This document shows positions 1-33,785 of a DNA stretch of 33,785 bases, piece after piece (position 1 is the first letter of the stretch; each line of letters begins with the position of its first letter). The DNA comes from a virus: positions 1 through 33,785 of the IMG/VR virus record IMGVR_UViG_3300048597_000627; one strand, written 5' to 3'. The notes under the pieces were generated by a model. That model searched no databases. It was given only the letters and a program-made list of their open reading frames with translations, and was not told the DNA's origin. The position numbers and the translations under genes are program-made.

Positions 1-379
1 TGACGCTGGTCCCCGCAATGTCATCGCGCGCCCCTTTTGTTGCTGCCAGCCACTTCTGCCAGCCTTTCCGGCGCAAGGAAATGGGTGCGGCACGTGAGGC
101 CAAGTCTGGCGACCGGTGTTCCATCACGCTGCTTGCAACCTCGCATCGGCTGCATGGCTGCACGGGTCGGGACCGGCATCATGGCACACGACAACGAATG
201 TTCGGATTGGTGCAGCGATATCGGGATTCACAACCAACGAGCCCATTCGACTGCAAAGGCCGAATGGCGCGCCCACGGGGACCGGCAGCCCCGTTGAAAT
301 CATTGGTGAATTTTGCCGAGGCGGTCGCACCTTCCGGCACTGATAAACAAGGGGAATTTCGCGCGCTGGTCGCACCTTT
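1..379. other. Gene-poor left end with a 46-bp-spaced direct repeat and a small hairpin
   Basis: No reading frame here has convincing protein character or a Shine-Dalgarno. Two imperfect 26-bp copies, GAATTT...GGTCGCACCTT at 308-333 and 354-379, are offset by 46 bp (19 of 26 positions equal, with an exact 11-bp GGTCGCACCTT). An inverted repeat ACGGGG/CCCCGT (275-280 and 289-294, 8-nt loop) lies 85 bp after the dNMP kinase stop without a U-run. It may be a weak terminator or regulatory region at the end of the leftward operon. Confidence 0.45.
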
Positions 380-961
380 CTAGGCTGCCGCATCGCCCCG
401 ATGAGCCACCAGCCTCGCAAGCGCATCGAGCACAGCGCCCTTGAGCGCGTCCTCGGTGCCGGTGTTACGGATAATGGCGTCGGGCGCGCCGGCGAAGCCT
501 TCCGAGGCGTGGCCGGCTCCGCTCGATGAGCCGGCGCCGGGCCGCTCGATGCGGATGACGACGCCGCCCATGGCGCGGATTGCCGCCGCCTCGTTCTCGA
601 AGCGCACGTCGTCGGCCACGATCAGGGCGGGGTTCACGGGGTGGCGCTCGTCGGCAATTGCGCAAACGCTTCGCCGCCATGCCTCGACCCAGACATCAGG
701 CCCGATCATCTCGCGCCCGAACTCGGTGCCCAGCCATTGCATGAACTGCCGCGGGGTCTTGCCGCACAGCGCGGCGCAGGGCGCCTCCTTGAGATCGCCC
801 GCCATCTCGCGCAGTGTCAGCCCGAAGGCACGCGCCATGGCCTTGATCGGCCCGGCGAACGGCACGCGCACATAGTCGTGCTGATCTTCCAGGATACGGG
901 CCACGGTTGTCTTGCCACTGCCGGCAAGGCCGCACAGGCCGATGATAGGAAATGGTTGCAT
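380..961 (-). CDS. Deoxynucleoside monophosphate kinase-like protein
   Basis: A 193-aa P-loop kinase. The Walker A loop GLAGSGKT (11-18) is followed by VARILEDQHDYVRVPFAGPIKAMARAFG, a pattern typical of phage dNMP kinases (T4 gp1-like). CGKTPRQFMQWLGTEFGRE and ALIVADDVRFENEAAAIRAMGG (Walker B-like, substrate region) further support this. It would phosphorylate dNMPs, feeding dNTP synthesis during phage replication. It starts in a TGATG overlap with the phosphoesterase, which suggests a joint nucleotide-metabolism role. It is the last gene before the non-coding left end. Confidence 0.88.
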   Translation of the reverse strand: MQPFPIIGLCGLAGSGKTTVARILEDQHDYVRVPFAGPIKAMARAFGLTLREMAGDLKEAPCAALCGKTPRQFMQWLGTEFGREMIGPDVWVEAWRRSVCAIADERHPVNPALIVADDVRFENEAAAIRAMGGVVIRIERPGAGSSSGAGHASEGFAGAPDAIIRNTGTEDALKGAVLDALARLVAHRGDAAA

Positions 962-2274
962 CAGCTCGCCTCCCGGCCCGGCATGATGGCGAGGCGTGTG
1001 CGGGAGCGCTCGCCCTTTTCGGCATCATAGGTGATGGACTGCAGCGAACGGCCGGACAGGAAGCCCGCGCCGTGGTGCCAGGCGTCCTGCGGCACGGGAG
1101 CCTGATGCACCTCGCAGATGACGCCGCCGCCCTCGGTGGCAAACATCTTCTTGTGATGCAGGTGGAAGCCGTGACAGTAGCGATGCAGCGTCTGGCCCCA
1201 ATCCTCGGCGCGGCGGTGCGCCATGATCTGGGGCATCTCCTGTATCTTGACCGTGTGCCCGTGCGTCGCGCCGAGCATGACCTTGCCGAAGCGCCGCCAG
1301 AAGAACAGGCCGGGGTCCAGATCGACCGTGACGCGCGGCTCGTTGCGATACCACGCCAGAAGGAAGTTGGTGATGGCGAGCGCGGTGTGCTCGTCATGGT
1401 TGCCGGGCAGGATGCGAACCGTCACGCGCGCGTGCCGGTCGAGCGCCGCGTCGACCGTGCGGACCATCAGCCTGCCGCCCACCTGCACCACCTTGGGGTA
1501 GCGCCCATCGACATCGAGCGTGTGGCCCGAGCGGGCGGTGCGGTTCTCGGCGTTGTCGGCATGGAACAGGTCGCCACCGCCCAGGATGATCGCCTCGGCC
1601 GAGGGCGGGCTTGAGGCGATCAATTCGCAGGCGGCATCCCCGATCGTGGCTTCGGCGATCTTCAGATCCCAGTTCTCGCCGGTCTCGCGGCCCCAGGCGA
1701 ACATGCCGAGGTGCCAGTCGCCGAACGGATAGAGCGTCAGGCTTGCGGCGTTGCACGCCTCGGCGAGAGCGGGCCTTGGCGGCGCTGGCGGCATGCCCTT
1801 GAAGGCGCGGCGCAGCTGACGGGCCATGTCGACCGGATCGCGCTGGCCTTCCTTGGTCTTCACCCATTTGGCAACAGTGTTGCCCTCGGCATCGACAAGC
1901 GCGCTCTCGCCCTTGATGATGTGGCCCTTGAGCGGCGTGAACACCTCGCCCGGCTCGCGGGTGTTGCGGATCGTCCGACCCCGCACCTTGCCGTGGCGAT
2001 CGACCCGGACCACCTGTTCCTTGATCACAAAGCCTTCAGGCGGCTTGGCCGATTCCGGCAGCCCTTCCGGAACGAGCCCAATCTGGGCCGCGCGCCGGAC
2101 GGTCAGCACCATCGTGCTTTCGGAGATGCCGAGCCGGCGGGCCGCCTCCTTGGCTGCGGCCTTCTGGCCAATGCCGCAATGCGTCCCGAACGGCACGAAC
2201 CCTTCGCTGACAGCCGCGGCGTACACCGCCATGCGGTCAGCCACGATATCGCGTGGCAAAGGCGGCTGCGGCAT
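961..2274 (-). CDS. HTH-containing metallophosphoesterase
   Basis: A 437-aa protein. Residues about 36-66 (GQKAAAKEAARRLGISESTMVLTVRRAA) form a helix-turn-helix. From about 178 a calcineurin-like phosphoesterase domain shows the ordered metal motifs: DWH (186-188), GGGDLFHADN (232-241), GNHDEH (291-296), HGH (338-340) and HLHH (371-374). All expected ligands are present, so it should be active. The substrate may be DNA, nucleotide or cyclic nucleotide; the HTH points to DNA targeting. The start at 2274 is in a TGATG overlap with the previous stop. Similar proteins occur in alphaproteobacterial prophages, but the role is not known to me. Confidence 0.88.
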   Translation of the reverse strand: MPQPPLPRDIVADRMAVYAAAVSEGFVPFGTHCGIGQKAAAKEAARRLGISESTMVLTVRRAAQIGLVPEGLPESAKPPEGFVIKEQVVRVDRHGKVRGRTIRNTREPGEVFTPLKGHIIKGESALVDAEGNTVAKWVKTKEGQRDPVDMARQLRRAFKGMPPAPPRPALAEACNAASLTLYPFGDWHLGMFAWGRETGENWDLKIAEATIGDAACELIASSPPSAEAIILGGGDLFHADNAENRTARSGHTLDVDGRYPKVVQVGGRLMVRTVDAALDRHARVTVRILPGNHDEHTALAITNFLLAWYRNEPRVTVDLDPGLFFWRRFGKVMLGATHGHTVKIQEMPQIMAHRRAEDWGQTLHRYCHGFHLHHKKMFATEGGGVICEVHQAPVPQDAWHHGAGFLSGRSLQSITYDAEKGERSRTRLAIMPGREAS

Positions 2275-2672
2275 CAGCTGCGCGCCCCGGTGATCAGGGC
2301 GACGATGCGCTCCCATTCGGCAGCCGGCACCGTCATCCGGCCGCAGAGCAGGCCGGGCGGGCCGACGGCGATCAGCCCCGCGCCATCCGCCATATGGATG
2401 AGCACGGCTGTGACAGCGCCGCTGATTGTCTCGGGCGGGGTGCTGTCATAGAGCGCGATGGCCCGGCTGGTCTCGGCCGGGTTGAGCGTCTGCAGCGCGG
2501 CGCGGTTGCGGTCAGACAGCTCGCGCGCCTGCTCGATCGTGATGCAGGATTGCGCATTGGCCCTGCCAGCCACAAAACAGACCAGCAGCAGAACGAGGAA
2601 CCACACAATGAAATCCATCGGGCGCGTGACACGGCGAGGCCGAGGCGCACCCGGCAGGGCGTCCTTGAACAT
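2274..2672 (-). CDS. Small secreted protein of unknown function
   Basis: A 132-aa protein. The 2672 start is preferred because AAAGGA lies 7 nt upstream; the inner ATG at 2618 has none. Residues 1-40 form a signal peptide with a long basic n-region, hydrophobic core 21-36 (FIVWFLVLLLVCFVAG) and likely cleavage after ANA (40). The mature part begins QSCITIEQARELSDRN and has three helices and a second Cys near 109. No family recognised. As the last envelope gene of the lysis block it may be a periplasmic modulator or exclusion factor (speculative). Confidence 0.65.
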   Translation of the reverse strand: MFKDALPGAPRPRRVTRPMDFIVWFLVLLLVCFVAGRANAQSCITIEQARELSDRNRAALQTLNPAETSRAIALYDSTPPETISGAVTAVLIHMADGAGLIAVGPPGLLCGRMTVPAAEWERIVALITGARS

Positions 2673-2693
2673 GCGTTGATCCTTTGTGAGGGG

Positions 2694-3020
2694 TCAGACT
2701 TCGTCTCGCGCCCTTGCCCGCGTAGAGCGGGCCGAAAGGGCGTTGATGATCAGGGCATTCTGATCGCGCATCTCGTCGCGGATGGCCTTGAAGCCCTCAT
2801 CGAGACGCCCTTCCAGGCGAAGCAACGCTGCCGTGGACACATAATCCTTGGCCGCCGTCAGCTTGAAATCGGCCAGCTGCTTGAGCGCCTCGGTGCCGTT
2901 CGCGGCTTCCTTGGCGACATTGGCGAGCGTGGCTTTCATCACGCCCCACGCAGCCCCTGCCCCAATAAGGCCAGAACCAACGGTGAAGGCAACCGCGACC
3001 GGAAGGCTCACGTCTGTCAT
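2694..3020 (-). CDS. Membrane-anchored coiled-coil protein
   Basis: A 108-aa protein. The start at 3020 (MTDVSLPVAVAF) forms an ATGA overlap with the Rz1-like stop. One membrane segment (about 6-26, PVAVAFTVGSGLIGAGAAWGV) is followed by a long helix (ATLANVAKEAANGTEALKQL...LEGRLDEGFKAIRDEMRDQN) with coiled-coil pattern and a basic tail. It could be a class III-like holin, an antiholin or a second spanin-like factor. The lysis-module location supports an envelope role; the family is not recognised. Confidence 0.65.
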   Translation of the reverse strand: MTDVSLPVAVAFTVGSGLIGAGAAWGVMKATLANVAKEAANGTEALKQLADFKLTAAKDYVSTAALLRLEGRLDEGFKAIRDEMRDQNALIINALSARSTRARARDEV

Positions 3021-3226
3021 GACCGCCCCCAGCACCCGGCGCGCACGCCAGCCTCGAAATGGCGCGAGATCCGCCGCTCGCCGTCGCGGGTGGTCGCCGT
3101 CACCGTCATCAGGCTGTCGGTCAGCACGCCGCAGGGCTTATTCACCGGGGCGGAGACACACGCCCCGAGCCCGGTTCCAAGCCCCGCCAGCAGCAAAGCA
3201 GTCGTCAACAGTCTTGATGGCAGCAT
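3017..3226 (-). CDS. o-spanin (Rz1-like) outer-membrane lipoprotein
   Basis: A 69-aa lipoprotein. The signal MLPSRLLTTALLLAGLG is followed by lipobox LGAC (20-23), so Cys23 would be lipidated. The mature part contains two further Cys. The start at 3226 lies inside the Rz-like gene in another frame, with an 89-nt overlap, and the product runs past its end. This partially embedded layout is typical for Rz/Rz1. A longer open frame in this register only adds Arg/Pro-rich sequence. The stop overlaps the next gene as ATGA. Confidence 0.8.
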   Translation of the reverse strand: MLPSRLLTTALLLAGLGTGLGACVSAPVNKPCGVLTDSLMTVTATTRDGERRISRHFEAGVRAGCWGRS

Positions 3227-3401
3227 CGGCCTGGTCCCTTGCCTTCTGGTTTGCTTCGATGATGGTCCGGGTGGCTGCGGCGACGCCGGCCTCATAGGCG
3301 GCGGATGTCGCGCGCCAGTGGTACACGCCGCCAGCAGCGAGCCCGGCCAGCACAAGCCATGCCTGCCACGGGACAGCGCGAAAGATCGCAAGCGGGATCA
3401 T
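3138..3401 (-). CDS. i-spanin (Rz-like) inner-membrane lysis protein
   Basis: An 87-aa protein with one N-terminal membrane helix (about 11-27, WQAWLVLAGLAAGGVYHW) and a helical periplasmic part rich in Ala/Arg/Gln (AAATRTIIEANQKARDQADAAIKTVDD), then a Cys-containing end (CFAAGG...GVCLRPGE). Together with the overlapping lipoprotein it has the two-component spanin arrangement that fuses inner and outer membranes in the last step of Gram-negative lysis. It starts in an ATGA overlap of the lysozyme stop. Confidence 0.8.
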   Translation of the reverse strand: MIPLAIFRAVPWQAWLVLAGLAAGGVYHWRATSAAYEAGVAAATRTIIEANQKARDQADAAIKTVDDCFAAGGAWNRARGVCLRPGE

Positions 3402-4123
3402 ACGCCGTCCTCGGTCAGCTTCTTTCGGCGGTCGAACCAGATGAACGCGGCCGCCGCGACAATGACCACAACAGCCAGCACCCAGGGGCCCGCCGCCATC
3501 AGGCCGGAAACGCCGTCGGCGGTGTCGCGCGCGGCCTTCATGGCCTCATTGACAGGACCGAGCGCGCCGACAGCGCCAGCCACGATGGCCGCGTTGCCCG
3601 TCTTGCTGGCGATCATGGCCTTGGGCGGCTTCGGCGCATCGACCACGCCAACATCCGCACGGCCACCTGTCGCACCAGGGTCAATCGAACGCCAGAGCGC
3701 AGCCTCGTCGCGGCGACGGTTCACCAGGCCCTTCAGCTCGCGACCGCCGCCCTTGGTCCAGCGCATGATCTGCGCAGGAATCTCCTGATGCCGCCCCGCG
3801 TTCAACCGCTTCAGCAGCGTGCTCGAATGCAGCGCGCCCGTGTTGAAGTCGAACGACACCAGAGCGTCGAACTGGCCCTGCGTGATCGGCACCTTGACGA
3901 GCCGGTTCACCCGGTCCTCAAAACGCCGAATGTCGCGGCGCAGGATCTCGTCAGCCTCTTGCCGCGTGATCCGCATCCCCGACTTCACGGTCGGCTGGCC
4001 CGCGTTCGAGGTGTGGCCATAGCCGATCGTCCACACGTTTGCCGGGCACAGATAGGCGGACAGCCGCAGGCCTTCGTGCGCCTTGATCAGATCAAGGCCC
4101 TTGTCGCTTGTTTTCATGGTCAT
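3398..4123 (-). CDS. GH24 lysozyme (endolysin) with C-terminal membrane segment
   Basis: A muramidase that cleaves peptidoglycan at lysis. Residues about 8-155 form the GH24 domain: catalytic Glu17 in HEGLRLSAY, Cys26 at the place of the T4 Asp20 (E-8-C-5-T pattern as in lambdoid R21-like enzymes) and Thr32 in WTIGYGHT. The conserved SFDFNTGALHSSTLLKRLN and GLVNRRRDEAALW follow. After a Pro/Ala linker (158-175) there are a small hydrophobic segment (about 176-190) and a strong membrane helix at 212-230 (GPWVLAVVVIVAAAAFIWF), followed by RRKK. No signal peptide at the N-terminus. The C-terminal anchor is unusual. Confidence 0.9.
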   Translation of the reverse strand: MTMKTSDKGLDLIKAHEGLRLSAYLCPANVWTIGYGHTSNAGQPTVKSGMRITRQEADEILRRDIRRFEDRVNRLVKVPITQGQFDALVSFDFNTGALHSSTLLKRLNAGRHQEIPAQIMRWTKGGGRELKGLVNRRRDEAALWRSIDPGATGGRADVGVVDAPKPPKAMIASKTGNAAIVAGAVGALGPVNEAMKAARDTADGVSGLMAAGPWVLAVVVIVAAAAFIWFDRRKKLTEDGV

Positions 4124-4176
4124 GCGTCATCGCACCGGCATTGCTGCCAGCGCCCTCGGTTCGAGTTGCGGATTTG

Positions 4177-4761
4177 TCAGCGGTTGAGGATGTGGCCGGT
4201 CTCTCGCGCCACGCCGGCCCAATCGGGCTGGCGCTGCGGCGTTGTGCAGCCGGCGAGGATGACAGCGAGAAGGCCGATCAGCGCGCCCTTGCCGGCTTCA
4301 CCAACGCGGACATGCGGGCCGAGCGTGATGGCCCCGAGCGAAACCGCATAGATGGCGATGGTGAGGGGTGTCAGGGCCGCCCAGAATGGTGAGGCAAAAA
4401 CGATCAGGGGCAGCGCGAACGCCGTGCCGCTGATCAGCCAGGCCAGTGCATCGGCCCGGTCGCGATGGCGCGGAAAAGCACGATCTGCGGCTCGCTCAAT
4501 CGGTTTCTCCCACCAGTTTGCGGGGCCCGACCAGTCGCGCTCGCCCTGCCCTAGCATGTACCATCTGCCCCACGGCTGGGTGAGCCAAAGCCACAGGCCG
4601 GCGGCGATGATGGCCGACGTGATAACGGGGGAGCCTGCCAGCCATGCGGCAAGGCCAGCCGCCGCGCCGACCACGGGGCGCATCCAGCCAAAGCCGGAAC
4701 CGCGCAGGGCGTTCAACGCTGCAAGCGCCACCATCGACGCGAGGATCAAAAGCCAGGTCAT
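4177..4761 (-). CDS. Multi-pass membrane protein of the lysis region
   Basis: A 194-aa protein starting at 4761 (MTWLLILASMVALAALNAL); longer frames are Arg/Pro-rich. Likely membrane segments: 2-19, 28-43, 45-60, 107-130, 131-148 and 158-172. A cytoplasmic or periplasmic stretch (61-105) is Trp-rich (WWEKPIERAADRAF). The end contains a lipobox-like LAGC (169-172), then a polar tail TTPQRQPDWAGVARETG. Being just upstream of the lysozyme it could be a holin or other inner-membrane lysis factor, but it is larger than typical holins and I see no family signature. Confidence 0.65.
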   Translation of the reverse strand: MTWLLILASMVALAALNALRGSGFGWMRPVVGAAAGLAAWLAGSPVITSAIIAAGLWLWLTQPWGRWYMLGQGERDWSGPANWWEKPIERAADRAFPRHRDRADALAWLISGTAFALPLIVFASPFWAALTPLTIAIYAVSLGAITLGPHVRVGEAGKGALIGLLAVILAGCTTPQRQPDWAGVARETGHILNR

Positions 4762-4795
4762 CGTTTTGCGCCCTCGGGTTGGGGTGTGGGGTGAT

Positions 4796-4978
4796 TCAGT
4801 CGGCGGCTGGCAATGCGGGCGCGGCGCGCAGGCGTGCGAGCGTGGTCTCCGTTTCCAGCGCCTCGGCGTCGATCCGCAGGACGCCGGGGACATCGCCCAA
4901 GGCGGTAGCGGTCGAGCGCTGCTGCGCCAGATTGGCGAGCCGCGCTTCCAGAAGCGCGATCAGGTCAGGGATCGTCAT
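4796..4978 (-). CDS. Small coiled-coil protein
   Basis: A 60-aa, almost all-helical protein (IPDLIALLEARLANLAQQ, then ALETETTLARLRAA) with heptad-like Leu spacing. An AAGGAG Shine-Dalgarno (4986-4991) lies 7 nt before its ATG and overlaps the stop of the 537-aa gene. Function unknown. Its place between virion and lysis genes is common for small phage helical proteins. Confidence 0.7.
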   Translation of the reverse strand: MTIPDLIALLEARLANLAQQRSTATALGDVPGVLRIDAEALETETTLARLRAAPALPAAD

Positions 4979-4989
4979 GTCGAGGCTCC

Positions 4990-6603
4990 TTAGACCAGCG
5001 GGATAAGCTCTTGCGAGATCGTGGACAGGTGAGCCTGCAGCAGCACCACGTCATATTTGTCGGCGTCGTCAATCGCCGCATAGGCCGCCATGCGGCCCCC
5101 TGCAGCCGCCGTGCCGGCCTGTATCCAGTCGGTCGGGGTGTAGGGCGACAGGACGCGGTTCTTCACGTCAAAGCGGAAGATTTGATTGAGTTGAGAGGCC
5201 ACATAGATGTTCATGTAGAACATGCGGCCTTCCTGCCCGTATGGGGAATAGGCCCCGGTCGTGCCCGCGCCGACCGCGCTGAGGCCGCCGTCGTAGGTGA
5301 TCGCGCCGCTCCATGTGCCGGTGATCGCGCCGGCAATATCGAGCAGGTCGAGGGTGGCCGCACCGCCCCGCCAGAAGTAGCAATGGCTGTGCCGCGCGTA
5401 CCTTGCCGGATCGGGCTGGATGCCAAAACTCGGCATCCACATGCCCCCCACGGCGTTCGCTGCCGGAGCCGCGCCGAAGTAGGTCGTGGACCATGCGTTG
5501 GCCGCGATGGAGTTGGTGCCGTTGTTGATCGTCGCGTCGGTGTAGTTGTAGGCGTAGACGGTTGTCGTCGCGGACGAGCGCAGCAGCAGGATGTTCGGGT
5601 ATTCGATGACAAACTTGGCCGTCGCCGAGGGCGTCGTGGCCCATGCCGTGCCGAGCGTGTAGACAGGCGACGGGCCTGCCGTATGCGACGCGATGATGCG
5701 CCGCTGGCCGACTGCAGCCGGTGTCGTCAGGTCTTGCACGATCCTGATCTGGAAGTTGCGGTATTCGTTCGCGATGACAACAGCGTCGCCGAGCGTCGCC
5801 TGTCCGGTCAGGGACGAGGCACCAGAGGCCGTCGCAGCAAGAGCGTTGCGAGAGTTGAGGTTCGTATCATAGACAAACGTGCCCTTGACCATGCCCTCGC
5901 CGGGCTCGCAGTCGTAAGGAGTATACTGCTCATCGAGCGCGGCGAAGGCGCTATCGGTGGCGATTGTGGCAGGCAGGTTGGTGTTCGTCAGGTTTGCCAG
6001 CGTGTTCGTGGCGACCTCGAATGACCGGAAGATTGTGGCGGCCAGCGCACCCGCCCCGAGCATCATCACGCGGCCCGAGAGCAGTTCGTAGCGAGCGCCG
6101 GTTGCGGGCGTGAAGGTGAAGGGGCTGTCGACGCGGATCGCGGGTGTCGTGCCAGCCGTATTGCCGACGATAAAGCGCTCCTCGGTCTTGCCGGCCACAG
6201 TGTCGATGATGCGGATTTTGAACCCGAACTCGCCGCTGCCGCCACGATTGGCGAGCATGTTCACGCCAACAGCGGCAGGGAGAGCAGTGGACAGCGTGAA
6301 GCCGTTGACGGTCGCGCCCGCTGCAATGGTCCCGACTGCGCCGAAGGCTGGCACGAACACGCTCGTCGAGCCGACAGCGAACGTGCCACCAAGTCCGGGG
6401 TTCGCGCCGATCTGCCACGACTTCGTGACGATGTTGAAGCGGTTCAGGATCGCGTTCGAGATCAGGTTATAGGCGAACGGGTTGCGGCTCCGATCCGAAC
6501 GCATATCGGCGCACATGCTCGATCCGGCGGCGTGCGCGTTTGGCGATGGCGCAACCTGCGCCCACATCATCCGGTCGATGACTTTCTTGAACGTGTTGGC
6601 CAT
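4990..6603 (-). CDS. Large unrecognised virion-like protein (537 aa)
   Basis: No family recognised. The protein starts with a helical, Met- and Asp-containing segment (FKKVIDRMMWAQVAPSPNA) and then is rich in small residues, Thr and aromatic residues with alternating strands: for example GFKIRIIDTVAG, FVIEYPNILLL, TGTWSGAITYDGG and RFDVKNRVLSPYTPTDW. Recurrent Gly-turn/Tyr-strand units suggest repeated beta blades or a beta-propeller-like head, but I could not define a repeat. The ending DDADKYDVVLLQAHLSTIS is helical. By place it is in the fibre module and a good candidate for a receptor-binding or virion surface protein. Confidence 0.7.
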   Translation of the reverse strand: MANTFKKVIDRMMWAQVAPSPNAHAAGSSMCADMRSDRSRNPFAYNLISNAILNRFNIVTKSWQIGANPGLGGTFAVGSTSVFVPAFGAVGTIAAGATVNGFTLSTALPAAVGVNMLANRGGSGEFGFKIRIIDTVAGKTEERFIVGNTAGTTPAIRVDSPFTFTPATGARYELLSGRVMMLGAGALAATIFRSFEVATNTLANLTNTNLPATIATDSAFAALDEQYTPYDCEPGEGMVKGTFVYDTNLNSRNALAATASGASSLTGQATLGDAVVIANEYRNFQIRIVQDLTTPAAVGQRRIIASHTAGPSPVYTLGTAWATTPSATAKFVIEYPNILLLRSSATTTVYAYNYTDATINNGTNSIAANAWSTTYFGAAPAANAVGGMWMPSFGIQPDPARYARHSHCYFWRGGAATLDLLDIAGAITGTWSGAITYDGGLSAVGAGTTGAYSPYGQEGRMFYMNIYVASQLNQIFRFDVKNRVLSPYTPTDWIQAGTAAAGGRMAAYAAIDDADKYDVVLLQAHLSTISQELIPLV

Positions 6604-6615
6604 GGCCGGTGCCCT

Positions 6616-6903
6616 TCAGGTGATGCAGGAACGGACGGTCGCCGCCCACGCCGAGGCGTTCTGGTTGAGAGGCAGGAGCCGCCCCTGAATGTTGTCGATG
6701 TTGGAGACGTTCGTGAGGCCGCCAACAGTGGTAACAGTCGTCACGGTTGTGACGGTGCCGCCCTCGATGATGCCCGTGACGCGCTGGCGCGACAGCGAGC
6801 GATCAAAGCCCATTGGGCTCATCAGCAGGCTGAAGATGCGCCGGAGCAGCCCGGTCACTTCATCGTTGCGGGCAAGACCGCCAAAGGGCTGTTGATCCGG
6901 CAT
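6616..6903 (-). CDS. Small TVT-repeat protein, unknown
   Basis: A 95-aa protein with a central threonine/valine repeat GGTVTTVTTVTTVGGL (about 48-63), followed by TNVSNIDNIQGRLLPLNQNASAW. The N-terminus holds a helix LLRRIFSLLM. Three-residue periodicity of small beta-branched residues is common in fibrous phage proteins. It starts 1 nt after the collagen-like gene and precedes the large unknown virion protein. Probably a structural fibre-module component (inference). Confidence 0.65.
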   Translation of the reverse strand: MPDQQPFGGLARNDEVTGLLRRIFSLLMSPMGFDRSLSRQRVTGIIEGGTVTTVTTVTTVGGLTNVSNIDNIQGRLLPLNQNASAWAATVRSCIT

Positions 6904-6904
6904 G

Positions 6905-7456
6905 TCAGGCTCCGTCGTTCACGATGAGGTCGATGATGATGCCGTTGGCATCCGTCACCCACCACTGCCAGGGGCCGGCAGCGGTCGGCCGCGTTTGCTG
7001 GACATAGACGCCGGATGCGCCGGGGATGCCTTGCGGACCTTGCGGGCCTTCGGGGCCAGCAGGCCCGGTCGCACCTGCTGCGCCGACTGGGCCTTGTGGT
7101 CCGGCGTCACCTTGCGGGCCTTCGGGGCCTTCTGGACCTTCGGGCCCGGTTGGCCCGGCTGCACCCGCCGCTCCTGCCGGGCCGGCGGGGCCTTGAGGGC
7201 CAGTGTCGCCGGTGTCGCCTTTGGGGCCAGCAGGGCCTGTCGCGCCGGCAGGCCCTTGCGGGCCCTGAATTCCGGCAGGGCCTTGCGGACCGGCTGGGCC
7301 CGGGATGTTCGAGACACCAGGCGCGCCCGGCCGCCCTTCGACGCCCATGGCAAGCACAGCGACGCCGGAAGGCGCGGAGGCCACGACGGGCGCAGCCTGG
7401 CCAGCCACGCGCAGCGTGAGGCGCGGGATGCGGCGGAGGGTCAGGACTGGGCGCAT
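6905..7456 (-). CDS. Collagen-like phage protein
   Basis: A 183-aa protein with 32 unbroken Gly-X-Y triplets at residues about 53-148 (for example [20 protein letters not shown]), flanked by a basic N-terminal domain ([17 protein letters not shown]) and a C-terminal cap ([23 protein letters not shown]). It should form a collagen triple helix, a common rigid rod in phage fibres. Bacteria lack prolyl hydroxylase, so stability comes from Pro and charged X/Y residues. Triplet DNA of this kind is prone to copy-number change, so length may vary among relatives. Confidence 0.93.
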
Positions 7457-7459
7457 GAC

Positions 7460-7801
7460 TTACCGGGTGATATCGCGGGCAACTGTCATCGAGCCGGCGA
7501 CAAGCGTATCGACCAGCCCGGAGCGCGTCACTTCGATGTCATAGACATAAGCCCCCGGCGCGATGCTTGTCGTGCTGGCGCTCGGCGCAATCAGCACGAT
7601 CTCGCCCGGGTTGAGTTCGATGGTGCCAGCCGCGCGCGAAAACTGGAGCGTGATCGCCGTGGCTTCGGGCTTGACGCGCACATGGCTCCGCGCGGCATCG
7701 CCGACAGCCCATGCCGCGCCCTCGATCGGGATGACCAGACGCCAGTCATCACCCGGCGTCAGGCCAGACCAATCGGCCTGCCATGCGGTTGCGGCGGTCA
7801 T
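7460..7801 (-). CDS. Beta-sandwich-like virion protein
   Basis: A 113-aa protein starting 1 nt after its neighbour. It looks all-beta: WQADWSGLTPGDDWRLVIPIEG, SHVRVKPEATAITLQF, ELNPGEIVLIAPS and PGAYVYDIEVTRSGLVDTLVAGSMTVARDITR. The last segment has the pattern seen at the N-terminus of baseplate upper proteins and other fibre-docking domains (linear extension, Y-x-Y-D-I-E, then a strand that gives amounts such as DTLVAGSMTV). Likely part of the fibre module, perhaps an adapter for the collagen-like protein that follows. Confidence 0.65.
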   Translation of the reverse strand: MTAATAWQADWSGLTPGDDWRLVIPIEGAAWAVGDAARSHVRVKPEATAITLQFSRAAGTIELNPGEIVLIAPSASTTSIAPGAYVYDIEVTRSGLVDTLVAGSMTVARDITR

Positions 7802-7802
7802 C

Positions 7803-8288
7803 TCAGAACCGAGCCGCTAAGGCGACGGCTGCAGCGCTTGGCTTTGGCCAGTTGGCATCGTCGGCAGGGTCGAGCCCTTCGGCGGCAATCTCGGGCCAGC
7901 GTGCGCGCATCGCATCGATCCAGACCTTGCCATCTAGGGCGGCTTCGAGGTCGGCCTTGTCGGCGGCCGTTCTCTTCCCCTCGGGGATCGCAGCCAGAAG
8001 GCCGACATGCAGGCTCATGTTCTGCTGCGTCACCGCCGAGGCGCGGGCGAAAATGCGGCGAGCGCACTCGGCGCGCGCGGAGGCGAGACGAGCCTCGGGC
8101 GGTGGAGCCGGCGGCGGAGGAGGGGCTGAGAAAACGCCGTCGGCATAACCCCAGCCCTGCTCCGCCTCGGCCGTGGCCGCGACGAGCGTCGCCGCGATGT
8201 CGGGGTGGAGCGCATCGGCGGGGTCAACCTCGCCAAGCGTGATAACTTCGGCCACGCGGCCGTCGGCGATGCGTGCAAAGCGCGTCAT
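7803..8288 (-). CDS. Tail-fibre-assembly-like protein
   Basis: A 161-aa protein with an N-terminal beta-rich part (FARIADGRVAEVITL), a WGYADGVFSAPPPPPAPPP linker (about 45-63) and a helical C-terminal domain (ARAECARRIFARASAVTQQN). The same organisation is common for tail fibre assembly proteins that follow fibre genes: an N-terminal domain, a Pro hinge and a helical bundle. Such proteins chaperone fibre folding or stay on the fibre tip. No exact family is recognised. Confidence 0.6.
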   Translation of the reverse strand: MTRFARIADGRVAEVITLGEVDPADALHPDIAATLVAATAEAEQGWGYADGVFSAPPPPPAPPPEARLASARAECARRIFARASAVTQQNMSLHVGLLAAIPEGKRTAADKADLEAALDGKVWIDAMRARWPEIAAEGLDPADDANWPKPSAAAVALAARF

Positions 8289-8299
8289 GATGATGTCCT

Positions 8300-9457
8300 T
8301 CAGAAGGTGAGGATGACCTGGCCGCCACTGCCGACGCCGCCGTTACCAAAAAGCGCGCCGCCAGAAGCGCCGCCGCCCGGGAAAATACCGGACGGGCCCT
8401 GCGCAGCCCCTCCGGTGGAGACCACATAGGTAAAGTTTCCAGTGAAAGAACTGCCGCCCTGACCGAGCACGAACGAACCCGCCCCAATGGGATAGGCACC
8501 ACCGCCGCCTAACCCTGGCCGGACAATGCTGCCCCCGGCCCCGCCCGAGCCACCTGCGCCGGCAGTCAATTGCAAAGCGCCATTTGCGGACAAACCGCCG
8601 CCGCCGCCGATCGCGGAGATCATCGCACCGAAAGACGAGGTCCCGCCATTGCCGCCATTGGTCGGCCCAACCGCGAGCCCCGCTGCTCCACCCGCGCCGA
8701 CGACGACGTTATAGCTGACGCCCGGCGTGACAGCAAAGACACCCTCGCGATACTCGCCGCCGCCCCCCGCAGAAGCCACCGAGTTGGCTAGTGCCGTTGC
8801 ACCTCCGCCTCCGCCCCCGCCGCCCCAGCTCTGAACGCGGACGGAGAAAACGCCGGGCGGGCAGACCCAAGAGAACGTGCCGGGGGTGAAATAACCGACC
8901 GTCGAGCCCAGCTGAGACTGCGTCATGCCGGCGAGCTGGAAGGCTGCGCCATCATACATCACCCGCGCGACCATGCCCGCGCCAAGATCGCCCGCGATCA
9001 GCGCCGCCCCGCCCGGGCGCAGGATGGACCTCGTGCCGCTGAGCCCCGTCACGGCGAGGGTCGCCGCGCCGGTGTTGGTGGCGGCAAGCTTGATGTTGAG
9101 CGGGGTGCCCTCGAGCGAGGCCCAATCGGCGGGGGCGGGGTTGAGCGTGATGCTGATAGCGTTGGCCGTGCCGCCAGCCGTGGGATAATTCATGCGCTGC
9201 GAGCGCACGGCGCGGGCGATGAGCGCGTCGTCTGTGTTGTCGTCCGGCACGCCGGAGCGGCGCACGAGGGCGCGCAGGTTGGCTGTCAGAAAATTGGCCC
9301 AGCCGGCGCGCCATTCGGTGCCGTCACGCAGCAACGGACTGGAGCAGTCTCTTGCCCAATCATCCGGCGTGGAGGGTGCATTTTCGGGAGTGAGCGCGGC
9401 GCGTGTGGCGGACGGCCGCGCCGCGCCGAAGGCTCCGAAGCCAAACAGGTTGCCCAT
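8300..9457 (-). CDS. Tail fibre with glycine-rich receptor-binding domain
   Basis: A 385-aa candidate adhesin. The start at 9457 (MGNLFGFGAFGAARP) has AAAGGA 6-7 nt upstream. Residues 1-180 are likely the virion-attachment part. From about 195 (YFTPGTFSWVCPPGVFSVRVQSWGGG) a Gly-rich domain begins, with a run of eight Gly, GEYREGVF, and many GGG segments to the end (GQVILTF). Such domains form stacked polyglycine helices at phage fibre tips and contact host surface receptors. It is first in the fibre module after gp48. Confidence 0.88.
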   Translation of the reverse strand: MGNLFGFGAFGAARPSATRAALTPENAPSTPDDWARDCSSPLLRDGTEWRAGWANFLTANLRALVRRSGVPDDNTDDALIARAVRSQRMNYPTAGGTANAISITLNPAPADWASLEGTPLNIKLAATNTGAATLAVTGLSGTRSILRPGGAALIAGDLGAGMVARVMYDGAAFQLAGMTQSQLGSTVGYFTPGTFSWVCPPGVFSVRVQSWGGGGGGGGATALANSVASAGGGGEYREGVFAVTPGVSYNVVVGAGGAAGLAVGPTNGGNGGTSSFGAMISAIGGGGGLSANGALQLTAGAGGSGGAGGSIVRPGLGGGGAYPIGAGSFVLGQGGSSFTGNFTYVVSTGGAAQGPSGIFPGGGASGGALFGNGGVGSGGQVILTF

Positions 9458-9480
9458 GGCATGTCCTTTGGTTGCGAGAA

Positions 9481-10116
9481 CTAGTTGACCGTGACAAAAT
9501 CGAGATCGGCATGCGCTGGCGCGATGCGGCGCATGAGGCAGACGAGCGGGGTGATGTCCGGCGGGCAATCGAAGCCGTCACCGAACAGCATCAGGCCGAA
9601 CAGCGGGGCAGTGCCGGCGGCAGCGACATAAGCCGGGGACGCCGCAAGATCGACCGTGACGAACCAGGCGACGCCCTGCACGGCGCCGAAGATCAGCGGA
9701 CCAAACAGACCAGCACCAAAGCCGCAATCCTCCGGCCCCGTGACGAACTCCTGCCGGATCGTGATGCTCCAGCCGCGCCGGAGCGCTGCGGCGATGGCAT
9801 AATCCGTTGTTGAATCGCCAACGGCGTTGGCTTTCTCGCACGGGTCGGCAAACGGGTCGCAGCCGTCCGGCAGGCCATGCTCAAGCGCCCACAAATCGCG
9901 CGTCTCGATCGCCGTCGAGCAGAAGAACTCGTCGACCAGATCGCACAGCCGCGCATCCGTGCGGGCAAAGCTGGCGCCCATTGCGTCAAACACATGGCCC
10001 ATGACCGAGCCGGGCAGGCCGTCAAAGCCACCATGACGCCAGGCATCGCCGCGCGGGCGCAGCGCTGCGAGCGCCGCAGCGTGCTCGGCGGCGGAAAGGC
10101 AGGTGCTGGCACTCAT
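9481..10116 (-). CDS. DUF2313 / gp48-like baseplate protein
   Basis: A 211-aa protein of the YmfQ/Mu gp48 family: AALRPRGDAW near residues 18-27, FDAMGASFARTDARLCDLVDE, STAIETRDLWALEHGLPD (about 68-86) and a C-terminal cysteine-containing end PLVCLMRRIAPAHADLDF. In contractile baseplates it connects the wedges to the fibres. It comes after gp47 and before the fibre gene, as in Mu. Cys residues are more frequent than in neighbours (seven or so). Confidence 0.88.
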   Translation of the reverse strand: MSASTCLSAAEHAAALAALRPRGDAWRHGGFDGLPGSVMGHVFDAMGASFARTDARLCDLVDEFFCSTAIETRDLWALEHGLPDGCDPFADPCEKANAVGDSTTDYAIAAALRRGWSITIRQEFVTGPEDCGFGAGLFGPLIFGAVQGVAWFVTVDLAASPAYVAAAGTAPLFGLMLFGDGFDCPPDITPLVCLMRRIAPAHADLDFVTVN

Positions 10117-11222
10117 CAGACGAAACTCAGCGCGCCCATGACGGCCACCTCACCGGCTGCCAGCGTGATGTCGGCGGCAGGCAGCGTGACGCTGTGCCGC
10201 TGCTCGCCCGAGGCATTCGCTGCAGCTTGCCATATCCATGACCGGGAGAACGTCTGCGCCGTGGCGAGGAAGGGCATGGATGGATGCGGCGAGGCAATGC
10301 CAGCGACCCGGCTTTCGCGGGCAAAGGTCGCGGCAATCTCGGCCGCCACCGCGCTCCGGGCCTCCGGCGTGTCAGGTGCGAGACCGGCGATTGTAACAGG
10401 CACGGCGACAGGGGTGGCGGCGCGGACCACGCCGAGCCCGGCACCGGGCGCGGCGGCAAGAAGGGCTGCGCGCACGATGGCGAGATCGCTGTCGAGCGGC
10501 AGCCCATTGGCGCGGGAGCCGTCGAAAAATGGATAGACCACGACAGTGCCGCGCCCGGAGCCAAGCGGCTCGATGAAAGCGCGCGTCACACCCGGCACGG
10601 CCAGCGTGTAGCGCAGCCAGTCTGCCGGCGCGCCGGCATGCTCGGGGAAGGCCTTGGAAAACAGAAGCCGGGAGCGGTAGGCGTCATCACTTTCGGTATC
10701 GGCCGCGCCGCCCAGCCCGCCTGCAGCAACCTCGAACGTGGCCACACCGGTGAGGCCGGACTGCGCGGTGAGAACGGCAGCCGCAGCCGTGGCCGCAGCC
10801 GCGCCGGGCTCAACGGCGGTGACCGCGACGGTGGCGATGGAGGCGTTGACAATGGCGCCGGCATCGGCGGTGAAGGTTGCCCCGTCAGAACGGGAAAGGA
10901 TCGCGCCGGCGGCCAGCGTCGCAGCCCCGGCAGCCGTCATGATGATGAACCCGCGCGCCGGCGCGGCAGCCTTGCGTGGCACCGCCGGCTTCATCTCGGC
11001 GCCGTGGCGGTCGAGCTGGTCGGCGTCGCAGGTCAGCACGAAGCGCTGGTCAGCCGCCCAGGCGGCATGCAGGTGGATGCCGTAAAGGCCCCCCGCGATG
11101 ACCTTGGCGGTGGGGTGCAGGTTGTTGCGGGCGAGCGCCGCGTCGGCGCCCGGCAGGGCCGCATTGAAATCGCGGACGCTGTCAGTGACCAGCGCGTCAA
11201 GGGTCGGGGTTTGCCAGCTCAT
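10116..11222 (-). CDS. Baseplate J protein gp47-like
   Basis: A 368-aa baseplate wedge protein. The N-terminus TPTLDALVTDSVRDFNAALPGADA and ARNNLHPTAKVIAG are typical of Mu gp47/baseplate J. The central LGGAADTESDDAYRSRLL and GAPADWLRYTLAVPGVTRAFIEP form the J-domain signature (about 170-225). The C-terminus holds alternating beta strands. It joins wedges and transmits the contraction signal from fibres. The stop overlaps gp48 by TGATG. Confidence 0.92.
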   Translation of the reverse strand: MSWQTPTLDALVTDSVRDFNAALPGADAALARNNLHPTAKVIAGGLYGIHLHAAWAADQRFVLTCDADQLDRHGAEMKPAVPRKAAAPARGFIIMTAAGAATLAAGAILSRSDGATFTADAGAIVNASIATVAVTAVEPGAAAATAAAAVLTAQSGLTGVATFEVAAGGLGGAADTESDDAYRSRLLFSKAFPEHAGAPADWLRYTLAVPGVTRAFIEPLGSGRGTVVVYPFFDGSRANGLPLDSDLAIVRAALLAAAPGAGLGVVRAATPVAVPVTIAGLAPDTPEARSAVAAEIAATFARESRVAGIASPHPSMPFLATAQTFSRSWIWQAAANASGEQRHSVTLPAADITLAAGEVAVMGALSFV

Positions 11223-11749
11223 CGTGTGATCTCGCGCCAGAGCCGCTCGAAGCGGCGGTCGTAGACGAGCGCGCCGTCGCGCCCCCTGATGACGATCTGC
11301 AGCCAGACGCCGCGTTGTCCGTCGATGACGCCGCTGGTCACATCGACGGACGCAGCGACCTTGTCGCGCAGCATCCAGTTGAGCGCTTCCTCGGCGTAGA
11401 GCCGGGCGAAAGCGGCGTTGCGCTCGGAGGTGACCTCGTTGCGCAGCAGCCAGAGGTGGCTGCCGATTTCTTCCGGCTGCCGGCCTTCGGGCGCGACAGC
11501 ATCACCCCACCAGCCGCGCCGATCGGGCTCATCCGGCCGCCAGCCTTCCGGCGCACGGCGATCAGTGAACAGCGAAATGATGACGGCAGAGGCAAGCTGG
11601 CCATCAGCGCCAAGGCCGCCGGGGTTGACCGGATCATTCGCCGCAGCGACGGACCAGTCGCCCAGCCCTTCGGCCTCGATCCAGCCGGTCGTCCACGGCA
11701 AGGCCGGCGTCGCGGCATCGGCGCGGGTGATGGTGACAGGATAGGTCAT
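11219..11749 (-). CDS. Baseplate protein gp46-like (Mu gp46 / wedge)
   Basis: A 176-aa protein. The start at 11749 is chosen because GGAAAG sits 7-8 nt upstream. Segments typical for gp46 include ASAVIISLFTDRRAP, GWWGDAV, IGSHLWLLRNEVTSERNAAFARLYAEEALNWML and the closing LVYDRRFERLW. Mu gp46 is a wedge protein of the gp25/W kind that starts sheath polymerisation on the baseplate. The ATGA overlap with gp47 supports joint wedge assembly. Confidence 0.88.
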   Translation of the reverse strand: MTYPVTITRADAATPALPWTTGWIEAEGLGDWSVAAANDPVNPGGLGADGQLASAVIISLFTDRRAPEGWRPDEPDRRGWWGDAVAPEGRQPEEIGSHLWLLRNEVTSERNAAFARLYAEEALNWMLRDKVAASVDVTSGVIDGQRGVWLQIVIRGRDGALVYDRRFERLWREITR

Positions 11750-11803
11750 GTAATCTTTCCGCCGCGCCTGCACGCCGCCCACCAACCCATGCCGGCGCGG
11801 CGA

Positions 11804-12271
11804 TCAGAGAATGGCAAACACCTTGCTGGAGGGACCGCCGACAGTCTGCACGGCCTGGCCACCGGGCCCGCCGAGATCGATGCGGGTGTCGGAAACAATG
11901 ACCTTGAGCGCACCGCGCGTGATCTCGACAGACCCTGCGGCCGCCCTGATCTCGACCCCGCCGGACATTTTCGCATAGACGATGTTGCCTGCCTGATCGT
12001 AGAGCACAGCCCCGCCGGCGACCGTGCTGCGCGGACGGCCCGACGTCTCGAACCCGAGCGCAAGCAACCGATCGCTGGAGCCGATGCGCGCGGCATAGCC
12101 GACCGCACCAGCCGGTGCGCTCGACGAGAAGCCGTGGACGCCGGCGCGCGCAACTTTGGTGAATTCCTCGCCGGCAAAGCCCTTGAAGCTGAGCAGCTGC
12201 TGCTCGCCGGAATCGTCGAGCCCTGTCAGCTCGCCGCGCAGGATCAAGGACGAATCGTACAGATCACGCAT
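11804..12271 (-). CDS. Baseplate spike protein gp45-like
   Basis: A 155-aa central spike protein. The start at MRDLYDSSL (12271) is preferred because the longer open frame only overlaps the hub gene. Beta-rich repeats such as LYDQAGNIVYAKMSGGVEIRAAAGSVEITRGALKVIVSD suit the trimeric beta-helix of Mu gp45, which pierces the outer membrane. No HxH iron-binding tip motif is evident; the chain ends SSKVFAIL. It is somewhat shorter than Mu gp45 (about 197 aa). It overlaps the hub gene by 8 nt. Confidence 0.85.
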   Translation of the reverse strand: MRDLYDSSLILRGELTGLDDSGEQQLLSFKGFAGEEFTKVARAGVHGFSSSAPAGAVGYAARIGSSDRLLALGFETSGRPRSTVAGGAVLYDQAGNIVYAKMSGGVEIRAAAGSVEITRGALKVIVSDTRIDLGGPGGQAVQTVGGPSSKVFAIL

Positions 12272-13367
12272 CGTCAGACCCTGCCTTGCCGGCATCCCAG
12301 GCCTTGCCGCTCTTGCCACCCTTGGCCTTGCCGCCGCCGAAGCTGCGAGGGTCGACCAGGGACAACGCGGCGAAGGTGCCCTCCTCCGATTGCGAGAGAC
12401 GAACCTTCTTGATGGTCATGTCCTGCGCGAGGCCGAGCGCGGCAATGGAAACATAGACATTCCAGCCCGGCTGCCAGAGGGCGCCGGAGGCGTCACGCCA
12501 GCCCACGATCTTGACCTCGCAAGTGGTGCCCTCGCCGACGGCGCGGTCGCGGTGCCAGCGGGCCCGCTCGCGCGCATCCTCCTGTGCCACGGCCTCGGGC
12601 GGCACGATCACGCGCAGACGGTTGCGGCCGCCGCCCTCGTCAGAGGCTTCGCCCTCGACGCGCAGCCGGGCCGGCGCATACCCATCGGGGGCCTGCGCGC
12701 GGACCTTGACCTTGGCGAAGCGCTTGGAATCATCGTGCACGGCGCTGGCATCGACCAGCAACGGCCAGAAGTTGTCACCGTCGCGGATCTCGCCAGCGTG
12801 ACGCTTTTTTGCCTCTTTCGCGAACTTTAGATCGCCCTTCGGCGTGTCGGAGATGGTGAAGCCTTCAGCCCGCGCCCAGCGCTCGGCAGCGGAAAACACC
12901 GTTTCGCCGGGCCTGAGCCGGAACAGCGGCCGGGACTTCAGCGAAAGGTCGGTGTCGATGCTGACGCCGTGCGTCTTGGCCAGTTCGCCGATGGCGTCCC
13001 TGGCCGTCTTGTCGCGGAACTCGCCGGTCTTGTGGTCGGCGGCGCTGTCGATCACGTCGCCCGTCTTCGAGCGGCCGGAAATCGACAGCTCCTGCTCTTC
13101 GCCCTGGATGCGTGGCGAACGCTTTTCGACATGGCCGGTCAGGATGAGATCGCCACCACCCGGCGCGAACGGCTCGCCGCCGGATTGCGTGCGGATCGTG
13201 CAGGCGGCGCGGGCCAGCAGGTCGATCATCTGCGCCTGATCAATGTCAGGGTGCTTGACCTTGGCCTCGAAGGCGCGCGCCGCTTCATCATGGGCGATGG
13301 AGATTTCAATGGTCTGCGGCTGCAGCTCGAGGCCGCCGGCCGCGATGGTGACGATCTCGAACGCCAT
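12264..13367 (-). CDS. Baseplate hub protein gp44-like (Mu gpP)
   Basis: A 367-aa hub protein of the Mu gp44 / T4 gp27 fold that forms the trimeric base for the spike. Characteristic parts are the N-terminal EISIAHDEAARAFEAKV, the ISGRSKTGDVIDSAA segment (about 95-110) and DAIGELAKTHGVSI. FRLRPGETVFSAAERWARAEGF is a LysM-like region (about 147-170) and is seen in gp44 proteins. The last 25 residues are Lys/Gly-rich. The stop lies 8 nt inside the gp45 start region. Confidence 0.9.
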   Translation of the reverse strand: MAFEIVTIAAGGLELQPQTIEISIAHDEAARAFEAKVKHPDIDQAQMIDLLARAACTIRTQSGGEPFAPGGGDLILTGHVEKRSPRIQGEEQELSISGRSKTGDVIDSAADHKTGEFRDKTARDAIGELAKTHGVSIDTDLSLKSRPLFRLRPGETVFSAAERWARAEGFTISDTPKGDLKFAKEAKKRHAGEIRDGDNFWPLLVDASAVHDDSKRFAKVKVRAQAPDGYAPARLRVEGEASDEGGGRNRLRVIVPPEAVAQEDARERARWHRDRAVGEGTTCEVKIVGWRDASGALWQPGWNVYVSIAALGLAQDMTIKKVRLSQSEEGTFAALSLVDPRSFGGGKAKGGKSGKAWDAGKAGSDDA

Positions 13368-14554
13368 CAGGAGGCCAACGCTTCAAACCGCTCGGGCAGC
13401 GCGGCCGGGTTCGGGCTGCGCGTGCGGCGGGCCAGATCGACGGCGCGCTGCGGGTCGTTGTAAAGCCGGTGCGCCCACCACAGCGCCGGCAGGCGGCGCG
13501 GCGCGGCCACGGTGATCAGCGGGGCAATGGCGGTGGCCTGTGCGGTGATCAGCTCGACCGCGACGCCTTTCATGGCGGAGAGTGCGCCACGCAAATCAAA
13601 GCCGGCGCGACCGGCACGGGCCAGCGCATCGTCGAACACGGCAGCGGCAAGGCTGCGGGCCTCGATGGCGGCGGCGCGGTCGAGCCAGTCGGCACGGGCC
13701 AGAGCTTCACCCACGGCAAGCGCGCGGGCGGCAGCAGTGAGCGCGACGATCTCGCCCGCATTGGCGGCAATGACGGTCGAGAGGCCCGAGGAAACAGCAG
13801 CAGGCGCAGGCTCGGCGGGGCGGCCTGCGGCGATCACGAGGCTCAGCAGACCGGCAGGCTCGGCAGCGTCGCCCAGCGCAATGGCGGCGGCGGCAAGGCC
13901 GGAGCCGAACCCGGCAGGGTCGGCGGGAAGGTTGCCCACACCAGCCAGCATGGCTGTGAAAGGCGCGGCCAGCGCGGCCTGGGCGGCGGGCCCCAGCCGG
14001 GATGCCTCGCGCAGGGCGATGAGGTCGCCAGCGGCACTGGCTCCGGCATTGACAGCGGCCTCGCGCACAGGAGCGGGCTGGCCGGTCAGCGTGATCGCGC
14101 GCGAGGCGTATCCCGCCATGGCCGGGATCATGGCCGCAGCGGCGGAGAACAGCGCCGATTGCAGCGCGCCGATCGAGAGCGAGACCCCTGCCCTGTCGGG
14201 CTCGGCCACCGCCTCGAGATCGACCGCGGCATAGCCGAGCCGGTCCTTTTCAAAGGCGCGCTTCGCCTTGGTCAGCCGCACGCGGGAAATGATGAAATCG
14301 GGCAGCACGAGCACGCCACGATGGGCGGCCTCGGGCATCGCCGTCAGGGCGGCGGCGCGGGCATAGGCGAAATCGCCGGTCAGATAGGCCGTGACCTCGA
14401 AGGCGCGCGCGGCAGGGCCGAAGCTTTCCAGCACATGCCCGCCATTGGGGATAAGCGTCTTGGCGACGCGCTGCCCGGCCTCGACATGGGCGCGGTCCAC
14501 ATAGAACGCAACGCCGTTGAACGAGGCTGGCAGAAGGCGATCCGTCCAGGACAT
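13367..14554 (-). CDS. DNA circularisation / baseplate protein N (Mu gpN-like)
   Basis: A 395-aa protein whose first 100 residues (WTDRLLPASFNGVAFYVD, GGHVLESFGPAARAFEVTAYLTGDFAYA) match the DNA_circ_N domain of Mu gpN. Despite the name, this family is a baseplate/tail-tip protein that links the tape measure and hub. The remainder is Ala-rich and helical, with low complexity and more variation expected. It starts 3 nt after the tape measure stop and overlaps the gp44 start (TGATG). Confidence 0.88.
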   Translation of the reverse strand: MSWTDRLLPASFNGVAFYVDRAHVEAGQRVAKTLIPNGGHVLESFGPAARAFEVTAYLTGDFAYARAAALTAMPEAAHRGVLVLPDFIISRVRLTKAKRAFEKDRLGYAAVDLEAVAEPDRAGVSLSIGALQSALFSAAAAMIPAMAGYASRAITLTGQPAPVREAAVNAGASAAGDLIALREASRLGPAAQAALAAPFTAMLAGVGNLPADPAGFGSGLAAAAIALGDAAEPAGLLSLVIAAGRPAEPAPAAVSSGLSTVIAANAGEIVALTAAARALAVGEALARADWLDRAAAIEARSLAAAVFDDALARAGRAGFDLRGALSAMKGVAVELITAQATAIAPLITVAAPRRLPALWWAHRLYNDPQRAVDLARRTRSPNPAALPERFEALAS

Positions 14555-14557
14555 GAC

Positions 14558-16468
14558 CTATCGCGCCTCGTTCATGGAAGGGCCCGTGTTCAGGCCGGAA
14601 AGGGACAGTGACGGAGCCCTGAGCGAATTCAGCTGGCGCTGGATGCGTTGGATCGCCACCGTCGCCTCAGCCTCCATCCTGATCAGGCCGGATGACAACC
14701 CGCTGGCAAGCGCGTTGCCGGCTGCCTGCCCGGCCGGGCCGAGCGCGTCGATGGTCGACTTGACCTCGCCGGCCTTCGAGATCACATCACCGAAGTCTCC
14801 GGCGACGTTGACCCTGGCCTTGCCGGTTTTGGGGTCCACGGAGGTCAGCGGCGTCGAGCCGAACTGGCCGAGGTTGGACATGCGGCCCGAGGACCGATCA
14901 GCAGCATCGCGGGCAATGCTGGCATTGCGCTGCTCGGCGGCGCGGGCCTGATGGATGCGGCGCGCCACCTCGTCGGAATGGTCGGCGGCATCCTCGCGGG
15001 GGTCAGTGAGCCCCATCGCGGCGCGCCGCTGGCGCACATAGCCGCCAGCAGCCGAAGAGGCCGCAGCACGGTTGACCCGCTGGCTTTCAAGGGCAGCGCG
15101 CTGGGCTTCCACATCGCGGTCGACACGGGCGAAGCGAGCGGCCTGATCGGTGTTCGACCCGAAACCGGATGTCAGACCCTTCACCCATTCCAGAACAGGA
15201 TCAGGCTCGTTGCGATTCCGGACCACCCCCGTCATCGGCTCGATGTATTCGTCCGGGTTCATCTTCTGGCCGTAGCGCTCGCGGTAATAGGCGAGCATGA
15301 CCTGAATACGGTTGGTGCCGTTCTCCAGCGAATCGACCGCCGTGTTGATACCGTCGGCGACGCTGCCCCCGAGGATCTTGAGGCTGTTGCCCATCCGCGC
15401 CATCAGAACGTCGATGGCCTGCGTGGCGCGGTCGATGCGGTTGAAATCCTTTTCGGTTGCCAGCTGGAAGCCGGCGCGGACCGAACCGAGCGCCTTCTGC
15501 TTGTCAGCAGCGATGCCCAACAGCTTGTTGAGGTTCGGCAGGGCGCTCACAAGGCGGCCGATGTCGTCGCCGTATTCCTTGCCGAACATCTTTTCGAGCG
15601 TCTCGATGCGCTTGGTGCCCTGCAGCTTGTCGAGCGCGCCAAGCATCTGGAGGATCGCGCCGGTCGCGTCCTTGCCGACCGCCTGCTTGAACTTGCGGGC
15701 GTTGATGCCCACCGACTGCAGCCCCTCGACGAAGCCCTTGTCGCTGCCGGAGATGCGGCCAAACAGGGCATTAAGGCCCATGGCAGCGGTCTCGGTGCGA
15801 ACACCCAGCTCCTTCAGCGACGCACCGAAGGCGATGACGTTCTCGGCACCGATGCCCAGCGTCTTGCCGGTGCCGCCAGCGCGGCGCAGGATGTCAATCA
15901 GATCGGTTTCCTTTGACGCCGAATTGTCGGCGACGGTGTTGATCGTGTCGCCGATCTCCTCGATGCGCTTCTGGTTGGCCTGATAGATGTTGCCGATCTC
16001 GGCAAGGGCCTGCGAGGTTTCCTGCGCATTGGTGCCCCAGGCGACCGTGGCCTTCGAGGCGTATTCGGTGAAGCGCAGGAGGTCGTCCTTTGGGCGGCCG
16101 GCGAAGCCCGCGGCGGCCAGCATGCCGGCCAGCTCTTCCTTGGTCTTGCCGGTGGCGCGGGCGAGGTTGAGCACCTCGTCCTCATAGCGCTTCAGCGACT
16201 CGCCGGAGGCATTGGTCGCGCGCTGCACGTCATACATGCTGCGCTCGAGCGAGATGGCGGAACGGGCGGCCCGCATCGCGCCAAAGCCAGCGCCAGCGCC
16301 TGCCAGCACGCCCTGCAGGTTCCCCAGCAGGTTCATGCCGCCAAGCCTTGCGGCAGCAGCGGCTTGCGTGCGGCGGAACCGCTCCAGCTCGGCCGCCGCC
16401 GAAGCGAGACCGGGCCGCAGCCTGTTCTGTGCTGTGATCAGCGCCTCGGCGCGGACAGTGGTGCCCAT
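14558..16468 (-). CDS. Tail tape measure protein
   Basis: A 636-aa, mostly helical protein that sets tail length and is ejected with DNA. The TP901-type core is seen around residues 85-260: RATGKTKEELAGMLAAAGFAG, WGTNAQETSQALAEIGNIYQ, ETDLIDILRRAGGTGKTLGIG. Hydrophobic Gly/Ala stretches are at about 49-70 (NLQGVLAGAGAGFGAMRAA) and near 355-370. The C-terminal region is charged and helical, ending with NTGPSMNEAR. By the usual rule of about 0.15 nm per residue the tail would be near 95 nm long (inference). It follows the chaperone genes as in most tailed phages. Confidence 0.93.
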   Translation of the reverse strand: MGTTVRAEALITAQNRLRPGLASAAAELERFRRTQAAAAARLGGMNLLGNLQGVLAGAGAGFGAMRAARSAISLERSMYDVQRATNASGESLKRYEDEVLNLARATGKTKEELAGMLAAAGFAGRPKDDLLRFTEYASKATVAWGTNAQETSQALAEIGNIYQANQKRIEEIGDTINTVADNSASKETDLIDILRRAGGTGKTLGIGAENVIAFGASLKELGVRTETAAMGLNALFGRISGSDKGFVEGLQSVGINARKFKQAVGKDATGAILQMLGALDKLQGTKRIETLEKMFGKEYGDDIGRLVSALPNLNKLLGIAADKQKALGSVRAGFQLATEKDFNRIDRATQAIDVLMARMGNSLKILGGSVADGINTAVDSLENGTNRIQVMLAYYRERYGQKMNPDEYIEPMTGVVRNRNEPDPVLEWVKGLTSGFGSNTDQAARFARVDRDVEAQRAALESQRVNRAAASSAAGGYVRQRRAAMGLTDPREDAADHSDEVARRIHQARAAEQRNASIARDAADRSSGRMSNLGQFGSTPLTSVDPKTGKARVNVAGDFGDVISKAGEVKSTIDALGPAGQAAGNALASGLSSGLIRMEAEATVAIQRIQRQLNSLRAPSLSLSGLNTGPSMNEAR

Positions 16469-16472
16469 GATG

Positions 16473-16912
16473 TCACGCCAGGATGATGGAGAGCCAGAGG
16501 TCGAGCTTGCGCGGGGTCAACCGTTCAAGATCGGTGAGGGAGACCCCGTTTCGGACGGCGGCGCGGACTTTTGCGGCGAGGTCTTCCGCCCGCGCTCGAA
16601 AAAATCCACCAGCACCTCTTCGATCAGCAGGCCGAGGCGCAGATCGCCCTGCCGGCCGATCATGTCGGCGTCGTGGTCTGTCACCAGCAGGCGGAACCAT
16701 GTCAGCAGGCAGGCCCGGTCGACGACACGCATGACCGCGCCCTTGTCGACCAGCCAGGTGACCGGGTCGCCATGCTCCAGAACCTCCATGACCGTCGGCG
16801 ACCGGAAGGTCGCGAACGGCATGGGCTTGTCATGGAACAGGATGGGCGCGGCGAAATGCAGCCGGACCTTGTCGTCTGGCAGATGCTCGATCCTTGGCAG
16901 ATCAGCGCTCAC
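16473..16912 (-). CDS. Tail assembly chaperone, -1 frameshift long form (gp41-42 / G-GT-like)
   Basis: A -1 slip on T TTT TTC after codon 105 would replace the Ser/Pro tail of the short form with 41 residues (RARAEDLAAKV...LTDLERLTPRKLDLWLSIILA), giving a 146-aa protein. The -1 frame has protein-like composition and no good start of its own: upstream of the site it is Arg/Pro-rich. In lambda and Mu-like tails the ratio of short to long chaperone matters for tail assembly, and the long tail binds sheath/tube or tape measure proteins. The stop is 4 nt before the tape measure ATG. Frameshifting is inferred from sequence; efficiency is unknown. Confidence 0.8.
16517..16912 (-). CDS. Tail assembly chaperone, short form (Mu gp41-like)
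   Basis: A 131-aa protein beginning with an ATGA overlap of the tube stop. Its place between tube and tape measure is that of lambda G / Mu gp41 chaperones, which coat the tape measure during tail assembly and are absent from virions. The N-terminal half has beta strands (DKVRLHFAAPILFHDKPM, VMEVLEHGDPVTW), then helices (VVDRACLLTWFRLLVTD). After residue 105 the frame encodes a Ser/Pro-rich 26-residue tail. The functional C-terminal extension instead lies in the -1 frame (see the frameshift product). Confidence 0.85.
   Translation of the reverse strand: MSADLPRIEHLPDDKVRLHFAAPILFHDKPMPFATFRSPTVMEVLEHGDPVTWLVDKGAVMRVVDRACLLTWFRLLVTDHDADMIGRQGDLRLGLLIEEVLVDFFERGRKTSPQKSAPPSETGSPSPILNG
16598..16604 (-). 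other. Programmed -1 ribosomal frameshift slippery heptamer
   Basis: On the minus strand the heptamer is T TTT TTC in the chaperone reading frame (codons GAT TTT TTC GAG). It is a canonical X XXY YYZ slip site: both tRNA-Phe re-pair with TTT after a -1 move. It lies exactly where the downstream -1 frame takes over. The GC-rich sequence downstream could form a stimulatory stem, which I did not resolve. Confidence 0.8.
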
Positions 16913-17292
16913 CGGCGGGTTTCCAGAAAACCTTCAGCCTGCAGCGTCACGCCGGTGACCTCGCCGGTCATGTCGTCAACGCTCGGGCGGCCGAGGAAGG
17001 ACGCGCCGGAGAAGGTGCGGTCGACCTTCTCGGTATCATACATCACCGTGACGGTGACACCGGACAGCTCCATCAGCGCGTCGATGCCGATCTCGGCACC
17101 GGAAAGCTGGCGGTTGGAATACGAGAAGGAAGCCTCGTAACCCTCGAACCGCGCCGAGCGGTCGAGCGTGCCGTCGGTGTTCGCCACCTTTTCATAGGTC
17201 ATGCGGCCCGGCATGTGCGAGACGCTGCCGCGCAGCGAGAGATTGCGGCCATCGGGCAGCCGCAGTTTGATCAGTCCGCCGAAATCGGCCAT
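16909..17292 (-). CDS. Tail tube protein (Mu gpM-like)
   Basis: A 127-aa beta-rich protein right after the sheath gene, as gpM follows gpL in Mu. Segments such as MPGRMTYEKVANTDGT, FEGYEASFSYSN and the ending TGVTLQAEGFLETRR fit the tube family. The tube is the inner channel for DNA. An AGGAG Shine-Dalgarno at 17302-17306, 9 nt before the ATG, fits an abundant structural protein. The 88-bp space after the sheath stop is the longest gap in the tail operon and may let tube expression be set separately. Confidence 0.9.
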   Translation of the reverse strand: MADFGGLIKLRLPDGRNLSLRGSVSHMPGRMTYEKVANTDGTLDRSARFEGYEASFSYSNRQLSGAEIGIDALMELSGVTVTVMYDTEKVDRTFSGASFLGRPSVDDMTGEVTGVTLQAEGFLETRR

Positions 17293-17380
17293 GGCGTGGT
17301 GCTCCTGCTAAAAGCGCGATGCCGCAGGTGCACGGGGCCCGCGCGGCGAAAGGGTGAGAGGCGGTGAGATTCGCGGGCCG

Positions 17381-18883
17381 TTACGCCCGCGGATACTGCG
17401 CGTAGATGCGGGCCGAGGCGGCGAGGATGTCGAGCGGGTTCACCCGGTCGAGATCCATGCCGATGTTGACCCGGGCCGGGTTGGAGGCGTCGCGGACAAC
17501 CTCGATGCGGCGGGCAAACTCCCCCGTGTTCTCGAACAGGCCGCGCGAGACCAGATCGCCATAAAGCGCGATGCAGTCCGACTTGATGTCGGCCACCGTC
17601 GAGATCGTCGGGATGTTCGAGGGGTTGGCGTCGGCAATTGCCTTGTTGGAATGGCGGAAGCCGAGGCCGGCGCGCATGTAGCGCAGGCCATGGATCACCT
17701 GCGCAATTGCCTGGATGTCGCGGAAGGCCGTGTCGGGCTGGCCCTGCGCGTTGAGGCGCTGCATGGTGACGGCCTTGTTAACCGTGACGCGGCCATCAGC
17801 CGAGACCGCCCAGGTGCTCATGCCATTGACATTGAGCGAGTTGCGGGTGGCGTAGTTCGGCCAGACAGCGCGGTCGCGCGGCGGGCGCACGCCCTCAATG
17901 GCGAGATCAGACTGGTTGCGGGCAGCGTTGCCGTTGGTGTCGTCGGTCAGCCATGGCAAGATGCGGCCGACATAGCCGGCCAGCCATTCCCAGCTCGGCG
18001 TCGGCGAGGCGGTGCGCGCCAGAGCCGACAGGTGCCGGTCATTGTAGGTCTGGCCGTAGCTGACCTGAGCGGCAGTGTTGCCGGTGTTGACGGTGAAGTA
18101 GTGGCCATAAAACTGCTGGTTCCATGCCCAGCGGCCGGACACATCCGAGAAAGCAGCGATGGCCGAGGCCATGTTGGTGGCATCGCCGAAGGGCGAGACG
18201 ATCCAGTCGAAGGGCAGCTCGCCAAGTGCAGCCAGAGCGGCGGTGATGGTCGGCGCGCCGGTGGGCGGCACGGTGTTGGTGATGGTGAGCACCGCACCGG
18301 CGAAGATGTTGCCGGCGATGGCGGGGTCCGCGAAGATTTCCAGCTCGGACATGATCGCGCCGGGATGGCGGGCGGTGAGCGTGACCACGGCAGCGGCAGC
18401 GCTCGCCGTGACCGGCAGATAGGCCAGCGTGAGCGGGTCGACGAAAGCGTTGATCGCGGCGGCAAGGCCGGTCGCGGTCTGCGCGGCGGTTTCGGAGGCA
18501 GCCTTCGAGTAGGGAATGCGACGGCCGGCAATCTCGAGCACGCCATCGCCAGCAGCAGCCGGCAGCGAGCCGACCGTGACAGTCCAGGCACCGGCATTGC
18601 CAGAAACCGGGATCGAAACCACGTAGAGCTGCGCGGCGGGCGCATTCATCCGGGCCACGCGGAACGACTCATAACCGAGCGACCCGAGGCCGAAGAAGGT
18701 TGCGGCTTCCTGCACGGTCGAGCAAGGCGTCAGCACGTTGTCGGCCAAAGTGCCGGCGGCGGCCTTCAGCCCGACGATCACGCCGATCGACTGGCTTTCG
18801 AACTGGCCGCCGCTCTTGACCTCGAAGAAGGTGCCGGGCGCGACAAGCCCCGCGCCGGGAATGAAATCGAACAGAACGCCCAT
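17381..18883 (-). CDS. Contractile tail sheath protein (Mu gpL-like)
   Basis: A 500-aa sheath protein that forms the outer contractile cylinder. Support comes from its size, its place between DUF2635 and tube genes, and typical segments: DFIPGAGLVAPGTFFEV at the start, an inserted variable beta domain (about 110-200), GAPTITAALAALGELPFDWIVSP in the core, and a C-terminal domain ending NPLDILAASARIYAQYPRA. In contractile tails the C-terminal domain and the N/C arms weave subunits together. A strong Shine-Dalgarno (GGGAG, 8 nt spacing) predicts high expression. Presence of a sheath establishes myovirus morphology. Confidence 0.93.
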   Translation of the reverse strand: MGVLFDFIPGAGLVAPGTFFEVKSGGQFESQSIGVIVGLKAAAGTLADNVLTPCSTVQEAATFFGLGSLGYESFRVARMNAPAAQLYVVSIPVSGNAGAWTVTVGSLPAAAGDGVLEIAGRRIPYSKAASETAAQTATGLAAAINAFVDPLTLAYLPVTASAAAAVVTLTARHPGAIMSELEIFADPAIAGNIFAGAVLTITNTVPPTGAPTITAALAALGELPFDWIVSPFGDATNMASAIAAFSDVSGRWAWNQQFYGHYFTVNTGNTAAQVSYGQTYNDRHLSALARTASPTPSWEWLAGYVGRILPWLTDDTNGNAARNQSDLAIEGVRPPRDRAVWPNYATRNSLNVNGMSTWAVSADGRVTVNKAVTMQRLNAQGQPDTAFRDIQAIAQVIHGLRYMRAGLGFRHSNKAIADANPSNIPTISTVADIKSDCIALYGDLVSRGLFENTGEFARRIEVVRDASNPARVNIGMDLDRVNPLDILAASARIYAQYPRA

Positions 18884-18886
18884 GGA

Positions 18887-19099
18887 TCAGGCTCCCTTTG
18901 TGGTGGCGGCGCGATCGCCGGCGGTTGGTTTCGGAGGTTCAGGCGGCGCGATCACGACGCTGCCGTCGGCCAGGCACTGGGCCCAGAACATATCGACGGC
19001 GGAGACCGTGAACGGGACGGACGGCGCGAAAACGCCGGGCTGTCCCGGCATGGGCAGACGCGAGGCCGGATCAGCGAGGCAGACGGTGAGCGTGGTCAT
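18887..19099 (-). CDS. DUF2635 family protein (Mu gp38-like)
   Basis: A 70-aa protein of the small family that precedes the Mu-type sheath gene: TVCLADPASRLPMPGQPGVF, then VSAVDMFWAQCLADGSVV and a Pro-rich tail. The pattern R-x-P-xP-G...W-x-R/Q-x-L-x-DG-x-V is typical of DUF2635. Function is not established. The constant place next to the sheath suggests a role in tail assembly. Its last codons contain the Shine-Dalgarno of the sheath gene (GGGAG at 18892-18896). Confidence 0.8.
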   Translation of the reverse strand: MTTLTVCLADPASRLPMPGQPGVFAPSVPFTVSAVDMFWAQCLADGSVVIAPPEPPKPTAGDRAATTKGA

Positions 19100-19105
19100 G
19101 GAGCC

Positions 19106-19885
19106 TCAAGGTGCAGTGTCGATGGAACCGCCGACATCGCCCAGCGGGCGCGGGGCGGCGGCGGGATCGCGCGGTGGGGTGGCTTCGCCCGGCACACGCG
19201 CGAGGCGGGTGGCGAAACGCAGCTCCTGCAGCGCGACAAAGGCATCGGGCGCCGAGACGGCGGCGGCGACGGTGTCGGCAATCGTGCGGCCGTAGGTTCC
19301 GGGCGGGAGCGCCTCGGCCACGGAACGGAAGGGCTCGGGCAAGGCGGCCAGCCCGTCGCCGATTTCCGGCCAGGGCAGGCAGCGCCTGACGCGGCAGGTG
19401 TATTCGATGCGGGCGGCCGAAAGGCGCACGCCGCTGTCAGCATCCTGCCAGCCACGGCGGTCGACCTTGTTGACCGCAACCAGAACATGCCGGAGCGGGC
19501 CTTCCATGCGGGCGTGGGTAAGCGCCTGCCGGATCTGCTCCGAAATCAGATCGAGCATCGCCTCGGCAATCTGGTCGGACGCCGCTGCCGGCTCGATCCT
19601 GAGACCGTCATCGCCGGAGATGGCAACCGGGACCATGACCTCGAAGACCAGCGCCACGGTTTCGTCGCCGTCGAGGATGTCAGGCTCGGAGCCGATGCGC
19701 TCGACCTCCGCCGAATCGGTGAACACCAGAATGATCGGCAGCGACGAAGCGGGGTCGGTCGCGGCTTGCGCCGGGATGTCGCTTTCATAGACGCGGTGCT
19801 GCGCCGAGGTTGGCCAGCGCGCGGGCGAGCCCGCTGTCAGCGCAGCCACGGCAGAGAGGCGCAAGGCGAGCTGTGACAGGCTCAT
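19106..19885 (-). CDS. Putative tail terminator-position protein
   Basis: A 259-aa protein with no sure family. The layout fits a tail terminator (lambda U / Mu gp37 position): an N-terminal helix (LSQLALRLSAVAAL), beta strands with SLPIILVFTDSAEVE, VALVFEVMVP and a helix DQIAEAMLDLISEQIRQAL, then ARIEYTCRV near 165-173. The last 40 residues are Pro/Gly-rich. It lies directly before DUF2635 and the sheath, the same order as in Mu. A terminator would cap the tube and sheath and join them to the head. It is longer than usual terminators (about 130-190 aa). Confidence 0.6.
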   Translation of the reverse strand: MSLSQLALRLSAVAALTAGSPARWPTSAQHRVYESDIPAQAATDPASSLPIILVFTDSAEVERIGSEPDILDGDETVALVFEVMVPVAISGDDGLRIEPAAASDQIAEAMLDLISEQIRQALTHARMEGPLRHVLVAVNKVDRRGWQDADSGVRLSAARIEYTCRVRRCLPWPEIGDGLAALPEPFRSVAEALPPGTYGRTIADTVAAAVSAPDAFVALQELRFATRLARVPGEATPPRDPAAAPRPLGDVGGSIDTAP

Positions 19886-20292
19886 GATGCCTTGATCCGG
19901 TTGAGGGTGAGGCGCAGGCCGGCCCCGCCGTCGGGCATCACCTCGGCGATGCGATAGCGGGCGGTTTCGCCGTCATAGGTCAGTTCGTCATTCTTGCGCG
20001 GGCGCCAGGCCAGATGGGCAACCTTGAGCGTGGCGATGTGGTTCACGGCATTGACGCCGGCGCGAAACGCCCCGGAGGAGCGGCCCATGCCGTTGTCGCC
20101 GGTCTCGACCGATCCGGTCCATTCCGAGCGGATGACAGCCAGGCCGGGCAGAACCGGGCGGGCCGGATCGGCCTGCGGTTCGGCGTTCGGCGCGGCGGCC
20201 ATGGGCCAGAGCGTGCAGCCATCCACCTCGCCGAAGAACGAGGACGCCACATCGAGCGTCAGCGCATCGAGAGCGGCGAAAGCGGAGGTCAT
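19882..20292 (-). CDS. gpFII-like head-tail joining protein
   Basis: A 136-aa protein whose C-terminal half (KNDELTYDGETARYRIAEV then PDGGAGLRLTLNR) matches the pattern of lambda FII, where RRGDTLTIGEENFWVDRVSPDDGG occurs at the same place. FII sits on the connector and provides the surface the tail binds. The N-terminal half, with FFGEVDGCTLWP, is longer than in lambda. The stop overlaps the next gene by ATGA. The match is by pattern only, so a related neck protein remains possible. Confidence 0.65.
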   Translation of the reverse strand: MTSAFAALDALTLDVASSFFGEVDGCTLWPMAAAPNAEPQADPARPVLPGLAVIRSEWTGSVETGDNGMGRSSGAFRAGVNAVNHIATLKVAHLAWRPRKNDELTYDGETARYRIAEVMPDGGAGLRLTLNRIKAS

Positions 20293-20305
20293 GCGGCGGA
20301 CGCTT

Positions 20306-20902
20306 TCAGGCGTGCCCCGCGATGATCGCGGTCAGCTCGCGGATGAGGTTGGCAGGCAGGCGCGCGCTGGCGTTGACCATCCACATGCGCTGCGCGCCGG
20401 GCTGGATCATGCCTTCGGGGAGGCCGGGACCGTTTTTCTGGCCGAAGCCCCAGCGGCCCTCGCCGAACCGCTGCCAGACCTTGTGCGACAGGCCAGACCG
20501 CTTGCGGCGGGGGAACTTGCCAGAGAGATAAAATGAGCGCTCGATGATCCGGCGCCCGCCCAGCCAGTTGATCGACACACCTTTCGGGGTCTCGCGCGGC
20601 TGATAGTAGATCGCGTTGAGCCCGTTGCCGAAGCCGACAACAGAATAGGCCAGGTTGGTCGCATGAGCCCGGCGCGTTGATGTCCAGCGGCTGACAGCAT
20701 CGCCCAACGGCGCTTTTGCGTAAGGATGCGATTTCAGCCCAAGGATAGCCCGGACCGATCGCAGATAGGCCGTTCGCGTCGGCCCACCAGCGCGGTTAAG
20801 AGCGCGGGCAATGCCCTTGTTGGCGCGGGGGCCAGCAGCGGCAATCAGCTGTGCGGTGATCTTCTCGGTCAGAACGCGGGTTTCAATCGAGATGGTCGAC
20901 AC
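20306..20902 (-). CDS. Minor tail protein Z-like tail completion protein
   Basis: The 198-aa protein matches the pattern of lambda gpZ-type proteins: NKGIARALNRAGGPTRTAYLRSVR (about 28-51) is the characteristic N-terminal signature, followed by beta strands and a basic KFPRRKRSG segment. In lambda, Z finishes the head-proximal tail end so that tails can join heads. Here it is beside the gpFII-like joiner and the terminator-position gene, which fits. That lambda-like completion proteins serve a Mu-like contractile tail is a sign of modular exchange. Confidence 0.8.
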   Translation of the reverse strand: MSTISIETRVLTEKITAQLIAAAGPRANKGIARALNRAGGPTRTAYLRSVRAILGLKSHPYAKAPLGDAVSRWTSTRRAHATNLAYSVVGFGNGLNAIYYQPRETPKGVSINWLGGRRIIERSFYLSGKFPRRKRSGLSHKVWQRFGEGRWGFGQKNGPGLPEGMIQPGAQRMWMVNASARLPANLIRELTAIIAGHA

Positions 20903-20911
20903 GCGAGAGTC

Positions 20912-21103
20912 CTATCGACCGATGCGCGCCAGCGTGGCGGCGGCGGCCGAAGCGGCGCGGGAGGCGACAGACACCGCATCCCGCGCCAGCGAGGGCGCGA
21001 CCGAAGCCAGCGCCGCCAGAGCCGGCGCGATCTGGCCTGCCCGCACATGGACGAGCGAGGCCGAGATCATGCCGGAGCGGGCAGCGCAGCCGGAGCAGGG
21101 CAT
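20912..21103 (-). CDS. Small Ala-rich protein of unknown function
   Basis: A 63-aa frame starting with MPCSGCAARSG and overlapping the upstream stop as TGATG, then ending 9 nt before the gpZ-like gene. It fills what would otherwise be a 200-bp gap in a gap-free operon, which is the main support. Two Cys (CxxC-like, residues 3-6) come first, then a long Ala/Ser-rich amphipathic helix. No family recognised. It may help head completion, judging only from place. Confidence 0.65.
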   Translation of the reverse strand: MPCSGCAARSGMISASLVHVRAGQIAPALAALASVAPSLARDAVSVASRAASAAAATLARIGR

Positions 21104-21432
21104 CAGATCTGCTGCAGGCGAACGAGGCCGACCGCAGACGGGTTGACCGCGACGGCAGCGGCGTGGCCGATCTTCTTGTTCGAGCCGACCGTGGTCGTGA
21201 CGTTGAAGGCGGTGTTGTCCCAATACAGGGCCGCGCCTTCGGTCCATGCCTGGGCAGAAACCTTGGCGTGCTCGATGACGCCCTCGACCTGACCCGTGAA
21301 GGTCACGCCGGCGGCAGCCGAAGAGATGGCCACGACGAACAGGTCGCCGATCAGATAGCCACGGCCGGCGACGACGCCACCGGCGGGAGCGGTCAGGGGA
21401 ATGCGATCCCCATCGCGGATGTAGGTCTTCAT
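21103..21432 (-). CDS. DUF2190 family capsid decoration/cement-like protein
   Basis: A 109-aa beta-rich protein of the DUF2190 type: N-terminal YIRDGDRIPLTAPAGG, then the GRGYLIGDLFVVA segment, an acidic middle, and the ending VNPSAVGLVRLQQI. These proteins are found right after the major capsid gene and are thought to coat and stabilise the shell. A GAGG Shine-Dalgarno lies about 9 nt before the ATG, in keeping with high expression of a shell component. Its stop overlaps the next start (TGATG). Confidence 0.85.
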   Translation of the reverse strand: MKTYIRDGDRIPLTAPAGGVVAGRGYLIGDLFVVAISSAAAGVTFTGQVEGVIEHAKVSAQAWTEGAALYWDNTAFNVTTTVGSNKKIGHAAAVAVNPSAVGLVRLQQI

Positions 21433-21524
21433 GGTGATGATCCTCGATTGATGAAAGCGGGAGCCGACCCTGCGGGTCTACGCCGCCGGCTGGTTGGCCG
21501 ACGGCGGAGTCGCCGGGAGCGTTA

Positions 21525-23507
21525 TCAGGCGCCGGGGTTGCGGTAAGCGGCGCGCCAGTCGATGCCGCCGCAGCCGAAGTCATGCTCGACCGAGAGCATG
21601 GTGCCCTGCGTGCCGAAGGGATCTTCGATGCGGATGCGCGGCGCGGTGTAGCCATTGAGCAGGCCCCAGCGGAAGTTCGAGCGCACGGATGGCTCGGTGT
21701 ACAGTTCCCATGCGTTACCGACGATCATCTGCGACACCACCGGGCGCAGCGACCGCATGGAGGCTGGCACGGCCGTGGCATTGGTGGCCGGGGTGATCGT
21801 GGTGAGGAACTGCTCGGCGTTGGTTTCCTGTGCGGGGCCAACCAGCAGGATGCGCGGCGCATTGAAGAGCAGCTCGTTGCCGGTCTCGCCGGCCTTGGCG
21901 GGCAGCGAGCGATAGGCACGCATGGCCGCACGGGCTGCGCCGATGTTGGCGACGTTGATGACCGTGCCGGAGGCGGCGAGGTTGCCGCGCGCCGTGGCGA
22001 ACATGGCCGCCGCGCCTTCAAGCAGGGTCGGGCCGGCGCCGGAGTTGGCAGCCTTCATGGCATAGAAGGTGCGCTCCTCGAACAGCGCCACGGACTGGCC
22101 ATAGGTGGCCAGCACGCGGGCGATGCCGCCCAGGCTGTCATTGACCATCAGCTGGCGAGAGATCGACAGGCCGATGGCATAGGGGATGACCGAAACCGTC
22201 TCCTTCTTTTCGCCGACCGAGCCGAACTGAATCTTGCCAGCCTCCGCGATGGGCTGAAGCAGCGGGAAGTCGCCGACCGTCACGGTGTCGTGCGGGCGGA
22301 AGTCGTTGAAGTCCTCGCGGACAGCAATCTCGCGATAGGTCTGCGGGGCGAGATCGTAGGACGCGCCGAGGCCGCGGTTGAGTGCGTTCTCGAGCAGGAT
22401 CGGGAAATCGCTCGTGGTGTGCAGGGCGCGCTGGATCAGATCCGACCGGCCCGCGAAGTTTTCCGGCACATGGCGCTCATTGAGACGCTCGGCGGCGAGC
22501 GAAACAAGGCTGCGGCCCATGAACGGGCGGGTCGATTCCGGCACGTCGCCGGCTGGCGCATTGGGCAGGAAGGCGCGGGACAGCGCGTCCTGCATGCCGA
22601 GGCGGCGGGTTTCGGTTTCGTCACGCTCGATCCGCACATGCGAAGCCGGTGCGTGGCGGGCGGTAAGCTGATCGAAGGCCGCAGCGCGGAACTGGTCGAG
22701 GCTCATGCCCTCATTGATGCCGCGCGCAACCAGATCGGCGGGCAGAGAGTGCTGCGAGCCGAGCGCGTGGATGCCGGCGGCGCGGGTGCGCTCGGCAGCG
22801 AAATCCGGAGCGGATGCGCTGGGGGATGGTGCAGCCGCGCGGGTTTCGACCGGCGCGGCAGTGGTGACGGGGGCAGTGATAGGGGTAGGAGCCGGCGATT
22901 CCGCCGACGGTGCATTGCGACGCATATCGTCGATCTCCTGTTGAGAGGCGGGAACCGCAGCGCGGACGCGGGCGGCAGGGTCGGCGGGAACCGAAACGAG
23001 GGAGACTTCGAGAAGCTCCCAGCGGTCGGCGCGCCAGACTTCGACTTCGTTCTCGACCTGAGACAGTGTCCAGGTGAGAACGCGATAACCCATGGAAACG
23101 CCGGGAACCTCGCCGCGCGCGACCATGGCCTCGGCGCTGCGGCCGGCCTCGGTGTCGGCGAAGGTGGCGCGGCCGACCAGAAGCCCGCCATCAAAGCGGA
23201 CATCAGAAATCGAGCCCAGAATGTCGCCGATGCTTTCCTGACGATGGCTGTCAAGCAGACGCACCTGACCGTCGGCGGCGCGGGCCAGATCGACTGCTTC
23301 CGGCGCGATGGCCAGCTCTTCGAAAATGCCCCAGCGGCGCACGCGGGCACCGGAGGACAACACAAGATCAACCGTGCGCGACGTGGCGTTGTAGCTGCCG
23401 GGGGCGAAGCGGACAGCCGCATCGCCGGTGCGGCGGTCGAGCGTGGAGCCCGGAACAAAGCCCTCGGGCGAGACGGCGGGCGCGGCGGAACGGGTGCGAA
23501 TGGTCAT
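21525..23507 (-). CDS. Prohead protease-major capsid protein fusion
   Basis: A single 660-aa polyprotein. Residues about 1-185 look like an HK97-type prohead protease, with a candidate catalytic His in LLDSHRQES (H88) and Ser in VPGVSMGYR (S138), then ELLEVSLVSVPADP (164-177), a family hallmark. Residues about 186-245 are a Pro/Ala/Thr-rich linker with some coiled-coil character. Residues about 250-660 are the major capsid protein, with typical shell features such as the ISRQLMVNDSLGG and FEERTFYAM segments. Fused protease-capsid genes are known in phages. Cleavage in the linker would free the mature shell protein, and the linker could act as a scaffold. No separate scaffold gene is seen. Confidence 0.9.
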   Translation of the reverse strand: MTIRTRSAAPAVSPEGFVPGSTLDRRTGDAAVRFAPGSYNATSRTVDLVLSSGARVRRWGIFEELAIAPEAVDLARAADGQVRLLDSHRQESIGDILGSISDVRFDGGLLVGRATFADTEAGRSAEAMVARGEVPGVSMGYRVLTWTLSQVENEVEVWRADRWELLEVSLVSVPADPAARVRAAVPASQQEIDDMRRNAPSAESPAPTPITAPVTTAAPVETRAAAPSPSASAPDFAAERTRAAGIHALGSQHSLPADLVARGINEGMSLDQFRAAAFDQLTARHAPASHVRIERDETETRRLGMQDALSRAFLPNAPAGDVPESTRPFMGRSLVSLAAERLNERHVPENFAGRSDLIQRALHTTSDFPILLENALNRGLGASYDLAPQTYREIAVREDFNDFRPHDTVTVGDFPLLQPIAEAGKIQFGSVGEKKETVSVIPYAIGLSISRQLMVNDSLGGIARVLATYGQSVALFEERTFYAMKAANSGAGPTLLEGAAAMFATARGNLAASGTVINVANIGAARAAMRAYRSLPAKAGETGNELLFNAPRILLVGPAQETNAEQFLTTITPATNATAVPASMRSLRPVVSQMIVGNAWELYTEPSVRSNFRWGLLNGYTAPRIRIEDPFGTQGTMLSVEHDFGCGGIDWRAAYRNPGA

Positions 23508-25012
23508 TCTGTCGAACCTTGCGGGTTGGCCTCGGCAGGCGCGCCCGCTGTCACGGCCTGGCCGGTGCGGGTGCGCTGGCGCGCGTCGGTTTCGTAGATC
23601 TGGCCGTCGCGATCGGCGGCCTCGAAATAGGCTTTGGTCTCGGCCATCACTTCACGCCAGTCGCGGCCCCAGGCCTCGACGAAGTCCTGCGGCGACATGC
23701 GCCCGGCGCGGACGGCGAGGATGTCGGCCTCCATTTCCTTAACCGGATCAATGGCCTCGAAAGCGGGCATGACCGGCTGCCAGCGATAGCCGCCGGCGCG
23801 GGGGCGCAGACGGCCGGCGAGCTGGGCACGGTCGAGGAAGCGGGCCACGATGCGGTTGATGGCCTGCGGGACAAGCGTGTTCCACTGCCAATCCGCGATG
23901 TTGCGGCGGAACTCGAGGCGCACGGCGCGCAGCGAGGAAAAGTTGTGGGCCGTCGGATCGCCCGTGAGCTGGTCATAGGTGACGCCTGTGCCGGCGCTAA
24001 TTCCCATCAGTGTGGCGCGGGTCACCGGCTCGAAAGCGGTGTTGCCGGCCGGCACGAAGGGCGTGGCCTCTTCGCCGGGGCGGAGATACTGCACGGCGCC
24101 GGGGCGCATCTGCGACAGGCGCTCACCGTCATCGCCTTGCGCGATCTTGCCCCCGATCGAGGCAGCGCTGTCGCTGGTCTTGACGATGAGGCCAATGGCG
24201 GCCTCCATCCGCGCCTTGACCACCAGCGCGTCCATCAAATCGGCATAATCGCGCGAGGCCATCAGCACCGGCGCAAACACCGGGACGCCACGCACCTGGC
24301 CGGGGCGCAGGCGGCGGGCGATGTGGACCACATCGGCGCGCGGCGTGAGCCGCGAGGACAGCCGGCCGAGGCCGATGCGATCTTCGCCAGGCATGGCATC
24401 ATGCAGCCAGTAACCGAGACGCTCGTCATTCTCGCCCAGCTCGACACCAAGCCGGGCGCGCTGGGCGCTGGAGGCGGTGAGCGAACGGTCGCGCAGCTCG
24501 TCGATCAGGTCGCCCTCGCCGACGTGCAGCAGCAGCGGCACAGGCAGGCGGGCCGAGATCGGACGATCCAGCATGCGGATGATGCTGTCGCCACCCTCGA
24601 GCGCCGAGCGGAAAGCGAGGGAGAGAAGGCCGTTAAAGCCTGTTTCGCCCTCGATGTCGCAGGCGTCGATCCATTCATTCCACAGGGCCTGGACAGCCTT
24701 GTCGGTGCGGTCCGAGCCGGTGTCGAAGCGGATCGTCAGATCCGTGCCGATGACGTGGGTGGTCAGCACATCAAGCGTGCGCTGGCCGATGTAGGTATTG
24801 CGCACCAGCTCGCGGGAACGTTCGCGCAGGACGGCGAGCGAGCGGCCAACCTCGGCATTGACCGAGGGCGCGCCACGGCGAAACGAGGCCGTGCGGCGGC
24901 CGTTCTGGGCCGCGTCATAGGCGCGGTGCAGATCAAGCGCCAGCCGAGCCTGGGCGCGCGAAAGGCCGAGCCGCGGGGCGACGGCGGCGATGGCGTTGTC
25001 GAGCCAGCGCAT
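23504..25012 (-). CDS. Portal protein, lambda family
   Basis: Forms the dodecameric ring at the capsid vertex through which DNA passes. The chosen start MRWLDNAIAA at 25012 follows the gpW stop by one base. Longer in-frame extensions would overlap gpW. The 502-aa product has the lambda-portal layout: an N-terminal helical region, the LRERSRELVRNTYIG segment (about 50-65) and a conserved core with ADVVHIARRLRPGQVRGVP. The GVTYDQLTGD...NFSSLRAVRLEFRR stretch is typical of this family. The C-terminal 40 residues are Gln/Thr/Ala-rich and probably flexible. It ends in an ATGA overlap with the protease-capsid gene, tying portal and shell synthesis together. Confidence 0.93.
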   Translation of the reverse strand: MRWLDNAIAAVAPRLGLSRAQARLALDLHRAYDAAQNGRRTASFRRGAPSVNAEVGRSLAVLRERSRELVRNTYIGQRTLDVLTTHVIGTDLTIRFDTGSDRTDKAVQALWNEWIDACDIEGETGFNGLLSLAFRSALEGGDSIIRMLDRPISARLPVPLLLHVGEGDLIDELRDRSLTASSAQRARLGVELGENDERLGYWLHDAMPGEDRIGLGRLSSRLTPRADVVHIARRLRPGQVRGVPVFAPVLMASRDYADLMDALVVKARMEAAIGLIVKTSDSAASIGGKIAQGDDGERLSQMRPGAVQYLRPGEEATPFVPAGNTAFEPVTRATLMGISAGTGVTYDQLTGDPTAHNFSSLRAVRLEFRRNIADWQWNTLVPQAINRIVARFLDRAQLAGRLRPRAGGYRWQPVMPAFEAIDPVKEMEADILAVRAGRMSPQDFVEAWGRDWREVMAETKAYFEAADRDGQIYETDARQRTRTGQAVTAGAPAEANPQGSTE

Positions 25013-25013
25013 G

Positions 25014-25229
25014 TCAATCCCGGCTGTGCTGTGCGTAGGACGGCGCGCGGGCGGCGTTTCCGGCCGCTGCGGCGACATCCTGCTGCATGGAGGCCAGCAG
25101 GCGCTCCATTTCATCGAGGCTGCGCAGCTCGACCTTGCGCGAGGTATCGCCGGAGCGGAACTCGGAGATCTTCGCACCCGTGGCGATGGCGCTCTTGAGC
25201 CGGTCGATGTCGGCTTGCGTCCAGGCCAT
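25014..25229 (-). CDS. gpW-like head-tail joining protein
   Basis: A small 71-aa protein with the gpW pattern: N-terminal helix (TQADIDRLKSAIATG), a beta hairpin (ISEFRSGDTSRKVELRS) and a second helix (LDEMERLLASMQQDVA). It is placed between large terminase and portal exactly as W lies in lambda. gpW family proteins bind below the portal and help stabilise packaged DNA and attach the tail. Its stop is one base before the portal ATG. Length matches the family (about 60-70 aa). Confidence 0.85.
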   Translation of the reverse strand: MAWTQADIDRLKSAIATGAKISEFRSGDTSRKVELRSLDEMERLLASMQQDVAAAAGNAARAPSYAQHSRD

Positions 25230-25240
25230 CGGGTCAGTCC

Positions 25241-27307
25241 TCAGCGGTCAAGCCAGTTGGCGCCGCGCCCTGCCAGCCAATCGTCGGCAGGCGGGGCGGG
25301 CGTGGGTTTCGGTGTTTCGGGCGGCGCGGTGCCGGCGGACGGGGTTGCCCCCGCGATCATGTCGAACAGGCTGGGCTCGACCGCTTCGGGCGGCAGGCCA
25401 CGCTCGCGGGCCAGGGCGCGCCACTGGTCGGGTGTCATCGACGACAGGCCGAGATATTCGGCCAGCGCCATGTTGTAGACGCGGCAATCGAGGAAGTGAT
25501 TGTCGCGAAGCTTTTGCCACTTCTTGCCGGCGGGCCGGCCCCGGACCGTGATATCGGCCAGATGCTCGCCGGTGAGCTGGAGGAAGTACTCCTCATCCAG
25601 CCAGCCGCCAAAATGGCAATAACCCGCCGGAGCGGAGGCGACATCCGCGCCATCACGCACTTTGCCGAGGTCGAGATAGACGCTCGACTTGAGCGGCCAG
25701 GTGCCGACAGCCCAGAGGCGGACGCCCTGCTTGATCTTGCGGCCTGCCAGATCGATGTCGACCAGCTTCGGCGTGCCGATGGCTGGCAATCCCCAGCCGT
25801 CCTGTCCCTTGATGGCCAGCACCAAATCGCGGCCCGTGATCGGGTGGGCGCGCTGGACCGAGCGGGCGAAAGCATAGACCACCGGGGCGCGATAGCCCGA
25901 ATCGATGGCCAGCGCGTCCACGCGGCGGGTGCGGCCGAAGGCGTCGGGCCATTCGGCATCGAGCACCTCGCGCCGGAGCCGCTCGAAGACCGGGGCCGAG
26001 GCGCTTTCAGTATCGCCGCCGAGATATCCGGCCTCGACCACGTAAGAGCGGCGGTCTGCCGTCCAGGCGATGACCTCATACCAGACACCGCGCATCTGCA
26101 CGTCGGCAGCGGCGGTGAGCAGCAGCCCGTCGGGCGGAATGTGGCCGCGCTTGAGGTGCGCCTCGCGGCGATCCATCAGGCGCTTGTGGTCCGGCGCATC
26201 GCCCCGGAAGGCGTAGGGCCGGCCGAGCACGAGGTTCACATAACCCTTGCGGGCAATCTCTGAGCCGCGGCTCTTCAGTTCGTCTTCGGCAATGGCGCCG
26301 TAGGACATCATCAGCGAGATGAAGGCGTCCAGGTGAAAGCCCGGGTGCCGATCTCCGCCGGGCGCGGTGGCAATCCACTGCGCGCCGGCATCGGGCCGGA
26401 TCATCGCGACCCGCTCGGCCTCTGAAATCAGATGGCCGCAGCCCTCGCATTCATAGCCAGAGGCGTGCGGCCGGGACACGTTGACCCGGAACCGCTCCGG
26501 CTGGTGGTGCTGCACCTGACCGCATTCGGGGCAGGCAAAATGCCAGAATCGCTGGTCAGACCGGCGAAAGCTGCGATCAATCCGGCAATGGCCGGCTGCG
26601 TCGCCCGTTTCGTCGCCGCTGTCGGTCTCCGGCGTGCTGATCTCGAGGATCTTCCAGTCGCCTGTGCGCCTGAAGGCGGTGAATCGGCCGAAGTAGAGAT
26701 CCTCGGGGTCTTGCGCGCCGGGGATGAGCTGCCACTTGGACAACTCGTCCTTGACGCCCTTTTTGGCAGTCTTGGACGACAGGTCCATGACCGAATTGGC
26801 GTTTGCCAGCCAGAGGCGACCGCCACGGACGAAAACCTTTTCATAGGTCGTCGAGCCCGAGCCGGAGCGCGAGGTCTGCGGCACGATCATCACCTGGCCA
26901 GCCTTGCGGTGCCAGGCATCAATCAGCGGCTGCAGCTTGGCGCTGTTCGTGTCCTTGAGCGCATCGATGCCGGGGACGGCATAGAGCATGTTGGCCGGCT
27001 CGCGCTCGGCGCAATAGAGCGTCCAGCCCAGCGCGGCGATCGATGCGCCGGTCTGCTGGCTCTTGCGAACCGTGACGAGGTTGGCCGGGTGATCCTCCGA
27101 CAGACAGTCAAGGATCTCGGTGAGATAGGGCGCGCCGGACGCCGACCAGAGCTGGCCAGCGGCGGGGCCATCCACCAGCACGATGTTTTGCGCCATCCAG
27201 TCGGAGACGCGCATCGGGACGGGCGGGCGAAGCGACTGCTCGAGCGTCTCCGAAGCCAGGCGCAGCGCGCCGGGGTGGCCTTCGGCGAGGCGGGGGCTGG
27301 TCTGCAT
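25241..27307 (-). CDS. Terminase large subunit, lambda GpA family
   Basis: ATPase/nuclease that cuts concatemeric phage DNA and drives it into the prohead. From the chosen start at 27307 (688 aa) there is a Walker A-like RKSQQTGAS (81-89), an acidic KDELSKW (186-192) in the Walker B area and a coupling-type ISTPE (223-227). A zinc-finger-like pair CPEC (259-262) and CEGC (287-290), common in GpA terminases, follows. The C-terminal half (about 350-620) should hold the nuclease domain. The C-terminus is Pro-rich. The frame is open further upstream but that extension is Arg/Pro-rich and overlaps the small-terminase coding region. Starting at 27307 leaves a 25-nt gap. Confidence 0.93.
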   Translation of the reverse strand: MQTSPRLAEGHPGALRLASETLEQSLRPPVPMRVSDWMAQNIVLVDGPAAGQLWSASGAPYLTEILDCLSEDHPANLVTVRKSQQTGASIAALGWTLYCAEREPANMLYAVPGIDALKDTNSAKLQPLIDAWHRKAGQVMIVPQTSRSGSGSTTYEKVFVRGGRLWLANANSVMDLSSKTAKKGVKDELSKWQLIPGAQDPEDLYFGRFTAFRRTGDWKILEISTPETDSGDETGDAAGHCRIDRSFRRSDQRFWHFACPECGQVQHHQPERFRVNVSRPHASGYECEGCGHLISEAERVAMIRPDAGAQWIATAPGGDRHPGFHLDAFISLMMSYGAIAEDELKSRGSEIARKGYVNLVLGRPYAFRGDAPDHKRLMDRREAHLKRGHIPPDGLLLTAAADVQMRGVWYEVIAWTADRRSYVVEAGYLGGDTESASAPVFERLRREVLDAEWPDAFGRTRRVDALAIDSGYRAPVVYAFARSVQRAHPITGRDLVLAIKGQDGWGLPAIGTPKLVDIDLAGRKIKQGVRLWAVGTWPLKSSVYLDLGKVRDGADVASAPAGYCHFGGWLDEEYFLQLTGEHLADITVRGRPAGKKWQKLRDNHFLDCRVYNMALAEYLGLSSMTPDQWRALARERGLPPEAVEPSLFDMIAGATPSAGTAPPETPKPTPAPPADDWLAGRGANWLDR

Positions 27308-27332
27308 GACGGGTCCGGCGGTTCCGGTCGCG

Positions 27333-27935
27333 TCATGCCTCGTCGATGGCGAAGAGCGTCTCCGGCAAGGGTTGGTCGATAGCGGGCGCCGCGAGGGCGA
27401 CGGCCCGGCATTTGTCGGCAAGGTCAGTGCGCAGCGCGATGGTCATGCGCTTCAGCTCGATCCGCAGCGGGCGCAGGCCCTGGGCGGCGGCGGCGGCAAT
27501 CGCGTCGGCGTGCTGCGTCAGATCGACGGCGCGGGCCAGTTCTTCGCCGAGGCGCTGCAGGCCTTCACCCAGCTGGTCATGCCGGATGAGGAGGCCGCGC
27601 TGTTCGGCAAGTTCCAGCCGCTTCTGCTCCGATGAGAGCTGAAGGGCCTTGATGCGTTCGCCATCAAGCGAGGTCTGGCCGGGCACGCTTGGCGCGGGCT
27701 GGCGAGGCGCTTCGGGCGCCGGGCGCTGGCGGGCGGTGTCGCCATAGGTACCGCGCAGCCGGTTGAAGTCGACGCTATTGATCCGGGCGATGTGGCCGCG
27801 GGGCGTGCGGTCGACTTCGAGGCCATGGGAGGCGGCGAGCTTGGCAGCGTGCTTGCTGATTGCCTGCTTCGAGATGCCGAGGCTGGCGGCCAGCTCGGAG
27901 ACGGTCATCCAGTGCGGGGCGTCAACCGTTTTCAT
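27333..27935 (-). CDS. Terminase small subunit-like protein with N-terminal HTH
   Basis: Predicted DNA-recognition subunit of the packaging motor. Residues 11-33 (TVSELAASLGISKQAISKHA) form a clear helix-turn-helix, as in lambda Nu1-like small terminases. A Pro-rich linker (about 68-90) leads to a long helical region (about 95-165, with KRLELAEQRG) suited to oligomerisation and large-subunit contact. The length (200 aa) and position immediately upstream of the GpA-type large terminase support the call. The start ATG has no good Shine-Dalgarno. GGTTGAC repeats lie at -7 to -22 and again just inside the gene, so the protein may bind its own start region, either as packaging site or for autoregulation (inference). 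Confidence 0.8.
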   Translation of the reverse strand: MKTVDAPHWMTVSELAASLGISKQAISKHAAKLAASHGLEVDRTPRGHIARINSVDFNRLRGTYGDTARQRPAPEAPRQPAPSVPGQTSLDGERIKALQLSSEQKRLELAEQRGLLIRHDQLGEGLQRLGEELARAVDLTQHADAIAAAAAQGLRPLRIELKRMTIALRTDLADKCRAVALAAPAIDQPLPETLFAIDEA

Positions 27936-28229
27936 GGGGCAGTCAACCGCGTCAACCCAAACTGGCGAACAGCCTCACTGGAAAAATCCCGCGCCGCTTA
28001 AGCATCGCAGGGGGGTCCGGGTGGGGGAGGACCCGCGAAGGGGGTGGGGTCACCCGCCCGCCGCATGATGAATCCCGCCGCGACGCGAGCCGGGCGGGCC
28101 GTGACCAGTCCAGAGGCGCGAGGAGCATCACATGACACCCTCCTGTGCCGGAAACAGAAGCGCCCCGCGATGGGTTTACCATCCGGGGCGTGCCTGCGAA
28201 TTCCGTTCGCATGTTCGGTAGGGTCAACA
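27921..28229. promoter_or_regulatory. Candidate cos / terminase-binding region
   Basis: The stretch 27936-28251 has no convincing gene. It holds a G-rich segment with an inverted repeat GGGTCC (28013-28018)/GGACCC (28029-28034) and the hairpin at 28161-28190. GTCAACC occurs at 27921-27927, 27942-27948 and 27951-27957, with a 6/7 match at 28223-28229. Three copies bracket the small-terminase start codon. In lambda-type phages with GpA terminases the cos cleavage site and its cosB terminase-binding repeats lie just upstream of the small terminase gene, which is why I propose this role. The exact nick site cannot be read from sequence. Confidence 0.4.
28161..28190 (-). other. Strong GC-rich hairpin in the terminase leader
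   Basis: A 30-bp inverted repeat pairs CGCCCCG with CGGGGCG on the outside and GATGG with CCATC inside, around a GTTTA loop, with one bulged base: about 12 base pairs. There is no U-run on either side, so it is not a standard intrinsic terminator. It lies between the candidate promoter and the terminase gene and could be an RNA leader structure, a protein-binding DNA element or part of the packaging site. Confidence 0.6.
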
Positions 28230-28255
28230 TACTCACAAGCAACTGCCGCAGTCAA
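28226..28255 (-). promoter_or_regulatory. Candidate sigma-70-type promoter ahead of the late (terminase) operon
   Basis: On the minus strand TTGACT (28250-28255, 5/6 to the -35 consensus) is followed after 18 bp by TATGTT (28226-28231, 4/6 to the -10 consensus). The -35 overlaps the stop codon of the 310-aa gene. Transcription from here would run through the hairpin and candidate cos region into the small terminase gene. This is a match by eye. Alphaproteobacterial promoters tolerate variation and no transcript data are available. Confidence 0.4.
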
Positions 28256-29184
28256 GCCCCTTGTTCGTGCGCCGGTCGCCATTGCCCAAGGGGAGCGCCC
28301 GCCCTTGGCCGCTGCGCCGTCCGCTCGTGCGGCAGGGCCTCGCCCCCGCTGATGATGCGGCATTCCGGCAGCCCCTCCACCCATGGCCGCATCGGCAGCG
28401 CCGATGGCATGATCCGCACCCCGTGCTCCAGCGCAGGCCCGGCGCAATCCTCAAGGATCACATCGAGCGCCGCCCGCCACAGCTGCCATTCCGCCCTTGC
28501 CAGCGCCACGTGCAGCGGGTCAGGGCTGAGCCTGTGCTTGCGATAGGCGTCGGGATAAGGCCGCCCGCCCTTCGCGTTGTAGCCGTCGACCTCGACCATC
28601 TCTGTCGACGTCACCTCGCCGGCCTCATTCCATTGCGCAGGCCGCGACACCATCCGGAACCAGCGCGGCTTGCCGTGGTCCTTGATCACATCCGCCGTCA
28701 CCTCGCCGCATTCCCATCCGCGCGGCATTGGCAGCACGGCGCGCTTGACCATCAGCGCCGAGAGCGCGCCGGTCATGCGGGCCATCGTGCCAGCCCGGTG
28801 GCGCGCATCGGCCTTCGCCTGTTGCAAAAGCGGGCCGGCAATCGGGTCGCTGGCCAGATCGTCCATATCCTCGAAGGCGTCCCATTCGGCAAAGCCCGCC
28901 GGCTCGATGGCGTCGAGGCCGAGCATTGCCTCGCCGATCAGCAGCGCCGCCGGGTGTGGTGTCAGCCGGTCGAGCGCGGCAAGGTCAGGCACCACGCCAT
29001 AGCGGTTGGCGCGAGCATCGATCGCCCCGCCCATCGAGCCGGCCATGGCGGCGGCCAGCGCGGGGCTTGAGCAGCCATTCGGGGCCCCTGCCCTCACCAT
29101 CTTGCCCAGCGGGTCCGCGCCCACCTTCGGCAGCTCATCCCGCACCGCCCAGGCCACAGCCGCCTCGATCGTCATGGTTTTCAT
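28252..29184 (-). CDS. Conserved-looking phage protein of unknown function (310 aa)
   Basis: I cannot assign a family. The start at 29184 is chosen because an AAGGGG Shine-Dalgarno-like sequence lies 9 nt upstream. A longer in-frame form to 29265 would only translate the 9-bp repeats (LRGLR, TLATLAK). The protein is soluble and helix-rich to about residue 130, then has a Trp-rich middle (GWECGEV, KPRWFRMVSRPAQW) and a basic, Trp-rich segment (about 230-255) before an Arg/Pro-rich tail. No catalytic motif is evident. It sits between the replication genes with their repeat array and the cos/terminase region, so a role late in replication or in the switch to packaging is possible. This rests only on position. 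Confidence 0.75.
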   Translation of the reverse strand: MKTMTIEAAVAWAVRDELPKVGADPLGKMVRAGAPNGCSSPALAAAMAGSMGGAIDARANRYGVVPDLAALDRLTPHPAALLIGEAMLGLDAIEPAGFAEWDAFEDMDDLASDPIAGPLLQQAKADARHRAGTMARMTGALSALMVKRAVLPMPRGWECGEVTADVIKDHGKPRWFRMVSRPAQWNEAGEVTSTEMVEVDGYNAKGGRPYPDAYRKHRLSPDPLHVALARAEWQLWRAALDVILEDCAGPALEHGVRIMPSALPMRPWVEGLPECRIISGGEALPHERTAQRPRAGAPLGQWRPAHEQGA

Positions 29185-29200
29185 GCGCTTTTGCCCCTTT

Positions 29201-29496
29201 GCGAGGGTTGCGAGGGTTGTGCGAGGGTCCACCCTCAACCCTCGCAATCCCGTTTTCCGTTTCAATTCAGAGACTTAACAACCATAAAACAGTAGTTTGC
29301 GAGGGTTGCGAGGGTTGTCCTATTAGGGAAGTTTAGAAAAGCACTCCCCGGCTCCCCCGCACCCCCTCTTTCACATACGCGTATACACGCGCGACCCTCG
29401 CAACCCTCGCAAGATGCCGGCAAGTCTCTGATAAGACTTGAGAAAACACCAGCGAGGGTTTCCCCTCAACCCTCGCGCAACCCTCGCAACCCTCGC
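29201..29496. repeat. Array of twelve GCGAGGGTT repeats in both orientations; candidate origin or operator
   Basis: The intergenic region 29185-29594 carries a 9-bp unit GCGAGGGTT. Plus-oriented copies begin at 29201, 29210, 29221 (last base changed), 29299, 29308 and 29452. Minus-oriented copies (AACCCTCGC) begin at 29237, 29393 (first base changed), 29402, 29468, 29479 and 29488. Many copies are in direct tandem. Two opposed pairs can form hairpins: 29221-29245 (8-bp arms) and 29452-29476 (perfect 9-bp arms, 7-nt loop). An AT-rich stretch (about 29251-29300) and a 10-bp palindrome ATACGCGTAT (29375-29384) lie among them. The arrangement resembles iteron origins with an unwinding element, next to the replication helicase. 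A regulatory operator for the downstream gene is the alternative, since the first copies end 17 bp before its ATG. Confidence 0.85.
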
Positions 29497-29594
29497 AAGG
29501 AATGGCGCTAAAAACACATGACGCGGCGCACGCTGGCACCTGACACCGCACGCAGTGCATGGCGGCGAGCGTCGCAAGGAATGAACAAGGGCCA

Positions 29595-31385
29595 TCAATC
29601 GGGCTCGCGGGTTTCGTGCAGCTCGGGCAGTCCGTCGAGATCGACAGCGATGTCGCTCCACACGCGCACCCGCCCGTCGACCCGCGTGAAGCCCTTCTGC
29701 TTCATGGCAAGGCTGAAAGCTTTCTCCGACCACGGGCGGATGGCATTGCCGGCGCAGAACCGCTTGAACGAGTGGTGCAACAGCCTCGCCTGGATGTCGC
29801 TGCCCGTCTGGGGCCTCACGCACTCGCGGATGAAGGCGCCCACGGGATCGAGGTCCTGCCTGTGTTGCTCAGTCAGTGCCGTCACGGCGGGCGGGTCGCG
29901 CAGGCCCTCTTCAAGGAACATCAGCGCGCCCTGCACCAGCCAGTTGAGCAGGCCCGCCCCTTCGGCGAGGAAGCCGGCGACCACCTCTGGCATGTCGCGC
30001 CGCTCGGCCTCGCTCACCTGCACAGGCCAGTGCACGAACTTCATGCGCCGCCAGATGCCCTTGTCCAGCCCGCCGATCTCCGGCAGCTGGTTGCCGCTCA
30101 TGAAGGGGATAAACTCCGGCACAAGGTCGAAGAAGCCGTGGTTGAGGTGCCGGACAGGCATCGGCTCGCCGCCCGTCATGGTCTTGACAAGGCCTTCCTT
30201 CAGCGGTGCCCCGCGCGGCAGCTCGGCAATGGCCACGATGCGCTTTCCTTGCAGCCGCGCAAAGTCAGGCGTGGCCTGGTCGCCGCGCGCCGTGTCGAGC
30301 CCCGCGATGGATTCCGGCTTCAGCCGCCCGGCATAGTCGCCAAAGGCCTGCGCCAGCGTCTCCATGAACACCGATTTGCCGTTCTGGCCTTCGCCATAGA
30401 GGAAGATCAGCGCCTGCGTCTTGGCCCCGCCCAGCATGCCCGCCCCGCTCGCCACCTGCAGGAAGCGGCGCTGCGCCGGGTCTGGCTGGAACCGTTCGAG
30501 GAAATCCGCCCAGCGGTCACAGCGGGCTGCGGGCTCGTGGGCCAAATGGCATATCTTGGCGATGCGATCGGCCTGCGCGTGGGGCTCCAGCCGCACGGAG
30601 GATCTGATCACGCGCTTCATCACCGGCATCTCGCCCCCCGCGTCGGGGTCTTCGGTTTCAGTCACCGTGCGGGTGAACACCAGCGTGCCATTGGCCACGT
30701 TGAAGCGGTAGGGGTGGGCGTCGATCTCGGCCGGCGCCACAGCGCAGCGCGGCTTGGCCTGCGCCAGCATCGAGGTGGTGCGCGCCCGGTTGCCGGATGA
30801 GACGCCAAAGTCTCGGCGGCTCTTGCGCCGCTTGCCCAGCCGTGCCTCGGCCTCGGCGGCCAGACGCAGCGTGGCCTTGTCCTCGTCGGAAAGGTCCGCC
30901 TTGCCGGCCAGCGCCTCGCCGCGGGCGATCAGCGCGCCGTCATTTGGCGAGGGGTGCAGCGCGTGCGCCTCGAGCTTGATGCGGCGCGCCGTCTCCTGCG
31001 CGCGCAGCTCGGCCAGATGCTCGCCGTCCTCCATGCGCCAGTGCGAGCCCGTCCAGCCATGCCAGCCGATCTCGCGCACGAACAGCAGCTCGTTGCCAAA
31101 ATGCTTGAGCAGCCGGGCGGCGTTGTCGGTGTCGTTCTGGTCCAGCAGCGAGCATGCGGCCACGATCGCCGGATCCGCCGCAATCGGCTCATCGCGGCCC
31201 ACATCTCCAGTATCCGCCTCGCCCTCGTCCGGCACGAAGCCGTCGTCGAGGCCATCATCCTCAACATCCGCGTAGGCAGGTTCTGCGACGGGCTGGGCCG
31301 GGCCGGCCATCAGCGCGCGCAGGCGCTGCGCTTCGGCGTCCGGTGCGAGGTCTTGGTCGGCTTGGGGCTGCTGGTCAGGTGTCAT
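29595..31385 (-). CDS. D5/P4-type superfamily 3 replicative helicase
   Basis: Predicted ATP-driven DNA helicase that would load at the phage origin and unwind it for the prim-pol protein. The N-terminal 70 residues are acidic and probably disordered. Residues about 280-460 form the SF3 core: Walker A GEGQNGKS (331-338), Walker B-like IVAIAELP ending at 390, sensor-like MSGNQLPEI (429-437) and candidate arginine fingers in GIWRRMKF (R446/R447). The C-terminus resembles the winged-helix tail of the phage/plasmid primase P4-family C-terminal domain. It starts in an ATGA overlap with prim-pol. Directly after its stop comes a 410-bp region packed with 9-bp repeats, a plausible binding site for this protein (inference). 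Confidence 0.92.
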   Translation of the reverse strand: MTPDQQPQADQDLAPDAEAQRLRALMAGPAQPVAEPAYADVEDDGLDDGFVPDEGEADTGDVGRDEPIAADPAIVAACSLLDQNDTDNAARLLKHFGNELLFVREIGWHGWTGSHWRMEDGEHLAELRAQETARRIKLEAHALHPSPNDGALIARGEALAGKADLSDEDKATLRLAAEAEARLGKRRKSRRDFGVSSGNRARTTSMLAQAKPRCAVAPAEIDAHPYRFNVANGTLVFTRTVTETEDPDAGGEMPVMKRVIRSSVRLEPHAQADRIAKICHLAHEPAARCDRWADFLERFQPDPAQRRFLQVASGAGMLGGAKTQALIFLYGEGQNGKSVFMETLAQAFGDYAGRLKPESIAGLDTARGDQATPDFARLQGKRIVAIAELPRGAPLKEGLVKTMTGGEPMPVRHLNHGFFDLVPEFIPFMSGNQLPEIGGLDKGIWRRMKFVHWPVQVSEAERRDMPEVVAGFLAEGAGLLNWLVQGALMFLEEGLRDPPAVTALTEQHRQDLDPVGAFIRECVRPQTGSDIQARLLHHSFKRFCAGNAIRPWSEKAFSLAMKQKGFTRVDGRVRVWSDIAVDLDGLPELHETREPD

Positions 31386-32482
31386 GATCGTGTCCCAAGT
31401 CCGGCCAGTCGGGCGGCAAGTTCGCCAAGATGTGAGTGCGCGGCAGCGGCGCTCAGCCCGTTCTTGAGCTCGCGGCGCACGCTCGCCGGCCCGTCATCCT
31501 GCAGCAGCCCGTTCTGTGCGCAGGCCTTTTCCAGCTCACCGAGCACATGCGATTCCGTCGCCACGCGAAGCACCACGAAGCGCCCGGCCGATGAGGCCGC
31601 AGCAAAGGCCGCCGTGCCCCGCTGCCCTTTGCCCGCCTTGGCCAGCTCCGATGCGATGTTGCGGATCGCCGTTTCGGCATAGCGGGCGGCGCGGCCGTCA
31701 ACGCCGGCGATGGGCTGGGATGCGCCGCGCGGCAGCGGGGCCGGCGCAGGCAGCGCGGGTTCAATCAGCCGCGCGATCAGCGCCAGCAGGCGTGGCGGCA
31801 GCGGCGCGAAGGTGTCGGGCTTGATGATCCACGCATACGAGCGGCCGTCATCCATCAGGGAGGGCGGCGCGATGACATAGCCGCCCTCGCCCCGCACATC
31901 GATGTTGGCGAGCCGGGGCGAGGCCTGGTTGGCCTTGATCATGCGGCGGAACAGTCCGTTGCGATTTCCAATCGCCCCGTCGAAGGCCACAGCCCGTGAT
32001 GCAGCCTCGGCAGCAACAGCCGCCAGCGCCGAGGCAGTCGGGTAACGGAACCAGACATGAAAGCCGCCGGAGCGGGTGCGGCTCAGCCCCGGCTCCAGCA
32101 CTTCGCCGGTTTCGCGGTCAGCCCATTCGAGACCGCCGCACCATTGGCCCAGCGCCGCCAGCATGGCCTCGGGCTCGTGCTCCTTGGGGTCCAGGTCCAC
32201 CACCACGGTGCGCGAGCGCAGCCCTGTCGGCAGGCCGATCAGCGCGCGCGGCCAGCGCTTCCACCAGCCATGAATCGCAGCCTCATCGCACGAAGCCAGC
32301 CAGTGCCCGCCATCGCGCGCATCCGGAGTGCTCTCGCCCGGCAGGTAAGGCGCCTTGGCCTTCTCCCCGCCTTCGCGGCACGGAAACACGGGCCGCCCCT
32401 GCCGTGCGTGCTCCAGCGCATGGTCGACGGCAGCGCGGCTCTTCCCCCGTTCAACGGCCTGGCTGGGCTCGCGGGTGATCAT
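31382..32482 (-). CDS. Bifunctional DNA primase/polymerase (prim-pol) domain protein
   Basis: Archaeo-eukaryotic-type primase/polymerase expected to make primers for phage DNA replication. The N-terminal prim-pol fold shows the metal-binding DLD at residues 96-98, the SGGFH motif at 138-142, and a later NIDVRGEGGYVIAPPS stretch typical of motif III in this family. Residues after about 240 are Ala/Pro-rich, followed by a helical tail. In many prophages and plasmids this domain is fused to a D5/SF3 helicase. Here the helicase is a separate gene that begins in an ATGA overlap with this stop, so the two products are probably made together and act as a complex. The start ATG overlaps the methyltransferase stop. 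Confidence 0.9.
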   Translation of the reverse strand: MITREPSQAVERGKSRAAVDHALEHARQGRPVFPCREGGEKAKAPYLPGESTPDARDGGHWLASCDEAAIHGWWKRWPRALIGLPTGLRSRTVVVDLDPKEHEPEAMLAALGQWCGGLEWADRETGEVLEPGLSRTRSGGFHVWFRYPTASALAAVAAEAASRAVAFDGAIGNRNGLFRRMIKANQASPRLANIDVRGEGGYVIAPPSLMDDGRSYAWIIKPDTFAPLPPRLLALIARLIEPALPAPAPLPRGASQPIAGVDGRAARYAETAIRNIASELAKAGKGQRGTAAFAAASSAGRFVVLRVATESHVLGELEKACAQNGLLQDDGPASVRRELKNGLSAAAAHSHLGELAARLAGLGTRS

Positions 32483-33084
32483 GCTGCGGGCCCGTCAAAC
32501 AGCGAGGCCTGATTGCCCCATGTCGCCCAGCCCGGGCGAGACTGCCGTGCAAACAGATCAGCCCGGCGCGCATCCGGCCAAGCGCGCTCCACCAGCCCGT
32601 AGAACTCGTCCGGCTTGCGGCTGTGCTCGCGCGCCAGCCCGTCAAGCGAGAGTGCCTCAAAGGTCTCGACAAGGTTCGGAAAGGCAGCGCCGCGCCAGTC
32701 CGCATCCGGCAGGCTGGCAATGATGTAGGGCTCGTGCACAGATCGGGCGACATAGCCCGGGCCCCAGCGCAGCTTGTCGTTGATCGTGCGCTTGGCCCAG
32801 CCGCCGCCGGTCACAGGCTTCAGCCCCCACGCGGCAATCACGTCGACATGCGCCCCGATCGCGACCAGCGGCCACGTCGTCCAGAGGATCACGATCCCGC
32901 CCGGCGCGACAAGGTCGCCAACCGGCAAGCGCTTCACCTCGGCCAGTGCCATCGTGGCATATTGGGCTTGCGGGCTCTTTGCCTCGCCCTTGGCTGAGCG
33001 CAGGTCGAAGTGCCATGGCGGGTCGAGCACAACAACGTCATGCGCGAAGGGCGGCAGCGGATCGAAGGGCCACGCGCTGGTCAT
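32479..33084 (-). CDS. MT-A70 family adenine-specific DNA methyltransferase
   Basis: Predicted S-adenosylmethionine-dependent N6-adenine methyltransferase. The catalytic motif DPPW is at residues 21-24, right after a hydrophobic strand (VVVL), as in the MT-A70 family. The C-terminal GWATWGNQ matches the conserved end of these proteins. At 201 aa it is the usual length for phage members, which lack a separate target-recognition domain. It overlaps the upstream gene and the prim-pol gene by ATGA at both ends, so it is translated with the replication proteins. Phage members are thought to methylate phage DNA, either protecting it from host restriction or marking it for regulation. The target site cannot be read from sequence, and no restriction partner is seen. 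Confidence 0.92.
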   Translation of the reverse strand: MTSAWPFDPLPPFAHDVVVLDPPWHFDLRSAKGEAKSPQAQYATMALAEVKRLPVGDLVAPGGIVILWTTWPLVAIGAHVDVIAAWGLKPVTGGGWAKRTINDKLRWGPGYVARSVHEPYIIASLPDADWRGAAFPNLVETFEALSLDGLAREHSRKPDEFYGLVERAWPDARRADLFARQSRPGWATWGNQASLFDGPAA

Positions 33085-33782
33085 GCCGCACCCGCTTCAA
33101 CCGGCCGCAGACGGGCGTTGATCTTGTCGACGTAGAGGTCGATCCCGTGGCGGGCCAGCCGGCCGCGCTCCATCAGCAGGGCATTGCGCGCGGTCTCGGC
33201 GTCGCGCCATTGGCCCACGGTGGCAATGTGGGCAAGGCCGAACACCTCGCCGGCCTTGAGCAGGTCGAGCGTGCGGGCCATCTTCACGGCGCCGTCGAGG
33301 CTGTATTGCCCGGCTTGCGTCGCCACCACGCCAATCTTGATGTTCACGCCGATCAGGTCGCCCGGCTCGATCTGCACTGCCCCGGTCAGCGGCTTCAGCG
33401 CCGGAGAAAAAACCATCTTTCCCGCGTCAGCCGCGGGATGCCGCACCGGCTCCACCTTGGCTGCCGGCGCTGGCGCAGCAGCCGGGCGCTCAGGCTTGGC
33501 ACGCGCCAGGCTGTAGCGCTCTCCCTCGCGCACCACGGTCCACGCCGCACCGGTCTGGCGCCTCATCTCGCGCCGCAGCAGCGAGACACTGGCCGCCGTG
33601 GTGGCGACGTTTCCGGATGTCGTGAACTGCGCCAGCTCGGCCATCAGGCATGGCTTCACCAGCATGGCCTCGGCAATCCCGAACAGCGAGCGCGGCAGCG
33701 CAACGCGCACGCCGGTTTCCAGCTCCAGCACAGCGCGCGGCGGCGCGACCCCGCCCGAAGGCGAGCGCGGGGCATCGTTCAC
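33081..33782 (-). CDS. Unknown phage protein with winged-helix-like segment, possibly 5'-truncated
   Basis: I do not recognise the family. The first possible start in the window is a GTG at 33780-33782. The frame stays open to the window edge, so the true start may lie outside. Residues about 20-95 have the look of a small winged-helix fold: helices, then an amphipathic stretch LLRREMRRQTG followed by a beta hairpin AAWTVVREGERYSL, similar in pattern to effector domains of response regulators. A Pro/Ala-rich linker (about 96-118) leads to a mixed alpha/beta C-terminal half with no recognised motif. The stop overlaps the methyltransferase start (ATGA), so it belongs to the same operon and probably acts early in phage replication or regulation. 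DNA binding is inference from pattern only. Confidence 0.6.
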   Translation of the reverse strand: MNDAPRSPSGGVAPPRAVLELETGVRVALPRSLFGIAEAMLVKPCLMAELAQFTTSGNVATTAASVSLLRREMRRQTGAAWTVVREGERYSLARAKPERPAAAPAPAAKVEPVRHPAADAGKMVFSPALKPLTGAVQIEPGDLIGVNIKIGVVATQAGQYSLDGAVKMARTLDLLKAGEVFGLAHIATVGQWRDAETARNALLMERGRLARHGIDLYVDKINARLRPVEAGAA

Positions 33783-33785
33783 CGC

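Follow-up and report, generated by a model that had tools for sequence, protein, structure and literature searches.

A mirror-symmetric array of twelve iterons beside a D5-type helicase gene is a probable phage replication origin

The viral record IMGVR_UViG_3300048597_000627 (33,785 nucleotides, analysed at full length and called the window below) raises the question of what a dense cluster of 9-bp repeats does directly behind a helicase gene, and which protein would read it. We found that the 296-bp array at 29201-29496 holds twelve GCGAGGGTT sites, six on each strand, of which ten are exact and two carry one mismatch (GCGAGGGTC). This agrees with the initial annotation, which had counted twelve 9-bp copies, six per strand, over the same interval. 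By composition, only about 0.004 exact copies would be expected in 296 bp. When one mismatch was allowed, the whole window contained 28 sites compared with 11.8 (sd 3.7) in shuffled sequences, and no 300-bp stretch of the window outside the array held more than two of them. The AT-rich stretch and the 10-bp palindrome described earlier within the array are also both real: G+C content is 34% at 29246-29298, as against 67.7% for the window, and the palindrome ATACGCGTAT is present at 29375-29384. The palindrome was not kept as such in relatives.

A feature missed by the earlier description is the dyad symmetry of the array as a whole. Each half is laid out as three forward sites and one reverse site, about 42 bp of spacer, and two further forward sites, and the same order is mirrored on the other side (Table 1). 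The outer site pairs 29201/29496, 29210/29487, 29221/29476 and 29245/29452 share one exact common centre at 29348.5, and the two inner pairs have a common centre at 29354.5; the 6-bp offset between the two centres reflects the 12 bp by which the left spacer exceeds the right one. Since the array forms one large dyad with mirrored halves, the AT-rich stretch is the left spacer and not the centre. The centre itself has 57% G+C compared with 68% for the window, and the spacers are the most AT-rich parts of the array.

Table 1. Positions of the repeat sites, the parts of the array and the neighbouring genes in the window
Feature	Position	Strand	Basis or remark
Forward sites of the array	29201, 29210, 29221 (GCGAGGGTC), 29299, 29308, 29452	+	At most one mismatch to GCGAGGGTT
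Reverse sites of the array	29237, 29393 (GCGAGGGTC), 29402, 29468, 29479, 29488	-	At most one mismatch to GCGAGGGTT
Left outer cluster (+ 29201, + 29210, + 29221 (GCGAGGGTC), - 29237)	29201..29245	.	Last two sites form an opposed pair
Left AT-rich spacer, 53 bp	29246..29298	.	One helical turn above most relatives (41-44 bp)
Left IHF-like site ATTCAGAGACTTA	29265..29277	+	7/9 to WATCAANNNNTTR; distance to outer cluster kept
Left inner tandem pair GCGAGGGTTGCGAGGGTT	29299..29316	+	Site scan and comparison with relatives
Centre, 76 bp, with CCTATTAGG, ATACGCGTAT and a C-run	29317..29392	.	Presumed unwinding region
Right inner tandem pair, first site GCGAGGGTC	29393..29410	-	Mirrors 29299-29316
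Right spacer, 41 bp	29411..29451	.	
Right IHF-like site TATCAGAGACTTG	29421..29433	-	8/9 to WATCAANNNNTTR; mirrors left IHF-like position
Right outer cluster (+ 29452, - 29468, - 29479, - 29488)	29452..29496	.	Mirrors left cluster
310-aa protein, phrog_9306	28252..29184	-	Start 16 bp from the array
D5/SF3 helicase, 596 aa, proposed initiator	29595..31385	-	Pfam D5_N 2.8e-17; phrog_1156 1.1e-122
D5 C-terminal winged helix (residues ~514-585, with R572 and R574 in the wing), proposed iteron reader	29631..29846	-	AlphaFold2 model and covariation
Prim-pol primase, 366 aa, same replication module as D5	31382..32482	-	Pfam Prim-Pol 2.2e-29

The gene order on the minus strand is prim-pol, D5/SF3 helicase, array, 310-aa protein, small and large terminase subunits and portal, with the GpA-type terminase and its Nu1-like small subunit lying 3′ of the 310-aa gene. 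Terminase and portal genes are present in the window, so the element appears to be a phage and not a PICI satellite. The edge of the array at 29496 is 98 bp past the stop of the D5 gene (29595), and similar placement was seen in relatives. The 596-aa protein matched D5-type hexameric helicases in both profile and fold searches; D5-type helicases of known structure are hexamers, and dodecamers have been solved for one of them. In the AlphaFold2 model of D5 (mean pLDDT 89.8), we read the C-terminal arrangement of helices and strands as a winged helix. The predicted fold of the 310-aa protein gave no match in the PDB, and an Rfam search of the window returned no RNA family.

The array was then compared with its relatives. 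Scanning viral contigs with the 18-mer GCGAGGGTTGCGAGGGTT yielded 60 stretches, and in most of them the array directly adjoins the 3′ end of a D5 relative (27-90% identity). Many carry a homologue of the 310-aa protein across the array from D5, and this protein is conserved beside many arrays. Five of the 60 (L005, L020, L044, L055 and L062) are not full arrays but short matches or matches in coding sequence. Exact and near DNA comparison of the array with named phage records gave no match. A stricter inner-core pattern, applied to 84,980 genomes, found eight matches, all alphaproteobacterial and mostly Hyphomicrobiales, with D5 beside the array in five (L064, L068-L071). A full GCGAGGGTT array with only a D5 fragment was present in L066 and L067, and with no detected D5 gene in L065; these three may be decayed prophages in which the array outlived the D5 gene. 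Wherever the hosts of array-bearing phages and prophages are named, they are alphaproteobacterial.

Among 32 nonredundant arrays, measured from the inner pair, the left outer sites lie at -86, -77 and -66 (+) and at about -51 (-); the right outer sites lie at +51 (+) and at +66, +77 and +86 (-). These offsets are mirrored and fixed within 1-2 bp, the left side of the window having 12 bp added. The median number of sites per half is six, which is typical and not universal. Conserved repeat spacing beside D5 genes of related prophages had been named in the initial annotation as a check of its origin proposal, and such spacing was found. Its refuting case, in which unrelated host DNA would be full of the repeats, was not observed: all eight genome matches were alphaproteobacterial, and D5 adjoined the array in five of them.

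In both half spacers the IHF consensus WATCAANNNNTTR follows an A/T tract and lies at an equal, mirrored offset. The mean best score (of 9) was 7.47 on one side compared with 6.36 (sd 0.11) in shuffled sequences, and 7.16 compared with 5.87 (sd 0.12) on the other; the two copies in the window score 7 and 8. Spacer lengths across arrays are mostly 40-44 bp, and the few exceptions, 29-31 or 51-53 bp, are about one helical turn off, so that both the consensus and the helical phasing of an IHF-type site are found at the level of sequence. The span of the inner pairs plus the centre varies freely from 103 to 136 bp. Because the spacers shift by whole turns and the length of the centre is free, all the sites of one half, outer as well as inner, would belong to one folded complex, and the two halves would not be rigidly phased to each other. 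Arrays of the GCGA(T/C)AGTT type (L125, L108 and L113) keep the paired mirrored sites but have no opposed sites and no clear IHF match; in L125 one side is 12 bp longer, as in the window. Since GCGATAGTT-class arrays have neither opposed sites nor a clear IHF match, the IHF feature is not universal.

Two binders had been proposed for the repeat, D5 and the 310-aa protein, and covariation between repeat and protein separates them. Iteron distance correlated with the distance between D5 C-terminal regions (rank correlation 0.444), and the correlation was still 0.385 (p 0.001) once the ATPase domain had been taken into account; the correlation with the ATPase domain after the C-terminus was -0.01. 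At the 21 loci carrying both proteins, iteron distance correlated at -0.11 (p 0.73) with the 310-aa protein, as against 0.465 (p 0.011) with the D5 C-terminus. The D5 positions that best discriminated GCGAGGGTT from other repeats (505 compared) were R574, R572 and E554, and the top five were all C-terminal. R574 was present in 97% of GCGAGGGTT loci compared with 9% of loci with other repeats, and R572 in 100% compared with 22%. A D5 tree built without the C-terminal region shows at least six changes of repeat class. R572 went with the repeat class in 5-6 of 6 independent pairs under most pairings and never against it; R574 alone gave 3-4 agreeing pairs and none against, which is below significance. 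Most GCGA(T/C)AGTT relatives kept R572 and lost R574, and CACAGGGTT and ATGTCGGGT relatives lost R572 and kept R574. Exceptions to covariation at a single wing position are L116, L123, L131 and L132, the last three of which misfit a simple R572/R574 code. Altogether, the comparison favours the D5 protein as the reader of the iterons. The D5 half of the earlier proposal is thus supported by covariation with the C-terminus, and the other half is not: the 310-aa protein was rejected as the reader, as it showed no covariation and no fold match, and the array persists where no homologue of it was found, as on the plasmid described below.

The position of the array between a helicase gene and terminase genes also suggests a packaging (cos) site, in which the small terminase would bind the repeats on IHF-bent DNA. 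Phage lambda offers a model, as its cosB likewise joins repeats and an IHF site near the terminase genes; cosB is one-sided and read by the small terminase, unlike the strict mirror symmetry of the present array. A further point for this reading is that in Rhodobacter phage RcapNL only about 40 bp separate the annotated cohesive end from the D5-linked array (L073:6800-7096, L077:1-26), so that origin and cos may be neighbours in some phages. Against it stand the covariation of the repeat with the C-terminal domain of D5 and the occurrence of related 9-bp arrays in phages both with and without a GpA terminase.

Further evidence came from the 46-kb Methylobacterium currus plasmid NZ_CP089299, on which a D5 gene is followed by an array of the same geometry. 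Neither a GpA terminase nor a phrog_9306 homologue was found on this plasmid, and positive controls for both matched in other records; a check of three Rep families and the gene list found no RepC, Rep3 or RPA initiator. The genes in its table, which is known to be incomplete, include those for ParA, CRISPR and resistance but none annotated as phage structural genes. The array and D5 thus appear to be the replicon of this plasmid, as judged from its gene content. The persistence of the array without a GpA terminase, a detected standard Rep gene or a 310-aa homologue makes an origin likelier than a cos site, and we regard packaging as a very improbable function. Just past the putative plasmid origin lie a type I-E CRISPR-Cas set and an apparent CRISPR repeat array (L079:6191-18619).

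Alternatively, a phage regulator could act on the repeats as an operator or control region of the 310-aa gene, the first site being 16 bp ahead of its start, or the array could terminate D5 transcription, since the opposed pair at 29452-29476 resembles a terminator of the D5 transcript. No sigma-70-like promoter was found, however, and a T tail is missing from the left opposed pair. An operator would need fewer than twelve mirrored and helically phased sites, and the array also occurs where no 310-aa homologue was detected and does not covary with that protein. We therefore give regulation hardly any weight as the main function; control of the 310-aa gene, which had also been suggested, is unneeded to explain the array and may be a side effect at most. 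The opposed pair at 29452-29476 is followed by TGGTGTTTTC and could double as a D5 terminator.

A structural origin, at which a hairpin or cruciform and not the repeat sequence is recognised, has been proposed for pRN1 and BIP-1, and PMC4234260 describes an essential stem-loop 3′ of the prim-pol/SF3 gene of pRN1. In keeping with such a structure, the DNA fold computed for the array strand is very strong (z -13.6), and the left and right spacers of the same phage are slightly more alike than chance, a likeness that a cruciform would also predict. The strong fold, however, arises because identical sites are inverted, and the spacer arms share 15.6 of 41 positions compared with 14.7 by chance, which is too weak for arm covariation to serve as proof of a cruciform. 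The direct-repeat phase, the IHF consensus and the winged-helix covariation point instead to reading as duplex DNA, and recognition of a hairpin seems to us distinctly improbable.

Based on the above results, we consider it highly probable that the array is a phage origin used by D5. The initial annotation had suggested an iteron origin from the neighbourhood of prim-pol and helicase genes, and this suggestion has gained support, as the array follows D5 across divergent phages and onto a plasmid and the repeat covaries with the D5 C-terminus. We propose that the 9-bp iterons would be read by the C-terminal winged helix of D5, and that host IHF would bind each spacer and fold it so that the four outer sites are brought back onto the two inner sites. 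Six D5 subunits could then assemble on each half as a hexamer, a reading based on site count and geometry, so that the two halves would hold a double hexamer. These mirror-image hexamers would flank the 76-bp centre, open it and depart in opposite directions, with primers made by the adjacent prim-pol. GC skew in the window changes sign near 28 kb, in a direction opposite to that of a simple leading-strand origin, a comparison confounded by transcription. More tentatively, and with somewhat less than an even chance of being right, the array may represent a new class of origin: a double-hexamer template with six sites per half, split four plus two by an IHF-bent and phased spacer, in which folding by IHF would suffice to position six SF3 subunits in each ring, with rings that are independent of each other and a repeat that has been rewired repeatedly together with two wing arginines.

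We compared this arrangement with known origins, as far as the accessible parts of the sources describe them. In the literature (PMC7581432, PMC6092414), D5-type or SF3 initiators have their origin 3′ of the initiator gene, and the C-terminal domain of the initiator reads it. For PICIs, two iteron sets around an AT-rich region are located 3′ of rep (PMC6092414), and according to PMC7581432 SaPI Rep binds its origin as a pair of hexamers. As in the proposed origin described here, the SaPI/PICI Rep and Pri-Rep systems have a self-loading helicase with the origin immediately 3′ of its gene (PMC6092414, PMC7581432), two sets of short iterons around a presumed melting region, and iteron sequences that differ between elements. 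Their iterons are read by a C-terminal domain, and covariation suggests the same for D5 here. In contrast, the present array has twelve 9-bp sites in mirrored and phased six-site halves, an IHF-like site in each spacer and a separate prim-pol, and it occurs in whole phages, prophages and one plasmid. In the accessible parts of PMC6092414 and PMC7581432, neither IHF sites nor mirrored 4+2 halves are described for SaPI/PICI origins.

Other systems resemble the array in part. SCCmec Cch2 is likewise a D5_N-type helicase whose putative origin has repeats downstream of the gene, bound by its C-terminal domain, but only three 5-nt iterons are reported in PMC7581432. The alpha protein of phage P4, as summarised in PMC4234260, shares with D5 an SF3 helicase and a C-terminal winged helix, which in P4 binds origin repeats; P4 alpha is fused to a Toprim-type primase, whereas the present phage has a separate prim-pol. 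The putative origins of pRN1 (ORF904) and of BIP-1/BPP-1 also combine prim-pol, SF3 helicase and winged helix with a location 3′ of the gene, and a stem-loop without iterons was proposed for them (PMC4234260), compared with twelve iterons in the array. The array shares its place, and probably its reader, with the PICI and pRN1 origins, and the mirrored six-site halves with IHF-like sites set it apart. No description of a mirrored six-site, IHF-bearing array was found in the literature searched, which was mostly open-access and did not include the main SaPI origin papers, and a text search of papers for the letters of the repeat gave no match.

It is a long-standing question how loader-independent hexameric helicases come to sit as opposed pairs at origins. 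The array would offer a compact natural template for studying it: the sites in each half can be counted, the bend would have a set position, the centre is free in length, and altered repeats with matching wing residues occur in dozens of natural variants. It may also provide a simple origin signature for phages, prophages and phage-plasmids with D5 helicases, including BPP-1, for which another origin was proposed.

To see how far such arrays extend, 80 D5 loci were fetched by protein alone and searched de novo. A 9-bp core with at least five sites in tandem and inverted orientation was detected in 40 of them; the other 40 had no 9-bp core by this detector, and 20 rounds of shuffling of each of the 80 loci produced no such core. 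The repeats, often other than GCGAGGGTT, include GCGATAGTT, GTGACAGTT, TGCAGGGTT, ATGTCGGGT, GGGAAGCTA and AGGGAGGAT. Among named phages, related cores are present in AmM-1 (AGGGAGGCT), RcapNL (AGGGACGCA) and BPP-1 (TTGCCTCGT, inner core only). The core in the gap between bbp28 and bbp27 of BPP-1 is a candidate origin, about 470 bp beyond the stem-loop proposed in PMC4234260, the accessible text of which does not describe this 2+2 core of 9-bp sites. In the Bordetella phage BPP-1 record AY029185, at about 26607-26710 (L166:4826-4929), two tandem TTGCCTCGT copies and two inverted copies stand 73 bp apart around TACGTGTACATGAG.
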